64,000 bases of DNA from Allomeiothermus silvanus DSM 9946 (GTDB taxonomy: Bacteria; Deinococcota; Deinococci; Deinococcales; Thermaceae): the NCBI RefSeq assembly GCF_000092125.1, contig NC_014212.1:702001-766000 (forward strand). The letters are read 5' to 3'. Made by a program: the position numbers and the translations under genes. Positions 1 to 64,000 of this stretch are shown piece by piece; positions within the stretch are counted from its first letter, which is position 1, and each line of letters starts with the position of its first letter. The notes below the pieces were generated by a model. That model searched no databases, was not told the DNA's origin, and was given only the letters and a program-made list of their open reading frames with translations.

Positions 1-22
1 ACCCGACCCATGGGAGTGCTCT

Positions 23-79
23 GGATTCAAAAAGACATCCTCTGGGGTTTTGGGTTTTGTAAACTGTCTTTTTGAATCC
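23..79. repeat. 15-bp perfect inverted repeat
   Basis: Arms at 23-37 (GGATTCAAAAAGACA) and 65-79 are exact reverse complements around a 27-base spacer. The repeat lies just past the 3' end of the minus-strand aminotransferase gene. It could act as a transcription terminator, or be the paired ends of a small mobile-element remnant. There is no clean T-run after the stem on the minus strand, so the role is uncertain. Confidence 0.6.
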
Positions 80-83
80 GGTA

Positions 84-1211
84 TTAGCTCGAGCGCAAGA
101 CCGCTGCCAACCTCTGGATGCCTTTCTTCAATTCAGCGGAGTCATAATAGGCAAAGCATAGCCGGAGTGCGTGGGCAAAGTTCCCTTGGCTGGAGAACCT
201 GACGCCCGGTTGGTAGCGAACCCCCGCCTGTATAGCCTGCTCCAATAAAACCTGCGAGTCTGCGGCGGGGTCTAGCTCGAGCCAGACAAAATACCCTCCC
301 TCCGGCGTGTAGCGGGGCCTTAATCCGTTTTGGCGCAGGGCTTCTAGCAACGTCTCCAATCGGCCCCGATAGGTGTTGCGGAGCTTGTGTAGGTGCTGTT
401 CTTGCAAGCCTAGCTCCAGGGCACTGCGCACGATGGCGGAGGCGAAAGGATTGAGCCCGCCCCCACTGGCCACCATGCCGTTACGGGTGAGGGTGTGCAG
501 CAACCTTGGAGCGGCTTGAATCCAGCCCAGGCGCAGCCCTGGGGCCAGGATCTTGGAGAACGAACCCAGGCTGAGCACGGTTCCCGCAGCGGCAAAGCTG
601 CCCAGCGAGAGGGGAGGGGACTGGTGGTAGTAGAGCAGTTGGTATACCTCGTCGGCCACGATCAAAAAGCCATATTCCTGGCTCAGTTCCACCAGCCGCT
701 TGCGGCGCTGTTGGCTCAGGGTGGCTCCGGTGGGGTTCTGAAAGGTAGGAATCGTGTAGACCAGCGCGGGCTGGTGCTGTCGTAGGGCAGCCTCGAGGGC
801 CGTGATATCCAGCCCGTCTGCATCGGTGGGCAGGGCCACGACTTCGAGGTGATGATCCCGGAAGATCCCCAGCGACAGAAAGTAGGTGGGCTCCTCGACA
901 AAAATCACCTGGCCGGGCCGGGTGAAGGCCGTGCAGATTAGGTCCAGGGCTTGCGATACGCCAGCGGTGACGAACAGGGTATCTGGCTCGAGGGAAAAAC
1001 CGTAGTGTCGGCTGAGAAACCCGGCCAGCTCAGTGCGGAAATAGCCGTCCCCAGGCTCGGCCCCATACTGCAAGAAAGCAGGGTTGCCTTGGGACAGGCG
1101 GTGCAGCGCGGCCTGGCGGAGTTCCTCCAGCGGCAGGAGCCCCAGGCTGGGATGTCCTACCCCAAGATCGATAACCCCTTGCGGGATGCGGGTCTGCGTA
1201 ACGTCGAGCAT
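84..1211 (-). CDS. PLP-dependent class I/II aminotransferase, MocR/LysN-like
   Basis: This 375-residue cytoplasmic enzyme has the fold-type I aminotransferase pattern: an N-terminal IDLGVGHPS segment, YGAEPGDG near residue 50, the NPTG loop (N159), the DEVY motif (D187, Y190) and the Schiff-base lysine K220 in SFSKILAPG. Such enzymes transfer amino groups from amino acids such as 2-aminoadipate, leucine or aromatic acids to 2-oxoglutarate; the MocR-type DNA-binding domain is absent. It is the last gene of the transporter/agmatinase operon, starting 8 bases after the ATPase gene. By context it probably deaminates the imported substrate or a product of it, but the exact substrate cannot be read from sequence. 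Confidence 0.88.
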   Translation of the reverse strand: MLDVTQTRIPQGVIDLGVGHPSLGLLPLEELRQAALHRLSQGNPAFLQYGAEPGDGYFRTELAGFLSRHYGFSLEPDTLFVTAGVSQALDLICTAFTRPGQVIFVEEPTYFLSLGIFRDHHLEVVALPTDADGLDITALEAALRQHQPALVYTIPTFQNPTGATLSQQRRKRLVELSQEYGFLIVADEVYQLLYYHQSPPLSLGSFAAAGTVLSLGSFSKILAPGLRLGWIQAAPRLLHTLTRNGMVASGGGLNPFASAIVRSALELGLQEQHLHKLRNTYRGRLETLLEALRQNGLRPRYTPEGGYFVWLELDPAADSQVLLEQAIQAGVRYQPGVRFSSQGNFAHALRLCFAYYDSAELKKGIQRLAAVLRSS

Positions 1212-1219
1212 GGTTGCCT

Positions 1220-1957
1220 CTAGTGGTGCAATACCCGCTGCAAAAAGGTCCGGGTGCGCTCATGGGTAGGGTTTTGGAAGATCACGCTGGGGGGAGCCTG
1301 CTCGAGGATCTGTCCCTGATCCATCACGATCACCCGGTCGGCCACCTCCTTGGCGAAGGCCATCTCGTGGGTCACTACCAGCATGGTCATGCCGCTTTCG
1401 GCCAGATCGCGCATCACGTCCAGTACCTCGCCGACCATCTCCGGGTCGAGCGCGCTGGTGGGTTCATCGAAGAGCATGATCTTAGGCTCCATGGCCAGCG
1501 CCCGGGCGATGGCCACCCGCTGCTGCTGCCCACCCGAGAGCTGGCCGGGATACTTGTGCGCCTGGTCGGCGATGCCCACCCGCTCGAGCAGCTCCATGGC
1601 TTTTCGCTCGGCTTGCTCCTTGGGCCACCGGCGGACCTTCTGCGGAGCCAAAGCCGCATTTTGCAGCACGGTCATGTGGGGAAAGAGGTTGAACTGCTGA
1701 AACACCATCCCCACCTCGCGCCGCACCGCTTCTAGGTTTTGGGCCGAACGCAAGGGGATGCCGTCTACGAAAACCTCGCCCTGCTGAAAGTCCTCGAGCC
1801 GGTTGATGCAGCGGATCAAGGTGGACTTGCCCGAGCCCGAAGGCCCTACGATCACCACCTTTTCGCCTGCGGCTACCTCGAGGTTCACTTCCCGCAGCAC
1901 GTGCAACCGGCCAAACCACTTGTTGAGCCCCTGAATCTGGATGATAGCCCCGCTCAT
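1220..1957 (-). CDS. Polar amino acid ABC transporter ATP-binding protein (GlnQ/HisP type)
   Basis: The 245-residue ATPase powers the importer encoded upstream. Walker [10 protein letters not shown] is at residues 38-46, the Q-loop is in VGMVFQQFN, the signature LSGGQQQRV is at 140-148 and Walker B IMLFDEP at 160-166, followed by the H-loop in VVTHE. The reading frame stays open upstream, but the start at [10 protein letters not shown] is preferred because it overlaps the agmatinase stop as ATGA and gives the usual family length. Translational coupling to the agmatinase gene is likely. The sequence matches the polar amino acid (PAAT) transporter class. Confidence 0.95.
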
Positions 1958-2901
1958 CCGCCCTCCTTCTTGCGCAGGGCCAGCAGCGAGATCAACTCGT
2001 AGATCAGGTTCCCCCCTAAATAGGCGGTGATCTCGCCGGGGTCGAGGGCCGGTAGCACCTCCACCACATCGGCAGCTTTGAAGTGCAACCCCCGTAGCCC
2101 CCGCACCAGCTTCATGATCTCGCGGCTGGTGAAGCCCTCCACCTCGGGGGTGCCGGTGCCGGGGGCATAGGCCGGGTCTACCGAGTCGATGTCGATGCTG
2201 ATAAAGCACGGATGCTGACCTACCCGGCGGTGGATGCGCTCTAGGGCAGCCTCCAGCCCGATCTCCTGGAGTTCGTACATGGTGATGAGCTCGTAGCCGA
2301 GGTCGCGGGTGCCCTGGTAGTCCTCAGGGCCGTAGTTGGAACCCCGAATGCCCACCTGGATGGACTTGTGGGGGTCCACCAGCCCTTCTTCGACCGCGCG
2401 GCGGAAGGGGGTGCCGTGGTTGTATTTGCGCCCGAAATACTGATCCAGGGTGTCCAGGTGGGCGTCAATGTGCACCAGAGCTAGCGGTCCATACACCTTA
2501 GCCAAACCGCGCAGCTCGCCTAGGGTAACGGAGTGGTCGCCGCCCATGGCGATGGGGGTGACCCCGGATCGGGCGATCTTCTCGAACTCCGATTCGATGC
2601 GGGCGTAGGTGTCCTCGATATAGCCCGGCACGACCGGCACGTCGCCATAGTCCACCCCGGAGAGGTAATCGAAGATCTTCACATTCCAATAGGGGTTCCA
2701 GGGCCTAAGCATGATCGAGACCCGACGGATGCCCTCGGGGCCAAAGCGGGCTCCGGGGCGGTGGGTGGTGGCATCGTCCCAGGGGATGCCCAGCACCACG
2801 AAGTCTACGTTCTCCAGGGTGCGTACATGGGGAAGGCGCATAAAGGTGCGTACCCCGGCAAAGCGGGGGGACTCGAGGGAATGGGCAGGCTGGTATTTCA
2901 T
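1954..2901 (-). CDS. Agmatinase / ureohydrolase family enzyme
   Basis: The 315-residue protein belongs to the arginase/agmatinase family, which splits a guanidino group off as urea using two manganese ions. Visible metal ligands are H123 in GGDHSVT, D146/H148/D150 in DAHLDT, and D237/D239 in SIDIDSVDP. The N-terminal GIPWDD and PGARFGP motifs favour agmatinase or guanidinobutyrase over arginase. It sits between the regulator and the ABC ATPase in one operon, so the imported molecule is probably a guanidino compound such as agmatine or guanidinobutyrate. A second, shorter family member lies at 33156-33968. Confidence 0.88.
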
Positions 2902-2911
2902 GGTTTCCTCT

Positions 2912-3475
2912 TCAGGGGGCTGGGCTCAGCACCCACAGCACCACCGCGCGGCTTTTGCCCAGGTTGCGCCAGGTATGGGGTTCTTGACCACAGAAGGTCA
3001 GGCTGTCGCCGGGGTGCAGGGTGTAGCGGGCCTCGCCCACGGTGAACTCCAGGCTCCCCTCGAGCACCGTGACGAAATCGGTATCGGCGGGGAAGATGTA
3101 GAGTTCTTTTCCCCCGTGTCCGCCGGGCTCGATCTCGGTGCGCAAGACCATAATCTCCCCCCGCAAGCCCCGCGAGAGGATGAAGTCTTGCACCCCCTGC
3201 CCGCCAAAGTTGGCGCTCGGGGCTTCTTCGGCCCGTACCAGGTTGGTTTTGGGTGGGTCGAAGAGCGAACCTGGCTGGATGCCCAGCGCCCCGCAAACCT
3301 TGAGCAGCGAGGCCACCGAGGCTGCCGTGGCGTCTCGCTCGAGGCGGCTGATAAAGGATTTGTCCAGCCCGCTGCGCTTGGCGACTTGCTCCAGGGTGAA
3401 CCCCTTGGCCAATCGGGTGGCCCGTAGCCGCTGGCCGATGGGAAAGGAGGGGGGTGGAGAGCTGGCTCGGGCCAT
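2912..3475 (-). CDS. XRE-family regulator with C-terminal cupin sensor (PuuR-like)
   Basis: Residues about 10-65 form a helix-turn-helix (GQRLRATRLAKGFTLEQVA, then KSFISRLERD). Residues about 110-185 form a cupin barrel with the HPGDSLTF and EPHTWRN segments that probably bind a small ligand. Regulators of this shape control polyamine and amino acid catabolism, PuuR of Escherichia coli being the best known. The gene lies inside the operon it probably controls, 2 bases after the permease stop and 10 before the agmatinase start. The palindrome at 5040-5056, directly upstream of the operon promoter, is the best candidate operator. Confidence 0.88.
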   Translation of the reverse strand: MARASSPPPSFPIGQRLRATRLAKGFTLEQVAKRSGLDKSFISRLERDATAASVASLLKVCGALGIQPGSLFDPPKTNLVRAEEAPSANFGGQGVQDFILSRGLRGEIMVLRTEIEPGGHGGKELYIFPADTDFVTVLEGSLEFTVGEARYTLHPGDSLTFCGQEPHTWRNLGKSRAVVLWVLSPAP

Positions 3476-3477
3476 GT

Positions 3478-4128
3478 TCAGCGCACTTGCCAGCGGGCCT
3501 CGAGTTGCCGCGCCACAAAGCTCAGGATCACCGTCATCACCAGATAGATCAGCGAGACCGCCAGGTACATTTCGAAGGGCTTGAAGGTGCGGGCCGAGAT
3601 GAGCTGCCCGGCCCGGGTTAGCTCGACCACTGCGATGGCCGACAGCAGCGAGGAGTTCTTGAGCAAGGCGATGCCCTCATTGACCAGCGGGGGGATTACC
3701 CGGATAAACGCTTGCGGCAGGATGATGTAGCGCAGGGTCTGGGTAGGGCTAAATCCCAGCGAAAGCGCCGCCTCGCGCTGGCCTTTGGGAATGCTTTGGA
3801 TGCCCGCGCGCAGGATTTCGGCCACGTAGGCGCTGGAGTTGATGCTGAAAGCGATCACCCCGGCTACAAACTCGTTGATCTGCTGCTGGGTGAGCTGGGG
3901 AATGCCGAAGAAGATCAGGAAGATCTGCACCAGCAGTGGTGTGCCGCGCAGCAGCTCGATGTAGCCCAGGGTCAGCCCGGAAAGCCAACGGATGGGAGAC
4001 ATCCTGGCCAGCGCCACCAATGTGCCTAGGAAGACCCCAAAGATCAGCGAGAGCGCGGTGATGCGCAGGGTTACCCAGGCTCCTTGGAGCAAGAACGGTA
4101 GGCTATCGCGGATCAGGCCGAAGTCCAT
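3478..4128 (-). CDS. Amino acid ABC transporter permease (HisM/GlnP family)
   Basis: The 216-residue inner-membrane protein has about five hydrophobic segments and the cytoplasmic EAA loop (REAALSLGFSPTQTLR, then LPQAFIRVIPPL) that docks onto the ATPase. It is a single permease gene, so the transporter is likely a homodimeric permease with the ATPase at 1220-1957 and the binding protein at 4223-4966. The start follows the binding-protein gene by about 94 bases, and the stop nearly touches the regulator start. Confidence 0.93.
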   Translation of the reverse strand: MDFGLIRDSLPFLLQGAWVTLRITALSLIFGVFLGTLVALARMSPIRWLSGLTLGYIELLRGTPLLVQIFLIFFGIPQLTQQQINEFVAGVIAFSINSSAYVAEILRAGIQSIPKGQREAALSLGFSPTQTLRYIILPQAFIRVIPPLVNEGIALLKNSSLLSAIAVVELTRAGQLISARTFKPFEMYLAVSLIYLVMTVILSFVARQLEARWQVR

Positions 4129-4222
4129 AAAGAAAGGTCAGGGTTGAGCAGTTGAGGTATTGCTTAGGCCAGCCAACGGAAAGAGAAGAGGGAAGACCCT
4201 TTCTTCCCCCTTCCCGCTACCT

Positions 4223-4966
4223 TTATTTGAACCATTTGGCCGCAAGTTCATCCATCTTGCCGTTTTGCTCTAACTTTTCGATGGCCGCATCGATGGCCTG
4301 GCGCAAATCCCCGCAGTCTTTGCGCAGGGCCAGCCCGGTGTCTACCTGGTTGAGTTCGGCCACGATCTTGAGGTCGGGGTATTGCTTGAGGAAGGCCCGG
4401 CCCACGAAGCGGTGCACGATCAGGGCGTCAGCCTGGCGGGTGTTCACCGCCAGAGCGGCGTCGGTGTAGAGATTGTAGGACTTGACCTGGGCTCCTTTGA
4501 CCCCACTGGCGATCTTTTCCTGGGCGCTGCCGATCTGTACCGCTACTTTCTTGCCCGCCAGGTCTTCGAGCTTGCTGATCCCGCTGGTCTCCTTGCGGGT
4601 GATGATCACGTTGGGTCCGGAGATATAAGGCCGGGTGAAGTCCACCGACTTCTTGCGCTCCTCGGTGATGGTGAGCCCGGCGGCGATGACGTCAATCTTC
4701 TTGGAGAGTAAGGCCGGGATCAGCCCATCAAAGCTCTGGCCGATGACGCTGACCTTGAGGCCCAACTCCCCTGCGATAGCGTTGATGAGGTCCACGTCAA
4801 AGCCGATGATCTTGTTGTCCTTGTCCAGCGACTCGAAGGGGGGGTAGTCGGGGCTGGTGCCGACGGTCAGACCATTGGCTTTGGCGCTCGCCAAGCAGCT
4901 TTGGGCCAGGGTGCTCGAGGCCCCCAACAGCCCCACCAAAGCCAGCACAGCAAACCATTTGCGCAT
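4223..4966 (-). CDS. Periplasmic amino acid/amine-binding protein of an ABC importer (SBP family 3)
   Basis: The 247-residue protein starts with a signal peptide (MRKWFAVLALVGLLGASSTLAQS) and continues with the family-3 binding fold: TVGTSPDYPPFE, IIGFDVDL and the DVIAAGLTIT..R signature, then DFTRPY. It captures the substrate for the permease and ATPase downstream. An in-frame start seven codons upstream exists, but ATG 4966 is chosen because AGGAGG lies directly before it and the signal peptide then begins correctly. It is the first gene of the operon, as is common for binding proteins that must be abundant. Confidence 0.93.
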   Translation of the reverse strand: MRKWFAVLALVGLLGASSTLAQSCLASAKANGLTVGTSPDYPPFESLDKDNKIIGFDVDLINAIAGELGLKVSVIGQSFDGLIPALLSKKIDVIAAGLTITEERKKSVDFTRPYISGPNVIITRKETSGISKLEDLAGKKVAVQIGSAQEKIASGVKGAQVKSYNLYTDAALAVNTRQADALIVHRFVGRAFLKQYPDLKIVAELNQVDTGLALRKDCGDLRQAIDAAIEKLEQNGKMDELAAKWFK

Positions 4967-5005
4967 AGTTTCCTCCTGGGCGTACACCGCGTTAACGGTG
5001 GAGGC

Positions 5006-5056
5006 AGTCTAACACCCTTTTGATCTATAGGCAATATTAGTTGCACTATGTGCAAC
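5006..5056 (-). promoter_or_regulatory. Operon promoter with palindromic operator
   Basis: On the minus strand TTGCCT (5034-5029), a 17-base spacer and TAGACT (5011-5006) form a sigma-A-type promoter for the binding-protein operon. Immediately upstream, GTTGCAC-tat-GTGCAAC (5040-5056) is a perfect 7-bp dyad. Its position just before the -35 box fits a regulator site, most simply for the operon's own XRE-cupin protein. Confidence 0.65.
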
Positions 5057-5131
5057 CAACTCTGCACGGCGCGGATCAGATATCCCCCTTACTACCGGGC
5101 TCGAGGTATCTCTTCTGGGCGAGGGCCTGCC

Positions 5132-6079
5132 TCAGCCAGACTTGGCGAATTCCAGCAGCTCCGCGAGCTTTGCTGTGGCCAGCCCCACCACCCGGTCGCC
5201 CCCCCCGTAATAGAGCCGCCACACCCCCTCCCGCACCACCAGTCCCTCGGCGAAGACTACGTTGGGAACGGTTCCCTCGCGCTCGTACGGGGCCTCTGCT
5301 TGCAGCAGGGGGGTTTCGCTGCGCGCCAGTAGCTGGCTCGGGTCTCCCGCACTGAAGAGGGCCGCCCCCACTGCGTAGACGTTGCGGTGATCGCGGCCGT
5401 TGTAGATGAGCAGGATTCCCTTGGGAGTGAGCAAAGGGGGTGGACCGGGCTCCACCCCACCCTCATCCCACATTCCCGGGCGCGGTTTGAGTACCGCTTC
5501 CGGCTCCACCCGCCAGCGCCGCAGGTCACGGGAGGTGGCGAGCTGGATCTCCCGGTCGCCAAAGTACATGAAGTATAGCCCATCCAGCGGCTGATCGAGG
5601 ATGGCTCCGGCTTTGTTCCAAGGGGTGTCGATGATCACACCTAGTTTTCGCCACTCCCGCAGATCCTCCGACACCGCTAGCCGGGTTTGTGCCACCCGGC
5701 GGCCATCGTATCCGGTGTAGGTGAGGTAGTAGCGCCCGCCGATCCTGACTAGCCGAGGGTCTTCCACCCCGCCGGCTTCACCAGGGTCGCTCGGGGAGAG
5801 CACCGGCTGGCTCTCCCGCACAAAATGCAACCCATCACTCGAGGTGGCCAGCCCCAGCCGGGAGATCCCTTGAGGGTCTTGGGCCCGGTAGAGCATCCAG
5901 TAGTGTCCGTCCGCGTAGATCACCGCTGGGTTGAACACTGCCAGGGCTTCCCAACCCTGACCTTGGGGGGTGAGAAGCGGGTTCTCCAAGGCCCGGGTGA
6001 AAGGGCCGGGGAGGCTCGAGCTAACGTTTTCTGCTGTCCCGCCTAGCAGGGCCAGCAAGATCAAGGGGAGTATCCGCAT
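5132..6079 (-). CDS. Secreted GH130/GH43-like glycoside hydrolase or phosphorylase
   Basis: The 315-residue product begins with a short signal peptide (MRILPLILLALLGG) and is then built of repeated beta-propeller blades: NPAVIYADGHYWMLYRAQ, GVEDPRLVRIGGRYYLTYTGYD, GAILDQPLDGLYFMYFGD and VVREGVWRLYYGGGDRVVGLA. This pattern is typical of the five-bladed GH130 family of mannoside phosphorylases and hydrolases. The ED in GVEDPRL matches the family catalytic region. The exported location suggests a hydrolase rather than a phosphorylase. The start is set at the signal peptide; 13 further codons are open upstream. It is transcribed alone and divergently from the next gene. Confidence 0.75.
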   Translation of the reverse strand: MRILPLILLALLGGTAENVSSSLPGPFTRALENPLLTPQGQGWEALAVFNPAVIYADGHYWMLYRAQDPQGISRLGLATSSDGLHFVRESQPVLSPSDPGEAGGVEDPRLVRIGGRYYLTYTGYDGRRVAQTRLAVSEDLREWRKLGVIIDTPWNKAGAILDQPLDGLYFMYFGDREIQLATSRDLRRWRVEPEAVLKPRPGMWDEGGVEPGPPPLLTPKGILLIYNGRDHRNVYAVGAALFSAGDPSQLLARSETPLLQAEAPYEREGTVPNVVFAEGLVVREGVWRLYYGGGDRVVGLATAKLAELLEFAKSG

Positions 6080-6191
6080 CTTAGGGTCACTATACGCCGC
6101 GCTTATCAACCAGGGCACATGCGCCTGCTAAACGTTTTGTACGGGGTAAATTCGTTTAGCATAAGGTGTGCGATACAGTGAGAATTGCTAG

Positions 6192-8549
6192 GTGGAAGAT
6201 TCTTCGCGGGATGGCCGAAGGAGATCCCGGGGAGCAGGGGTTATGGACGTAGGTTGGTGGGATAGCGACGGCAGCGTTTACACAGGGGGCTTGTACCGAC
6301 TGCCCCTGCAGCCATACCCCCTGATCGGCCGCCAGAGGGATCTGAACGCAGCCGAGGCGCTCCTTTTACGCGGCGACGTGCGGCTCTTTACCGTCGTGGG
6401 GCCACCCGGCGTGGGCAAGACACGGTTTGCGCTCGAGTTGGCCTCGAGGGTCGCTCCCCGATTTAGCGAGGGCGTGGCCTTCGTGGATCTAGCACCTGTA
6501 CGCGAGGCAGGTCTAGTTCTTGACGCGGTCGCCCGCGTGCTCGGCGTGGCCGAACATCCGGACCGCACCATGCTAGCGCAGCTCCAACGTCACCTTGGGA
6601 ACCAAAGCCTACTCCTGATCCTCGACAACCTCGAGCACGTGATCGCTGCCGCGGCGGATCTGGCTGGGCTACTGGAGGCCAGCCCGCAGGTCAAACTGCT
6701 CGTCACCAGCCGTCAGCCGCTGCACCTCCGCTGGGAGCACAGGTATAACCTCCTTCCGCTTACCCTGCCTGACGCAGCGGCAGGATTGGAGGATGCTTTG
6801 CTCCGCTACCCCGCCACGGCCCTCTTTCTAGAGCGGGCCCGCATGGCAGATGCCGCTTTCTCAGTAGATGCAGGGAGGACCCTGGCCGTCGTGGAGATCT
6901 GCCGCCGGTTGGATGGGCTTCCCCTGGCGATCGAACTGGCAGCGGCCTGGACCGCCGTGCTGGGGCCGGAGGCGGTTCTGTCCCGGCTATTGGCTCACCG
7001 GGTCTTCCCTTTAGGCAGTTCACGCGACGGGCCTGAGCGACAGCGCACCCTCTTTGACGCCATCGCCTGGAGCTACGACCTCCTAAATGAGGCAGAGCGC
7101 CGGGTATTTCGTGCTCTGGGCGCCTTTGCTGGCGAGACTCCCCTCGAGGCCATCGAGGCCGTATGCGAGGGGCTCGGGGTGGATGTGCTGACCCCGGTCG
7201 CGGGGCTTGTCGATAAGAACCTGCTGCTGCGGGTGGGCGAGGGCGAAACGCGCTTTCGCATGCTGGAGACCATCCGTAGCTTCGCTGAGGAGCAACTCGA
7301 GCGCATGGGCGAGGCGACTGTGGTGCGCCATCGCCACGCGGCCTGGTTCCTTGGCCTGGCCCGGCGGGCCGAACGGTTTATCTGGAGTGAGCACCAGGCG
7401 GTCTGGCTTCTTCGCCTGGAGCGGGCTCACGACAACGTCCGCCTGGCCCTGAACTGGTGCTTCAGCGGCGGGGATGAGGAAACAGGGGTGCTGCTGGTGG
7501 CTGCCATGCATCGCTTCTGGTTTGCCCGTGGGTATATCCGCGAAGGCCGAAAGTGGAATGAGCTAGCGGCATCAAAGCGGCAGGTCTCCGACCGGGGACG
7601 CGCACTGGCTCTCAGAAACCTGGCCTTTTTCCTCACCCAGCAGGGTGAGGCGGAACAGGCGCTCGGCTTGGCAGAACAGGCCGCGGCCTTAGCCCGATCG
7701 GTGGGCGAGCCTTCGCTCTTGGCCTGGATCCTGCACGGTCTGGCCTTGGTGACGGATGCGGTGGGGGATATCGAACGTTCCGAGCGCCTAAACCGTGAGA
7801 TTTTGGACCGCGCGCGCCAAGCAGGGGACGAGGCGCTGGCCATCCGGGCGCTGGGTGGCATCGGGAGCGTGCTCCACCGGCGAGGCGATATTTCGCAGGC
7901 GCGGACGTTCTTCGAGGAAGCCCTGGCGCTGGCTCGCCCGCGCCACGACAAATGGCTGATGAGCGTCGTCACCCGCAACCTCGGTCTGGCCCTGGCGTCT
8001 GAAGACCCTGCTCAAGCCCTGGCGCTGCTGCAGGAGAGCCTGGCCCTAGCCTACGAGATCGGCCATCGCTCACTAACGGTGCGCGGTCTGGAGGCTCTGG
8101 CTGGCCTCCAAGCTCAGGCCGAAGCCGCGGCCAAGTTGCTGGGTGCCTCCGAGGTTTTCCGGGATGCTTTTGGGTTGAAGCGTGGGAGTTCGTCAGAGGC
8201 GTGGGTGGCTGCCGTGCGCGAGCGTCTGGGGCCTGCCGCGTTCGAGGCCGCCTGGAATCAGGGGCAGGCGATGACCCCCGGCGAGGCGGTGGCTCTGGCC
8301 CTGGGGCGGGGCGCTCCGCTGCCGATAGCGCAGGTTCAGCGTCCCGGTGGGCTGACCGACCGCGAAATCCAGGTTGTTTGGGAGATCGCTAGCGGCCTGA
8401 CCAACCGGCAAATAGCAGAAAAACTGGAGATCTCCCAGCGCACCGTGGACGCTCACGTACAGAACATCCTGAACAAACTGGGGGTGGAAAAACGCACGCA
8501 GATCGCTGTCTGGGCCTCGAGGCATCTCAAGGAGGACCCATCTCCCTAG
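6192..8549 (+). CDS. Large ATPase-TPR-LuxR transcription regulator
   Basis: The protein (up to 785 residues) has an NB-ARC/STAND-like ATPase with Walker A GPPGVGKT (70-77), Walker B LLILDNLEHV, LLVTSRQPL and GLPLAIELAA. A helical repeat region of TPR type covers roughly residues 420-650. A LuxR-type DNA-binding domain closes it (LTDREIQVVWEIASGLTNRQIAE, then TVDAHVQNIL). Such proteins are thought to be ATP-dependent switches that bind DNA after sensing a ligand. The GTG start at 6192 and the ATG at 6243, which has a GGAG-like site before it, are both possible. The neighbouring secreted cupin gene is a natural candidate target. The ligand is unknown. Confidence 0.87.
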   Translation: MEDSSRDGRRRSRGAGVMDVGWWDSDGSVYTGGLYRLPLQPYPLIGRQRDLNAAEALLLRGDVRLFTVVGPPGVGKTRFALELASRVAPRFSEGVAFVDLAPVREAGLVLDAVARVLGVAEHPDRTMLAQLQRHLGNQSLLLILDNLEHVIAAAADLAGLLEASPQVKLLVTSRQPLHLRWEHRYNLLPLTLPDAAAGLEDALLRYPATALFLERARMADAAFSVDAGRTLAVVEICRRLDGLPLAIELAAAWTAVLGPEAVLSRLLAHRVFPLGSSRDGPERQRTLFDAIAWSYDLLNEAERRVFRALGAFAGETPLEAIEAVCEGLGVDVLTPVAGLVDKNLLLRVGEGETRFRMLETIRSFAEEQLERMGEATVVRHRHAAWFLGLARRAERFIWSEHQAVWLLRLERAHDNVRLALNWCFSGGDEETGVLLVAAMHRFWFARGYIREGRKWNELAASKRQVSDRGRALALRNLAFFLTQQGEAEQALGLAEQAAALARSVGEPSLLAWILHGLALVTDAVGDIERSERLNREILDRARQAGDEALAIRALGGIGSVLHRRGDISQARTFFEEALALARPRHDKWLMSVVTRNLGLALASEDPAQALALLQESLALAYEIGHRSLTVRGLEALAGLQAQAEAAAKLLGASEVFRDAFGLKRGSSSEAWVAAVRERLGPAAFEAAWNQGQAMTPGEAVALALGRGAPLPIAQVQRPGGLTDREIQVVWEIASGLTNRQIAEKLEISQRTVDAHVQNILNKLGVEKRTQIAVWASRHLKEDPSP

Positions 8550-8759
8550 CTATGGGCAGGTCCAGCCGTGGTGCTTGGGTGTGAGTAACCCCTACAGGCG
8601 AAGGGTGTGCGAGAGCTTTCTCCCCTAAATGCAAAGGACGCTCGGTGGGGTAAATCCGCTGAGGGGTACTTAAGTAGATTTGCGGATGACAGCAGACTGT
8701 CTACAGCGCACCATAAGCACGAACACGCGCGACGGAAGCGTGCTCAGGAGGTGGACTCT

Positions 8760-9386
8760 ATGAAGTATAAGTTTTGGGGTGTATTCATCAGTCTGATTTG
8801 TGGGGCATTTCTCTTTGTATTTACAGCGGAAGGCCAACAGCAACCGCCCCTCGCGATTAAGGCATTGGTCGAGAAGAAAGTATCCCAACTGCCGGATGGG
8901 CCGCTTTTCTGGCGGATTCAAAACTTTTCTACGCTCGCGGAGGCCCAGGCTGCCGCGGGCCCTTGGGGGTTGGCGGTGGAGGCAGGGGGCAAGGTTTGGC
9001 TCTTCAAGCTTGGCCCTAGAGGTGAAGAGGGTGGTGATAAGGTGGCCGAGGTTGGTCCGCTGCCCCGGGTGGCTGCCTCGGAGTATCTTCTCCGGATCAA
9101 CGAAGCTACCGGCCCTTCCGGCAGCGTTACCGCTGTGCACACCCACCCAGGTTCGGAAGCGCTCTACGTGCTCGCCGGAGAACAGTGCATCCGTACTTCC
9201 CATGGGGTGATGCGGGTGCAAGCTGGACAACCGGCGACCGGACATGAGGCCAATACGCCCATGCAGGTCTCGAGCTGTGGCACGGTAGACCTACACGCCC
9301 TGGTGATGTTTTTGGTGGATGCCACCAAACCTTTTTCCTCCCCGGCTACGTTTCCATCCGGCAACGTGCCCTACGTGCCCTACTAG
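8760..9386 (+). CDS. Secreted cupin-domain protein
   Basis: The 208-residue protein starts with an N-terminal signal or anchor (MKYKFWGVFISLICGAFLFVFTAEG), followed by an extracytoplasmic domain with cupin motifs TAVHTHPGSEALYVLAGE and a later GHEANTPM segment. The reading frame is open for 51 codons upstream, but ATG 8760 is preceded by CAGGAGGTGG and begins the signal peptide. The function is not known; cupins of this kind often bind a metal through the two histidines of HTHPGSE. It follows the LuxR-type regulator in the same direction after about 210 bases. Confidence 0.75.
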   Translation: MKYKFWGVFISLICGAFLFVFTAEGQQQPPLAIKALVEKKVSQLPDGPLFWRIQNFSTLAEAQAAAGPWGLAVEAGGKVWLFKLGPRGEEGGDKVAEVGPLPRVAASEYLLRINEATGPSGSVTAVHTHPGSEALYVLAGEQCIRTSHGVMRVQAGQPATGHEANTPMQVSSCGTVDLHALVMFLVDATKPFSSPATFPSGNVPYVPY

Positions 9387-9438
9387 GGCATAAGAGAGAT
9401 CGAGGCATCGAGCGTGTAGATCAAGTTTGTCTGGGCTT

Positions 9439-9481
9439 CCGCTTGAACCGAGTGTGTAGGCAGTTTGCCCGGTTCAAGCGG
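9439..9481 (+). terminator. Possible stem-loop terminator
   Basis: CCGCTTGAACCG (9439-9450) pairs with CGGTTCAAGCGG (9470-9481) around a 19-base loop, 50 bases after the cupin stop. The following bases are only weakly T-rich (CTATTTCCTTT), so termination efficiency is uncertain. Confidence 0.5.
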
Positions 9482-9535
9482 GCTATTTCCTTTGGGGATA
9501 ACACAGCTACCCTCGGACAGGTGCAGGCAAAAGCC

Positions 9536-10675
9536 TGAACCCGGACAAACACATGTGAGACTCTAAGCTGGGATAAAAAGAGGGGAACCGACCAGGAAAG
9601 GAGGTTCCCCAGGTGCAGTTTACCACCGTTGGCCGAGAGATATGGAGAGGCGCTAGACAAGCACAGAGGCTGGCCGAGGCCAACGCAAGCGACCCAGAGG
9701 TCCAGGAACGTCTGCGCAAGCTCCGACTGGTCAAAGCCCTGCGTGAAAGTAAAAAGAGCTGGAAGGAGATCCAGGACCTGGTCGGGATCAGCCGGGCCAC
9801 CTACCACCGCTGGCAAAAAGCCCTAAAAGAAAAGGGCCTGGCTGGACTCAAACCCCGCTCCCGCCGCCCTAAGCACCTGCGCACAAAGGTCCACTGGACC
9901 CCAGGGCTGCTCATTAGAATAGAAACTCTCCGCAAGGAAAACCCCACCTGGGGACGCTGGTCCATCTGGCTTACCCTCCGCAAGGAGGGTTTCCAGATGA
10001 GCGAACGCACGGTGGGGCGCATCCTGGCCTACCTGGAGAAGCACCGACGTATCGAGAGCGTGGCCGGCTACCTGGCCCGGACTCAAAGAGGGAAGCTAAA
10101 GCGAAGGGTAAACCGGCCCTACGCCAAAAGGAAGCCCCGAGGATACGAGGCCAGGGCTCCTGGGGACCTGGTCCAGGTGGACACCCTCACCCTGACCTTA
10201 GGACCGGGAAGCATGGTCAAGCACTTCTCGGCGATTGACCTCCATAGCCGGTTTGTCCTGGCGGAGGTGCACAGCCGGGCCACGGCTAAGCTTTCTGAGG
10301 GGTTCTTGTCCTTGCTTCTGGCCAGGGCCCCTTTTCCCATCCGGGCCATCCAGGTGGATGGGGGCAGCGAGTTCATGGCCGAGTTTGAGGAGGCCTGCTG
10401 TGCTCTGGGGATTGCCTTGTTTGTGCTACCGCCGAGGAGTCCTAAACTCAATGGTCACGTGGAGCGGATGCAGCGGACCTTCAAGGAGGAGTTCTACACC
10501 CGGCCTTTGCCCACCCCGCTCAGCGAGCTGCAGGCAGAGCTGGATACCTACCTGGACTACTACAACCGCCGAAGGCCTCACATGGCCCTGGGGGGTCTTG
10601 CTCCGCTGGAGTTTTTGGCTAAGATGCAAGAGGAGTCGGTTCCTCAAAGAGTCTCAAATGTGTTGACCGATTACA
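9536..10675 (+). mobile_element. IS481-like insertion sequence, copy 1
   Basis: The element is 1140 bp, bounded by 5-bp target duplications AAGCC (9531-9535 and 10676-10680). Its imperfect terminal inverted repeats run TGAACCCGGACAAACACATG on the left and TGTAATCGGTCAACACATTT on the right (read inward), extending into a shared TGAGACTCT. It encodes one transposase in the direction of hera. The sequence appears the same as copies 2 and 3, which suggests recent spread. It contains no CTCGAG hexamer, unlike the host genes around it. Confidence 0.93.
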
Positions 10676-10695
10676 AAGCCTTGAATTTCTCGTAG
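9613..10695 (+). CDS. IS481-like DDE transposase (copy 1)
   Basis: The 360-residue protein has an N-terminal helix-turn-helix region (KSWKEIQDLVGISRATYHRW, about 48-67), a basic linker and an integrase core (rve fold). The DDE residues are D in VQVDTLTL, D in IQVDGGSEF and E in GHVERMQRTF. The start is GTG 9613 after AAAGGAGG. The frame runs through the right end of the element: residues after TDY (KALNFS) and the stop come from host DNA. The transposase therefore carries a tail that depends on where the element lands. Confidence 0.93.
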   Translation: MQFTTVGREIWRGARQAQRLAEANASDPEVQERLRKLRLVKALRESKKSWKEIQDLVGISRATYHRWQKALKEKGLAGLKPRSRRPKHLRTKVHWTPGLLIRIETLRKENPTWGRWSIWLTLRKEGFQMSERTVGRILAYLEKHRRIESVAGYLARTQRGKLKRRVNRPYAKRKPRGYEARAPGDLVQVDTLTLTLGPGSMVKHFSAIDLHSRFVLAEVHSRATAKLSEGFLSLLLARAPFPIRAIQVDGGSEFMAEFEEACCALGIALFVLPPRSPKLNGHVERMQRTFKEEFYTRPLPTPLSELQAELDTYLDYYNRRRPHMALGGLAPLEFLAKMQEESVPQRVSNVLTDYKALNFS

Positions 10696-10709
10696 ATATC
10701 CGTCATACT
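10681..10709 (+). promoter_or_regulatory. Likely hera promoter, directly beside the IS
   Basis: TTGAAT (10681-10686), 17 bases, then CATACT (10704-10709) resembles a sigma-A promoter. The -35 begins on the first base after the target duplication, and the first base of the -10 is 29 bases from the last base of the IS, the same offset as in the other two copies. Confidence 0.6.
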
Positions 10710-10877
10710 AGAGCGGTTGTGCCTTAGGGCAGAACATCCCCTTACAAAAACCAGTGGGTTTTCGGACGGGGATTGGTGCGCTAACGTGCACTAATGGGCT
10801 GAAAACCGTGAAGTCCCCGCTTAGGGTTAGCGCAAGCGTGTTCTTTCGGGGTAGCGGTGAAGCCCTGGAGGACTTAA
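10710..10877 (+). promoter_or_regulatory. Long structured 5' leader of the RNA helicase gene
   Basis: No gene is seen between the promoter and the helicase start. The stretch can fold: TGCGCTAAC (10777-10785) pairs with GTTAGCGCA (10826-10834), and AAAACC pairs with GGTTTT near 10745-10762. CTGGAGGA lies just before ATG 10878. A structured leader on an RNA helicase gene could allow autoregulation, but that is inference. Confidence 0.4.
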
Positions 10878-12494
10878 ATGGAGTTCAAAGATTTTGCTTT
10901 GCGGCCCGAGGTGCTGGCTGCCCTCGAGGCCAAGGGTTTCACAACCCCCACCGCCATCCAAGCGCAGGCCATTCCCCTAGCCCTGGAGGGTAGGGACGTG
11001 TTAGGCCAGGCCCGTACCGGCACCGGAAAGACCCTGGCCTTCGCTTTGCCTATTGCGCATAAGCTCGAGGCGCCGTTTCGCGGCGATAGCCGGGTGGCTT
11101 CTCGCCAACGGGGCCGTCCCCCGCGGGCTTTTATTCTCACCCCTACCCGCGAATTGGCCCTGCAGGTCGCGGGTGAGCTAGCTTGGGTGGCGCCGCACTT
11201 GCACGTGTTGCCCATTTATGGCGGCACTGGGTACGGTTCTCAGGCCGAGGGGCTGCGGCGCGGCGCGGATGTGGTGGTCGCCACCCCGGGTCGGGCCATC
11301 GACTATCTGAATCAGGGCATCCTGGATCTTTCTCATGTCGAGATCGCTGTGCTCGACGAGGCTGACGAGATGCTCTCGATGGGCTTCGAGGAAGATGTAG
11401 AAAAACTGCTGGGCGCGACCCCGGCTTCACGCCAGACTTTCCTCTTCTCGGCCACCGTGCCAAGCTGGGCCAAGCGCCTGGCCGAACGTTACATGCGGGA
11501 TCCCGTCCATGTCAACGTGGTCAAGGACGAGCAGGTGAGCTACGAGGAACTGGCCCTACAAGCCCCCCTGCAGACTCGTTTGAACACCCTAACCGACGTG
11601 ATCTTTGCCTATGCCCCTGAGCGTACCATCGTCTTTACTCGTACCAAGGCTGAGGTGGATGAGCTGGCCACGGGCTTGCAAGCCCGTGGCATTGGGGCAG
11701 CGCCCATTCACGGCGACATGAGCCAGCGCGAGCGCGAGCGGGTGCTGGGCCGTTTCCGCGAAGGTACCGATACCGTACTGGTCGCCACCGACGTGGCCGC
11801 CAGGGGCCTGGACATCCCCGAGGTGGACCTGGTGGTGCATTTTCGGCTTCCTGAGAAGGCCGAGCCTTACCAGCACCGCTCAGGGCGTACTGGCCGGGCA
11901 GGGCGGAGTGGCCGGGTCATCCTGTTCTACGGGCCGCGCGAGCGCCGTGAGCTGGAGAACCTCGAGTATGCCGTCAAACGCCGCTTCAAACGGGTCAATC
12001 CGCCCACCCCTGAGGAGGTACAGGAGGCCAAGTGGCAGAGGTTGCTGGCCCGTCTCGCCAAGCAACCCCCCCATGAGCGCGCCCCCTGGCGCGAGCTGGC
12101 AGATCGGTTGGTGAATGACCGCGAGGCCATTGCCGGGCTCTTGGCGTTCATGCTGGGCACCGTTTCGGCCCCTAAGAGCCTCATCACCGGCGAGGAAGGC
12201 TTGGTCACGGTGAAGCTCAGCGGGCAGCGCCTTACCATTGCGCGGGTGGTGGCGGTGCTTAAGAAAGCTGGGGCGGGCCGGATCGGGCGGATCGTGCTCT
12301 CCCAGGACGCCGCTTATATCGACGTGCAGGCCGACGAACTCGAATCCATCCAGCAAAACTTGAGCGAGTTCCACCTCTCCCGTGCCCACGAGGTCCCGGC
12401 GGAAAGCCCCTCGCGCGAGCGCCGCGAGAGCGAAGGCCGGACTCCCCGGCGGGAGCGTTCCTACTCGGAGCGTCGCCGGGTAGTCTCCCGCTAA
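10878..12494 (+). CDS. hera: DEAD-box ATP-dependent RNA helicase, Hera type
   Basis: The 538-residue helicase shows all core motifs: the Q motif (FTTPTAIQAQAIP), motif I ARTGTGKT (45-52), PTRELA, DEAD (160-163), SAT, and motif VI HRSGRTGRAGR. A dimerization stretch and an RNA-recognition-like domain follow (roughly residues 420-500), ending in an Arg/Glu/Ser-rich tail. This layout matches Hera of Thermus thermophilus, a dimeric helicase that binds RNase P RNA and 23S rRNA fragments. It likely remodels structured RNA in ribosome assembly. The gene is preceded by a long leader, and IS copy 1 lies just upstream of its promoter. Confidence 0.93.
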   Translation: MEFKDFALRPEVLAALEAKGFTTPTAIQAQAIPLALEGRDVLGQARTGTGKTLAFALPIAHKLEAPFRGDSRVASRQRGRPPRAFILTPTRELALQVAGELAWVAPHLHVLPIYGGTGYGSQAEGLRRGADVVVATPGRAIDYLNQGILDLSHVEIAVLDEADEMLSMGFEEDVEKLLGATPASRQTFLFSATVPSWAKRLAERYMRDPVHVNVVKDEQVSYEELALQAPLQTRLNTLTDVIFAYAPERTIVFTRTKAEVDELATGLQARGIGAAPIHGDMSQRERERVLGRFREGTDTVLVATDVAARGLDIPEVDLVVHFRLPEKAEPYQHRSGRTGRAGRSGRVILFYGPRERRELENLEYAVKRRFKRVNPPTPEEVQEAKWQRLLARLAKQPPHERAPWRELADRLVNDREAIAGLLAFMLGTVSAPKSLITGEEGLVTVKLSGQRLTIARVVAVLKKAGAGRIGRIVLSQDAAYIDVQADELESIQQNLSEFHLSRAHEVPAESPSRERRESEGRTPRRERSYSERRRVVSR

Positions 12495-12505
12495 ATTTGT
12501 CCTTG

Positions 12506-12529
12506 GTCGGCGTATCCCGCCGACTTTCC
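12506..12529 (+). terminator. Terminator after the helicase gene
   Basis: GTCGGCG (12506-12512), a 5-base loop and CGCCGAC (12518-12524) form a 7-bp stem followed by TTTCCT. It sits between the convergent helicase and acetyltransferase genes. Confidence 0.6.
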
Positions 12530-12541
12530 TGTCAGCCGGGC

Positions 12542-13564
12542 TTACCGCTCGAGGTAGGCTCTGGCTTTGGCAGTTTCTACCTGCCAGACAGTGGAGGAGA
12601 GATAGGGTTTGAAGCCCAGCTCGCGGTTGATCTTGAGCATGGGGGCGTTGGAGTCGGCGTTGCCGGTACGGACAAAGCGAGCCTGGGGCATCTCGCGCAG
12701 CACCTTCTCGAGCATGGTTGCTTTGAGCCAGCGGCTTAGGCCATGGCCGCGGAACTCGGGCTCTACCCCAGTGCCTTGTTGGTACAGGATTTGGGGACGG
12801 CTGGGGTTCCAGGTGATCTCGCTGTATCCAGCAAACCGCCCGTCCGGGGCTTTGACCCAGTAGGTCCAGCGCTGGTTCCCGGCGGCAAACAGTGAGCCCT
12901 CCATCTGCCGCACGTGTTCCGGGGTGTATTTGAAGTCCTCCACCTCCAGGTTGTCGCGGGGAGCGGTGTTCATCACCTGCAAAAACCTGGCGAATGCCGC
13001 AAGCTCGGCCTCTGGGTAAGGGCCCTCCCAGAACCCCAGGGTGTAGCCGCTGGCTTTCCCTCGCTCTATCCAACTGTGAATTAGGCTGGGGTCGAGCTCC
13101 CTTAGGTCGAGCTGGTTGGTGTGGGTCTCGAGCCCCCGCGCCGCCCCGATCTGCTCCATGAAGGCGGCCCCGGCTGGCACCCGCTCGTTGGTGTTGGTGA
13201 GCATAAGCCGTTTTCCGGTTCGCTCGGCGGTCTCCACCACATAGCGGAGCAGCTCCTTGCCGAGCCCTTGGCGACGGTAGGAGGGCAGCACCTGGATGGT
13301 GAAATCGAGGAGGTGCCGGTTCTCCTCGAGTTCGAGATAATCTGCGTTGCCTGCCGCGACGATCTCCTCACCCTCCCAGAAGGCCCAAGCCACCACTTGT
13401 ACGAAATCAGGGATGTTTTTCCAACTGGCAATGCGCTCTTCCAAAGAGAGGGGTGGATCATCGGGCAGCACCTCCGAGCGCATCCGGTTCCAGAACTCAG
13501 TCATGGCCCGGTACTCGGCCTGGCTGGCGCTGCGGGGACTGATCGGGCGTAACTCCAAGGTCAA
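12542..13564 (-). CDS. GNAT family N-acetyltransferase with two GNAT domains
   Basis: The 340-residue cytoplasmic protein carries two acetyltransferase-like domains. In the first, IQVLPSYRRQGLGKELLRYVVE is the acetyl-CoA-binding V/I-x-x-x-x-R-G-x-G segment. In the second, GVEPEFRGHGLSRWLKATML is the matching segment. Double-GNAT proteins include mycothiol synthase and several amine-modifying enzymes, but this length and motif set do not identify the acceptor. It is probably a single-gene unit: a GGATCC-TCC site precedes the start and a stem-loop lies between it and the next minus-strand gene. Confidence 0.85.
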   Translation of the reverse strand: MTLELRPISPRSASQAEYRAMTEFWNRMRSEVLPDDPPLSLEERIASWKNIPDFVQVVAWAFWEGEEIVAAGNADYLELEENRHLLDFTIQVLPSYRRQGLGKELLRYVVETAERTGKRLMLTNTNERVPAGAAFMEQIGAARGLETHTNQLDLRELDPSLIHSWIERGKASGYTLGFWEGPYPEAELAAFARFLQVMNTAPRDNLEVEDFKYTPEHVRQMEGSLFAAGNQRWTYWVKAPDGRFAGYSEITWNPSRPQILYQQGTGVEPEFRGHGLSRWLKATMLEKVLREMPQARFVRTGNADSNAPMLKINRELGFKPYLSSTVWQVETAKARAYLER

Positions 13565-13585
13565 GGGATCCTCCTTTGAACAGGT

Positions 13586-13620
13586 CTCGAGCCCCGGGGC
13601 CTGCGGGGGCGGGGCTCGAG
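13586..13620 (-). terminator. GC-rich stem-loop between two minus-strand genes
   Basis: CTCGAGCCCC (13586-13595) pairs with GGGGCTCGAG (13611-13620). It lies just after the stop of the small membrane protein gene and before the acetyltransferase start. There is no T-run, so it may be a processing or weak termination signal. Confidence 0.45.
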
Positions 13621-13627
13621 GGTTTGT

Positions 13628-13939
13628 TTAGCTGCGGAGGAGCTTGCGGGTGTCCCGCCCCCGGGTAAGGAGCCAGATCCCCAGCACGATCACCGCGATG
13701 GGCAGCGCCCAGTGCAGCAAGAAGCCTAGGAGCGAGAACACCCCGCCCACCAGTGCCCCGATCAGGCCTAGCACCAGCCCCAACACCCCCACTACGATCG
13801 CCACAGGTAGGGCAATCACCCCCAAGACGAGGGCCAACGGTAGAGCGAGGATCGCGAAGATGACCCCCAGAATCGGGCCTAAGAGCCCGGTTGCCAGAAG
13901 AATCCCACCGATCAGGAGAATCCACCCAAGCGTCTGCAT
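13628..13939 (-). CDS. Small multi-pass membrane protein, unknown function
   Basis: The 103-residue product is almost entirely hydrophobic, with three to four predicted membrane segments rich in Leu, Ile, Val and Gly and a short basic tail (TRGRDTRKLLRS). I do not recognise the family. The frame extends seven codons upstream to a TTG, but ATG 13939 is chosen because the -10 box TACAAT ends 9 bases before it, which implies a leaderless message, and no Shine-Dalgarno is present. Its promoter closely resembles that of the small gene and DUF4097 gene at 50639-51638, so the two may be co-regulated. Confidence 0.65.
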   Translation of the reverse strand: MQTLGWILLIGGILLATGLLGPILGVIFAILALPLALVLGVIALPVAIVVGVLGLVLGLIGALVGGVFSLLGFLLHWALPIAVIVLGIWLLTRGRDTRKLLRS

Positions 13940-13948
13940 AGCAATAGA

Positions 13949-13977
13949 ATTGTAAATCAAGTTTTATATAATGTCAA
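13949..13977 (-). promoter_or_regulatory. Strong AT-rich promoter, shared motif copy 1
   Basis: On the minus strand TTGACA (13977-13972), 17 bases containing TATATAAAACT, then TACAAT (13954-13949). The flanking and spacer bases match those at 51660-51692 far more than two random promoters would. The AT-rich block extends to about 14010. Confidence 0.75.
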
Positions 13978-14108
13978 CATTTTATTTACTTTTTATAAAT
14001 CAACAAAAAGTCAGGCCCTAGGGTTGAGGCGGGGATGGGCAGATCGGCAGGGCCGAGTTCCTCGAGCTTGGCCCTTAGCGTACTGCCATGTATGCGGATA
14101 GGGAAGCT

Positions 14109-14513
14109 TCAGCGATCGAGAAAGCGGCTGCGCAGGGCAGGGGTGGGGACCATGCAGCTTTCTCGCCTGCCAAAGATGCGGTAGCGATGGCGGGCCACCC
14201 AGCGATAGACCCAGTCGCGCCAGGGTCTGGGAATCCAGCGAAAGATGTAAGCCCAGCCCCATACCCCTCCCAGCCGGTGGAGGATGTACAAAGCAGCGTC
14301 AGACTCGAGGTAGACTCGGTTGTCCTCGAGCACCACCACGCTTTCCGCCAGGGCTTGCGCGGCCTTAATCCCGTGCTCGGCCAACAGCCGCTGCCCAGCC
14401 TCAGACTGCTGCGAGGTGAACAGAAACCTCTCCTGTGGGTCATGCCGCAGGATAAACTGCACCACCCCGTTGCAGAGGTTGCACACCCCGTCGAAGAGGA
14501 CGATGGTTTTCAT
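14109..14513 (-). CDS. DCC family thiol-disulfide oxidoreductase (DUF393)
   Basis: The 134-residue protein opens with VLFDGVCNLCNGVVQF, whose DxxCxxC pattern (D, C and C within residues 8-14) defines the DCC family. The fold is thioredoxin-like, and a conserved GxxAxxW-like C-terminal region follows. Members are predicted thiol oxidoreductases, often near membrane electron-transfer genes, with no settled substrate. The gene stands alone, with about 170 bases of AT-rich non-coding DNA downstream. Confidence 0.85.
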   Translation of the reverse strand: MKTIVLFDGVCNLCNGVVQFILRHDPQERFLFTSQQSEAGQRLLAEHGIKAAQALAESVVVLEDNRVYLESDAALYILHRLGGVWGWAYIFRWIPRPWRDWVYRWVARHRYRIFGRRESCMVPTPALRSRFLDR

Positions 14514-14575
14514 AGCTCGAACTTAGTCGGTTTCGGCATCTTGCGCAGTGAGTCAAACGACCGTCGTGCTAAGGC

Positions 14576-14631
14576 GCTATACGTCTTACGTCAAAAAATC
14601 CCTAGGAAGCTTTTAGCGTAAGACGTATAGC
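14576..14631. repeat. 15-bp inverted repeat upstream of moaA
   Basis: GCTATACGTCTTACG (14576-14590) and CGTAAGACGTATAGC (14617-14631) are perfect reverse complements around 26 bases. The words ACGTAAGACGTA and GGCGTATGACGTAAGAC recur at 58740-58760, so this belongs to a family of short intergenic repeats. Confidence 0.6.
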
Positions 14632-14741
14632 CTTCGGCGTACGACCCGACATTTGTAATTTGCCCGACCTGCTACGCTGGGCGTGTTGCATTAGAATGCG
14701 ATACGACCTTACCCGGGGGACCCCCTAGGAGGGGGGCTGGC

Positions 14742-15716
14742 ATGAAGCTACTCGACAACTACGGGCGAATCATCAAGGATTTACGGCTTTCGGTTACGCC
14801 CCGCTGTAACCTGCACTGCCTATACTGCCACCCCTTGGACTGGGAGCAGAGCGAGCCCCCTGGGACCCTCACAGTGGAGGATGTGCGAAACTTCCTCGCT
14901 GCCATGCGCCTGCTGGGCCTCGAGTCGGTGCGGTTTACCGGTGGTGAACCTCTGGTGCGCAAAGAGCTATCCCAGATGATCGAGGCAGCCCGCGAGGTCG
15001 GTGTGCCCGACATCGCGATCACCACCAACGGGATGCTCTTCAAGCGCAAAGCCAAGGAGCTGGTGGGTGCCGGGTTGGGACGCATCAACCTCTCGATGGA
15101 TGCGGTAACACCCGAGGTCTTCAAGACCATGACCCGGGGTGGGGACGTGAAGCGGGTCTGGGAAGCCATCGAGACGGCCTGGGAACTGAACTTGCACCCG
15201 GTAAAAATCAACGCCGTGATGATCCGCGGTATGAACGAGGCAGAGGTCATCCCGCTGGCCTCACTCTCGCTGGATAAGCCCCTGCACGTGCGCTTTCTGG
15301 AGTACATGCACCTCGACAACTCCAACCCCGAACTTTACCGTGCGCGCTTTGTTGCCGGGGCCGAGACCAAGGCCAAAATCGAGGCCCACTTTGGCCCGCT
15401 CCAGAAATTGGAAACCGACCCCAGCGCCCCGGCACGGGTCTACCAGATCCCCGGCGCGGTAGGCACGATCGGTTTTATCAACCCGGTGGCCGAACCCTTC
15501 TGCTCGAACTGCTCGCGGCTGCGTCTGACCTCGGATAAGAAGATCCGCCCTTGCTTGCTCACCGACCTCGAGCTGGACATCGCCTGGGCCTTTGAAGCAG
15601 AGAACTCGCTAGAGGCCCTGGTAGACGCCATCCTCCTGGCTACCGACCGCAAGCCCGCTTTTGGCAACACCCTGCCCAAGCTGCGTGAGCGGGTGATGGT
15701 GGGGATCGGTGGTTAG
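14742..15716 (+). CDS. moaA: GTP 3',8-cyclase MoaA (molybdenum cofactor synthesis)
   Basis: The 324-residue radical-SAM enzyme converts GTP to the cyclic intermediate of molybdopterin. The N-terminal cluster motif CNLHCLYC supplies C22, C26 and C29; the SAM-binding TGGEP follows at 66-70. The second cluster, unique to MoaA, uses C254, C257 and C271 (FCSNCSRLR, then IRPC). The chain ends in the Gly-Gly pair needed for activity in characterised MoaA proteins. AGGAGG lies 9 bases before ATG 14742. No other cofactor genes are in the window, so its partner MoaC must be elsewhere. Confidence 0.95.
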   Translation: MKLLDNYGRIIKDLRLSVTPRCNLHCLYCHPLDWEQSEPPGTLTVEDVRNFLAAMRLLGLESVRFTGGEPLVRKELSQMIEAAREVGVPDIAITTNGMLFKRKAKELVGAGLGRINLSMDAVTPEVFKTMTRGGDVKRVWEAIETAWELNLHPVKINAVMIRGMNEAEVIPLASLSLDKPLHVRFLEYMHLDNSNPELYRARFVAGAETKAKIEAHFGPLQKLETDPSAPARVYQIPGAVGTIGFINPVAEPFCSNCSRLRLTSDKKIRPCLLTDLELDIAWAFEAENSLEALVDAILLATDRKPAFGNTLPKLRERVMVGIGG

Positions 15717-16250
15717 GGTGCGACCAGCTTAGCCACGCTAAAACTCAAACCAGGGAGGATTGAAACCGCGACCTTCTCGGACGAAGAGAAGATGGTGGCT
15801 TCCTCTTCACCTTCCTCCCAGACAAAAACTTTTTGCTCCAGTGGGTCAACGACCCAGTACACCTTGACCCCATACTTTTGGTACAGGCGGCGCTTGGTTT
15901 GGAGATCGTAGCTGCGGTTGTTAGGCGAGAGGATTTCTACCACCCAATCCGGTGCGCCGTCCACGTACTTTTCCCGATGATCTGCGCTCTCTCGTTTGAT
16001 ATGTAAAGAAGATCGGGCTGCACACCATCGCTGAGCGAGAAGCGTACGTCAAAGGGGGCAAAGAAAACTTCACCGACGGAGTTTTGCTCGAGGTAATTCC
16101 CCACGGCGACGACCAGGCGGCGCAGGATGCGCTGATGATGGCGGGTGGGCGATGGCGACGCGTAGAGTTCCCCCCGATAACCTCCCGGCGCTTCCCATCG
16201 TCGGGGAAATTATCCAGGTCATCTACAGTGAATTTCACCGGGCGGGTCAT
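15713..16250 (-). pseudogene. Uma2 family endonuclease-like gene with two frameshifts
   Basis: Three frame segments join into one Uma2 (DUF820, PD-(D/E)xK fold) protein: the start MTRPVKFTVDDLDNFPDDGKR, a middle piece with FAPFDVRFSLSDGVQPDLLY, and the end with GAPDWVVEILSPNN and YWVVDP. The breaks fall in a run of six C at 16170-16175 and a run of four T at 15969-15972; one more base in each would restore the frame. Either the gene is recently dead or the assembly has homopolymer errors. The start has a leaderless-type TATACT six bases upstream. The stop overlaps the moaA stop. Confidence 0.85.
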
Positions 16251-16431
16251 AAAAACAGTATAGACCGTTTAGGGTTTGCCCTCGGAGAGTGCAGATGCGG
16301 GATGTCCTGGTAGCGGCCCGCCGGTAAGCGCCTTCGGTCAAGTCCATTTGGACGGCCTCTTGGGAATCCCGCTGGGGGGTGGTGAAAAGCCATCAGCCTC
16401 GCCGTCTGGCAGAGCCGCTGACCTGGAACCC
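16251..16431. other. Short gene-free stretch
   Basis: No supported gene is seen. The only signal is the -10-like TATACT (16262-16257, minus strand) that serves the broken Uma2 gene. Confidence 0.4.
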
Positions 16432-16479
16432 AAAAACGACCGGGGCTCGAGTGCGGCGGTTGCTGCCCGCTCGAGCCCC
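16432..16479 (-). terminator. Terminator of the pyrophosphatase gene
   Basis: GGGGCTCGAG (16442-16451) pairs with CTCGAGCCCC (16470-16479) just after the ppa stop. On the minus strand the stem is followed within 6 bases by TTTTT (16436-16432). Confidence 0.7.
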
Positions 16480-16485
16480 CCCTCT

Positions 16486-17025
16486 TCAGCGGTCTTTGGC
16501 TGCCTTGAAGCGTTCGATGCAGGCTTTGATCTCCTGCACGGCCCGCTCCCGGCCCTCCCAGCCAGTCACCTTGACCCACTTGCCTTTGTGGGCCTCGAGG
16601 GCCTTGTAGGTCTCGAAGAAGTTCTGGATTTCGGCCTTGGTGGCAGCAGGTACATCGGATAGATCCTGGATGTGATCCCAGCGGGGGTCTTCGGCTATTA
16701 CCCCCAAAACCTTGGCATCGCCGCCCTTTTCGTCTTGCATATCTACCATGCCGATGATCCGCACGTCCACGACTACCCCCGGCAGCAGCGGGTAAGTCGA
16801 GAGGATGATTCCATCCAAGGGGTCGCCGTCCTCCGCGAGCGTAGAGGGGATGAAGCCGTAGTCGCCGGGGTAGAACTGGGCGGTGGGGAGTACCCGGTCG
16901 AGCTTGATGGCCTCTAAGTCGGGGTCGTATTCGTATTTGTTGGTCGAGCCACGGGGGATCTCGATGACCATGTGCACGACTTCGGGGGCTTTTTTGCCGA
17001 CCGGCAAATTCTTGAGGTTCGCCAT
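16486..17025 (-). CDS. ppa: Inorganic pyrophosphatase
   Basis: The 179-residue family I enzyme hydrolyses pyrophosphate and drives biosynthesis forward. The signature GDPLDGIIL, with its metal-binding aspartates, is present, as are IPRGSTNKYEYD, DRVLPTAQFYPGDYGFIP and EDPRWDHIQD. Length matches bacterial hexameric enzymes. The start ATG 17025 lies 9 bases after a TAGAAT -10 box, so the message is probably leaderless. IS copy 2 has inserted directly upstream of this promoter, within a 23-bp tandem repeat. Confidence 0.96.
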   Translation of the reverse strand: MANLKNLPVGKKAPEVVHMVIEIPRGSTNKYEYDPDLEAIKLDRVLPTAQFYPGDYGFIPSTLAEDGDPLDGIILSTYPLLPGVVVDVRIIGMVDMQDEKGGDAKVLGVIAEDPRWDHIQDLSDVPAATKAEIQNFFETYKALEAHKGKWVKVTGWEGRERAVQEIKACIERFKAAKDR

Positions 17026-17034
17026 AGCGGGAGT

Positions 17035-17063
17035 ATTCTAACCGTTCGAGGTGGGGACTTGTA
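17035..17063 (-). promoter_or_regulatory. ppa promoter next to IS copy 2
   Basis: TAGAAT (17040-17035, minus strand) is nine bases from the ppa ATG. The hexamer 17 bases upstream is TACAAG (17063-17058), a weak -35, and it begins right after the 5-bp target duplication. The IS end at 17069 is again 29 bases from the first base of the -10. Confidence 0.6.
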
Positions 17064-17068
17064 GCCTC
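17041..17068. repeat. 23-bp tandem repeat, unit cut off by the IS
   Basis: This unit (core TCGAGGTGGGGACTTGTA) plus the target-site GCCTC is the outer member of a four-unit array. The other three units lie on the far side of the insertion at 18292-18364. Its first five bases differ from the other units. Confidence 0.8.
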
Positions 17069-17234
17069 TGTAATCGGTCAACACATTTGAGACTCTTTGA
17101 GGAACCGACTCCTCTTGCATCTTAGCCAAAAACTCCAGCGGAGCAAGACCCTGTAATCGGTCAACACATTTGAGACTCTTTGAGGAACCGACTCCTCTTG
17201 CATCTTAGCCAAAAACTCCAGCGGAGCAAGACCC
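17069..17234. repeat. 83-bp tandem duplication of the IS right end
   Basis: Bases 17069-17151 and 17152-17234 are the same 83-bp terminal segment of the element in direct repeat. This makes copy 2 1223 bp long instead of 1140. Each copy carries a complete right terminal inverted repeat, so two alternative right ends exist. Confidence 0.93.
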
Positions 17235-18214
17235 CCCAGGGCCATGTGAGGCCTTCGGCGGTTGTAGTAGTCCAGGTAGGTATCCAGCTCTGCCTGCAGC
17301 TCGCTGAGCGGGGTGGGCAAAGGCCGGGTGTAGAACTCCTCCTTGAAGGTCCGCTGCATCCGCTCCACGTGACCATTGAGTTTAGGACTCCTCGGCGGTA
17401 GCACAAACAAGGCAATCCCCAGAGCACAGCAGGCCTCCTCAAACTCGGCCATGAACTCGCTGCCCCCATCCACCTGGATGGCCCGGATGGGAAAAGGGGC
17501 CCTGGCCAGAAGCAAGGACAAGAACCCCTCAGAAAGCTTAGCCGTGGCCCGGCTGTGCACCTCCGCCAGGACAAACCGGCTATGGAGGTCAATCGCCGAG
17601 AAGTGCTTGACCATGCTTCCCGGTCCTAAGGTCAGGGTGAGGGTGTCCACCTGGACCAGGTCCCCAGGAGCCCTGGCCTCGTATCCTCGGGGCTTCCTTT
17701 TGGCGTAGGGCCGGTTTACCCTTCGCTTTAGCTTCCCTCTTTGAGTCCGGGCCAGGTAGCCGGCCACGCTCTCGATACGTCGGTGCTTCTCCAGGTAGGC
17801 CAGGATGCGCCCCACCGTGCGTTCGCTCATCTGGAAACCCTCCTTGCGGAGGGTAAGCCAGATGGACCAGCGTCCCCAGGTGGGGTTTTCCTTGCGGAGA
17901 GTTTCTATTCTAATGAGCAGCCCTGGGGTCCAGTGGACCTTTGTGCGCAGGTGCTTAGGGCGGCGGGAGCGGGGTTTGAGTCCAGCCAGGCCCTTTTCTT
18001 TTAGGGCTTTTTGCCAGCGGTGGTAGGTGGCCCGGCTGATCCCGACCAGGTCCTGGATCTCCTTCCAGCTCTTTTTACTTTCACGCAGGGCTTTGACCAG
18101 TCGGAGCTTGCGCAGACGTTCCTGGACCTCTGGGTCGCTTGCGTTGGCCTCGGCCAGCCTCTGTGCTTGTCTAGCGCCTCTCCATATCTCTCGGCCAACG
18201 GTGGTAAACTGCAC
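17078..18214 (-). CDS. IS481-like DDE transposase (copy 2, altered C-terminus)
   Basis: The first 353 residues match the other two transposases. After TDY the frame enters the second 83-bp copy in a different phase, because 83 is not a multiple of three. It therefore reads VLLRWSFWLRCKRSRF and a few more residues before a TGA inside the element. The DDE core is intact, so the protein may still work. The start is GTG after AAAGGAGG. Confidence 0.9.
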   Translation of the reverse strand: MQFTTVGREIWRGARQAQRLAEANASDPEVQERLRKLRLVKALRESKKSWKEIQDLVGISRATYHRWQKALKEKGLAGLKPRSRRPKHLRTKVHWTPGLLIRIETLRKENPTWGRWSIWLTLRKEGFQMSERTVGRILAYLEKHRRIESVAGYLARTQRGKLKRRVNRPYAKRKPRGYEARAPGDLVQVDTLTLTLGPGSMVKHFSAIDLHSRFVLAEVHSRATAKLSEGFLSLLLARAPFPIRAIQVDGGSEFMAEFEEACCALGIALFVLPPRSPKLNGHVERMQRTFKEEFYTRPLPTPLSELQAELDTYLDYYNRRRPHMALGGLAPLEFLAKMQEESVPQRVSNVLTDYRVLLRWSFWLRCKRSRFLKESQMC

Positions 18215-18291
18215 CTGGGGAACCTCCTTTCCTGGTCGGTTCCCCTCTTTTTATCCCAGCTTAGAGTCTCACATGTGTTTGTCCGGGTTCA

Positions 18292-18364
18292 GCCTCTCGA
18301 GGTGAGGACTTGTAGCCTCTCGAGGTGGGGACTTGTAGCCTCTCGAGGTGGGGACTTGTAGCCT
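18292..18364. repeat. 23-bp tandem repeat array (three units)
   Basis: Three head-to-tail 23-bp units with core TCGAGGTGGGGACTTGTA (one has GTGAGG) occupy 18292-18360, and four bases of a further unit follow. With the unit at 17041 they formed a four-unit array before the IS inserted. There are no spacers, so this is not a CRISPR array. Confidence 0.85.
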
Positions 18365-18469
18365 GAAGGGCTGCCGGGTACGGGCTATGGCGGTTTGCCT
18401 CGCACAAAATCGGCGGGCAAACCACCTCCCATGGATGTTTTGTAGCACTTGCTGAGTGCAGAAGTTTGG

Positions 18470-19666
18470 TTACCGAGGATTCACTTTTTTCTTGAACCCC
18501 TCGAGCGCGGCATGCACCGCCCCGCTGGGCAGAACCCCCAGCTTGACCAAAGCCCCGCCGCCCTTGGCGCCCAAGGGCTCGAGGACTTCCTTCCAAATCG
18601 CTTGCAAGTCCTCCGGGCGGCTATGGTGCTTGGTCAGGACGAAGCGGGCTTTTCCCTCGCCAGGGGCAACTAGCAAAGCCAGCACGTTTGGCCACTCAGC
18701 GAGCCGTTTGCCCACGGCCTCGATCACCACCGCCGGAACCTGGGCAAAGATGGTGTGCTCCGGGAACTCTGCTAACAGCTCGCGCATGACCCGCTCGGCC
18801 AGTTCCTCTTTGAGCGCGTGGTTTTCGCCCTTGAGCCTGAAAAACTCGTCGCGGAGGTTGTGAATGGGTTTTTCGACCTCGAGGTAGTGCGCGCTGAATT
18901 TTTCGGCCACCCGGGTGAGGATGGCGTGCTCCTGATGAAAGGTCTCGAGGGCCTCCCACCCGGCCATGAAGTAGACCCGGGTGCCGCCCTTGTAGCGCTC
19001 GTACTTCACGATCTTGATCGGCCCGGCCTCGCCGGTGCGGGCTACGTGGGTTCCGCCGCAGGCCACCATGTCCCAGCCCTCGATCTCCACGATGCGAATC
19101 CGTCCCGAGACCTTGGGCGCTCGCCGCAGAGGGTACGAGCCTACCTCGGAGTCCTCGAGCCAGAAGGTCTTGACCGGGGTGTTGGCGTATACGGCCCAGT
19201 TGGCCAGCGCTTCGGCCTGCTGGATGGTGGCTGGGTTGGGTTCACCGGAGAAGTCAATGGTGCAGACCGGGCCGCTCATGTTCACCGCCAAGGTTTCCCA
19301 GCCTGCCGCCCGCCAAAAGGCCTGGGCTAGGGTGTGCTCGGCGGTGTGGCGTTGCATGTGGCGGTAACGGCGGGTCCAGTCGAGTTCGCCCTGAACCTCC
19401 TGGCCTTCCGGCAGAGGGGCCTCGAGCACGTGGACTACCTCTCCCTTGGCCTTGCCATCCACCCCGCCTTCGCCGCGAAACGACGCCTCCCTCACGTCCA
19501 CAACCCTGACCCCGTCGAGGGTTCCGGTGTCGTTGGCCTGCCCCCCAGCGGTGGGGTAAAAAAGGGTTTGATCGAGCACCGCATAGTGCTTGCCGCCCTC
19601 GCTCCAGGCACGGAGTACACGGGCAGTGAAACGGCTTTCGTAGGGAAATTCGTGATAAAGACGCAC
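18470..19666 (-). CDS. Alanyl-tRNA editing protein, AlaX-L type
   Basis: This 398-residue protein lacks the synthetase core but has the editing domain that deacylates mischarged tRNA-Ala. Zinc ligands are H107 and H111 (HTAEH) and C203 and H207 (CGGTH), in the order seen in AlaX and the AlaRS editing domain. From about residue 250 a coiled coil leads into a DHHA1/C-Ala-like domain (KARFVLTKHH, then GAKGGGALVKLG). That makes it the long AlaX-L form, whose C-terminal domain helps bind tRNA. The start is GTG 19666. Confidence 0.88.
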   Translation of the reverse strand: MRLYHEFPYESRFTARVLRAWSEGGKHYAVLDQTLFYPTAGGQANDTGTLDGVRVVDVREASFRGEGGVDGKAKGEVVHVLEAPLPEGQEVQGELDWTRRYRHMQRHTAEHTLAQAFWRAAGWETLAVNMSGPVCTIDFSGEPNPATIQQAEALANWAVYANTPVKTFWLEDSEVGSYPLRRAPKVSGRIRIVEIEGWDMVACGGTHVARTGEAGPIKIVKYERYKGGTRVYFMAGWEALETFHQEHAILTRVAEKFSAHYLEVEKPIHNLRDEFFRLKGENHALKEELAERVMRELLAEFPEHTIFAQVPAVVIEAVGKRLAEWPNVLALLVAPGEGKARFVLTKHHSRPEDLQAIWKEVLEPLGAKGGGALVKLGVLPSGAVHAALEGFKKKVNPR

Positions 19667-19690
19667 CGTTTAATTATCCGGTTTGGAAGA

Positions 19691-19948
19691 TTAAAAGAGG
19701 GGAAGACCCTGCACGAACCTCGAGCCCGCCCAGATCAGGGCCAGGCCCACCGCAGTCGCCAGCAGCCAGCGGGGGCCGGTGAGCAAAACCCGCAGAGCCT
19801 CGAGCAGCAGCCGCACTAGGTCCGCCCAGGCCTCGCCGGGTATGGCTCGCCGCTCAGGCTTGAGCAGCACCTCCCGCACCGCACCAGCAAATCCCAGCAG
19901 TACAAACAGCACGCCCATGCCGATCAGGAACCAGCCGAGGACGGCCAT
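19691..19948 (-). CDS. Small two-segment membrane protein, unknown
   Basis: The 85-residue product has a hydrophobic segment at each end (GWFLIGMGVLFVLLGFAGAV and LLATAVGLALIWAGSRF) and an amphipathic middle. I do not recognise the family; DUF2905-like small proteins have a similar opening. It follows tctA by 14 bases on the same strand and may be transcribed with the transporter operon. Confidence 0.55.
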   Translation of the reverse strand: MAVLGWFLIGMGVLFVLLGFAGAVREVLLKPERRAIPGEAWADLVRLLLEALRVLLTGPRWLLATAVGLALIWAGSRFVQGLPLF

Positions 19949-19962
19949 AACGCCAGAGTACC

Positions 19963-21474
19963 TTAAATCTCATCGCCCCCAAGCTGCCCCCGCCGGGCAA
20001 ACCGGCTGATGATCGTCGGGGCAAACAGCGAAAGACCCGCCAGTATCCATAGCACAACGGCGATGGGACTCGAGAAAAGAAAACCTACCTCCCCATTGCT
20101 GATGGCCATGGCCCGGCGCAGGTTGATCTCCATTAGGTACCCCAGCACCAACCCCAACAGAACTGGAGCCAGCGGGAAGTCAAACTTGCGCATCAGGTAG
20201 CCCACCAGCCCGAACACGCTCATCAACAAGAGGTCGAAGGGGTTGTTGTTGACCGCATAGACCCCGATAAAGCTTACCGCCAGCACTGCCGGGAGCAAGA
20301 ACCAAGCTGGAACTGTCAGCAGCCGCACAAAAACCCACACCAGCGGGAGGTTTAGGATCAACAAGACCACGTTTCCTACGTACATCGAGGCGATCAATCC
20401 CCAGACGATGTTGGGGTGCTGCTGGAACATCTGCGGCCCCGGTGTGACCCCCAAGCTGATGAGGGCGCCCAGCATGATCGCGGTGGTCCCGCTCCCGGGC
20501 AGGCCCAGGGTGAGCAGGGGGATCATGGCCCCGCCCGCCGCTGCGTTGTTGGCTGACTCGGGGGCCGCCACCCCACGCAGATCCCCTTGCCCGAACCGGC
20601 CCCGCCTTCCTAGCCAGCGCTTCTCCACCGTGTAGGCCACGAAGCTGGCGATGCTGGCCCCGGCCCCCGGCAGCACGCCGATCAGGAAGCCCAAAACGCT
20701 CGAGCGCAGGAACGTCGCCAAAGCGCCCATGAATTCTTTTAACGACAGATACACCCGCCCTACCTGAGCCATCACCGCGCTCGAGTGACTCTTCTCCTCC
20801 AGCAATACCAACACCTCGCCTACGGCGAACAGACCAATAGCCACTACCAGGAAGTCCATCCCGTCCTCGAGCTGCAATAAGCCGAAGGTATAGCGCGAGA
20901 TTCCTGACTGTGGGTCCTGCCCTACTGTGGCCAGCATCAGCCCGAAGGCAGTGGCGATGAGGGCTTTGGCCATGTTCTTACCGGCCAGCGCGGAGAGGGT
21001 GGAGAAGCCGAAGACCATCAGGGCGAAATACTCTGCCGGGCCGAAGCGGATTGCCCACTGGGCTAACAGCGGCCCCAATAGCATCAGCCCCACCACCGAG
21101 AGGGTCCCGGCGATGAACGAACCCCAAGCCGCGATAGCCAGAGCTGGACCTGCGCGGCCCTGTTTGGCAAGTTGGTAGCCATCCAAGGTGGTCACTACCG
21201 AGGAAGTCTCACCGGGGATGTTGAGCAAGATGCTGGTGGTGCTCCCGCCGTACATAGCCCCGTAGTAGATGCCTGCCAATAGGATCAGGGCGGATTCCGG
21301 CGGCAGCTTGAGGGCAAAGGTGAGGGGGACCAGCAAAGCTACGCCGCTAATCGGCCCGATTCCGGGCAGTACCCCGATCAACGTGCCCACCAAGCAGCCC
21401 AGAAAGACCAGTAATAAATTGATCGGCTGAAAGGCCACGCCGAAACCATGAACAAGGGCTTGGAGAATGTCCAT
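19963..21474 (-). CDS. tctA: Tripartite tricarboxylate transporter, large membrane subunit TctA
   Basis: The 503-residue protein has about twelve membrane segments and the conserved family motifs GVLPGIGPISGVALL near the N-terminus and GVLPGAGASIASFVAYTVEK in the middle. PGSGTTAIMLGAL is a third Gly/Pro-rich loop. TctA forms the channel of a sodium- or proton-coupled importer for carboxylic acids. TctB and TctC are encoded just upstream on the same strand, which confirms the assignment. The substrate is unknown. Confidence 0.93.
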   Translation of the reverse strand: MDILQALVHGFGVAFQPINLLLVFLGCLVGTLIGVLPGIGPISGVALLVPLTFALKLPPESALILLAGIYYGAMYGGSTTSILLNIPGETSSVVTTLDGYQLAKQGRAGPALAIAAWGSFIAGTLSVVGLMLLGPLLAQWAIRFGPAEYFALMVFGFSTLSALAGKNMAKALIATAFGLMLATVGQDPQSGISRYTFGLLQLEDGMDFLVVAIGLFAVGEVLVLLEEKSHSSAVMAQVGRVYLSLKEFMGALATFLRSSVLGFLIGVLPGAGASIASFVAYTVEKRWLGRRGRFGQGDLRGVAAPESANNAAAGGAMIPLLTLGLPGSGTTAIMLGALISLGVTPGPQMFQQHPNIVWGLIASMYVGNVVLLILNLPLVWVFVRLLTVPAWFLLPAVLAVSFIGVYAVNNNPFDLLLMSVFGLVGYLMRKFDFPLAPVLLGLVLGYLMEINLRRAMAISNGEVGFLFSSPIAVVLWILAGLSLFAPTIISRFARRGQLGGDEI

Positions 21475-21481
21475 AGGGCAA

Positions 21482-21508
21482 GACGCTAAACGCCAAACGC
21501 TAAACGCG
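21482..21508. repeat. Intergenic CGTTTAGCG-type degenerate repeat
   Basis: On the minus strand the words GCGTTTAGCG, GTTTGGCG and TTTAGCGTC follow each other. Similar strings occur at 45516-45544 and 58632-58658. All are intergenic. Confidence 0.5.
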
Positions 21509-21601
21509 TGGCTTCCTTCCTAACGCTACACCCCAGTGCTTCCAACAAGGGGGCCGGGTGCGTAGCCCTTAAGGGGGAAAAACCGCGTGCAAAGGTCACC
21601 T

Positions 21602-22033
21602 TCATCCGAAAATCCTCCCCACCGGCAGCGGCACACCCAAAACCTGAGTGAAAAGCAGATACACCAACACGCTGAAAGAAAGCCCGCCCACTGCCGCCTG
21701 CCTTGGCTTAGCTCCGAAGAGCATCGAAAGAAGAGTCATCTCGAGCGCTGTGGTGACGATAAACCCCAGCGGCACCAACAAGTAAGCGTAGGCCACCAGG
21801 CTCAGCAGCGCCAGCCCGAAAGGGATCCAAAAACCTCGGCTCGGCCAGGCAGGCTCAGGATCGGGGCGGAGGATCAGCCACAGGCTCGAGGCTCCCATGA
21901 TCGCCGCGATGAGGTAGGGGAAGGTCCGTGGACCGACCGGGTCGGAGAGGAAGCCTACTTCCATAGCCCTGGCCCCGATGGCGTAGGCGGCGCTGAGGAT
22001 CAGGAGAACAAGGCCCAGGATGCGGTCAGACAT
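21602..22033 (-). CDS. tctB: Tripartite tricarboxylate transporter, small membrane subunit TctB
   Basis: The 143-residue protein has four hydrophobic segments, the usual layout of TctB. The opening RILGLVLLILSAAYAIGA and the loop FLSDPVGPRTFPYLIA are typical family features. It lies between the tctC and tctA genes in the expected order. The gap to tctA (127 bases) holds a degenerate repeat. Confidence 0.88.
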   Translation of the reverse strand: MSDRILGLVLLILSAAYAIGARAMEVGFLSDPVGPRTFPYLIAAIMGASSLWLILRPDPEPAWPSRGFWIPFGLALLSLVAYAYLLVPLGFIVTTALEMTLLSMLFGAKPRQAAVGGLSFSVLVYLLFTQVLGVPLPVGRIFG

Positions 22034-22044
22034 GGAAACCAGGT

Positions 22045-23013
22045 CTACTTGATTAACCCGAGTTCCCTCGAGAGGCTCCTGAATGCGTTCACCTGACGGT
22101 CCACGAAGACCTGGAACTCGGCTCCCAGCGACAAGAACTCGCCCAGGCTATTTTGCTCACGCACCTTGGCCCACTCCGGCGACTTGGCGACCTTGCGCAG
22201 GGCCTGGATCCAGAACTCGTAGGCATCAGGGGGGATACTCTTGGGCACATAGAAGCCCCGCCAGACGATCCAATCGACGTTGTAGCCGAGTTCTTTGAGG
22301 GTGGGAACGTTGGCATAAGGAGCGGGTAAGCGACGCGGCGCCATCACGCCCAGCACCCGCACGGTTCCTCCCTCGACCTGGCCGCGTAGCTCGGAAGCGT
22401 CTCCGGCGAAGACCTGGATAAAGCCCCCTAGGAGCGAGGTGATGGCCTGCCCGCCGCCGTCGAAGGGGACGTACTTAATCGAACGGGGATCGATCCCCGC
22501 GGCCCGCCCCAGCAAAAGCACCTTCATGTGATCTTGGCCGCCCACCGCGCTACCCCCGCCCACCGCGATTTTGCTAGGGTCGGCTTTCCAGGCCGCGACC
22601 AGTTCTTGCATGGTCTTCCAGGGGGCGTCGGCTTTGACCGCGACCAGCCCGAAATCGGCGGCGATGGCTCCCAGCCAGCGCACGTCGCGCTCGGTGAAGC
22701 GGCTATACTGCCCCTGGGCAAGCCGCACGGTGGTGGCCGGGCTCGCTGCTACGATCAGGTTGGGGTCGTTATCGCGCTGGCTCACCACGTGGGCATAGGC
22801 CACCCCGCCCCCGCCCCCGGTCAGGTTCGTCACCTTGAAGGGCTGGGGGACGATCTTAAGGTCGTACATTAGCTGGGTGACTGCACGGCAGGTGAAGTCC
22901 CAGCCCCCCCCGGCTCCGGCGGGAGCGATGCACTCTGGGTTACGTGGGGTGAAGCCCTGCGCCAATCCGAGGCTAGACAAAAGCAAAATTCCGGTCCAAA
23001 GCGCACGATGCAT
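22045..23013 (-). CDS. tctC: Tripartite tricarboxylate transporter, binding protein TctC (Bug family)
   Basis: The 322-residue exported protein has a signal peptide (MHRALWTGILLLSSLGLAQG) and the Bug-family pattern: ECIAPAGAGGGWDFTCR at the ligand loop, NLTGGGGGVAYA, and a GGGQAITSLLGG segment. Bug proteins bind carboxylates through two water molecules rather than charged side chains. The Cys in ECIAP and the GGWD variant resemble the subgroup acting with TctAB rather than orphan Bug proteins. A 60-base gap separates it from the GntR gene upstream. Confidence 0.9.
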   Translation of the reverse strand: MHRALWTGILLLSSLGLAQGFTPRNPECIAPAGAGGGWDFTCRAVTQLMYDLKIVPQPFKVTNLTGGGGGVAYAHVVSQRDNDPNLIVAASPATTVRLAQGQYSRFTERDVRWLGAIAADFGLVAVKADAPWKTMQELVAAWKADPSKIAVGGGSAVGGQDHMKVLLLGRAAGIDPRSIKYVPFDGGGQAITSLLGGFIQVFAGDASELRGQVEGGTVRVLGVMAPRRLPAPYANVPTLKELGYNVDWIVWRGFYVPKSIPPDAYEFWIQALRKVAKSPEWAKVREQNSLGEFLSLGAEFQVFVDRQVNAFRSLSRELGLIK

Positions 23014-23073
23014 AGGTTGCCTCCCGTTTGAAGGTGTCTATAGTTTCGCCTGTTAGGGCTTGGCTGTCCAGGC

Positions 23074-23760
23074 CTAGGGGCGAGCCAGCAGGTCGGTGCT
23101 AGGCTCGCGCGGGGGGTCTTCGCGCCAGCGGCGGCTCTCTTGCATACGTTGGCGCGAGCGCTCGAGGTGCTCTTCGATCAAGCGGGCGGCCTCTTCGCCC
23201 TGACCCTGGCGCACTAGCTCGAGCAATTTCTGGTGATCCCGCCGGGCTTGGGAGCGGCCCTCGGGGGTCATGACCTCCAGGAAGCGTACCCGGTAGATAC
23301 GCGAGAGGACCGTACCCAGCGCCTCAACCAAGAAGCGGTTGCCGGAGAGCCGGGCCAGCTCGAGGTGAAAGTCGGTAGCCTGAGAAAGCTCGGCTTCGGG
23401 GTCGAGGTCTGCTCCCAGCGTGGCTAGCACCTGGGCAACTTTCTCTGCCTGGGGCTTATGTAAAGCGGCCATACGCACGGCGGTAGTCTCCAAAATCTTG
23501 CGGAAGGTGAAGGCTTCCTCAAGTTCGTCCCAGTCCAAAGGCGCCACCCGGTAGGTGCGCCCTTCGCGGCGCACCAGCCCTTCCCGGGCGAGCAACCCCA
23601 GCGCGGCCCGGATGGGGGTGCGCGAGATGCTCAGGCCTTCTTGGTCGCGAAAGTACTCCTCGAGCTTGCGCTCCACCAGGGGTTCCCCAGGGCGAAGCTG
23701 GAGGGAGAGGATCATCTGCCGCAGGCGGCGGTAGGCTTCTTGGGTTTGTGGTGCTATCAC
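23074..23760 (-). CDS. GntR/FadR-family regulator of the transporter operon
   Basis: The 228-residue regulator has a winged helix-turn-helix (YRRLRQMILSLQLRPGEPLVERKL, then SISRTPIRAALGLLAREGLV) and a helical FCD effector domain (FHLELARLSGN, then DHQKLLELVRQG). FCD regulators respond to carboxylic acids, which fits the downstream tricarboxylate transporter. The frame is open for 52 more codons, but GTG 23760 is preferred: AAAGGAG lies 6 bases upstream, and a longer form would run into the divergent rsuA-like gene. Confidence 0.88.
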   Translation of the reverse strand: MIAPQTQEAYRRLRQMILSLQLRPGEPLVERKLEEYFRDQEGLSISRTPIRAALGLLAREGLVRREGRTYRVAPLDWDELEEAFTFRKILETTAVRMAALHKPQAEKVAQVLATLGADLDPEAELSQATDFHLELARLSGNRFLVEALGTVLSRIYRVRFLEVMTPEGRSQARRDHQKLLELVRQGQGEEAARLIEEHLERSRQRMQESRRWREDPPREPSTDLLARP

Positions 23761-23794
23761 CGAAGGCTCCTTTGGTAGCTTGCCATGCAAAAGC

Positions 23795-23823
23795 TTGACG
23801 AATACTGTATATGTCGGTATCCT
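23795..23823 (+). promoter_or_regulatory. Promoter overlapped by a candidate GntR operator
   Basis: TTGACG (23795-23800), 17 bases, TATCCT (23818-23823) is a plausible plus-strand promoter for the rsuA-like gene. Its spacer contains ATACTG-tatatgt-CGGTAT (23802-23820), an imperfect dyad suited to a GntR-type dimer. Binding there could repress both divergent genes. Confidence 0.5.
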
Positions 23824-23835
23824 AAAAATATCAAG

Positions 23836-23857
23836 CCCGGAGAGTTCCGGGGTTTTT
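23836..23857 (+). terminator. Hairpin with T-run in the leader of the rsuA-like gene
   Basis: CCCGGA (23836-23841), loop GAGT, TCCGGG (23846-23851), then G and TTTTT (23853-23857). It has the form of an intrinsic terminator but lies between the promoter and the gene, so it may be an attenuator. It could instead end transcription arriving from elsewhere. Confidence 0.5.
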
Positions 23858-23901
23858 CGTTTAAGACCAGCTAGGAGAGGCTTTTCCTGAATCCCCCGCC
23901 C

Positions 23902-24639
23902 ATGAAGAAAGCGCACCTTACAAAAGAACGCCTCGACAAGGTTCTAGCCCACCTCGGCCTAGGTAGCCGCAAGGAGATCCACAAACTGGCTCGAGCTGGG
24001 CGCATCACCGTGGACGGCGAGGTCATCACCGATGCTGGCTTCAAGCTCGACCCTCGGAGCGCGCGGATCGCAGTAGACGGGGAAGAAGTCTTCTACCGCG
24101 AGTTCTTTCACGTGCTGCTTAATAAGCCCGCCGGTTACGTGACCTCCACCCAAGACCGGGACGGGCCGTCGGTGACCCACCTGCTCGAAATGGTACGCGA
24201 CGACTGGATGCCGGTAGGCCGGCTCGACAAGGACACCGAGGGGCTTTTGCTCATCACCACCGATGGCGAGCTGGCGCACCGCCTCACCCACCCCCGCTGG
24301 AAGGTGCCCAAGCGTTACTATGCCGAGCTGGCCGAGCCCGCCACCCAGGCCGACGTGGAGGCCTTCGCTGCCGGGTTTGAACTCGAGGGCGAACCTCTCC
24401 AGCCCGCCGAACTCACCCTCGGAAAAGACAGGCGGGTCGAACTGGTCATCCGCGAGGGTCGGTATCACCAGGTCAAGCGGATGTTCGCGGCGCGGGGGAA
24501 CCGGGTGGTTTACTTGAAGCGGGTGGCCTTTGGCCCGCTCGAGTTGCCGGAAGACCTCGAGCTAGGAGAATCCCGCTATCTCACGGCTGAAGAAGAACAC
24601 GCCCTGTACGGGGCGGTGGGGCTCGAGCCAGGGGTTTAG
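23902..24639 (+). CDS. RsuA/RluB-family rRNA pseudouridine synthase
   Basis: The 245-residue enzyme has an N-terminal S4 RNA-binding domain (RLDKVLAHLGLGSRKEIHKLARAGRITVDG, residues about 10-40). The catalytic domain contains the family motif GRLDKDTEGLLLITTDG, whose Asp is the catalytic base attacking uridine. KVPKRYYAEL and EGRYHQVKRMFAA are further family motifs. It is expected to modify either small-subunit (RsuA) or large-subunit (RluB/E/F) rRNA; the sequence alone does not decide. The Shine-Dalgarno before ATG 23902 is weak. Confidence 0.9.
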   Translation: MKKAHLTKERLDKVLAHLGLGSRKEIHKLARAGRITVDGEVITDAGFKLDPRSARIAVDGEEVFYREFFHVLLNKPAGYVTSTQDRDGPSVTHLLEMVRDDWMPVGRLDKDTEGLLLITTDGELAHRLTHPRWKVPKRYYAELAEPATQADVEAFAAGFELEGEPLQPAELTLGKDRRVELVIREGRYHQVKRMFAARGNRVVYLKRVAFGPLELPEDLELGESRYLTAEEEHALYGAVGLEPGV

Positions 24640-24645
24640 GGAAAT

Positions 24646-24672
24646 AAAAAAGGCGGGATTTTTCCCCGCTAA
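24646..24672 (-). terminator. Hairpin with T-run, probably bidirectional
   Basis: GGCGGG (24652-24657) pairs with CCCGCT (24665-24670 region). On the minus strand the stem is followed by TTTTTT (24651-24646). It lies between the convergent pseudouridine synthase and histidine kinase genes. Confidence 0.6.
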
Positions 24673-24737
24673 AAATCATTATAGCACAGCTTGCGAAAAT
24701 TCAATGGGGTATGCAAAAACGTCCAGGCCCCGCTGCT

Positions 24738-24863
24738 TCAGCCGAGCTTCAACCCCGCGAGCAAAATATGGCTGCCGAAAAGAGCGGCCAGGGCCGAGTG
24801 AAAAAGCGGATCAACCCCGAGACAGACGAAGAGTAGCGAGAAGAAGCCCTCGGGGCTAGGCAG
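24738..24863 (-). pseudogene. Possible C-terminal remnant of a membrane protein
   Basis: A minus-strand frame from CTG 24863 to a TGA reads PSPEGFFSLLFVCLGVDPL and then a hydrophobic Ala/Leu-rich helix, about 41 residues. It looks like the last transmembrane helix of a lost gene rather than random sequence, but no start codon or family can be assigned. It fills most of the gap after the histidine kinase. Confidence 0.22.
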
Positions 24864-26112
24864 TCAAGAAAACGTTGAACACCGCCCCACCCTGAGGGTG
24901 GTTGGCGACCTCGAGCCTCCCCCCGTGGGCCTCCACGATGGCCCGGGCGATGGAAAGGCCCAGCCCCGAGCCCTCGCTTTCTTTGCGGGTGCGCGAGGCA
25001 TCTGTTTTGTAAAAGCGCTCAAAGACCCGTTCCAAAGCCTCCGGTGGGATTCCCGGCCCGTGGTCACGTACGGTGATCTTCACCCCTTCGGGTTGGGCAG
25101 CAGCATGCACCTCGACGGGCCCTGCCCCGTGGCGCATAGCATTGTCGAGCAGATTGTTGAGGACTCGAGTCATCTGCCCCCTATCAAAGGTAGCCTCCAG
25201 ATCGGGTGGAATTCCCCGTAGCTCGAGCCCGGTTCCGTCCCCGTTGGCGCGGGCCGCGAAAGCCTCCACCACTCCACGCAGGAAGGGAGCGAGGCTCACC
25301 CGCTCTTTTTTCAAGGCCAACCCCCCGCTCTCGGCCAGCGAGAGGGTGCGCAGGTCGTCCACCAGCTTGGAGAGGTGCATCACCTGGCCGTGCAACCGCT
25401 CGAGCCCTGCCGCGTTGGGTTGGGCCACTCCGTCTTGCATGGCCTCAATCTCCGAGCGCAGGACTGCCAGGGGGGTGCGCAGGTCGTGGGCGATGTCGGC
25501 CACCAGTCCGCGCCGCCAGGATTCCTGACGCTCGAGGCCCCGCACCAGGTTGTTGAACGCTTCGGTCAGGGCACGGAGTTCGTCTCGAGAGCGCGGAACC
25601 CGGAGTTGAATCCCCCGCTCGCCCGCTTCCAACCGCTTAGCCCCATCGGTGAGTGCAATCAGGGGGCGGGTCAGGATGCGGGTGAAGACCGCGGCGGCGA
25701 CCACTGCCAGCAAAAAGGCCAGAGTTCCGGCCCCAAACGCCACCCCGGTGATTCGCCCGAAGGCCTGGCGGGCCTGGGCGAACTCTGGGCGGTTCCAGGC
25801 CGGGTTATCCCGCCAAGCCCACCAGCCGTCGCCAGGGTGCTGAAAAAAATCGCCGTCGGGCTGAGCGGGAAACAAAACGCTCGAGACCGCCCCCAGGGTA
25901 AACCAGGTGGTGATGAATACGGCAGCCAAGGCTACAAAGGCGAAGGCAAAGGTCAGGCGGCGGCGCAGCCCCCAGCGGCCCCTCCAGCGCTGTTGCCCTA
26001 CTCGGCGGTGCTTGCGCCAGCTATCGCGCTGCCACTTGCGGACGGCCTCTTCTTGAGTCCGCCAGGCTTGCCTCCACTCCATTTGATGCGGCCTTCTTCC
26101 TGGCATAAGCAC
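24856..26112 (-). CDS. Sensor histidine kinase (BaeS-like)
   Basis: The protein (418 residues; an ATG at codon 11 is also possible) has a basic cytoplasmic N-terminus, two membrane helices enclosing a sensor of about 65 residues, and a HAMP linker (TRPLIALTDGAKRLEAGE). The HisKA dimerization helix carries the phosphorylated His in ADIAHDLRTPL. The ATPase shows the N-box (NNLLDNAMRHG), G1 (DHGPGIP), F-box (FERFYKTD) and G2 (GSGLGLSIA). It pairs with the response regulator 42 bases upstream. The operon also encodes a drug exporter, so the signal may be envelope stress or a toxic compound. Confidence 0.93.
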   Translation of the reverse strand: MLMPGRRPHQMEWRQAWRTQEEAVRKWQRDSWRKHRRVGQQRWRGRWGLRRRLTFAFAFVALAAVFITTWFTLGAVSSVLFPAQPDGDFFQHPGDGWWAWRDNPAWNRPEFAQARQAFGRITGVAFGAGTLAFLLAVVAAAVFTRILTRPLIALTDGAKRLEAGERGIQLRVPRSRDELRALTEAFNNLVRGLERQESWRRGLVADIAHDLRTPLAVLRSEIEAMQDGVAQPNAAGLERLHGQVMHLSKLVDDLRTLSLAESGGLALKKERVSLAPFLRGVVEAFAARANGDGTGLELRGIPPDLEATFDRGQMTRVLNNLLDNAMRHGAGPVEVHAAAQPEGVKITVRDHGPGIPPEALERVFERFYKTDASRTRKESEGSGLGLSIARAIVEAHGGRLEVANHPQGGAVFNVFLTA

Positions 26113-26154
26113 CTACCAGCGGCTAACCGCCTTCTCGAGCCCTTGGCCTGCTGC

Positions 26155-29106
<2,952 letters not shown>

Positions 29107-29402
29107 AATCAATTGCCTCCCAAAAAAATACAGAGCATTATTGCCACTGCTGAGCCAGGCGAATGTACAGCGTCTTACCCCAGCCTTGGGGATCTGTTGC
29201 AGCACGCGAATCACAGCTCCGTAGGGTGGGTTCGGCCAGCTCCTCGAACACCTCCAGCCTTACCCAGCTTGCCGTGCCTGCTACGTAAACCCGGTGAAGG
29301 TGTGCTGTGCCGGATGGATGGCCCCGATGAGCAGTTCATTGGCGCGTGTGAGCCAGCAACCCCTAGGAAGGTAGGAAAACAGCATAGCAACACCCATAAA
29401 TA
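29107..29402. other. Gene-free region upstream of the exporter
   Basis: No gene is supported here. The part next to 29106 must hold the exporter promoter and its GGGAGG ribosome site; a clear -35/-10 pair could not be fixed. Confidence 0.4.
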
Positions 29403-29427
29403 GGTACGGGAGGAATGCTCCCGTACC
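29403..29427 (-). terminator. Terminator of the SHOCT gene
   Basis: GGTACGGGAG (29403-29412), loop GAATG, CTCCCGTACC (29418-29427) is a perfect 10-bp stem. On the minus strand it is followed by TATTTATGGG, a weak T-rich tail. Confidence 0.65.
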
Positions 29428-29435
29428 GACACGCC

Positions 29436-29882
29436 TTAGCTGTGCAAGCCCTTTTTGATGGCCTCGAACTCCTCGAGCGTGATCTCTCCTTTAGCGAAGC
29501 GGGTGCGGGCGATCTCCAAAGCGCTGTCGCGGTTCCACCAGGGGCGCCAGCCGTTCTCGTCGTGAACTTCCTTGGCCCGCTCGGATTCGAGCCCGGTCTT
29601 GATCCGCTCGTACTCCTCGCGATTGATTTCGCCCCGGGCGAAGCGCTCCCGGAGGGTGTTCATCGCGTCATCCGAGCCTTCCATCCAGTTGCCGAAGCGC
29701 CGGTAGCCCATCCCGCGCCAGGGGCCCCGTCCCCACCGGCCCCGGCGGAAGTCCCGCACCATCCAGACGATCAGCCCGATGAACAAGACGAAGAACAGCA
29801 AGTTGAAGAGAAAGCCGAAAAAGGCGAAGAACGGGTTGAAGCCGAAACCGTAACCAAACCCATGTGCCATTGCGATGTCCAT
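29436..29882 (-). CDS. Membrane-anchored protein with two SHOCT domains
   Basis: The 148-residue product has a Gly/Phe-rich N-terminal region with one strong membrane helix (NLLFFVLFIGLIVWMV), a basic Arg/Gly linker and two SHOCT motifs: LRERFARGEINREEYERIK and ARTRFAKGEITLEEFEAIK. SHOCT modules are short oligomerization helices often found next to membrane segments. The function is unknown. The start at 29882 follows AAAGGAG; an upstream in-frame extension has no such support. Confidence 0.8.
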   Translation of the reverse strand: MDIAMAHGFGYGFGFNPFFAFFGFLFNLLFFVLFIGLIVWMVRDFRRGRWGRGPWRGMGYRRFGNWMEGSDDAMNTLRERFARGEINREEYERIKTGLESERAKEVHDENGWRPWWNRDSALEIARTRFAKGEITLEEFEAIKKGLHS

Positions 29883-30224
29883 AACTCCCTTGCTCCTTTC
29901 ACCGTCCGGAAGGTTTCCGAACGCTCGAGAGTAGGGTAGACCCAAACCCGTGAAGGGAGCGGGATGAGTTTGTGAATGCGGTGTGAACGCCCCAGGTTGG
30001 GCGTATACGTGACCATCCGTTACGGCTAATTTGCGTCTTCTGGCCCCACCCGGCTATCGCCGGTAAACGATGCCACCACCGGCTCATTGTTGCTGAAGAC
30101 AGCTCCCCGAAAGCCAAAAAACCGTACCCCCAAAGCGATTGGGTCTTCCCATCCCGTGAGGAAGACAGGTGGGGATGTGGAGTAGAGCAAGAGCCGACCG
30201 AACGCCTAGCCTCCCGAAAAAATA
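29883..30224. other. Gene-free region between the SHOCT gene and the IS982 remnant
   Basis: No gene is supported. The region should contain the SHOCT gene promoter. A 15-base word ACCCGGCTATCGCCG at 30048-30062 also occurs at 55128-55142 in another intergenic region. The last seven bases are the IS982 target duplication. Confidence 0.4.
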
Positions 30225-31066
30225 ACCCAAGTTGCTACCTATTCAGACGGTGCATGTGGAACAATAAAGGCCACTATGAACTGGACCGTTCTAGTGGCCT
30301 ATTGCATTATAGACGATCTGCTCAAAGCCCTCGGACACAAGGACGACCCCCAGAGCAAGACCCCCGCCAGCGTCGTCCTCACCATCTGGGTACTGGCCGC
30401 CCTCTTCTTCTCCGGTAAGCACAAACATGCCCTGGCCTACTGCAAAGAACACGCCCTGTTCAGTTTTCCAGAAGTCGGTTCTGCCGCCGCCTGCACAGCC
30501 TGTCCCACCTGCTCCCCCTGTGCCAATCCTTGTGGCAGCATCTCTCCTCCGTCCAGCACTACGTCCTCGACACCTTCCCCCTCCCGGTTTGTGAGAACAT
30601 CCGCGCCCCGCGCTGCCGCCTGGCCCCAGGCCTGACCTACCGGGGAGCAAGCGGCTCTACTTTCACGGCCTGAAGCTGCACCTGGTCTGCACCAACCAGC
30701 AGTTCATCACCGAGGTGCTGTGCACCCCTGGGTCTGTTGCAAATGTGCAGGGACTGTACCTGATGCCGCTAAACCTGTCGGAGGGAAGCGAGCTGTACGT
30801 GGCCGACTACCTGGCGGAGGACGCGTTGCAGATGGGGGAGGGCATTCGGCTACGGGCTGTGCGAAAGAGGAACTCCAGCAAGCCTCGCAGTGGATTGCCC
30901 TACAGGGCCGGAGGATCATCGGGTCAGTAGGCTCTGCCCTAACCGAGCTGTTCCCCAAACGCATTCATGCCACGACCCTCAAAGGCTTCGTGCTCAAGGT
31001 CTGGGGGTTCATCTTTGCCCACAACTTCAAGCGTCTGGCTAGCGTTTTGTAGGTGGCAACTTGGGT
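30225..31066 (+). mobile_element. Degenerate IS982-family element
   Basis: The 842-bp element has terminal inverted repeats ACCCAAGTTGCTACCTA (30225-30241) and its near-complement (31050-31066). A 7-bp target duplication AAAAATA lies at 30218-30224 and 31067-31073. Family members are usually about 1 kb, so an internal deletion is likely in addition to the frameshifts in the transposase. The intact target duplication shows that the decay happened in place. Confidence 0.85.
30276..31052 (+). pseudogene. IS982-family transposase, frameshifted
   Basis: Pieces in different frames assemble into an IS982 transposase. The N-terminus is MNWTVLVAYCIIDDLLKALG. A middle part with LSSVQHYVLDTFPLPVCENI comes from another frame. 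SKRLYFHGLKLHLVC and LYVADYLAEDALQ follow after a second shift. The end RIHATTLKGFVLKVWGFIFAHNF comes after a third. At least three frameshifts (near 30475, 30645 and 30885) make it inactive. Confidence 0.88.
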
Positions 31067-31097
31067 AAAAATAAGAGGACGGGGCAATCCCGTCCTC
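31067..31097 (-). terminator. Lipoprotein gene terminator, cut by IS982
   Basis: GAGGACGGG (31075-31083), loop GCAAT, CCCGTCCTC (31089-31097) form a 9-bp stem 16 bases after the lipoprotein stop. On the minus strand TTATTTTTA follows; the T-tract itself is the IS982 target duplication. Confidence 0.85.
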
Positions 31098-31113
31098 CTG
31101 GCCAGACTCGGGG

Positions 31114-32454
31114 CTATTTACCGTTGTTTCCCGAAGAATTTCCGCTCGAGGAGTTGTTCTGTCCGCCTGGGTTGCCATCGCCCGGTTGCGCGGGCGGATT
31201 CGCTGGGGTCTGGCCGGGCTGCTGGGGTTGGGCCGAGGAGTTGGTCGGGGTGGGGTTGCCCACGCTACTCCAGCGGTAGGAGGAGCGCAACAGGTCGAGG
31301 TCTTTCTGATCCACCGCCCCGTCCTCGTTGAAGTCGCCGGGGAGGCCGGTTTTCGGGGTCGGCTGGGGAGCCGGTTGCGCGGGCTGTTGCGGTGGGGTTT
31401 GTCCGGGCTGGGTCTGTGCGGCTTGGCCGGTTTCGGCGGGTGGGGTCGCGGTAGCCGGTTGCTGAGCGGGCTGGGCTTGCTCATTGGGTTTGGGTGGGGT
31501 CGAAGGAGCCGTGGCCGGGGGTTGGTTTTGCCCCTGATCTTGAGCAGGTGGGGTGGTTCCAGGTTGGGGGTTGGCGGGAGGCGTTTGCGGGGCTGGTGGG
31601 GTGGTCGCGGGGGCAGTCTGGGTGGGCGGGTTGGCCGCAGGCGGGGTCGGATTGGTGGGTTGGGGGGCCTGCGTGCTCGGCGTCTGGGGAGCCGCGGGCT
31701 GGGCGGCCTTCTTGCCGAAGTTCTGGGCTAGGGTCATAAGGTCGGCGTAGGTGTATGTGCCTTCGCTGGGAATTCGCTCGAAAGAGGGGTTGCCGGGGAA
31801 GGGTTTGGCCTCCTTGTCGTAGTAGGCCACCCGGGGCTGGAGCGCCGGGCGCAGGGCCTTGGTGGGGGAGAGGGTCAGGCGCAGCACCTCGAGGTCCCGC
31901 TTGGGTTGGGCGAAGACCACGTCTAGGTCGATTACCTCGCGCTCAGGATTATAGCGGGCCACGTAAAAGACCCCCGGCTGGGCTTGCAGGCTCTCCAACA
32001 CCGGTTTGAAGTCCTTCAATGGAATCTGGGCCTGGAAACCCCGTGACTCGCGGCCCTCGAGCCGAAGCAACAGGATGAAGGGCTGGCTCACCTCGGACTG
32101 CGGCTGGACCAGGGTCAGCCTGGGCGGGGGCGGGTCGGAGACGGTGAGGGTCAGGTCCTTGAAGGTCTTGGAGAGGTTGGCATCCTCGATGATGAGCCGG
32201 AGCTTGTAACTCCCCTTCTCCTGCGGGATGCCGCTGAGCCCGGTGCGGTTGAAGGTGATGCCTTTGGGGAGCGAGCCCTCGAGCTTGAAGGTGTAAGGCT
32301 GCACCCCGCCGTCGGCGGTGAAGGTCGCGTTGTAGGGGTCGCCCACGTAGGCGGGCGGCAAGCTGGTATTGATGTTCAGCGGCTGCTTGGAACCGCCCTG
32401 GTCGGTGCCGCAGGCGGCCAATACCAGCAAAAGCCCCAAAAGAAATGCACGCAT
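31114..32454 (-). CDS. Lipoprotein with Ig-like domain, Pro/Gln/Thr linker and dockerin-like motif
   Basis: The 446-residue product is a lipoprotein: the signal LLLVLAAC places the lipidated Cys at residue 15. Residues about 25-105 form a putative Ig-like domain (LPPAYVGDPYNATFTADGGVQPY, a He_PIG-type pattern). A second folded part extends to about 240. Residues 250-370 are a low-complexity Pro/Gln/Ala/Thr linker. At 373-392 GDFNEDGAVDQKDLDLL matches one EF-hand-like calcium loop of dockerin type I modules. The end is rich in Pro, Gly, Asn and Ser. It is probably a long-reach surface protein; its partner is unknown. Confidence 0.75.
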   Translation of the reverse strand: MRAFLLGLLLVLAACGTDQGGSKQPLNINTSLPPAYVGDPYNATFTADGGVQPYTFKLEGSLPKGITFNRTGLSGIPQEKGSYKLRLIIEDANLSKTFKDLTLTVSDPPPPRLTLVQPQSEVSQPFILLLRLEGRESRGFQAQIPLKDFKPVLESLQAQPGVFYVARYNPEREVIDLDVVFAQPKRDLEVLRLTLSPTKALRPALQPRVAYYDKEAKPFPGNPSFERIPSEGTYTYADLMTLAQNFGKKAAQPAAPQTPSTQAPQPTNPTPPAANPPTQTAPATTPPAPQTPPANPQPGTTPPAQDQGQNQPPATAPSTPPKPNEQAQPAQQPATATPPAETGQAAQTQPGQTPPQQPAQPAPQPTPKTGLPGDFNEDGAVDQKDLDLLRSSYRWSSVGNPTPTNSSAQPQQPGQTPANPPAQPGDGNPGGQNNSSSGNSSGNNGK

Positions 32455-32594
32455 GGTCTTAACCTAGTTTGCACTCATGAGAGTTAGTTTGGATGAAGGT
32501 TCACGATTGGATAGCCTATGCCTGTAAAAACAGGTCCATAACGTGCAGCTTGTTTCACCCCGATCCGCCGCACAACATAGGACGGCTCACGCTT

Positions 32595-32600
32595 TATAGT
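32595..32600 (+). promoter_or_regulatory. -10 box of the leaderless dcd message
   Basis: TATAGT ends 7 bases before the dcd ATG and no Shine-Dalgarno is present. The region upstream (32455-32594) also serves the divergent lipoprotein gene and has a small hairpin at 32521-32534. Confidence 0.5.
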
Positions 32601-32607
32601 GTTGACG

Positions 32608-33156
32608 ATGAGCATTAAACCCGACTGGTGGATACGTGAGCAGGCCAAAAAAGGCATGATTGAACCGTTTGAGGAGCGCTTGGTGCGCGATGGGGTCATC
32701 AGCTACGGGCTTTCCAGCTTCGGCTACGATCTGCGGGCCGCTCGTGAGTGGAAGATCTTCGCCAACGTTTTCCACACCATCGCTGATCCTAAGGGCTTAG
32801 ATCCCAAGAGCTTTGTCGATTATGAGGGGGACGAGGTGATCATCCCACCCAACTCCTTTGTGCTGGCGAGGTCGGTGGAATATATCCGTATGCCTGACGA
32901 CGTGTTGGCCATCGCCATTGGCAAAAGCACCTATGCCCGGGTGGGCATCGTGGCCAACATCACCCCCCTCGAGCCTGGCTGGGAGGGGCACGTCACGCTC
33001 GAGTTCTCCAACACCACCCCCTTGCCCGCCAAGATGTACGCGGGCGAGGGCTGTGTGCAGCTGGTATTCTTCCAGGGCGAGCGCCCCGAGGTGACCTACG
33101 CCGACCGCAAGGGCAAGTACCAGGGCCAGCGCGGGATCACCCTGCCCAAGCTCTGA
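32608..33156 (+). CDS. dcd: dCTP deaminase
   Basis: The 182-residue enzyme converts dCTP to dUTP for thymidylate synthesis. It has the dUTPase-like fold motifs [21 protein letters not shown] and [12 protein letters not shown]; the Glu in the last motif (E132) is the expected catalytic residue. The chain ends with [13 protein letters not shown], the C-terminal lid. ATG 32608 is chosen over a GTG three codons upstream because of the -10 spacing. Its stop overlaps the start of the arginase-family gene, so the two are translationally coupled. Confidence 0.94.
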
Positions 33157-33968
33157 TGCGATACGCCGAACTTCAGCCCGGCATGGTCGCGGTCATCGGG
33201 CTTCCGCTCGACGAGAACTCCTCGTTTTTGCACGGGGCGGCCCAGGCTCCGGCCAAGATCCGAAAGGTGCTGCTCGATGGCTCGAGCAACCTATGTGCCG
33301 AAAGCGGGCTAGACCTCGGCACCCATCCTGGCTGGCGGGATCTGGGGGACGTGCAACTAGGAAGCCCAGAAGCGCCTCTCGCCCAGATCGAATCGGCGGT
33401 AGCGGGAGTTCTGGAGCGGGGCGCCAGGCTCCTCTCGCTGGGCGGGGACCACTCCGTCACCTACCCGGTCTTACGGGCTTTCTCCCGGTATTACCCTAAC
33501 CTCACCGTCCTCCACCTCGACGCCCACCCCGACCTCTACGACGAGCTGGACGGCAACCGCTACTCTCACGCCTGCCCCTTTGCCCGGGTCATGGAGGAAG
33601 GCTTGGTGAGGCGGCTGGTTCAGGCTGGGATTCGCACCCTGAACCCCCATCAGCGCCAGCAGGCCCGGCGTTTTGGGGTGGAGGTGCTCGAGATGAAGGA
33701 CTGGCGGGGGGAGTTGCCCGCCCTGGATGGGCCGCTCTACCTTTCCCTGGACCTGGACGTGCTGGATCCGGCTTTCGCACCGGGGGTCTCGCACCACGAG
33801 CCGGGCGGCTTGAGCGTGCGCGAGGTGCTGCGGATCCTCCAGCGGCTCGAGGTTCCCCTGGTGGGGGCCGATATCGTGGAGCTGAACCCACTCCGGGACG
33901 TGGTGGATATGACTGCGAAGGTCGCCGCGAAGTTCTACAAGGAACTCGTGGCCCGGATGCTTGGGTAG
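33156..33968 (+). CDS. Arginase-family hydrolase
   Basis: The 270-residue enzyme has the family metal ligands H99 in GGDHSVTYP, D122/H124/D126 in LDAHPDLYDE, and two Asp in SLDLDVLDPAFAPGV. HHEPGG after these resembles arginase and formiminoglutamase more than agmatinase. It shares the fold but not the substrate motifs of the agmatinase at 1954-2901. The coupling to dcd (TGATG overlap) has no obvious metabolic reason. The substrate is uncertain. Confidence 0.85.
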   Translation: MRYAELQPGMVAVIGLPLDENSSFLHGAAQAPAKIRKVLLDGSSNLCAESGLDLGTHPGWRDLGDVQLGSPEAPLAQIESAVAGVLERGARLLSLGGDHSVTYPVLRAFSRYYPNLTVLHLDAHPDLYDELDGNRYSHACPFARVMEEGLVRRLVQAGIRTLNPHQRQQARRFGVEVLEMKDWRGELPALDGPLYLSLDLDVLDPAFAPGVSHHEPGGLSVREVLRILQRLEVPLVGADIVELNPLRDVVDMTAKVAAKFYKELVARMLG

Positions 33969-34005
33969 GGTTGGCCCATTCTAAAGACATTCTCAAGCGG
34001 TGCGG

Positions 34006-34011
34006 TAGACT
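34006..34011 (+). promoter_or_regulatory. -10 box of the leaderless cyclophilin message
   Basis: TAGACT ends 7 bases before ATG 34019, with no Shine-Dalgarno between. Confidence 0.45.
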
Positions 34012-34018
34012 ATCCCAG

Positions 34019-34738
34019 ATGAGAACCGCAGCCATCGTTGTGTTGCTATTGGTGGTGTTGGGTGGGGTGGTATTGCTCTTTTCTCGTAGCGCAATTAGGG
34101 GAACCAGCGTGGGTGCGGTCACCAGCGGTTCGGATTCCCCGACCCCCCCCGTAACCGCGACCATCGCTCAAGGAGAGAGTGGAATGGAAACCCTACCCTA
34201 CCTTTCGCAAACCCCCGTGCGTAAGTTCGCTAGACCCGAGGACGTCTTGAAACCCGGCCTTGACTACTACGCCGAGTTCGAGACCACCAAGGGCAAGTTC
34301 ATGGTGGACCTTTACGAGGAGCAAGCCCCCAAGACTGTCAACTCCTTTGTTTTCCTGGCCCTCAACCATTACTTCGACGGCATCGTCTGGCACCGCGTAA
34401 TCCCCGGCTTCGTGGCCCAGACCGGCGACCCCACCGGCACCGGGACGGGCGGGCCGGGATATCAGTTCGGCCTCGAGGTCACCCCCAGCCTCAACTACGA
34501 CAAAGAGGGCGTGCTAGGTATGGCCCGCACCTCCGACCCCAATTCCAACGGAAGCCAGTTCTTCATCACCTACGGCCCTACCCCTAACTTGAACCAGCAG
34601 TACACCATTTTCGGCCAGGTTACCGAGGGAATGGATGTGGTGAAGCAACTCGCCCCCACCGAGGGCGTAGCGAACCCTGCGCGAGGTGAAGCGCGAGACA
34701 AGATTCTGTCGGTGAAGATTCTGACCCGGGCTAAATAG
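34019..34738 (+). CDS. Membrane-anchored peptidyl-prolyl isomerase (cyclophilin)
   Basis: The 239-residue protein has an N-terminal membrane anchor (AAIVVLLLVVLGGVVLLFS), a Ser/Thr/Pro-rich linker and a cyclophilin domain from about residue 70. FDGIVWHRVIPGFVAQTGDPTGTGTGG holds the active-site Arg, and SNGSQFFIT is also diagnostic. It speeds proline isomerization, outside the cytoplasm judging from the anchor. The frame is open 16 codons upstream, but the promoter spacing supports ATG 34019. Confidence 0.92.
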   Translation: MRTAAIVVLLLVVLGGVVLLFSRSAIRGTSVGAVTSGSDSPTPPVTATIAQGESGMETLPYLSQTPVRKFARPEDVLKPGLDYYAEFETTKGKFMVDLYEEQAPKTVNSFVFLALNHYFDGIVWHRVIPGFVAQTGDPTGTGTGGPGYQFGLEVTPSLNYDKEGVLGMARTSDPNSNGSQFFITYGPTPNLNQQYTIFGQVTEGMDVVKQLAPTEGVANPARGEARDKILSVKILTRAK

Positions 34739-34798
34739 GCAGTAGCTCCTGCTTGGGAGAAGCGACTCTATTAACCACGATCTGTAAGCCACAAGCTC

Positions 34799-35959
34799 AT
34801 GATCCCCGAGGGCACCCGTTACTACCTTCCCCCCGAAGCCCGGCTGCGACGCGAGCTAGCCGGGCGGCTCATCGATTTGTTCCATGGCTGGGGGTATGAA
34901 CTGGTGGAGCTTCCCGCGCTCGAGCGGTATGACCCCCGCCACGTGCTGGCCGAGCGTTCCTTCAAATTGGTGGATAAGACCGGGGATGTGCTGGCGTTGC
35001 GCTCAGACTTTACCAGCGCCCTCGCCAACCTGGTCGAAGCCTTCCCGCCGGAGCGTTATCCTGCGCGGTATCAGTACGCCGGGCAGGTCTGGCTGCGGGA
35101 GGCTGATGCTGAGCTAGGTCGAGTGCGGGAATACACCCAGTTCGGGGTGGAGCTGGTTGGGGTCTCGAGCCCCCAAGCCGATACCGAGATCCTCGAGCTG
35201 GCCTGGGAGGCCCTGCAGGCTTTGGGCTTCGCGGAGGCCAAGATCGAGGTGGGGTTACCCTCCTTGGTGCGGGATTTGCTCGAATCTACCGGGCTCCAGC
35301 CTTTCCAAATCGAGACCTTGCGCCAAGCCATCCACCGTAAGAACATCCCCGAACTCTCGAGCTTGCTTGAGGCCTACAGGGTGGAAAGCTTGGCCCCGAC
35401 CATCCTGGCCTTGCCGGATTTGTATGGGGGTCTGGAAGTCTTGAACGAAGCCCGCAAGCTAAGCCTTACCGAGAAAGCCCAGGCCGACCTGGACTGGCTC
35501 GAGGCGAGCCTCGCACTCTTGCCCGAGGTTCCCCTACTGCTGGACTTAGGCCGGGCTCGCCGCCTGGACTACTACACCGGGATCAATTTCCAGGCCTATA
35601 CCCAGGACTTTGGCCTGCCCCTTTTAGGTGGGGGCCGCTACGATGGAACGCTGTTGCCGCAGGCCTGCGGGTTTACGGTGGGGCTGGAGCGGGTGATGGA
35701 GGCGTTGTTTTCGCCGCGCAGCGGGGTGGCGCTCTCTTCGCCGCGCAGCGGAGCAGCATTGCGCTTACCAAGCGAGGCCGATGTTCCCGACGTTCTAGCC
35801 GTGGACCGAGCGATGGCCCGACAACTCCGCGCCGAAGGGCAACGGGTCGAACTGGCCTGGACCGATGATCTCGCCTCACTGCGGCACTACGCCCGCAGCC
35901 GGGGAATCCCCCTCATCGCGGTGGAGGGGAGGCTCGAGGAGATTGCCTCAAGCGGTTAA
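34799..35959 (+). CDS. hisZ: ATP phosphoribosyltransferase regulatory subunit HisZ
   Basis: The 386-residue protein resembles the catalytic core of histidyl-tRNA synthetase: the class II motifs include [26 protein letters not shown] and [15 protein letters not shown], then GGGRYDGTL. It lacks the anticodon-binding domain, which points to HisZ, the partner of short-form HisG in histidine synthesis. No hisG is adjacent; IS copy 3 lies just downstream. Residues 304-321 are two 9-residue repeats, FSPRSGVAL and SSPRSGAAL, encoded by the 27-bp repeat family and absent from normal HisZ. Confidence 0.88.
35708..35761 (+). repeat. Two tandem 27-bp repeat units inside hisZ
   Basis: Units at 35708-35734 and 35735-35761 share TCGCCGCGCAGCGG and are exactly in frame, adding 18 residues. 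They are related to the 27-bp unit at 63931-63957. Confidence 0.8.
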
Positions 35960-36126
35960 CGTCCTATACCGTCCTGGAAACATCTGGATTCTGGGGACAT
36001 ACCAGGCTGACTAAGCTTGTAGAGGAACCAACCGGGAAACTGCAAAGCCTATTGTCTGCTCTGGCGCTGTGCCTGGGTTGGCTCGCCCTACCCCATCCGC
36101 AGACCCTATACCTGGGAGCGTTATAC

Positions 36127-37266
36127 TGAACCCGGACAAACACATGTGAGACTCTAAGCTGGGATAAAAAGAGGGGAACCGACCAGGAAAGGAGGTTCCC
36201 CAGGTGCAGTTTACCACCGTTGGCCGAGAGATATGGAGAGGCGCTAGACAAGCACAGAGGCTGGCCGAGGCCAACGCAAGCGACCCAGAGGTCCAGGAAC
36301 GTCTGCGCAAGCTCCGACTGGTCAAAGCCCTGCGTGAAAGTAAAAAGAGCTGGAAGGAGATCCAGGACCTGGTCGGGATCAGCCGGGCCACCTACCACCG
36401 CTGGCAAAAAGCCCTAAAAGAAAAGGGCCTGGCTGGACTCAAACCCCGCTCCCGCCGCCCTAAGCACCTGCGCACAAAGGTCCACTGGACCCCAGGGCTG
36501 CTCATTAGAATAGAAACTCTCCGCAAGGAAAACCCCACCTGGGGACGCTGGTCCATCTGGCTTACCCTCCGCAAGGAGGGTTTCCAGATGAGCGAACGCA
36601 CGGTGGGGCGCATCCTGGCCTACCTGGAGAAGCACCGACGTATCGAGAGCGTGGCCGGCTACCTGGCCCGGACTCAAAGAGGGAAGCTAAAGCGAAGGGT
36701 AAACCGGCCCTACGCCAAAAGGAAGCCCCGAGGATACGAGGCCAGGGCTCCTGGGGACCTGGTCCAGGTGGACACCCTCACCCTGACCTTAGGACCGGGA
36801 AGCATGGTCAAGCACTTCTCGGCGATTGACCTCCATAGCCGGTTTGTCCTGGCGGAGGTGCACAGCCGGGCCACGGCTAAGCTTTCTGAGGGGTTCTTGT
36901 CCTTGCTTCTGGCCAGGGCCCCTTTTCCCATCCGGGCCATCCAGGTGGATGGGGGCAGCGAGTTCATGGCCGAGTTTGAGGAGGCCTGCTGTGCTCTGGG
37001 GATTGCCTTGTTTGTGCTACCGCCGAGGAGTCCTAAACTCAATGGTCACGTGGAGCGGATGCAGCGGACCTTCAAGGAGGAGTTCTACACCCGGCCTTTG
37101 CCCACCCCGCTCAGCGAGCTGCAGGCAGAGCTGGATACCTACCTGGACTACTACAACCGCCGAAGGCCTCACATGGCCCTGGGGGGTCTTGCTCCGCTGG
37201 AGTTTTTGGCTAAGATGCAAGAGGAGTCGGTTCCTCAAAGAGTCTCAAATGTGTTGACCGATTACA
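36127..37266 (+). mobile_element. IS481-like insertion sequence, copy 3
   Basis: This 1140-bp copy is flanked by TATAC target duplications (36122-36126 and 37267-37271). Its termini and coding region match copy 1. It points toward rplU and ends directly before that gene's -35 box. The 167 bases between hisZ and the element hold no gene. Confidence 0.94.
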
Positions 37267-37376
37267 TATACTTGCAGTTCGGGCGGAGTACAGCTATACT
37301 CGGCAGTTGGCACGGCCTTATGGGAAGCCCTGAGGCCGAAGTTCGTCTAGGTTTATCGGGCCCGCTCGCCCCATAA
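36204..37376 (+). CDS. IS481-like DDE transposase (copy 3, host-derived tail)
   Basis: The first 353 residues are the same as in copy 1, with helix-turn-helix and DDE core. After TDY the frame leaves the element and reads 37 residues from host DNA (IYLQFGRSTAILGSWHGL and on) through the rplU promoter before meeting a stop at 37376. The tail is a result of the missing internal stop, not part of the conserved protein. Confidence 0.9.
   Translation: MQFTTVGREIWRGARQAQRLAEANASDPEVQERLRKLRLVKALRESKKSWKEIQDLVGISRATYHRWQKALKEKGLAGLKPRSRRPKHLRTKVHWTPGLLIRIETLRKENPTWGRWSIWLTLRKEGFQMSERTVGRILAYLEKHRRIESVAGYLARTQRGKLKRRVNRPYAKRKPRGYEARAPGDLVQVDTLTLTLGPGSMVKHFSAIDLHSRFVLAEVHSRATAKLSEGFLSLLLARAPFPIRAIQVDGGSEFMAEFEEACCALGIALFVLPPRSPKLNGHVERMQRTFKEEFYTRPLPTPLSELQAELDTYLDYYNRRRPHMALGGLAPLEFLAKMQEESVPQRVSNVLTDYIYLQFGRSTAILGSWHGLMGSPEAEVRLGLSGPLAP
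37272..37300 (+). promoter_or_regulatory. rplU-rpmA-obg promoter
   Basis: TTGCAG (37272-37277), 17 bases, TATACT (37295-37300) is a very good sigma-A promoter. The -35 starts on the first base after the IS target duplication. The leader of about 100 bases before rplU is GC-rich and may hold an L21-type regulatory structure, which I could not verify. Confidence 0.8.
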
Positions 37377-37409
37377 CCGCAAAAGACGAATCCGTGACGG
37401 GGGATTTTC

Positions 37410-37715
37410 ATGTTCGCAATCATCAAGACGGGTGGGAAACAATACCGTGCCGAAGCCGGGGTCAAGCTTCGGGTGGAGAAGCTCGAGGCTGAGCCCGGTG
37501 CTACCGTGGAGTTCGACGCGCTGATGCTCGGCGGCGAGCAAGTGGTGGTGGGTGCGCCTTTCGTAGCCGGAGCCAAGGTGGTGGCGGAAGTAGTAGGCCA
37601 CGGCAAGGGCAAGAAGGTGCGGGTGGCTAAGTTCAAGGCTAAGGTGCACTACCGACGCAACCGGGGTCACCGCCAGCCCTACACCGACATCTTGGTAAAG
37701 GAGATTCGCGCGTAA
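37410..37715 (+). CDS. rplU: Ribosomal protein L21
   Basis: The 101-residue protein has the L21 signature: MFAIIKTGGKQYRAEAGVKLRVEKL at the start, GAPFVAGAKVVAEVVGHGKGKKV in the middle, and YRRNRGHRQPYTDILVKEI at the end. It binds 23S rRNA domain II near L20. It starts the conserved rplU-rpmA-obg cluster. A GGGG site lies before ATG 37410. Confidence 0.97.
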   Translation: MFAIIKTGGKQYRAEAGVKLRVEKLEAEPGATVEFDALMLGGEQVVVGAPFVAGAKVVAEVVGHGKGKKVRVAKFKAKVHYRRNRGHRQPYTDILVKEIRA

Positions 37716-37718
37716 AGC

Positions 37719-37780
37719 CGATGGCCGATAGCTGATAGCCGATGAACGCTATTAGCTATTAGCTATTCGCTATCAGCGAG
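37719..37780. repeat. Degenerate GATAGC/GCTATTA repeat between rplU and rpmA
   Basis: Short related words (GGCCGATAGC, TGATAGCC, GCTATTAGCTATTAGC and TTCGCTATCAGCG) fill the 71-base gap. The two halves can pair, forming an imperfect hairpin within the operon. Confidence 0.6.
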
Positions 37781-37786
37781 GTTTGT

Positions 37787-38059
37787 ATGGCACACAAGAA
37801 AGGTCTGGGTTCAACTAAAAACGGGCGTGACTCCCAAGCCAAGCGCCTGGGGGTTAAGCGCTACGGCGGGCAGACGGTGCGGGCAGGGAGCGTGCTGGTA
37901 CGCCAGCGCGGTACAAAGTTCAATGCCGGGATGGGTGTGGGCATGGGCCGCGATCACACTCTATTCGCGCTGGTGGATGGCGTGGTCGAGTTCCACGATA
38001 AGGGCCGCCTAGGCCGTTATGTCTCGGTCAAGCCCCTCGGTGACGGCAGCGAAGCCTGA
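37787..38059 (+). CDS. rpmA: Ribosomal protein L27
   Basis: The 90-residue protein begins [16 protein letters not shown], the N-terminal arm that reaches the peptidyl-transferase centre, and continues with [24 protein letters not shown] and [16 protein letters not shown]. No N-terminal cleavage extension of the Firmicutes type is present. It lies 71 bases after rplU. Confidence 0.97.
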
Positions 38060-38122
38060 TCCCTTCCCGTCCGGTCTCTCCTGGGGCTCCCCCGGGATTC
38101 CGGGCGGGATTTTCATTGACCG

Positions 38123-39370
38123 ATGTTTCGGGATGTCCTCGAGATCACCGTGACCGCCGGAAGGGGCGGCGACGGGGCCATCAGCTTTTGGCGCGAGAAG
38201 TACATCGCCAAGGGCGGCCCCGACGGGGGAGATGGGGGCCAGGGGGGGTCGGTGATCCTGCGGGCCTTGGGGCAGGTGGACTCGCTTTCCAACCTCTCCA
38301 AGCGAACCTATAAGGCTGAGGACGGCCAGCACGGCTCAGGCAAGGGTATGTTCGGTAAGGCGGGGCGCGACCTGGTGATCGAGGTTCCCCGGGGAACCCG
38401 GGTGTTCGATGCCGAGACCGGCGCGCTCTTGGCCGACCTCACCGAGGAAGGCCAGACCCTGGTAGCTGCGGAGGGCGGGCGAGGAGGCTGGGGCAACGCT
38501 CGCTTCGTCACTCCCACTCGCCAGGCCCCGCGCTTCGCCGAGGCCGGCGAGCCCGGAGAGAAAAAGCGGCTGCGGCTCGAGCTGATGCTCCTGGCCGATG
38601 TGGGGCTGGTCGGCTACCCCAACGCCGGGAAGTCCAGCCTGCTAGCGGCGTTGACCCATGCTCAGCCCAAGATCGCCAACTACCCTTTCACCACCCTGTC
38701 CCCTAATCTGGGGGTAGTAGAACGCGCTCTAGAGCGCTTTACCCTGGCCGACATCCCTGGCATCATCGAGGGGGCCAGCGAGGGTAAGGGGTTAGGGCTG
38801 GAGTTCCTGCGGCACATCGCCCGTACTCGGGTGCTGCTGTATGTGCTGGACGCTGGTGAGCGGCCCGTTTCTAACTTTCAGACCCTGCGGGCCGAACTGC
38901 GCAGTTACGACCCTGACCTCCTCAGCCGGCCTGCGCTCATCGCCCTCAACAAGATCGACTTGCTGGAGGAGGAAGAGGTGACCCGGCTCGAGGCCGAGCT
39001 TTCCCAGACCGGTCTGCCAGTGCTGGCGGTCTCGGTGCTCGAGCGAAAGGGCCTGGAGAGCCTGGTAGAGGCCCTTTTTGCGCTGGTAGCGGCGGCCCCC
39101 AAACCCGCCCTGGCCACCCCCGCGCCGCGCCCCGAGGAGCCCCAGGGGGTTCAGGTGCGCGAGGTCGAGGAAGGGGTCTACGAGGTGCAGGCTCCCCAGG
39201 TGGAGCGCCACCTTAGACGCCTCAAGGGCGACCTGATGGAAGCTACCAGTTACTTACAAGACCTTTTCAAGCGCTATGGGGTCGAATCCGCCCTTAAGTC
39301 CAAAGGTGTGCGGGCTGGCGATACGGTGCGCCTGGCGGGCCTCGAGTTCGAATACATCCCCGAGGTGTAA
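38123..39370 (+). CDS. obg: Obg/CgtA GTPase
   Basis: The 415-residue GTPase acts in late 50S assembly and stress signalling. The glycine-rich Obg fold is at the N-terminus ([27 protein letters not shown], in part). The GTPase domain has G1 [10 protein letters not shown]3 [10 protein letters not shown]4 NKID and the switch I Thr in FTTL. A C-terminal OCT domain ([26 protein letters not shown]) is present, as in B. subtilis and Thermus Obg. Confidence 0.97.
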
Positions 39371-39372
39371 GG

Positions 39373-39990
39373 ATGCCTGGCGCCGAACGCAATAAAGAAG
39401 GGCATCCTAGGTCTGATGTTTTGCGTATCGCGATTTTCGGTGGCAGTTTCGATCCTATTCACCTGGGCCACCTGGTAGCTGCTTCGGAAGCAGCGGAAAA
39501 ACTAGATCTGGATAAGGTCCTTTTCGTGACCGCAGCTCGGCCCCCGCACAAGACCCCGGTAGCTCCACCCGAGGCCCGCCACGAGATGGTGGTGCTGGCA
39601 ACCGCGCACGATCCCCGTTTTGAGGCCAGCCGGCTCGAGTTAGACCGCCCCGGCTTCAGCTACACCGTGGATACCCTGCGCCAAGCCCGTCGGCTTTACC
39701 CCCAGGCCGAGCTCTTCTTTATCACGGGGGCTGATGCCTATCGTGATATGGACGGCTGGCACGAGGCCGACGCCCTGCCCGAGCTAGCTCAGTTAGTGGC
39801 GGTGACCCGGCCCGGCTATCCCTTTTCCATCCATCCCTTTTTCCAGGCGCATATTCGGCTCCTGGATATTCTCGATTACGCAGTTTCCAGTACGATGGTG
39901 CGCGAACGGCTACGGGCCGGACGCAGCATCCGGTATTTGGTGCCGTTCGAGGTCGAGGGATATCTTGCCAAGCACGGGTTTTACCGATAA
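39373..39990 (+). CDS. nadD: Nicotinate-nucleotide adenylyltransferase
   Basis: The 205-residue enzyme makes deamido-NAD from nicotinate mononucleotide and ATP. The nucleotidyltransferase motif GGSFDPIHLGHL (HxGH) and the C-terminal SSTMVRERL (SxTxxR) are present, with FITGADAYRDMDGWHEAD between them. The start two bases after the obg stop gives an extra 15 residues before the core; a TTG closer to the core is an alternative. The position between obg and yqeK is conserved in many bacteria. Confidence 0.94.
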   Translation: MPGAERNKEGHPRSDVLRIAIFGGSFDPIHLGHLVAASEAAEKLDLDKVLFVTAARPPHKTPVAPPEARHEMVVLATAHDPRFEASRLELDRPGFSYTVDTLRQARRLYPQAELFFITGADAYRDMDGWHEADALPELAQLVAVTRPGYPFSIHPFFQAHIRLLDILDYAVSSTMVRERLRAGRSIRYLVPFEVEGYLAKHGFYR

Positions 39991-40019
39991 ACGAGGCAGA
40001 CCCAGAGGGGGAGGAGAAG

Positions 40020-40709
40020 TTGATCCAACATCGGAAAACCGCACCAGGGAAAAGCCAGCGGCGTACTTTCGCCGAACGCAGTGAGGGGCGGCTACGGGTA
40101 GAGGAATCGAAACCGGCCCAGCCGCCCCGTAAGACCTCAGACAGGGGACACGCGCCGGATTTCCCCCAGGCGGTGGAGCATCTGATCGAACGGGTCAAGC
40201 CCCTGGTCAAGCCGGAGCGCTTTGCCCACATCCTGCGGGTAGCTGAGCTGGCCCGCCAGATCGCAGGGGCCAACGGGCTAGATGGCGAGCGAGCTTATCT
40301 GGCCGGTATTCTCCATGACGCGGCCCGTGACCTGCCTCCCGAACGTTTATTCGAGCTGGCTCCGCCAGAGATCCCGCTCGAGCGGGAGCACCCCAAGAGC
40401 TTGCACGGGCGAGCCGGGCGGCGGCTAGCCGAGGGTTGGGGGGTAAGCGACCCGGAGGTGCTTGAGGCCATCGAGGGCCACGTTTACGGGGTGGACCCTA
40501 CCTATCCCATCGCCATGGCGGTGTATGTGGCCGATGTCTCTGAGCCGGGCCGGGGGGTCAACGCGGAGATCCGGGAGCGGGCCCTCGCGGGCGACCTGCT
40601 GGGGGCCTACCGCGAAGCCGTCGAAACCAAACTACGCTACCTCCAGAGCAAAGGTATCCCTCCACACCCCCGCACTTTTTCGGCTTACAAGAAATTGGTG
40701 CAGGGCTAG
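40020..40709 (+). CDS. yqeK: HD-domain hydrolase YqeK (Ap4A hydrolase type)
   Basis: The HD domain starts near residue 55 (RFAHILRVAELARQIA) and shows the metal motif GILHDAARD, then HPKSLHGRAG and EAIEGHVYG. YqeK proteins cleave diadenosine tetraphosphate to ADP. The TTG start after GGGGGAGGAG gives 229 residues with an N-terminal extension of about 45 residues. Part of that extension (TFAERSEGRLRV) is encoded by a 27-bp repeat unit, so it is probably not functional in catalysis. The gene precedes the LCP and rsfS genes in the usual order. Confidence 0.88.
   Translation: MIQHRKTAPGKSQRRTFAERSEGRLRVEESKPAQPPRKTSDRGHAPDFPQAVEHLIERVKPLVKPERFAHILRVAELARQIAGANGLDGERAYLAGILHDAARDLPPERLFELAPPEIPLEREHPKSLHGRAGRRLAEGWGVSDPEVLEAIEGHVYGVDPTYPIAMAVYVADVSEPGRGVNAEIRERALAGDLLGAYREAVETKLRYLQSKGIPPHPRTFSAYKKLVQG
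40066..40092 (+). repeat. 27-bp repeat unit inside yqeK
   Basis: CTTTCGCCGAACGCAGTG and the nine bases after it match the unit at 63931-63957 with a few changes. It lies in the non-conserved N-terminal extension. Confidence 0.75.
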
Positions 40710-40902
40710 CCCGGAGGGTGGGGTGAGGGCTCTTTGGATAGATGAAGGAAGGCGTAAGGGCCCACTCCCACGCCCCGCAACCTTACGGCGCTTGGCAGCT
40801 TCTTGAGTTCGGTGTAAGCGGCGCCCCGCCTCTGCGGCTATGCGCCAAGCTATGTTCCCCACACTAGACTCGATTCCTTCTTTTGTGTAGCGCTCGGTGA
40901 TT

Positions 40903-42162
40903 ATGCGCCCTCGAATCTCCTTGCTCCTACTTGGCCTAGCCCTGCTGGCCCTGGCCGGGGTGCTGGCTTTGACCCCCCCCAAGGGCGAACTGCGCTCGGG
41001 AGAAAGCGCTGCGTACCGGGTCGGCCCGCTGCCCGAGATGAGCCTGGTGGTAGCGGCTCGTGATACCGAGTACTGCGGCTACCACACCGCCTGCGGGCCA
41101 GGAAAGCGTACCGATACCATCCTGTACGTGCATGTGCGGGGGAGCGAGGCCGAGATCCTGGCGATCCCGCGCGATCTGCTGGTGACCTACCAGGGGGTGA
41201 GCGGCAGGGTCAACGCCATCTACGGGCGCCTGGGCGCTGACGGTCTGCGTCGGGCGGTGGAGGAGTTGCTGGGAGTCCCGGTGGAGCATTACCTGATCCT
41301 CACCTTCGACAGCGTGATGAAGTTGGTGGATGCGGTAGATGGCATCGAGGTAGACCTCCCTGAGCCGATGCGCTACACCGACCGAGCCGCAGGGCTTTTC
41401 ATCGACTTCCCGGCGGGGCGGGTCAAGATGGACGGCAAGGACGCGGTCAAATACATGCGTTTTCGCCACGACGCCAGCGGTGACTATACCCGCCTGGATC
41501 GGATCAAGGGGGTGCTCTCGCAGGTGACCCAGAAGGCCCAGAGTCCTCGCTACTGGCCGCGCTTACCGGGGGTGGCCCAGGAGATCTGGCGCCAGATCGA
41601 GACCGATCTGAACCTGCAAGAGGCGTTGGCCTTTTTGCCTTATGTCCGCGGCCTAACGCTGCGGGCTGCCAGCCTGCCCACCTACGAGGAGGGAAATTAC
41701 CTTCTTTCCAACCCGGAAGAGCGCAGAGGCTTCGTCCAGAGCTTCTTGGGGCTAGTGAAGCCGCACCCGCGGCCCGAGGGGGTCGCCAAAGGCGATACCG
41801 GCTTGGCCGGTAACCTGGGCGATGCCGGGACTCAAATCAGTGCCGATATACCTCCCGAGGGGCGGGTGCTGCTGGTGGATCAGGGAGGCAGATCTGAGGG
41901 AAAGCGATGGCTCGAGGGCTTTTCCCAGATGGCCCTGCCCGAGCCTGAGCTGCGCGAGGAGGATGTGGGGCTCGAGCCCGGGGTCTACATACGCTCTGCT
42001 GCGTTGGCAGGGGACCGCGCGAGCCAAGAACTCCAAGCAGGGCGTTACTATAGCGACCTCCTGCACTTGCCGCTCATCAGCCGCTTTCGCCCCGTCGTGG
42101 AGGGGTACGATGCGGTGGTGGTGGTGGGTTCGCCGCTTCCCCAAGACGATGGGCAGCGGTAG
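40903..42162 (+). CDS. LytR-CpsA-Psr (LCP) family cell-envelope transferase
   Basis: The 419-residue protein has a signal anchor (ISLLLLGLALLALAGVLAL) and an LCP domain with TDTILYVHV, LAIPRDLLV, the conserved GVDGIEV-like VDAVDGIEVDLPEPM and RFRHDASGDYTRLDRIKGVL. LCP enzymes attach polymers from a lipid carrier to the cell wall or envelope. The C-terminal 170 residues are less conserved. It lies between yqeK and rsfS, as in several Deinococcota. The start is ATG 40903; a GTG two codons upstream is equally open. Confidence 0.92.
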   Translation: MRPRISLLLLGLALLALAGVLALTPPKGELRSGESAAYRVGPLPEMSLVVAARDTEYCGYHTACGPGKRTDTILYVHVRGSEAEILAIPRDLLVTYQGVSGRVNAIYGRLGADGLRRAVEELLGVPVEHYLILTFDSVMKLVDAVDGIEVDLPEPMRYTDRAAGLFIDFPAGRVKMDGKDAVKYMRFRHDASGDYTRLDRIKGVLSQVTQKAQSPRYWPRLPGVAQEIWRQIETDLNLQEALAFLPYVRGLTLRAASLPTYEEGNYLLSNPEERRGFVQSFLGLVKPHPRPEGVAKGDTGLAGNLGDAGTQISADIPPEGRVLLVDQGGRSEGKRWLEGFSQMALPEPELREEDVGLEPGVYIRSAALAGDRASQELQAGRYYSDLLHLPLISRFRPVVEGYDAVVVVGSPLPQDDGQR

Positions 42163-42234
42163 GTGCGCGCGTACCCGCCAAGCGCTAACCATCCCGCAGC
42201 TAAGGGCCTGCTGGCTGTGCTACACTCAGACCAG

Positions 42235-42576
42235 ATGGTCAAACCTGTAGAAGCCCAGACCCTCATTGGTTGGATTCGCCAAGCTCTGGACGACAAAAAA
42301 GCCGAGAACATCGTGGCCCTCGACCTGCGCGGGGCCTCGGAGTCGCTGGACTACTTCGTGGTCGCCAGCGGGACTAGCCGACCGCACCTAGAAGCGCTCG
42401 AGCGGGCGGTGCGGGAAAGCCTAGAGCAACGCGACATCCGCCCCCGCCGTGTGGAAGGCCCCAGCCCCCGCTGGATTTTGCTCGATTATGGCGAGGTGCT
42501 GGTACACATCATGAGCCCGGAAGCCCGGGAGTATTACGACCTCGAGGGTTTCTGGGCCGACGCGAAGCGGATTTAG
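42235..42576 (+). CDS. rsfS: Ribosomal silencing factor RsfS
   Basis: The 113-residue protein binds L14 and blocks subunit joining in starved cells. It has the family pattern ALDDKKAENIVALDLRG, LDYFVVASGTSRPHLEAL and WILLDYGEVLVHIMSPEAREYYDLEGFWADAK. The frame is open 24 codons upstream, but TACACT (42221-42226) ends 8 bases before ATG 42235, which suggests a leaderless start of its own. Confidence 0.95.
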   Translation: MVKPVEAQTLIGWIRQALDDKKAENIVALDLRGASESLDYFVVASGTSRPHLEALERAVRESLEQRDIRPRRVEGPSPRWILLDYGEVLVHIMSPEAREYYDLEGFWADAKRI

Positions 42577-42598
42577 TTGATTTTCCCTCACTTGGGGC

Positions 42599-42672
42599 CC
42601 CCACCGGAAGCGTGCTGAGGGAAAGACCCAAGGGGCATTGTGCCAAGCCAAGACGTGAAGCTTCCGGTGGGG
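42599..42672. repeat. 13-bp inverted repeat between rsfS and a membrane gene
   Basis: CCCCACCGGAAGC (42599-42611) and GCTTCCGGTGGGG (42660-42672) are exact complements around 48 bases. They lie between convergent genes and may terminate transcription, or be ends of a small mobile element. Confidence 0.55.
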
Positions 42673-42690
42673 TGCTTAGCGGCTCGAGGT

Positions 42691-43026
42691 CTATTTCTTC
42701 TTGAGCGGCTGTTTGGGGTGTATTTTCGCCGAGCGGAGCGAGGGGTGGATTTGCCCAAGCCGCGCGGAGGGGTGGAGCGGCCCCATGATCCAGCGCTGTA
42801 AAAGGACATAGCCGCCGACGTATACCGCGCCTTGTACCCAAAAATTGGTAAAAAAGCTCAGACCCAACGAAACTAGCAGGGTCATCACGATTCCCAACCC
42901 CAGCACCACCACAAAAGTCCGCAGGAACAGCCCCGGGAAAAAGCGCAGCATCTCGCGCCAGCTCCGGGGCCGGGCCTTTTCGGCGGCCATGCGCCGCAGT
43001 TTTTCTTCCCGACGTTTTTTGCCCAT
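42691..43026 (-). CDS. Small membrane protein with repeat-encoded tail
   Basis: The 111-residue protein starts with a basic, amphipathic region (GKKRREEKLRRMAAEKARPRS) followed by two hydrophobic segments (LRTFVVVLGLGIVMTLLVSLG and WVQGAVYVGGYVLLQ). Its last 25 residues, HPSARLGQI and HPSLRSAKI followed by HPKQPLKKK, come from two tandem 27-bp repeat units. The function is unknown. The true gene may originally have ended before the repeats. Confidence 0.65.
   Translation of the reverse strand: MGKKRREEKLRRMAAEKARPRSWREMLRFFPGLFLRTFVVVLGLGIVMTLLVSLGLSFFTNFWVQGAVYVGGYVLLQRWIMGPLHPSARLGQIHPSLRSAKIHPKQPLKKK
42723..42776 (+). repeat. Two tandem 27-bp repeat units at a gene end
   Basis: Unit 1 (42723-42749) is TTTTCGCCGAGCGGAGCG plus nine more bases and is nearly the same as the unit at 63931. 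Unit 2 (42750-42776) is more diverged but ends in the same GAGGGGTGGA. They encode the tail of the minus-strand membrane protein. Confidence 0.8.
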
Positions 43027-43102
43027 CGCCCTAAAACTATACCCGATGGCTAGCGGGGATAGCGCCGTAGGGATTACCAGCCCGACCGGATAAGCTTAGG
43101 GG

Positions 43103-44173
43103 GTGCGACAGCTCTTCCAGATGCTGACCGATTTGCCGCATCGTGGCAGTGCAACGGCGCTCGAGGCTCAGGCGGCGGAGATCCTGGAGGCTTACCTCGA
43201 GGGCCGAGGCTATAAGGTCGAGACCCAACGTTTCAAAGCCCCGCGCAGCTACGGTCCCGAACTCATCTTCATCAGCTCGCTCTTGGCATTCGGCGCTTTG
43301 CTTGTCTGGTGGCCACTGGCGCTGCTAGGAACCTATGGCTTTTGGACTTATTTCAGCGGCGGAAGCTCCTTCTGGAGCCGCTTTTTCAACCGCTATGATT
43401 CGCAGAATCTGCTCTCGAGGGCCGGTTCGGGTCCCAAAACTTTAGTACTGATGGCCCACTACGACACCGCCAAGACCTTTTTCCTCTACCACCCGCGCCA
43501 GGTCAAAAGGTTCCGGCTGAACTTTTTGCTCAATACGGCGCTGGCCCTGATCACGCCATTTTTGGTCCTGATAGCTCCGGGAGGAGCCCGGTTGGTGGGG
43601 CTATATTTTCTGCTGCAGGCAGTTCTGCTGATCCACCGTGAGTACACCGCCCCGTATGTGAACGGGGCCAACGACAACGCCAGTGGGGTGGTGGTCGCGA
43701 TAGACCTCTTTGAACGCTTGGCACCAGGGCTCTTTGGCTGGCAGGTCATCCTGGCCCTGACCGGCGCCGAAGAGGTAGGGGCCAAGGGAGCTGAGTACCT
43801 GGCCCATAGCGGTCAGATCCCTCCGGACGCGCTGGTGCTCAACCTGGACAATATAGGGAGGGGGGCGCTGTTTTACGCCACCGGGGAGGGGATGCTCACC
43901 TACCGGTCTTATACGGGGTCGCTAATAAAGAAGGCTCGGCAAATCTCCGGGGCAGAGCCTATCGAATATCGGCTGGCCTACTTTGACACGCGGCCTTTTG
44001 CCGCGAGGGGCTATTCCTGCCTCACCCTGATCCGCTTGCAAGACGGGCTGCCCCCGCACTGGCACTGGCCCAGCGATACGCCAGCAAACGTCGATTCCCT
44101 GGCGCTCGAGCATACGCTCGAGTACGCTTGGACTTTGCTGCAAAGCTTGGGTGTTGACCGGGGGCTGGCTTGA
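43103..44173 (+). CDS. M28-type metallopeptidase with internal membrane segments
   Basis: The 356-residue protein has the zinc peptidase motifs of family M28: LMAHYDT, GANDNASGVVVAIDL, LTGAEEVGAKGAEYL, and the late HWHWPSDTP. Two hydrophobic hairpins interrupt it, at about 55-85 (LIFISSLLAFGALLVWW) and about 140-175, so the catalytic part is held to the membrane. This is unlike soluble aminopeptidases of the family. The start is GTG 43103, six bases after TAAGCT, consistent with a leaderless message. The substrate is unknown. Confidence 0.82.
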   Translation: MRQLFQMLTDLPHRGSATALEAQAAEILEAYLEGRGYKVETQRFKAPRSYGPELIFISSLLAFGALLVWWPLALLGTYGFWTYFSGGSSFWSRFFNRYDSQNLLSRAGSGPKTLVLMAHYDTAKTFFLYHPRQVKRFRLNFLLNTALALITPFLVLIAPGGARLVGLYFLLQAVLLIHREYTAPYVNGANDNASGVVVAIDLFERLAPGLFGWQVILALTGAEEVGAKGAEYLAHSGQIPPDALVLNLDNIGRGALFYATGEGMLTYRSYTGSLIKKARQISGAEPIEYRLAYFDTRPFAARGYSCLTLIRLQDGLPPHWHWPSDTPANVDSLALEHTLEYAWTLLQSLGVDRGLA

Positions 44174-44304
44174 GTTGGGTGCAAGCGCACCAGGCTGTTT
44201 AAACTTCTCGGCTATCCTGAAGAGGTACGCGGTTCATCGGGCGAGCATCTACCGTGCTGCTCTCATCCCAATCGGCTCGCCGAGACCTCGCGCCGGAGAC
44301 CTGC

Positions 44305-45405
44305 ATGAGTACCTTCACCACCCCTACCCCCATCGTGGAGATGTTCAAGGCCATGGTCAACTCGCGCGCTTCCGACATCCACCTCCAGGCCGGGGCACCG
44401 CCCACAGTGCGGATCGATGGGAAGCTCAAGCCCTTCGGGCAGAAGGCGCTTACCCCCGAAGAGATCGAAGGCATCGTGCGGGCTTTGCTCACCCCGGCGC
44501 AGGCCGAGGAGCTCGAGTACCGCAAGGAGATGGACTTTGCCTATACCATCCCCGGTATCGCCCGCTTCCGCTGCAACCTCATGATGCAGCGTGGCAGCTA
44601 TGGCTTGGTGATGCGGGTGGTCTCGGATGCGATCCCCAGCTTTGAGGCTCTAGGCCTGCCCAGCGAGGTGGTGCAGGGGTTAGCCTCCAAGGAGCGGGGG
44701 CTGGTGCTGGTCACCGGACCTACTGGCTCGGGTAAGTCCACCACCCTGGCCGCGATGATTGACTATATCAACCTGCATTTCGCCAAAAACATCATCACCA
44801 TTGAAGACCCCATCGAGTTTTTACACAAACACAAGAAAAGCTTGGTAGTGCAGCGCGAAGTAGGGGTGGATACCGAGACTTTCGCCAGCGGCCTGCGCTA
44901 CGCCATGCGGCAAGACCCGGATGTGATCCTGATTGGGGAGATGCGCGACCGCGAGACCGTGGAGGCGGCTATGATGGCCGCCCAGACCGGTCACTTGGTC
45001 TTTAGCACGCTCCACACCCTCGACTCCATGCGCACCATCAACCGCATCATCGACTTCTTCCCCCTGCACGAGCACCAGCAGATCCGCATCCTGTTGGCCG
45101 AATCCTTACTGGGGATCCTTTCGCAGCGCCTGTTGCCCCGCGCCGATGGGCAGGGGCGGGTACTGGCCCTCGAGATCCTCCTCGCTACCCCTTTTATCCG
45201 TGATCTCCTCAAAGACGAAGAGAAGACCCCCCAGATCAAAGACGCCATGCAGGAGGACAACATCCGCGGGATGCGCACTTTCGACCAGCACTTGGTAGAA
45301 CTCTACACCCAAGGCCTGATCAGCCTCGAGGACGCTGAAGCTGCCGCCACCAGCCCCCACGAACTCAAACTGTTGCTTACAAAATCCACCGGACGGGGGT
45401 TTTGA
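44305..45405 (+). CDS. pilT: Type IV pilus retraction ATPase PilT
   Basis: The 366-residue hexameric ATPase pulls pili back during twitching. It has Walker A GPTGSGKSTT, the Asp box (ITIEDPIEFLH), Walker B (VILIGEMRD), the His box (GHLVFSTLHT) and the PilT-type C-terminus with AIRELLKD-like ATPFIRDLLKDEEKTPQIKDAM. ATG 44305 follows GGAGA and begins the conserved N-terminus; 17 further codons are open upstream. No other pilus genes are nearby, which is common for pilT. Confidence 0.95.
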   Translation: MSTFTTPTPIVEMFKAMVNSRASDIHLQAGAPPTVRIDGKLKPFGQKALTPEEIEGIVRALLTPAQAEELEYRKEMDFAYTIPGIARFRCNLMMQRGSYGLVMRVVSDAIPSFEALGLPSEVVQGLASKERGLVLVTGPTGSGKSTTLAAMIDYINLHFAKNIITIEDPIEFLHKHKKSLVVQREVGVDTETFASGLRYAMRQDPDVILIGEMRDRETVEAAMMAAQTGHLVFSTLHTLDSMRTINRIIDFFPLHEHQQIRILLAESLLGILSQRLLPRADGQGRVLALEILLATPFIRDLLKDEEKTPQIKDAMQEDNIRGMRTFDQHLVELYTQGLISLEDAEAAATSPHELKLLLTKSTGRGF

Positions 45406-45515
45406 GGGACGATAACAGCTAACGGAGATTCGAGGCTCGGCTAGGTGGGCCGGAAGCGCAATTCCCGCGCGCAAGCCTCCGTATCCCACATTCACACGAC
45501 AACTGGGGGTTGGCG

Positions 45516-45544
45516 GCGTTCAGCGTTGGGCGTTTTGCGTTAGG
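45516..45544. repeat. Intergenic GCGTT-type degenerate repeat before fba
   Basis: GCGTTCAGCG, TTGGGCG and TTTTGCGTTAGG follow one another. The words match the repeats at 21482-21508 and 58632-58658. The stretch lies directly upstream of the aldolase gene. Confidence 0.5.
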
Positions 45545-45552
45545 CTATAGTC

Positions 45553-46470
45553 ATGCTAGCAACCGGAATGGAGATTCTATCCAAAGCCCGCAAGGAGGGC
45601 TATGGCGTCGGGGCCTTCAACGTCAACAACATGGAGTTCGTGCAGGCGGTGCTGGAAGCCGCCGAGGAAGTTAGAAGCCCAGTGTTGCTGGCGCTTTCCG
45701 AAGGGGCCATCAAGTATGGGGGGAAAGCTCTGGCCACCTTGGTGCGCGAGCTGGGGCGCGATGCCAGCGTGCCGGTGTGCATCCACCTCGATCACGGCTC
45801 CTCTTACGAGTCCTGTCTACGGGCTATCCAGATGGGCTTCACCTCAGTGATGATCGACAAATCCCACGAGGATACCGAGACCAACATCCGCGAGACCAAG
45901 CGGGTGGTGGAGGCTGCCCACGCGGTTGGCGTGACCGTCGAGGCCGAGATCGGGCGGCTGGGCGGGGTGGAAGAGCATGTGGCGGTGAGTGCCGAGGAGG
46001 CCTTCCTCACCAACCCCGAGGAGGCCAAGATGTTCATGGACGCTACCGGTGCCGACTACCTGGCCGTTGCCATCGGCACCAGCCACGGAGCCTACAAGGG
46101 CAAGGGCCGGCCCTTCATCGATCACGAGCGCATCAAGGCGATTGCTGCGGCCATCCCCAACCCTTTGGTAATGCACGGGGCCAGCAGCGTACCCCAGTCG
46201 CTAGTAGATGCCTTCCGGGCCGCAGGCGGCGAGATTGGCGAGGCGGCAGGTATCCACCCCGAGGATATCCAAAAAGGGATTAAAGCGGGAATCGCCAAGA
46301 TCAACACCGACACCGATTTACGGCTGGGCTTCGTCGCCAAGATACGGCAAATCCTCAAGGACAACCCCAAGGAATTCGATCCGCGTAAGTTCTTGGGTCC
46401 TGCCCGTGAGGAGCTAAAGCAGATCGTCAAGGCCCGGATGGAACTCTTCGGCTCAGCGGGGAAGGCCTAA
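45553..46470 (+). CDS. fba: Class II fructose-1,6-bisphosphate aldolase
   Basis: The 305-residue zinc aldolase works in glycolysis and gluconeogenesis. Family motifs are YGVGAFNVNNMEFVQA, the zinc region VCIHLDHGSS, SVMIDKSHED, EAEIGRLGGVEE, GTSHGAYKG and VMHGASSVP. The start MLATGMEILSKARKEGYG matches the usual N-terminus of Thermus relatives. The upstream gap holds a degenerate repeat and a TATAGT too close to the ATG to be its -10. Confidence 0.95.
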   Translation: MLATGMEILSKARKEGYGVGAFNVNNMEFVQAVLEAAEEVRSPVLLALSEGAIKYGGKALATLVRELGRDASVPVCIHLDHGSSYESCLRAIQMGFTSVMIDKSHEDTETNIRETKRVVEAAHAVGVTVEAEIGRLGGVEEHVAVSAEEAFLTNPEEAKMFMDATGADYLAVAIGTSHGAYKGKGRPFIDHERIKAIAAAIPNPLVMHGASSVPQSLVDAFRAAGGEIGEAAGIHPEDIQKGIKAGIAKINTDTDLRLGFVAKIRQILKDNPKEFDPRKFLGPAREELKQIVKARMELFGSAGKA

Positions 46471-46626
46471 GCCCGCATTGTGTATAGCGATTGCTTCTGC
46501 ACTCTTACTGCCCCTGCTGAGGTGCTGATACGAGCAACTGATAAGCTTTAGGCGGGTTCGTATAGGCCCGTCTTCGGGATCTTCATCCAACGAAGAGCGC
46601 TCTCCAGCTAGGGCATACAATAAGCT

Positions 46627-49029
46627 ATGCGTTTGCGTACGCTGGGGGGGCTCGAGCTTTCCGGCTCCAACTTCCGCAAAGGGGCGATCAAACCCCTGTT
46701 GCTGCTAGCGTATCTGGCGCTGGAAGGTCCTAAACCTCGGCGCTACCTGGCCGAACTGATCTGGCCCGAGGCTGCCGACCCTATGAATAGCCTCAAGGTA
46801 GTGCTGCACAAGCTGCGCGGTTTGGGAGCTATCTCCGCCGATGAGGAACGGGCCTGGACTGCCCTCGAGTGCGATGCTGTGGAACTGCGCAACTGTTTGC
46901 GTTCAGGGAAGCTTAGAGGGGCGATAGAGCTGTATCAAGGGGCCTTTCTCGAGGGAGCCGAGGGGGACTCGGGAGAGGAGCTGGAAGACTGGATCTACAC
47001 CACCCGCGAAGCCCTGGCCCACGAGGTGCGCCTGGCCTTGCTGGAGTTAGCCGAGCGCGAAGCCGCCTTGGGGCAGTTTGTCGCCGCTGCGGAAAAAGCC
47101 GAAGCCGCCTACCGACTCCCTGGGGCCGCGCCGCTCGAACCCGAGGAGCTTCCACGGTTTTATCCGCTGTTGCTGGCGGGGAATAACCCCTGGGCCGAGA
47201 CGATCAAGCGCGAGGCCCAGGAACTAGGGGTGGAGCTGGCCCTCTCCGGCGAGGCCGCCCGGGGCCGCCTGCGCCAAAGCTTTGTTGGGCGGGAGCGCGA
47301 ACTCGAGAAACTTTCCACCCTCGAGCCTGGAGAGTGGGCTTGGGTACGAGGTGGGGCTGCTACCGGCAAAACTGCCCTGCTGCGGCGGTTGGAGCGGCAG
47401 GGCGGGCTCTACTTACCCGCCCGCCAGGGTTTGCCCTACGCGACGCTCGAGCCGTTATTGGGCAGTGTGGAGGGTGGTCCAACGGAGCTATTGCGCCGCT
47501 TGGCGGGAATATCGGGTTTTTGGCTTTTCGACGGTTGGCACCGCATGGATGCTGAGAGCCGCGAACTCCTGACCCGCCTGCGCGGTCTGGGTAGCAGGGC
47601 TCGGGTGGTGATCGCCTCGAGGGATAGGCCCCCCCTCGAGGTGCACTGCCTGCTCGAGCTGGGGCTGCTCTCCGAGGAGGAACTAAAACATTACCCCGGG
47701 GCCTTCGAGGCTACCGGTGGGGTTCCCGCCTTGGTGGGGGCTTTTTTACGAGAAGAGCCCTTGGAAGAAGCCCTGGATACCCGCCTAGATGCTCTTTCCG
47801 AAGCCGCCCGCGAAATTTATGCAGCGCTCACCCTGCTCGAGACCCCTAATCTTGCTGTCGCCCGCAAATCAGTAGGGTTGGGGCCTGCCGAAACTGCCCA
47901 GGCTTTGGAAGAGCTGCTCTCGGCGGGGTTAGTAGAGCCCTCAGGGGCGGTGCGGGCCAAGGGGGTGGCGCTGCGCTGGCTGACGGGTCGGCCTGCGCTC
48001 GAGGCCTACCTTATCTTGGCCCTAGCCCCCCTGCTTTCCGACCTTGAGGCTTTTCCCCTATACCAACGGGCACGGAATCTCACCGACGGCAGCGAGCTAC
48101 CGGGGATGCACCGGGCTTACTTAGCCTGGGCGGGAGAACTCCTAAAGCGTGGTTTCCCTCAGCGGGCCGCCGAGGTGCTGGCTGAGCTAAGCCCCACTCC
48201 CGAGCTGAGCCTGATGCGCTCCAGGGCTTTGGAGCGGGCTGGGCAGTACAAGGAAGCGCTCGAGGTACTCTCAAGCCTGCCCGACAGCCCCGAGGTGCTG
48301 GCCCTCAAAGGAGCGCTCTTGTGGCGTTTGGGCAAGCCGGAGGAGGCACGAAACGCAGCCCAGCAGGCCCTCGAGGGGAATTCCAGGGCGAGGGCGGAAG
48401 CGCTGAACACGTTAGGTCACCTGGCTTTTTCTGAAGGCAGGTTCGAGGGGGCCTCGACTGATTTCCGCCGGGCGGCTGCTCTTTGGCGAACCTTGGGGGA
48501 GCATGAACGATGGATTGGGGCTTTGAGCAATCTTGCCATTGCCCAAAGTGAACTAGGAGAGTCGACAGAAGAAGCCTTTGCCGAAGTACTACACGCAGCG
48601 AGAGATAATCCGGGCGTACGGTCTCGAGTTCTTCTCAATTTAGGCAACGTGCACGAGCGGAGGGGTAACTTTGACGCGGCAGCCAAAAGCTACATAGAAG
48701 CGTCTGCACAAGCTTTGGAAGCGGGGGCGCTGGATATCTCCGCTCGGGCCTGGAACAATCTGGGGGTAGTGTTTCATAAACAAGGTAGAGCCCAGGAAGC
48801 GGAGAATGCCTACAGCGAAGCTTTGGCGCTTGCCCGTCAGGCGGGGGAATTGCGCCTGACGGGCATGGCTTTGGGTAATTTAGCTGAATTGACACAAGAC
48901 CTAGATGTTCTAGAAGAGGCTATACATTTACTTGAGAGGAGCGGACACACACAGGTGGCGGAAGGCTACAAGGCCCGGCTTGACGAACTCAAGCTCTCTG
49001 GAAGCGGCCATGCCTCCCGGAGTACCTAG
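46627..49029 (+). CDS. BTAD/SARP-like regulator with ATPase and TPR repeats
   Basis: The 800-residue protein begins with a winged-helix-like region (MRLRTLGGLELSG, then YLAELIWPEAADPMNSLKVVLHKLR). A bacterial transcriptional activation domain of helical repeats follows to about residue 185. A STAND/AAA-type ATPase has Walker A GGAATGKT (242-249) and the FWLFDGWH and VVIASRD motifs. The C-terminal 280 residues are TPR repeats (ALNTLGHLAFSEGRFEGA, AWNNLGVVFHKQGRAQEA). It resembles actinobacterial SARP/MalT-like activators. TACAAT five bases before ATG suggests a leaderless message. The subtilase gene 63 bases downstream may be its target. Confidence 0.85.
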   Translation: MRLRTLGGLELSGSNFRKGAIKPLLLLAYLALEGPKPRRYLAELIWPEAADPMNSLKVVLHKLRGLGAISADEERAWTALECDAVELRNCLRSGKLRGAIELYQGAFLEGAEGDSGEELEDWIYTTREALAHEVRLALLELAEREAALGQFVAAAEKAEAAYRLPGAAPLEPEELPRFYPLLLAGNNPWAETIKREAQELGVELALSGEAARGRLRQSFVGRERELEKLSTLEPGEWAWVRGGAATGKTALLRRLERQGGLYLPARQGLPYATLEPLLGSVEGGPTELLRRLAGISGFWLFDGWHRMDAESRELLTRLRGLGSRARVVIASRDRPPLEVHCLLELGLLSEEELKHYPGAFEATGGVPALVGAFLREEPLEEALDTRLDALSEAAREIYAALTLLETPNLAVARKSVGLGPAETAQALEELLSAGLVEPSGAVRAKGVALRWLTGRPALEAYLILALAPLLSDLEAFPLYQRARNLTDGSELPGMHRAYLAWAGELLKRGFPQRAAEVLAELSPTPELSLMRSRALERAGQYKEALEVLSSLPDSPEVLALKGALLWRLGKPEEARNAAQQALEGNSRARAEALNTLGHLAFSEGRFEGASTDFRRAAALWRTLGEHERWIGALSNLAIAQSELGESTEEAFAEVLHAARDNPGVRSRVLLNLGNVHERRGNFDAAAKSYIEASAQALEAGALDISARAWNNLGVVFHKQGRAQEAENAYSEALALARQAGELRLTGMALGNLAELTQDLDVLEEAIHLLERSGHTQVAEGYKARLDELKLSGSGHASRST

Positions 49030-49092
49030 GCGTAACGGTGGCTTAACGACCCTATTGGTACATCTATAAGCAAGGAGCCGCGGAGGTGTGGA

Positions 49093-50544
49093 ATGCGCTG
49101 GATTGGACTACTCATTATCGGCCTTATTGCAAGCTGTAATCAGCAACCGCCCGCACCCCCCAGTATGGCCTTGTACCCCGGTCGGGCGGCGCGGGGTGAA
49201 CTCGTAACCGTGAGCTTGAAGGGGCTTTACGCCGACGGGGCCACGGTGTGGGTGGGCGGGCTTAAAGCAGCGGTGCGCTTCAAGAACGAGCAAACTTTGG
49301 TGGTTGCTGTGCCCAAGGATGTTCAGGCGGGGCCCCAGGAAGTACGGGTTGAATCCGGCAGGCAGATGGCGGTTGGTACGCTCGAGGTCTTAGGGGGTGT
49401 GGTGCCGGGTCAGCTCATCGTCACGCTCAAGCCGGGGGTCAACCGGGACGAAGCGACCCGGCAACTTCAAGCGCTCGGATACCGGATCATCGCGCCGTTC
49501 CAAGCGTTAGGGGGAAACCCATCGGAAAAAGACAACCCGTGCTCGGGCGAATTGGCCACCCTGGATGCGGGAGGAAAACCTTTAGGACAAGCCTTGGCCG
49601 AATTAGAGGCGCTGGATATCGTGTATCGGCCAGACCCCCAGACCGATTGGGGATTTGACGCGGTAGATTACCTCGGGGCCATCGGTGTTCCCGCCGCCCA
49701 GTCTCGAGGCCGCAGCGGTAAGGGCACCACCATCGCCGTGATCGATACGGGCGTCAATAGCCATCCTGATTTAGAAGGCAGGCTCCTCTCTGGCTATGAC
49801 TTTGTAGAGGACGATGCTGTTCCGCAGGACGATTTTGTCAACCCCGCTAACCAAACCCCGCTTCACGGGACGCCCATCGCAGTTTTGGCGGCAGGGGCCA
49901 AGTCGGGGGTGGCTCCCCGGGCCCAGGTGTTGCCGATCAAGGTGTGCGGCAAGGGTGGGCAGTGCCTGGCAAGCTGGGTGGTGAAGGGGGTATGCTACGC
50001 CATCTCGAACGCCGAGCGCAAAACCCTGGTGCTGAACCTGAGCCTGGGCGGGGATACCCCAGTAAGTGTGCTCGAGGCCATCCTCAAGTTCGCGGTTACG
50101 AAAAATGTGTTGGTTGTGGCGGCGGGGGGCAACCAGGGCCCTGATATCCGCGATGGATCGTTCTTCCGGGCTGCGCCCCGGCATTATCCCGCCGCCTACA
50201 GCTTGGGTATGAAGCAGGATGATGGATTGGTCGCGGTGGCGGCCCTTGGCTTCAATTCCAATACCAGCACTTGGGAACCAGCCCCCTTCAGCACCCGAGG
50301 TGTCAACATCACCTACCTCGACATCGCCGCTCCGGGGCAGGATATCCAGCTAGGAGGCTTCACCTATCAGGGCACCTCGTTCGCCACCCCCCTAGTAGCG
50401 GGCGGGTTGGCCCTTTGGCGCGAGGCCAATCCCACCCTGACCCCCGCGGAGATCGAGGCTAAGCTGAAATCCCAAGCTACTGCCTTGCCCTACGCAACCA
50501 ACGAGGTCGGCAAGGGGATGCTCAACCTCTCGAGCCAGCCCTGA
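49093..50544 (+). CDS. Subtilisin-like serine protease lipoprotein with IPT/TIG domain
   Basis: The 483-residue S8 protease is lipidated at C15 (LIASC). Residues about 24-100 form an IPT/TIG-type beta domain (MALYPGRAARGELVTVSLKG), and about 104-135 a fervidolysin-like propeptide segment (GQLIVTLKPGVNRDEATRQL). The catalytic triad is D218 (VIDTGVNSHPD), H258 (LHGTPIA) and S429 (GTSFATP), with oxyanion N347. All catalytic residues are intact. It directly follows the BTAD/TPR regulator gene on the same strand. The start has GGAGG-like bases about 8 upstream (GGAGGTGTGGA). Confidence 0.92.
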   Translation: MRWIGLLIIGLIASCNQQPPAPPSMALYPGRAARGELVTVSLKGLYADGATVWVGGLKAAVRFKNEQTLVVAVPKDVQAGPQEVRVESGRQMAVGTLEVLGGVVPGQLIVTLKPGVNRDEATRQLQALGYRIIAPFQALGGNPSEKDNPCSGELATLDAGGKPLGQALAELEALDIVYRPDPQTDWGFDAVDYLGAIGVPAAQSRGRSGKGTTIAVIDTGVNSHPDLEGRLLSGYDFVEDDAVPQDDFVNPANQTPLHGTPIAVLAAGAKSGVAPRAQVLPIKVCGKGGQCLASWVVKGVCYAISNAERKTLVLNLSLGGDTPVSVLEAILKFAVTKNVLVVAAGGNQGPDIRDGSFFRAAPRHYPAAYSLGMKQDDGLVAVAALGFNSNTSTWEPAPFSTRGVNITYLDIAAPGQDIQLGGFTYQGTSFATPLVAGGLALWREANPTLTPAEIEAKLKSQATALPYATNEVGKGMLNLSSQP

Positions 50545-50638
50545 CCTGGGGGTGAGGGTGGATCGTAGCGGCTGGGCCCGGCGAACCGGGGAAAGACCGG
50601 GAGGGAGAGCAGAGGGAAAAACCCTCCTCGGCCACTGT

Positions 50639-51460
50639 CTACCGCATCGAGATGGAGCCGTTGGAGCTCTCTAGCCACAGCTTGGCCGGATTCCTCCCGG
50701 CTTGTTGGGCACTAAAGCTCTGGCGGCGGGCCTGCACACGGGTGTCCTGAAGTTCAACGCTCACGCTACCGTTAGAGGTGTGGCCCTCGGCCTCCAAGCC
50801 TCCCGGGGCCTGCAACCCTACCACTTTTACCGAGCCGTTGCTGGTAGCGGCCCTGCTCTGGGAGCCGGGCGGGAGGGTGAGGCCTTCCAGCGCTACGGCC
50901 CCATTTGAGGTGCGGGCTTCTACCGCGCCCTCTACCTGGCGAAGCTCGATGGCCCCGTTAGAGGTCTTGGCCGAGACCGGCCCCTGGGCTTCCATAACGC
51001 TAATGCGGCCATTGGAGGTGTGAAGCTTTATTTCGGCGGCCCCGCTGCCCTTCACGGTGATGGCCCCGTTGGAGGTGCGGGCCTCCAGGCGGGCCATACT
51101 CCCTTCGCTGTGGATGGCCCCGTTCGAGCTATGCAGGATTAGGATTAGGCCTTCGGGCAAGGTCAGCTCAAAACTAGCCCCGCAGCCCGGGCAGATGGGG
51201 GAGTTCTTATGGGCCTCGATGTAGAAGGAGTCGCCGCGGGGCTCGAGGGTAATGCTCACGTCCCCTTTGCGCCGGATGGTCAGGTGGGGCGGCGCGGTTC
51301 CTACCCGCACGCTGATTGAGCCATTGAAGGTGTGGGCCTCGAGCTGCCGGATTCCTCCCAGGTTCAATGCGTGATCTTCCTGCACGGTCGGTTCGGTGCC
51401 AATGCCCAAAAGCCCCAATAGATCAGCGACGTGTTGTTGCGGCGAAAGCCTATTGGCCAT
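50639..51460 (-). CDS. DUF4097-type beta-helix protein with TSNGAI repeats
   Basis: The 273-residue protein has a short N-terminal helix (MANRLSPQQHVADLLGLLGIG) and then about nine beta-helix coils marked by HTFNGSI, HSSNGAI, RTSNGAI, HTSNGRI, KTSNGAI, RTSNGAV, ATSNGSV, HTSNGSV and ESSNGSI. This is the DUF4097 (putative adhesin) pattern. No signal peptide is seen. ATG 51460 is chosen because AAAGGAG lies 8 bases before it; the small ORF upstream overlaps it by 11 bases, so the two are probably coupled. Relatives in Firmicutes often sit in PadR-controlled envelope-stress operons. Confidence 0.82.
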   Translation of the reverse strand: MANRLSPQQHVADLLGLLGIGTEPTVQEDHALNLGGIRQLEAHTFNGSISVRVGTAPPHLTIRRKGDVSITLEPRGDSFYIEAHKNSPICPGCGASFELTLPEGLILILHSSNGAIHSEGSMARLEARTSNGAITVKGSGAAEIKLHTSNGRISVMEAQGPVSAKTSNGAIELRQVEGAVEARTSNGAVALEGLTLPPGSQSRAATSNGSVKVVGLQAPGGLEAEGHTSNGSVSVELQDTRVQARRQSFSAQQAGRNPAKLWLESSNGSISMR

Positions 51461-51638
51461 AACCCATCTCCTTTCCCGATACCTCGGTGTCCAGCCGGAC
51501 GGCCAGGGCTTTGAGCCAGCCTGCGACGCGGTTGCGCCATAGGCAAAGCTCCCAGTGGTTTTGTAAGGCTTCTTGACGGAGCGCGGTGGCCCTGAACTTA
51601 CTGTGGAACTCGAGGTCCTGCCAATTCGAACCGAACAT
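51450..51638 (-). CDS. Small protein, first gene of the DUF4097 operon
   Basis: The 62-residue product (MFGSNWQDLEFHSKFRATALRQEA at the start) matches no family I know. It is supported by a perfect Shine-Dalgarno AAGGAGGTGG 5 bases before ATG, by a strong promoter 22 bases further upstream, and by its overlap with the DUF4097 start. It is basic and Trp-rich, with a helical middle. It may be a regulator or a partner of the DUF4097 protein. Confidence 0.7.
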   Translation of the reverse strand: MFGSNWQDLEFHSKFRATALRQEALQNHWELCLWRNRVAGWLKALAVRLDTEVSGKEMGYGQ

Positions 51639-51659
51639 GCTGCCACCTCCTTATCAGGA

Positions 51660-51689
51660 AGTGTAAATTATAGTTTTATATTTTGTCAA
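51660..51689 (-). promoter_or_regulatory. Strong AT-rich promoter, shared motif copy 2
   Basis: On the minus strand TTGACA (51689-51684), 18 bases including ATATAAAACT, TACACT (51665-51660). Base by base it is very close to the promoter at 13949-13977, with one extra base in the spacer. Confidence 0.8.
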
Positions 51690-51706
51690 TATGTACTTTC
51701 TATTCT

Positions 51707-52792
51707 CTAAATCAGAGCGCTTACCGAACGGTTGGTGTGGATGTGGCGGATAGCCTGGGCCAGAAGTTGGGCGGTGGAGAGGATGGTGTACCCCAGCCCA
51801 GGGTTGAGCGGTATGGTGTCGGTGAAGACTACCTGGCGGATGGCTGGGTGGGCTAGGTTTTCACGAGCCGGGCCGACCAGCACCGCGTGGGTCGCCATCA
51901 CAATGGCCTCGGGGAGGGCCCCGGCGGCGAGCAGGGCCTCCACCCCCCGGCGGATGGTGCCTCCCGTGGAGATGATGTCGTCGATCAGGAGCGGGCGCTT
52001 CCCGGCCACGTCGCCGATCACGTAGGTGACTTGGGTCTCGCGTGGGCCGGTGCGGCGCTTGGCCAAAAGAGCCAAAGGTAGGCCCAGTTTTTCCGACAGG
52101 CGGCGGGCCTCTTCGGCGCGGCCCGCGTCAGGGGATACCACCACGGCGTTTTCGGTCAGGTTATGGTGCAAAAGGTGGTGGGCAAACAGCCGCACCGCCG
52201 AGAGGGCATCTACCGGGATGTTGAAGAACCCCTGGATCTGCGGGGCGTGCAGATCCACCGCGATCACCCGGTCTACCCCTACCCGCTCGATGAGGTCAGC
52301 CACCAATTTGGCGGTGATGGGCTCGCGGCCTTGGGTCTGCTTGTCCTGGCGAGCATACCCAAAATAGGGGATAACCGCGTTGATCCGGGCCGCGCTGCTG
52401 CGGCGCATGGCGTCAGCCATCAGCAGAAGCTCCATCAGGTTGTCGTTGACGGGAGGCGCCGAGGGCTGGATCAAATAGACATCGGCCCCGCGAACGCTCT
52501 CGTGGATGCGTACGCGCACCTCGCCGTCGGGGAAGCGCTCCACCAGGGCATCCCCGAGCTGCAGGCCCAGAGTTTGCGCGATGGCCTCGGCCAAGGGCCG
52601 GTTAGCGTTGCCCGCGAACAGCTTGACCTCGAGGCCGCTATTTTCGCCGTTGAGGGGGCGTTCGTCCTCGAGGTGCAACCCCTGCGAGGGGCTGTCCCCG
52701 TGAACGGAAACTTGATGTGCGCTGACTTGTGCGACGCCTTCAGCCTCCGCCATAGTAGGGATGCTCTCGACCCCCGGCCCGGTTACTGCCAT
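51707..52792 (-). CDS. prs: Ribose-phosphate pyrophosphokinase (PRPP synthase)
   Basis: The enzyme makes PRPP from ribose 5-phosphate and ATP. Class I motifs are clear: RFPDGEVRVRIHESVRG, YFGYARQDKQ, the catalytic loop AKRRTGPRE and the PRPP-binding VTYVIGDVAGKRPLLIDDIISTGGT. The chain is 361 residues, with about 53 residues ahead of the normal start (EVKLFAGNANRPLA). No start codon lies at the core start, so an extension is real; ATG 52753 would shorten it. GGTGAG precedes 52792. It follows mtnN by 70 bases. Confidence 0.94.
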   Translation of the reverse strand: MAVTGPGVESIPTMAEAEGVAQVSAHQVSVHGDSPSQGLHLEDERPLNGENSGLEVKLFAGNANRPLAEAIAQTLGLQLGDALVERFPDGEVRVRIHESVRGADVYLIQPSAPPVNDNLMELLLMADAMRRSSAARINAVIPYFGYARQDKQTQGREPITAKLVADLIERVGVDRVIAVDLHAPQIQGFFNIPVDALSAVRLFAHHLLHHNLTENAVVVSPDAGRAEEARRLSEKLGLPLALLAKRRTGPRETQVTYVIGDVAGKRPLLIDDIISTGGTIRRGVEALLAAGALPEAIVMATHAVLVGPARENLAHPAIRQVVFTDTIPLNPGLGYTILSTAQLLAQAIRHIHTNRSVSALI

Positions 52793-52862
52793 ATGCTCAC
52801 CCCCGGTGAGGTGATTATAACCGCCCGGTTCCTCCCTCTGGACCCCCCGGCAAGCTTTGGGG

Positions 52863-53600
52863 TCAGAAACTATCGCGCAAGAAGCGGGCTAGCAGTTCAC
52901 CAAGCCGCCGGGAGGCCACTTCCAAGAACTCCTGGAAGTTAACCGTGGCCTCGTCGCCCGCCCCGTCGGAGATAGCGCGTACCAGGGCCATCGGAACTCC
53001 CAGCCGGCCCGCGGTCCAAAGCGCCGCGGCTCCTTCCATCTCCACCGCGTCAGCAGCGAAAACCTCGCGTAGCCGCTGGGCCTCGTTGGGGTCAGCCAAA
53101 AAGCGGTCCCCGCTGGCGATGCGGCCCCAGTGTACTGGCAGATTCAGGGCCAAAGCCGCGCGGTACAGTTGGGTGGAAAGCTCGGCATCGGCTTCCACGA
53201 AGCGCTCGCCGCTGGCGAGTTCGCCCGGTTTGCGCCCGAAGGCGGTGATGTCTACGTCCCACTGCACTGCGTCGTGGGCGATCAGCACGTCCAGGGCGTG
53301 CAGCTTGGGATTCAAGGCCCCAGCTACCCCGGCCCAGATGGCGATCTTCGGCTCGAATCGGGCCTGGGCGTAGGTGACAGCGGAGGCCGCGGCGACCTTG
53401 CCCACCCCGGCCTCGATCAGCACCACCTCATGGTCTGCGAAGATCCCGCGGTGGGTAGGTTTGGGGCTCTTCACAGCCTGCTCGAGCCCTAACGCCTCCC
53501 CCAAGGCTCGGGCTTCCGCGCCCTCGGCAGCGAAGAGAGCCACGATGGTCCGAGTCGGGTGGGGAGGGGTTTCCTGACCAGGAGATACAGCTTCGTCCAC
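52863..53600 (-). CDS. mtnN: 5'-methylthioadenosine/S-adenosylhomocysteine nucleosidase
   Basis: The 245-residue enzyme removes adenine from methylthioadenosine or S-adenosylhomocysteine. It shows the family motifs VALFAAEGAEARAL, GVAGALN, DAVEMEGAA with the ribose-binding Met-Glu, and AISDGAGDEA with the catalytic Asp. Futalosine hydrolases are close relatives, so some doubt remains. A GTG start at 53600 lies six bases after TACACT, which suggests a leaderless message. It is downstream of ahcY and near luxS, which supports the SAH role. Confidence 0.82.
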   Translation of the reverse strand: MDEAVSPGQETPPHPTRTIVALFAAEGAEARALGEALGLEQAVKSPKPTHRGIFADHEVVLIEAGVGKVAAASAVTYAQARFEPKIAIWAGVAGALNPKLHALDVLIAHDAVQWDVDITAFGRKPGELASGERFVEADAELSTQLYRAALALNLPVHWGRIASGDRFLADPNEAQRLREVFAADAVEMEGAAALWTAGRLGVPMALVRAISDGAGDEATVNFQEFLEVASRRLGELLARFLRDSF

Positions 53601-53606
53601 CTCGAT

Positions 53607-53612
53607 AGTGTA
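53607..53612 (-). promoter_or_regulatory. -10 box of mtnN
   Basis: TACACT on the minus strand is six bases from the GTG start, with no ribosome site between. Confidence 0.45.
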
Positions 53613-53692
53613 GCGGGTTTTGCTGGGAAGAACAGGGTCGGGGCAGCGAAGATTTGTCCGCGTTGTGAGCGGTGGGCGGTAGCCAGCTACAG

Positions 53693-55267
<1,575 letters not shown>

Positions 55268-55744
55268 CTAAGAGGCGATCTCTATGGTCTCTTGTACGAT
55301 CAAACCCTTATCCAGCACCCGCCGGGCCCAGTCCTTGGCCAACGTCAGGTCATGGTTGCGGTAATTGCCGCACTCCAGTTCGCTCGCCCCGGGAATCTCC
55401 CCCTCGAAGGCCACCACATCTTCCAGACTGGCCCGGAAGGCTTCCAGCATCCGCTCAGGGCCGATCTCGCCCAACATCACCGCGTAGAACCCAGTGCGGC
55501 AGCCCATGGGGGAGAGGTCCACCACCCCTTCAATATGGCTGCGCAGGTACCCGGCCAGGAGGTGCTCGAGGGTGTGGATGGCCTGAGGCGGGAGGATTTC
55601 CTGATTGGGCTGGCCTAGTCGCAAATCGTACTTCTCGATGCGGTCGCCCTTGGGGGTCATCTTTACCCCGGCCAGGCGGACGTAGGGGGCTCGGACCTTG
55701 GTGTGGTCTAAGCGGAAGGATTCAACGAGGACATGTTCCGACAT
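55268..55744 (-). CDS. luxS: S-ribosylhomocysteine lyase LuxS
   Basis: The 158-residue enzyme converts S-ribosylhomocysteine, the MtnN product, to homocysteine and the autoinducer-2 precursor. The metal ligands H57 and H61 (HTLEH) and C125 (ECGNYRNH), and the active-site C82 (SPMGCRTGFY), are all present. An in-frame start 12 codons upstream is rejected because TAAGCT ends seven bases before ATG 55744, giving a leaderless message. Confidence 0.95.
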   Translation of the reverse strand: MSEHVLVESFRLDHTKVRAPYVRLAGVKMTPKGDRIEKYDLRLGQPNQEILPPQAIHTLEHLLAGYLRSHIEGVVDLSPMGCRTGFYAVMLGEIGPERMLEAFRASLEDVVAFEGEIPGASELECGNYRNHDLTLAKDWARRVLDKGLIVQETIEIAS

Positions 55745-55751
55745 GGGAGAT

Positions 55752-55780
55752 AGCTTAGCGCTAACAGCCGCAGGACACAA
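55752..55780 (-). promoter_or_regulatory. luxS promoter
   Basis: TTGTGT (55780-55775), 17 bases, TAAGCT (55757-55752) on the minus strand, then seven bases to the ATG. Confidence 0.55.
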
Positions 55781-55793
55781 ACGCGTCTCGCGT

Positions 55794-57272
55794 CTAGCTC
55801 CTGAGCCTGCGCCAGAACTCGGGGAGGAGGAGGATCATCAAGGGAATGAGTTCGATGCGCCCCGCCCACATCTGGATGATCGCCACGACCTTGGAGGCCA
55901 GGTGCAAGCTGCCATAGTGCCCGAAGGGGCCGAACTCACCATAGGCCGGGCCGGTGTTGCCGATGAAGGCTGCCGAGGCGGTGAAGCCGTAGAAGAAGTT
56001 GTTCTCGGCGATCCCGATCACCCCCATCCCCACCGCAAAAAGCAGGATATACAAGGTGATGAAAGCCGCCACCGAGCGCAGTGCGTCCTCGCTCACCACC
56101 TTGTTGCCCACCCGCAGCGGAAGTACCGCCTGCGGGTGCAGCGAGCGCTGAAGTTCCCGTTTCACTAGCGCCCAGGCGATCAGCCAGCGGATCACCTTGA
56201 TGCCCCCCGCGGCAGAGCCGGAGGTTCCCCCTATGAACATTAAAATGATCAGAAGCATCTGCGCGGGCAACGCCCACTGCCCGAAATCCGTCGAGGCGAA
56301 GCCGGTGGTGGTGACGATAGAGGTAACTTGAAAAAAGGCGTGGCGCAAGGCAGGCTCGAGACCATATGTCCCTGAGAAGAAGAAATACCCCGCCAGCGCC
56401 ATCCCGCTCACCCCGATGATGGCCCCGTAAGCCCGGAATTCTGCGTCGCGCAGCAGGGTATGCACCTCTCGCCCGAAGAAAAGCCGGTACTGAAGTAGAA
56501 AGCCAATCCCGGCCAGGAACATGAATAGCGTGCCGGACCACTGGGAAACAGGAGAATAAGCGGCAAAGCTTTCCGCGCTGGGGCTCAAACCCCCCGCCGG
56601 GACCGTCGAGAGCGCGTTACAAATAGCCTCGAAGAAGGGCTGTCCGGTGGCCATGTAGACGGTAAAACATACCACTGTCAACACCACATAGATGCGCAGG
56701 ATCATCGCCGCGGTCTGGCGCAGTTTGGGGGTGATCTTCTCTTTCTGGACCCCGGTTACTTCTGCGAAGAAGAGCTGCCGTCCGGCCACTGCGAGCTGGG
56801 GTAGTACCACGATAAAAATCAGCAGGATCCCGATGCCGCCAAACCACTGGATGAGGCTTCGCCATAGGAAAAGCCCGTAGCCCCACGTGCTGAAGTCGGC
56901 GAGCACACTGGCCCCAGTGGTGGTAAAGCCTGAGACAGACTCAAACAGAGCGTCGAGGGGCGCTAAATTACCGGAGATCCAGAAAGGGATCGCCCCCAAA
57001 GCTGGGACCAAAATCCACAGCAGGGCCACAGTGAACAAGGCCTCGGCCCTTCGTGGTTCGGCGTGGGGATTCCCCAGGCGGCGCAAAGCTAGCCCCAGGG
57101 CAATCCCCAACAACCCCCCCACCAGGAAGCCGATGGCGTTCTCCCGGTACACCGCATCGAGTATGCCTAAGAGGATCATCACCGCTCCCAGGCCCACGAA
57201 GACCACCCCTGTCATATAGGTGGCGACGGGGAGCGGCCAGCCGGTAGGACGAGGTTGAGAGCGTAGAGCCAT
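55794..57272 (-). CDS. trkH: Potassium uptake membrane protein TrkH/KtrB family
   Basis: The 492-residue protein has the four-repeat potassium-channel-like layout: [46 protein letters not shown] and [16 protein letters not shown] each carry a selectivity-filter Gly. Length and the long N-terminus favour TrkH over the shorter KtrB. The TrkA gene lies 4 bases upstream on the same strand, so the two form an operon. Confidence 0.94.
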
Positions 57273-57276
57273 GACT

Positions 57277-58614
57277 TTAGCGCACTCGAGCTAGCACGTC
57301 CTCGGCTACCCGGCGTTCGGAGAGTACCAACAGGGTGTCGCCTGCGGCTACGGTTTGGTTGTAATTCGGAAGGGAGACTTTCTTGCCCCGTTCTACCGCC
57401 ACCACTGTGGCGCCAGTGGGCAGCTCGAGGCTTCCCAGGGTGCGCTCACGGAAGGTAGAAGGCAGCTCAATTTCCAAAAGCTCGATGTTTTCTTCCATTA
57501 GCGACAAGTGGTCTACGTTCTCCGAGTCGAGCCAGTCTACCACTTCACGCACCGCGGCTTGGCGGGGGGTAAGAGGAATGTCTATTCCCACCCGCTCAAA
57601 GAGTTTACGGTTCTCGGCTCGGCCCACCCGGGTGATCACCTTGGCTACCCCGGCTTGTTTAGCGAAGAGCGAGACCAGCAGGTTTTTTTCATCGTTGTCG
57701 GTGACCGCCACCAGCACATCGGTGTTGTCGAGGCCTTCCGACTCCAAGAGGTCGGTGTCAGTGCCGTCGCCCTGCAGTACCAACGCACCCGGCAACTCCT
57801 CAGCCAGCCAGGCACAGCGCTCCTCGTTGTGGTCTACCACCACAATCTGTACCCGGTATCGGGAAAGCTCCTGGGCGACCATGTAACCCACGTTTCCCCC
57901 GCCTACGATCATCACCTGGCGCACCCGGCCTCTGGGGGCGAAGCAAGCTTGCAAGGCCGTAAAGCCCATGGGAGTACTGGTGAAGAGGATGCGATCGCCG
58001 GGCTGTAGCTCGAGGTCGTCAAAGCCAGGGTCGCGGGCGGCGATGAGCCGCCCCTCGCGCAAGACCCCAGCCATAAAAGTCTCCTCGGGCCAGTCGATGA
58101 TCTTGAGGTGGCGGTGGGCATAGGGACTTTTTTCCTCCACACGGTACTCGAGGAACCGCAGCCGCCCACCCGCCAGGGTCTCTACGTCCACTGCCCCCGG
58201 TACCATGATCACCTCGACGATCTCCTTGGCTAGCGAGCGCTGCGGCCAGAGCACCCGATCAATCCGGGTGCCTAAGATTTCCACCGTGCGGGGGTCGGTG
58301 AGGATATCCATATAGGAGGACTTCCCCACAAAGCAGATCACCTCTTTGGCCCCCAGTCCCTTGGCCAGCAGACAGGCCAGGAGGTTTACCTCGTCCCAGT
58401 TGGTGGCGGCGATGAACACGTCGGCCAGATCCATCTTGGCCTCGCGCAAGGTATCGGGGTCCGTGGCTGAGCCCTCCAAAAACTGCACATCGTGCTGCTC
58501 GAGCCGCTCGCGCAGCTCAGGGTCCTTGTCGATCACCACGATGTCGTGCTTTTGGGTCAGGGCTTTGGCGATCTGCCCCCCGATCTCTCCGCCACCTGCG
58601 ATGACGATATGCAT
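57277..58614 (-). CDS. trkA: Potassium uptake regulator TrkA
   Basis: The 445-residue cytoplasmic protein is a tandem of two RCK modules: the first Rossmann motif is IVIAGGGEIGGQIAKAL, the second VMIVGGGNVGYMVAQEL, each followed by a TrkA-C domain. Such proteins gate TrkH in response to NAD(H) or ATP/ADP. The frame is open 33 codons upstream, but ATG 58614 gives the exact Rossmann start. GGAG lies 9 bases before it. Confidence 0.94.
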   Translation of the reverse strand: MHIVIAGGGEIGGQIAKALTQKHDIVVIDKDPELRERLEQHDVQFLEGSATDPDTLREAKMDLADVFIAATNWDEVNLLACLLAKGLGAKEVICFVGKSSYMDILTDPRTVEILGTRIDRVLWPQRSLAKEIVEVIMVPGAVDVETLAGGRLRFLEYRVEEKSPYAHRHLKIIDWPEETFMAGVLREGRLIAARDPGFDDLELQPGDRILFTSTPMGFTALQACFAPRGRVRQVMIVGGGNVGYMVAQELSRYRVQIVVVDHNEERCAWLAEELPGALVLQGDGTDTDLLESEGLDNTDVLVAVTDNDEKNLLVSLFAKQAGVAKVITRVGRAENRKLFERVGIDIPLTPRQAAVREVVDWLDSENVDHLSLMEENIELLEIELPSTFRERTLGSLELPTGATVVAVERGKKVSLPNYNQTVAAGDTLLVLSERRVAEDVLARVR

Positions 58615-58631
58615 AGGCTCAGCTCCGCTGC

Positions 58632-58762
58632 GCGTCGAACGTCCAACACCCAACGACCAAAGAAGGCCAGGGACCGCTAGCCGGTGGCCGGTGGAAAAGA
58701 CTTTTCTCCACAAGCCACCAGCCTTTCTTCAGCGTGCGACGTATGGCGTATGACGTAAGACA
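58632..58762. repeat. Intergenic degenerate repeats between rimO and trkA
   Basis: Three kinds of short words follow each other: GTCGAACGTCCAACACCCAA (58634-58653), CCGGTGGCCGGTGG near 58680, and GACGTATGGCGTATGACG near 58738-58755. They match repeat words in other gaps of this window. Confidence 0.5.
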
Positions 58763-58783
58763 CTCCATCAAAACGTTATCAGC

Positions 58784-60157
58784 TTACAACCGGATTAGGG
58801 TATTTGCCATTCCCCACTGGGGAACCCGAGGCTTCCAAGCAAGACTGCCCACTGTCTCGCCGTAGAGGTCGTAAGCCTCGGCCTTGGTGATACGGACCCG
58901 AATAAGGTCTCCGATCTTCACCGTGCCGTCGGTCTCAGCGTAGACTAGGCCGTCAATGCCGGGGGCGTCGTACTTGCTGCGCCCTACTACCATTCCGGGC
59001 TCCTCGCCGTAGTCGTCTACGATAACCTCGAGGGTCTTACCCACTTTAGCTTGGTTTTTCTCCAGGCTAAGGCGCTGTTGTACCTCCATGAAGCGGGCCC
59101 GGCGCTCCTCCTTGATCTCTTGCGGGACGGGGTTATCCAAGGCGTTGGCCTCAGCCCCCGGCACTTCCGAATAGGTAAAAGCTCCCACCCGCTCGAGCCG
59201 GGCTTCCCGGAGGAACTCCAGCAGCAATGCGAAGTCTTCCTCGGTCTCGCCAGGGAAGCCCACGATGAAGGTAGAGCGGATAGCCAGGTCAGGAACGATG
59301 GAGCGCCACTCCCGAATCGTCTGGAGGTGGCTTTCAGCCCCACCAGGGCGGCGCATGGCCCGGAGGATCTTGGGTGAGGCGTGTTGCAAGGGAACGTCCA
59401 GGTAGGGGAGGATCTTCCCCTCGGCCATCAGGGGAATGAGCTGCTTGACGTGGGGGTAGGGGTAGACGTAGTGCAACCGCACCCAGGCCCCCAACTCGGC
59501 TAGTTCGTTCACTAGGTCCACCAGGTGGGCCCGCACCTGCCGCCCCTGGAACTCAGACGGGCGGTGGCGGATATCTACCCCGTAGGCCGAGGTGTCCTGG
59601 GCGATGACCAGCAACTCCCGGGTGCCCGTCGAGACCAGCCGGGTAGCCTCGGAGAGGATCTCCCCTGCGTCGCGCGAGACCTGCAAGCCGCGTAGCTGGG
59701 GGATGATGCAGAAGCTGCACTTGTGGTTACAGCCCTCAGCGATCTTGAGGTAGGCGTAGTGGCGTGGGGTGAGCTTGACCTGAGGCGGTATCAGCGCGGT
59801 GAAGGGGTCGGCATCGGGGGGAAGGACCCGGTGAACGGCCTCGAGCACCTTATCCACCTGGCCCGGGCCGGTGACCTCGAGTACTTGGGGGTGGGCCTCC
59901 TGGATCACCTCGGGACGGGCCCCCAAGCAGCCGGTGACGATCACCTTGCCGTTTTCCGCCAGCGCCTCGCCGATGGCCGAGAGCGACTCCTCCACCGCCG
60001 GGGTGATAAAGCCACAGGTGTTCACCACCACCACCTCGGCATCTTCGTAGGTAGGGGAGGTCTCGTACCCCTCAGCCCGCAGGCGAGAGAGGATCTGTTC
60101 GGAATCCACGAGGGCTTTGGGGCAGCCCAGACTGACAAAACCAACCTTACCGGCCAT
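58784..60157 (-). CDS. rimO: Ribosomal protein S12 methylthiotransferase RimO
   Basis: The 457-residue radical-SAM enzyme adds a methylthio group to an Asp of S12. N-terminal UPF0004 cysteines are in [18 protein letters not shown] and TGCLGAR. The radical-SAM cluster is [15 protein letters not shown], and a TRAM domain closes the chain ([17 protein letters not shown]). IIPQLRG distinguishes RimO from MiaB. ATG 60157 lies just after an RNA-like hairpin. Confidence 0.95.
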
Positions 60158-60163
60158 ACGCTC

Positions 60164-60205
60164 CTCGGGGTTCGCTCTTAGCGAACCGGCAACTCCCCGA
60201 GTATA
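60164..60205 (-). promoter_or_regulatory. rimO -10 box and leader hairpin
   Basis: TATACT (60205-60200, minus strand) is followed by CTCGGGG and a nested stem GGTTCGCT-aag-AGCGAACC (60187-60169), closed by CCCCGAG. The leader therefore folds tightly just before the start codon and could limit translation. Confidence 0.5.
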
Positions 60206-60253
60206 GCAGGAACTCTAGCGACTTCGCAGTTCCGTGCCTTTGCGATTAAGAAG

Positions 60254-61117
60254 TCAACTGGGCCGGGCTACCAGCGCCCCGATAAACAGCAAGGTCGCTC
60301 CGAGCAAAAAGCTCAGCCCCAGCGGCTCTTCCAACAAAGCCCACCCCAGCAGCCCGCCCACCACCGGCTGAGCGAAAAAGGCAATCCCTGAGAGCACCGA
60401 ACCGGCTTTCGCCACCGCGTAGACCCAGAAGGTGAAGGCCACCGCGGTGGAGACCACCCCCAGATAGAGAACGCCCGCCACCGTGCCCAGGCTGATCTCT
60501 CCGATAGGTGCTCGAGCCAGCTCGCCCGGAACCAAAGCCAACAGTGCGACCCCCCCTACCAAGCTCGCCCAGGCCGAGACCAGCGCTGGGTCGTGCTGAC
60601 GGACGGTCTGAGCGCCAATGAGGCCCAGGATGCCCCAGGTCACGGCGGCCACGATGAGCCAGAGCACCCCCGCTAGGTTGGCGTTTGCGCTTCCCGAGAG
60701 CACCCAGACTCCCCCCAGTGCGATCCCTAGACCGATCCAAGCGCGCGCCGAAACCTTTTCTATCCTAAGTAAAGCCGCCAGCGCTACCGTCACCAGCGGG
60801 GAGGCGGTAGTGATGAGCGAACCCAGGGCGGCTCCGGCCAAGCCTGTCCCGATAAACTGCGCAGTGATGGAAAGCGCGTAGCCAATCAAGCCCATTGCGG
60901 TAACTGGGGCCCATAGCTTGCGGGGAAGCCGCCAGTCTCGACCCAACAAACGCAACCAAAGCACCATACAAACAAAAGCCACTACCATCCGAAGGGCAAC
61001 TAGGGTAATTGGGGGGATAACCTCCAGGACTACTTTGGAGACCACATACATGCCGCCCCAGATGGAGGCGGCCAAAAGCCCTGCGAGGAGGCCACGTCGG
61101 ACGTCACCGGTCAACAC
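60254..61117 (-). CDS. DMT superfamily (EamA) permease
   Basis: The 287-residue protein has ten membrane segments in two EamA repeats: ASIWGGMYVVSKVVLEVIPP in the first and VTWGILGLIGAQTVR in the second, each with the Trp-Gly pair. Such carriers export amino acids, nucleosides or other metabolites. No neighbour suggests the substrate. Confidence 0.9.
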   Translation of the reverse strand: MLTGDVRRGLLAGLLAASIWGGMYVVSKVVLEVIPPITLVALRMVVAFVCMVLWLRLLGRDWRLPRKLWAPVTAMGLIGYALSITAQFIGTGLAGAALGSLITTASPLVTVALAALLRIEKVSARAWIGLGIALGGVWVLSGSANANLAGVLWLIVAAVTWGILGLIGAQTVRQHDPALVSAWASLVGGVALLALVPGELARAPIGEISLGTVAGVLYLGVVSTAVAFTFWVYAVAKAGSVLSGIAFFAQPVVGGLLGWALLEEPLGLSFLLGATLLFIGALVARPS

Positions 61118-61161
61118 TTCCCCGAGTTTAACCGGATACCAGGGAGATTCAAGGGCTGGGG

Positions 61162-62085
61162 CTAGGGGCTGGCCGGGTAGCGGCGGGTGATGGGCTGGCC
61201 CGGCTGGCCCATCACCCCTTGATCTTGGCCGTTCACCGTCACCCGCACCGCGGCGGGGTTCCCGGCCCGCACCACTACCGGCTGGCTATAGGTGAGGACC
61301 GTGCCCTGGGCCGGGATGCCCTCGTAGAGTTTCTGCCCGTTGGCGGTAGTGACCCGGACCCAACTGCGGCCCTCGAGCCGCAGCACCACGCTTGGGGTAT
61401 TGGTCGGCGGAGTAGTCTGGGGATTGGCCGGGGTTGGACTGGGATTAGATGCCGCGGGCGGGGGCGGCGCTACCTCGAGCGCTACCGAGAGGTCTTTGTT
61501 CTCCGTAAGACGCAATGTGGTCTGGTAGGGTTTGAATCCGGGGGCTTCTATCCGCAGTACCCGCTCGCCCACTTCGATGCCGGGGGCCTGCACCGGAGAC
61601 TGCCCCAGCAGGAAGCCATCCAGGTACACCCTGGCCCCGGGAGGCTGGGTAGTGACCCGCAGGGTGACCCGTTGGGGGGGGGCCGGGGGTGGAGGTGGGG
61701 CGACTTCTACGGTGGTGGGTTTGTTTTGGATAGTGAACAGCCGCCAAGCTGCTACCCCGGCCCCTATCAAGATCAGCAGCAATAAGGTCCAGAACCAGAT
61801 GGGGAGCCCTCTGCGCGGAGGGGCGGCCTCCCCGGTGAGATTAGCTGAGCGGGATCCGGTCTTGGCCGGGAACTCGGCCAGCAAGGGCTCTGGGTCTAGG
61901 CCCAGGATCTGCGCGTAGCGGCGAAGATACCCGCGGGATAACGCGGCCTCGGGGAGTTCTTCGTAGCGGCATTCCTCCAGTGCCTCGAGGATGGCCTTGC
62001 GCAACGAGAGTTGCCGGGCCATCTCGGCCAAGCTTCTGCCCTGGGCTTCGCGGGCTTCCTTGAGCCTCCGTCCGGTTTCGCACAT
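61162..62085 (-). CDS. RodZ-like protein with HTH, membrane helix and PEGA domain
   Basis: The 307-residue protein starts with an XRE-type helix-turn-helix (LKEAREAQGRSLAEMARQLSLRKAIL, then LSRGYLRRYAQILGLDP), the RodZ pattern. A membrane helix (WFWTLLLLILIGAGVAAW) follows at about 96-116. Outside, a Pro-rich linker, a PEGA motif (QPPGARVYLDGFLLGQSPV) and a second Pro/Thr linker lead to a DUF4115-like beta domain (LEGRSWVRVTTANGQKLYEG). RodZ links MreB to the wall-synthesis machinery; the inserted PEGA module is a variation. TAGAAT nine bases before ATG suggests a leaderless message. Confidence 0.85.
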   Translation of the reverse strand: MCETGRRLKEAREAQGRSLAEMARQLSLRKAILEALEECRYEELPEAALSRGYLRRYAQILGLDPEPLLAEFPAKTGSRSANLTGEAAPPRRGLPIWFWTLLLLILIGAGVAAWRLFTIQNKPTTVEVAPPPPPAPPQRVTLRVTTQPPGARVYLDGFLLGQSPVQAPGIEVGERVLRIEAPGFKPYQTTLRLTENKDLSVALEVAPPPPAASNPSPTPANPQTTPPTNTPSVVLRLEGRSWVRVTTANGQKLYEGIPAQGTVLTYSQPVVVRAGNPAAVRVTVNGQDQGVMGQPGQPITRRYPASP

Positions 62086-62153
62086 TGTTTTGCCATTCTA
62101 TGGCACTTTGGGCCGCTGAGGGTCAGGGTTTGGCACCTAATTCTTCACCTTTT

Positions 62154-63041
62154 TTAGCCCCGGTGGACTAAGGCACCGGCGATGCGGGCGGCCAGTCGGG
62201 CGTTTTCCTCGAGCAAGCGCAGATTGACCTGATCGGTCTGGCCGCCGGAAAGCTCGGAGATCCGCCGCAGCAGGTAAGGGGTTAGGCTCTTGCCTTGGAT
62301 GCCGTGGCGGGCTGCTTCTTGGTTAGCCTGCTCGACCCAGGCCTGCACCTGTTCGAAAGGGAGTCCCCGGCTTACCGGGTTGGTCACCAAGGTTGCGGAA
62401 GGGAGCCCTAGTTCCCTGGCGCGCGCGTAGATCCGGGCCACCTCTTGGGGGCTTTCGGCCTTGGCCGGAAGGCTAAAAGGGCTTTCGGGGGTGTGGAAGG
62501 CCGGGAATTTGTCGGTGCGGTAGCCGAGCAGGGTTACCCCGTAGGACTCCAGCCGCTCGAGGGTAGCGGCGAGGTTCAGGATGCTCTTGGCTCCTGAGCA
62601 CACCACGATGATAGGGGTACGCGCAAGCTCGGTAAGGTCGGCGGATTCGTCGTAGGGGTCGGGGTGGACCCCGCCGATTCCCCCGGTGGCGAACACCGCG
62701 ATCCCCGCCCGGTGCGCCAGGAAAGTGGTGGTGGCGACGGTGGTTCCGGCGTTTTTACCCTGCGCGGCCAGGGCCGCCAGGTTCCACAGGCTGGCCTTGT
62801 CGGCTTTGTCGTCGAGGGCTAGCTGTTCAAGTTCCTGGGAACCCAGGCCCGCTACCACCTCGCCCCCCAGCACGGCGATGGTCGCGGGAATAGCCCCCTC
62901 CTCGCGGACGGCGGCCTCGAGCCTTTGCGCGGTGTGCAAGTTCAAGGGGCGCGGCAGCCCGTGGGTGATGACGGTGGACTCCAGGGCCACCACCGGCTGG
63001 CCCTCGCGCAGGGCGGTTTCAACTTCGGCGGATAGGCGCAT
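62154..63041 (-). CDS. psuG: Pseudouridine-5'-phosphate glycosidase
   Basis: The 295-residue enzyme splits or forms pseudouridine 5'-phosphate from uracil and ribose 5-phosphate. Family motifs are ALESTVITHGLPRP, KADKASLWNLAAL, GTTVATTTFLAHRAGI and VFATGGIGGVH, then SGAKSILNL. Motifs with the catalytic Lys and Glu are intact. The upstream ten codons are dropped because TATGCT ends six bases before ATG 63041. No psuK kinase is adjacent. Confidence 0.93.
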   Translation of the reverse strand: MRLSAEVETALREGQPVVALESTVITHGLPRPLNLHTAQRLEAAVREEGAIPATIAVLGGEVVAGLGSQELEQLALDDKADKASLWNLAALAAQGKNAGTTVATTTFLAHRAGIAVFATGGIGGVHPDPYDESADLTELARTPIIVVCSGAKSILNLAATLERLESYGVTLLGYRTDKFPAFHTPESPFSLPAKAESPQEVARIYARARELGLPSATLVTNPVSRGLPFEQVQAWVEQANQEAARHGIQGKSLTPYLLRRISELSGGQTDQVNLRLLEENARLAARIAGALVHRG

Positions 63042-63047
63042 GAGATC

Positions 63048-63053
63048 AGCATA
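63048..63053 (-). promoter_or_regulatory. -10 box of psuG
   Basis: TATGCT on the minus strand lies six bases before the ATG, with no ribosome site. Confidence 0.45.
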
Positions 63054-63107
63054 CTGGCCCCGGTCGGGCATAGGTGCGGTGACCCAACACGATCATGGGC
63101 CTTAGGT

Positions 63108-63869
63108 TTAGAGCGCAGGCCACACCAAAACCTCCTGCTCGGCCCGCAGGTTGTGAAACACCAGCCCCTCGGCGGTGAGCAGCATCCGCGCGCCCGCCCC
63201 GGGCTGAGCCTCGATCATTAGCCGCACTTGGCGCTCGCCCGCTTGCACCTCTACTGCCTCGAAGCGGCCGTACTGGTGCATCCAGGCCCGGATTACCAGC
63301 GGATCCAACCGGGCCATCGTGCCTCGCCCTTCGGTGAGGGCGGTGCGGAGCTGGGCGGTGTGGGCCAGGCGGTGTTGCACCTTGACCAGTCCCAACCGGG
63401 CCAGGTGGCCGAGCAATGCGGTGATGGCCTCGAGCCCGAACTTGCTGCGGGCGGAAAGCTCGAGCGGCGAGAGCGGGTCGTTGAGTTGGCTCAAGACGGC
63501 GAGTTCGTTGGGAAGCAGGGTGAGCTGGGAAGGAAGGTTGTTCACCGTGAGAACCACTCGGTCGAAGACCCCTACCTCGATTCGCTCGTCGAGCTGGCGA
63601 ATGGCCTGGAGTAGGTAGTGCTCCAGCGATTCCGTAAGGGTTTGCTCGGGAGTGCGGTCCCCCAACGAGAAGCGGAATGGTCCCTCGCGCAAGCCCAGGA
63701 TCCGGTAAAGCCCCTCAGCTCCGCCTATCCCGCGGTAGCTGGCGTGTACCGGGCGACCCTTATCCAGATAGATCTCCCCGCGCGGCACGTAAAACCCTCC
63801 GCTTTGCTTGCTCTGGCTCAGAAGCTGCAAGAGGTCAATCGGCCCCAGCAGGCTGAAGTCGCCTTCCAC
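63108..63869 (-). CDS. DUF4388 (PATAN-like) protein
   Basis: The 253-residue protein starts with the DUF4388 pattern: GDFSLLGPIDLLQLLSQSKQSGGFYV, GEIYLDKGRPVHASYRGI, EGLYRILGLREGPFRF. This fold occurs in PatA-type response regulators and gliding-motility GTPase partners. The middle (LPNELAVLSQLNDPLSPLELSA) looks like a winged helix. No receiver or catalytic domain is seen. It probably acts as an adaptor; the pathway is unknown. Confidence 0.78.
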   Translation of the reverse strand: MEGDFSLLGPIDLLQLLSQSKQSGGFYVPRGEIYLDKGRPVHASYRGIGGAEGLYRILGLREGPFRFSLGDRTPEQTLTESLEHYLLQAIRQLDERIEVGVFDRVVLTVNNLPSQLTLLPNELAVLSQLNDPLSPLELSARSKFGLEAITALLGHLARLGLVKVQHRLAHTAQLRTALTEGRGTMARLDPLVIRAWMHQYGRFEAVEVQAGERQVRLMIEAQPGAGARMLLTAEGLVFHNLRAEQEVLVWPAL

Positions 63870-63930
63870 AAGGATCAGGATAGGACGCTTGCCGGGGAGG
63901 CTTGGGTTATCTGGGTAGCCTGGTGGCGTT

Positions 63931-63957
63931 TTTTCGCCGAGCGCAGCGAGGGGTGGA
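63931..63957 (+). repeat. 27-bp repeat unit, intergenic copy
   Basis: This unit begins TTTTCGCCGAGCGCAGCG and ends AGGGGTGGA. It is the cleanest member of the family found at 35708, 40066 and 42723. Confidence 0.8.
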
Positions 63958-63973
63958 ACGCTTGCCCTGCTGC

Positions 63974-64000
63974 TTATTGCTCTACCTGCTCGAGCACCCG
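63974..64000 (-). CDS. C-terminal end of a gene cut by the window edge
   Basis: On the minus strand the last codons read RVLEQVEQ and a TAA stop. This could be the end of a gene that continues past the window; with eight residues no family can be named. Confidence 0.3.
   Translation of the reverse strand, partial: RVLEQVEQ

Follow-up and report, generated by a model that had tools for sequence, protein, structure and literature searches.

An AfsR-like regulator and an S8 subtilase, encoded next to each other in Allomeiothermus silvanus DSM 9946, probably form a single operon for a regulated cell-surface protease under its own dedicated regulator. The pair lies on contig NC_014212.1 within the 64,000-nucleotide stretch analysed here (the window), with both reading frames intact and on the same (+) strand. 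A preliminary description had reported an 800-residue regulator, a gap of 63 bases (49030–49092) and an intact subtilase, and the reading frames lie exactly at those positions; of the two functions it offered, the simpler one, an activator of an exported protease, fits the evidence best. Since the two genes have been kept together in many related bacteria, they probably make up one self-controlled surface-protease operon and not an immune or cell-death system. The features are as follows.

46616–46621, + strand: TACAAT, -10 box of a candidate leaderless promoter, ending 5 bases upstream of the regulator's start codon
46627–49029, + strand: AfsR-like regulator, 800 aa, ATG start; domain borders from model and alignment
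Regulator residues about 1–215, + strand: winged-helix/BTAD-like N-terminus (model and alignment)
Regulator residues about 216–460, + strand: STAND-type NTPase (model and alignment)
47350–47373, + strand: Walker A motif GGAATGKT, residues 242–249; G247 and K248 unchanged across 19 full-length relatives
Regulator residues about 485–791, + strand: TPR (Pfam, model and alignment)
49010–49069, + strand: 19-codon reading frame starting ATGCC and overlapping the regulator end; unrecognised by the mini-ORF model (-3.2 bits)
49082–49087, + strand: Shine-Dalgarno sequence GGAGGT of the protease, from the sequence
49093–50544, + strand: S8 subtilase lipoprotein, 483 aa, ATG start; intact triad D218/H258/S429
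49135–49137, + strand: lipobox Cys15 (LIASC), by eye; Cys at this column in 24/27 aligned partner proteases
49162–49389, + strand: TIG-like beta domain, residues 24–99; strands in the model, Pfam TIG in 7/27 relatives
49405–49638, + strand: subtilisin prodomain, residues 105–182, from model alignment to 3whi
49540–49542, + strand: Cys150, prodomain region, predicted partner of Cys301; 27/27 aligned, 66/67 partner loci
49993–49995, + strand: Cys301, catalytic domain; 27/27 aligned, 61/67 partner loci

We propose the following model. The winged-helix/BTAD unit of a cytoplasmic regulator would activate transcription, while the NTPase and the TPR sensor, by analogy with AfsR and MalT, may impose a block on it that ATP and a ligand would lift. 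The regulator gene probably gives a leaderless mRNA, driven by the -10 box that adjoins its start codon; the 11-bp repeats found upstream of the regulators' own genes in part of the family suggest autoregulation, with the operon turning on its own expression. The S8 lipoprotein would be made from this same mRNA, exported and lipid-anchored at Cys15, and is predicted to fold into three parts, a TIG-like domain, then the prodomain, then the subtilisin domain. Because the lipid anchor precedes the prodomain, the enzyme would come free on self-cleavage; the predicted C150–C301 pair would join the two halves afterwards, leaving an active yet tethered surface protease.

An AfsR-like regulator

Judged by its sequence, the regulator is of the AfsR-like 'large SARP' type, with a winged-helix/BTAD unit, a small STAND-type NTPase and TPRs. 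The TPRs gave strong Pfam matches, and the best fold match is the STAND-TPR protein 6mfv (E 1.2e-13). Signs of the NTPase are the Walker A motif and D302, with Pfam AAA_16 reaching only E 0.035; the domain is absent from a short, ATPase-less type of relative. The BTAD label given to the protein beforehand fails as a direct Pfam call: BTAD was absent among the best 25 of 27 families at E<=1, residues 1–230 alone matched zero families, and a genome search with PF03704 called 11 other places and not this locus. It holds by relatedness, however, because residues 16–156 match a region of the same genome (C1:2592362-2592808, E 1.8e-15) that overlaps a 65-bit Pfam BTAD match, and because 2 of 19 full-length relatives are matched directly. 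The winged helix is read from the strand/helix pattern of the predicted model and has no family or PDB profile match, the two hits of a PDB profile search with the N-terminus both being weak and unrelated in name.

AfsR of Streptomyces coelicolor, a large SARP built as SARP-NOD-TPR, has the same part order (winged helix/BTA-NTPase-TPR); in the excerpted text of PMC10936776 its NOD and TPR inhibit and ATP binding relieves the inhibition. Direct repeats of 11 bp near the -10 box are a further shared trait, seen in relatives of our regulator. The regulator differs from AfsR in length (800 aa against a 986-position model) and in its score on the AfsR equivalog NCBIfam NF053617, 31.6 against a cut-off of 1430 bits; it would also serve one dedicated operon, unlike AfsR with its role in secondary metabolism, and has relatives without an NTPase. 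MalT-type STAND activators share the combination of STAND NTPase and TPR sensor, and the TPR_MalT match falls just under its cut-off (40.2 against 45 bits). MalT binds DNA through a C-terminal LuxR-type domain, whereas DNA binding here would fall to the N-terminal SARP-like unit.

Linkage and expression signals

The linkage of regulator and S8 protease is specific. An S8 gene comes next on the same strand at 23 of 26 full-length regulator loci and at 39/39 short-type loci, against 0/9 other BTAD places in the A. silvanus genome and 0/20 other BTAD-TPR places that have 1.5 kb or more of sequence downstream; in L109 and L111 the regulator occurs without S8. The conserved adjacency in Deinococcota that had been suggested as a check is thus found, far beyond chance, and the regulator family occurs with the protease in Meiothermus, Calidithermus, Thermus, Trueperaceae and Deinococcus. 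Regulator and protease distance matrices correlate with a Mantel r of 0.89 over 52 pairs, a value reached in 0/2000 permutations and to which common descent contributes; ten duplicate, broken or partial copies were omitted (L074, L082, L084, L085, L087, L113, L115, L118, L120 and L241). Many short-type loci were picked from two search lists combined, and among loci taken on the regulator match alone S8 was found in 15/16 of both types (L240 lies at a contig edge) and in 0/4 others. Three loci chosen because both searches matched there (L121, L122 and L124) stand outside the linkage counts and are included in the 27-protease alignment and the 67-locus cysteine count. The sample holds near-identical genomes or copies among short-type loci (L073/L074, L081/L082, L072/L087, L119/L120), L155 and L242 are apparently one gene, and the named loci largely coincide with the unnamed ones.

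The start signals of the two genes differ. TANNNT stands 5–9 bases upstream of the start in 36/50 regulators, 0/42 proteases and 2.7% of 6,912 background ATGs, while the Shine-Dalgarno core precedes 28/42 partner proteases and 2/50 regulators (background 7.5%). A -10 box at the regulators and a Shine-Dalgarno core without a box at the proteases make a single transcript, and hence co-transcription of the pair, likely. A sigma-70 scan of 46400–50760 returned 0 sites, with 0.8 in shuffles. Direct 11-bp repeats of the SARP type lie upstream of part of the regulator family: hexamer or heptamer repeats at spacing 11 occur in 33/82 regions, against an average of about 12 at 15 other spacings, and triples in 12/82, against no more than 3 at each of seven other spacings. 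BTAD regulators that lack a protease contribute most of the excess; in the full-length or the short type alone, repeat pairs at spacing 11 are tied with another spacing (15 and 21). The promoter of the window's own regulator yielded no 11-bp repeat.

Most partner operons carry, at the protease start and in most relatives between regulator and protease, an unannotated reading frame of 17–20 codons under purifying selection, which we call the MP mini-ORF. Tentatively, and with rather more doubt than confidence, we regard it as a third operon component, either a leader that works during its own synthesis and gates protease translation or a ligand of the TPR regulator. It is unrecognisable in the window's clade, and the 19-codon frame overlapping the regulator end is at best a degenerate counterpart; if the mini-ORF is a third component, it would have been lost or remade in this clade. 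Several ideas about the mini-ORF were rejected. A role in opening a Shine-Dalgarno hairpin found no backing in 29 leaders (including L121, not a true mini-ORF), with mean accessibility 0.36 against 0.40 in shuffles and mean rank 28/60. As a longer overlapping gene it fails too: beyond the protease start the frame is Gly/Pro/Arg-rich and differs among loci, and long open frames are expected there because third positions are GC-rich. An annotated 57-aa frame in pMtWR-220 is apparently not the mini-ORF but what a deletion has left of the lipoprotein c4.

A predicted tethered subtilisin

The protease matches Pfam S8 with E 1.1e-38 (133.6 bits against a cut-off of 21.8) and carries N347 beside the intact triad, so that catalytic activity is to be expected. 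Residues 105–483 of its model align with unprocessed pro-subtilisin E, 3whi, at Z 41.5 and 2.6 A over 327 residues, and Tk-subtilisin, at a Z of about 39, likewise shares the arrangement of prodomain and catalytic domain. Unlike both, the protease adds a lipid anchor and a TIG-like domain ahead of the prodomain, and a cysteine pair across prodomain and enzyme. The lipobox supports the earlier claim of a membrane-anchored exported protease. The claim of a TIG domain stands in part: the model has beta strands throughout residues 24–99 and Pfam TIG is matched at E<=0.01 in partner proteases, but the window's own protein stays below the cut-off (12.2 against 20.9 bits).

C150 and C301 are both present in 61/67 partner proteases, and each is found in 0/11 unpaired S8 subtilases. 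With the prodomain lying between lipid anchor and enzyme, we predict a surface pro-protease tethered by a C150–C301 disulfide. In a divergent clade (L117, L118, L239 and L241; 4/67), Gly replaces the catalytic Asp and C301 is missing while C150 is kept; neither activity nor the 150–301 bond is therefore universal.

Alternative readings and relevance

Could the pair instead be a STAND sensor-effector module, as the preliminary description suggested, with the regulator as sensor of invasion or damage and the protease as effector of defence or death? A STAND-like NTPase does adjoin a protease, and PADLOC returned a generic TPR model (E 1.2e-10), a generic subtilase (1.4e-16) and IetS (3.6e-6), and nothing else. 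The IetS match covers the S8 region only, NCBIfam IteS scores 13.6 against 900 bits, and the regulator has no IetA match. A regulator without a hydrophobic N-terminus (by eye) and a protease with lipobox and prodomain would lie in different compartments, the latter outside the cytoplasm. Moreover, the regulator is of a DNA-binding type, and the short type keeps the protease at every locus without having an NTPase. Companion genes encode surface lipoproteins, one with Laminin_G_3, one a propeller and others without a Pfam match; no defence genes were noticed by eye beside the pair, whose flanking genes we take to encode fructose-bisphosphate aldolase and PRPP synthase. The design also differs from the conflict systems in the excerpted text of PMC7159879, where an S8 peptidase domain adjoins NucA nuclease domains within one polypeptide. 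We consider a defence role very improbable.

A scavenging enzyme under its own control, in a neighbourhood inherited without regulatory meaning, is unlikely. As in the window, several Meiothermus pairs have members of the c3 and c5 families for neighbours, a sign that the linkage is partly vertical; short-type pairs, however, sit in varied flanks, some on plasmids, yet always keep S8, and the proteases lack a -10 box of their own. We are similarly doubtful of an RRNPP-like circuit in which the TPRs bind the mini-ORF product or fragments made by the surface protease and drive the operon. The NprR-NprX-NprA system of the Bacillus cereus group (RRNPP) likewise links a TPR transcription regulator to a small ORF and an extracellular protease within a single circuit, but it has another DNA-binding domain, no NTPase, a secreted propeptide and a protease of another family. 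The mini-ORF of most relatives speaks for such sensing, as does alignment of the TPR part to Rap and NprR at Z about 20; equally high values for many unrelated TPR proteins led us to reject fold matches as a guide to any ligand. By eye the mini-ORF has no signal sequence, and in most loci its frame runs on to the protease start without a stop codon and so lacks a discrete peptide end. The excerpted text of PMC10075063 describes a TPR receptor of 250–500 aa beside a secreted propeptide of 10–100 aa; here the receptor has 800 aa and no mini-ORF is recognised in the window. Were the mini-ORF a ligand, it would nevertheless make a peptide-sensing protease circuit outside Firmicutes.

None of the papers listed by our searches of the open-licence PubMed Central literature describes the regulator/S8 pair. 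A self-controlled surface-protease operon would give a family of AfsR-like regulators outside Actinobacteria a function by association, as the dedicated regulator of one surface protease. It would also bring two testable novelties: a membrane-anchored subtilisin tethered by a disulfide, and a conserved mini-ORF missed by annotation.

Linkage of the regulator and the protease

The pair lies on contig C1 of a genome of 3,721,669 bases in three contigs (window, C1:702001-766000), with 63 bases between its two genes:

46627-49029, AfsR-like regulator, intact open reading frame
49093-50544, S8 subtilase, intact open reading frame

The gene upstream we take from its translation to be fructose-bisphosphate aldolase; downstream, on the opposite strand, lie an unnamed open reading frame and then what is presumably, again from its translation, PRPP synthase.

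The adjacency of the two families, which the preliminary description named as a check, is borne out in other genomes. Beside regulators of the full-length type (winged-helix/BTAD-like part, NTPase and TPR), the next gene is a same-strand S8 gene at 23 of 26 loci. For L070 the record ends 25 bases past the regulator, with an S8 gene within about 0.5 kb beyond the circular origin; none stands beside L109 or L111. The short type, relatives without the NTPase and with open frames of 557-764 residues, has an S8 gene in 39/39, often with a lipoprotein gene in between. Named loci, largely identical with the unnamed places counted, give 12/13 and 10/10, respectively. At other BTAD-TPR places, mostly of 900-1100 residues and from Trueperaceae, a same-strand S8 gene was found in 0 of 20, all of them followed by 1.5 kb or more of sequence. 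L155 and L242 are apparently a single gene, and at L151 an S8 gene lies on the opposite strand. Around the nine other BTAD places of the window's genome, no S8 gene occurs within the 13-15 kb fetched.

In the window's genome, a short-type operon comprising regulator, lipoprotein c4, S8 and further lipoproteins is present twice more, on stretches of contig C2 that are inverted copies of each other (L073/L074; C2:1-17000 and C2:252000-270000). By eye (L073, L080, L101), the companion families c2, c4, c6, c7, c10 and c14 are lipoproteins; c7 carries Laminin_G_3 and c10 a propeller, and the others have no Pfam match at E<=0.01. At L102:1-7249, a full-length pair has a divergent gene set as its neighbour, made up of a large S8, a propeller lipoprotein and another BTAD-TPR frame of 1050 residues.

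Architecture and predicted tethering

The TPRs are the only part of the window regulator matched well by Pfam, BTAD and AAA being weak or not called. Its N-terminal part has a relative within the same genome, a protein that Pfam assigns to BTAD; 2 of 19 relatives match BTAD directly, and all 19 full-length relatives share Walker A G247/K248 and D302. The best structural match of its AlphaFold model (pLDDT 88.7, pTM 0.64) is the STAND-TPR protein 6mfv, at E 1.2e-13 but with a TM of only 0.25. AfsR has the same parts in the same order; according to PMC10936776, its SARP part is inhibited by NOD and TPR, and ATP binding relieves the inhibition.

The window protease is built as follows:

Cys15, lipobox
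residues 24-99, beta domain
C-terminal to the beta domain, prodomain and catalytic domain

The lipid anchor proposed earlier corresponds to this lipobox, read by eye; the TIG domain proposed with it scores below the Pfam cut-off here, yet 7 of 27 partner proteases, that is, S8 proteins paired with such a regulator, match it at E<=0.01. Thermus versions (L089, L119, L120; named L145, L160) have, by eye, no lipobox and a hydrophobic segment at the start resembling a membrane anchor. The protease model (pLDDT 88.8) aligns with unprocessed pro-subtilisin E over 327 residues (2.6 A, Z 41.5). The 27 aligned partner proteases all have the catalytic Asp, His and Ser as well as the oxyanion Asn. Across 67 partner loci, a set that takes in the window locus and near-duplicates, the Asp position holds Asp in 61, Gly in 4 and a gap in 2, both broken copies. 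The Gly proteins (L117, L118, L239, L241) form one divergent group; they may be without activity or rely on a different residue, and are possibly pseudoproteases retained next to a regulator of this kind.

The window protease has five cysteines (15, 150, 285, 291, 301). In the alignment, C150 and C301 are present in 27/27, and C285 and C291 in 26/27, both missing together in L069; among the 67 loci, C150 occurs in 66, C301 in 61, and C285 and C291 in 64 each. The Asp-less four keep C150, lack C301 and have 7-10 cysteines in total. Of 11 S8 proteases not following a regulator of this family, one of which (L225) is adjoined by a TPR-like frame, none has cysteine at position 150, 285, 291 or 301. 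This pattern suggests disulfide bonds 285-291 and 150-301. The latter would keep the prodomain, and hence the lipid anchor, joined to the enzyme after self-cleavage.

Control signals and an upstream mini-ORF

TANNNT stands 5-9 bases before the start of 36 of 50 regulators and 0 of 42 proteases, and an SD core precedes 2 of 50 and 28 of 42 (background over 6,912 ATGs, 2.7% and 7.5%). Leaderless mRNA with a -10 box at the start codon is a known pattern in this phylum, as stated in PMC12340547. Because of this distribution and that pattern, the transcript probably begins at the regulator, with the protease carried downstream on it.

Heptamer pairs at spacing 11 precede regulators in 33 of 82 distinct regions, the mean at 15 other spacings (8 to 23) being about 12. 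By type they occur in 7/25 full-length and 9/31 short regions, where spacings 15 (7) and 21 (9), respectively, tie with 11, and in 17/26 of the other BTAD-TPR regulators, which lack a protease partner. Hexamer triples number 12/82 at spacing 11 and at most 3 at spacings 8-10 and 12-15. PMC10936776 describes SARP sites as direct repeats close to the -10 box, with a spacing of 11 or 22 bp. The window's own regulator promoter has no 11-bp-spaced repeat.

Most partner operons of relatives also hold an unannotated mini-ORF of 17-20 codons at the protease start. In many, an ATG-CC frame begins 52, 58 or 61 bases before that start and runs into the protease. Its stop overlaps the protease start codon in L090/L232, L229 and L230 (ATGA) and in L084 (GTGA). 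Among single-difference codons, synonymous and non-synonymous counts in the -52 group are 114/50 in the mini-ORF frame, compared with 17/178 and 30/160 in the two other frames, and no codon phase is seen over the 45 bases preceding the mini-ORF; the -61 group gives 247/148 vs 147/284 and 75/367. A model built from 28 peptides was applied to 82,536 start-codon peptides from the loci in the set at that stage; scores above 14 bits fell solely 49-103 bases before partner proteases, a few of which have uncertain starts. With 14 bits as the minimum, the model recognises the mini-ORF in 14/23 full-length pairs, 30/39 short pairs and L112; among loci outside the model-building set, several of them copies of used loci, in 3/12 and 14/23. 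L085, L236 and L238 score 8-9 bits. The model does not recognise it in the window, L094, L095, L071, L105, L107, L108, the Asp-less four, L121, L122, L124 or the lipobox-less Thermus versions (L089, L119, L120, L234, L235). A role in an SD hairpin was tested and found no support.

Significance of the pair

The suggestion that the pair serves in defence is not supported. The parts are of known kinds; among the open-licence PubMed Central papers that our searches retrieved, no description of their combination was found. We propose that the pair is a conserved operon, probably under its own control, that encodes a surface protease with an anchor. Since spacing-11 pairs also precede protease-less regulators, self-control may be general for BTAD-TPR regulators in Deinococcota.
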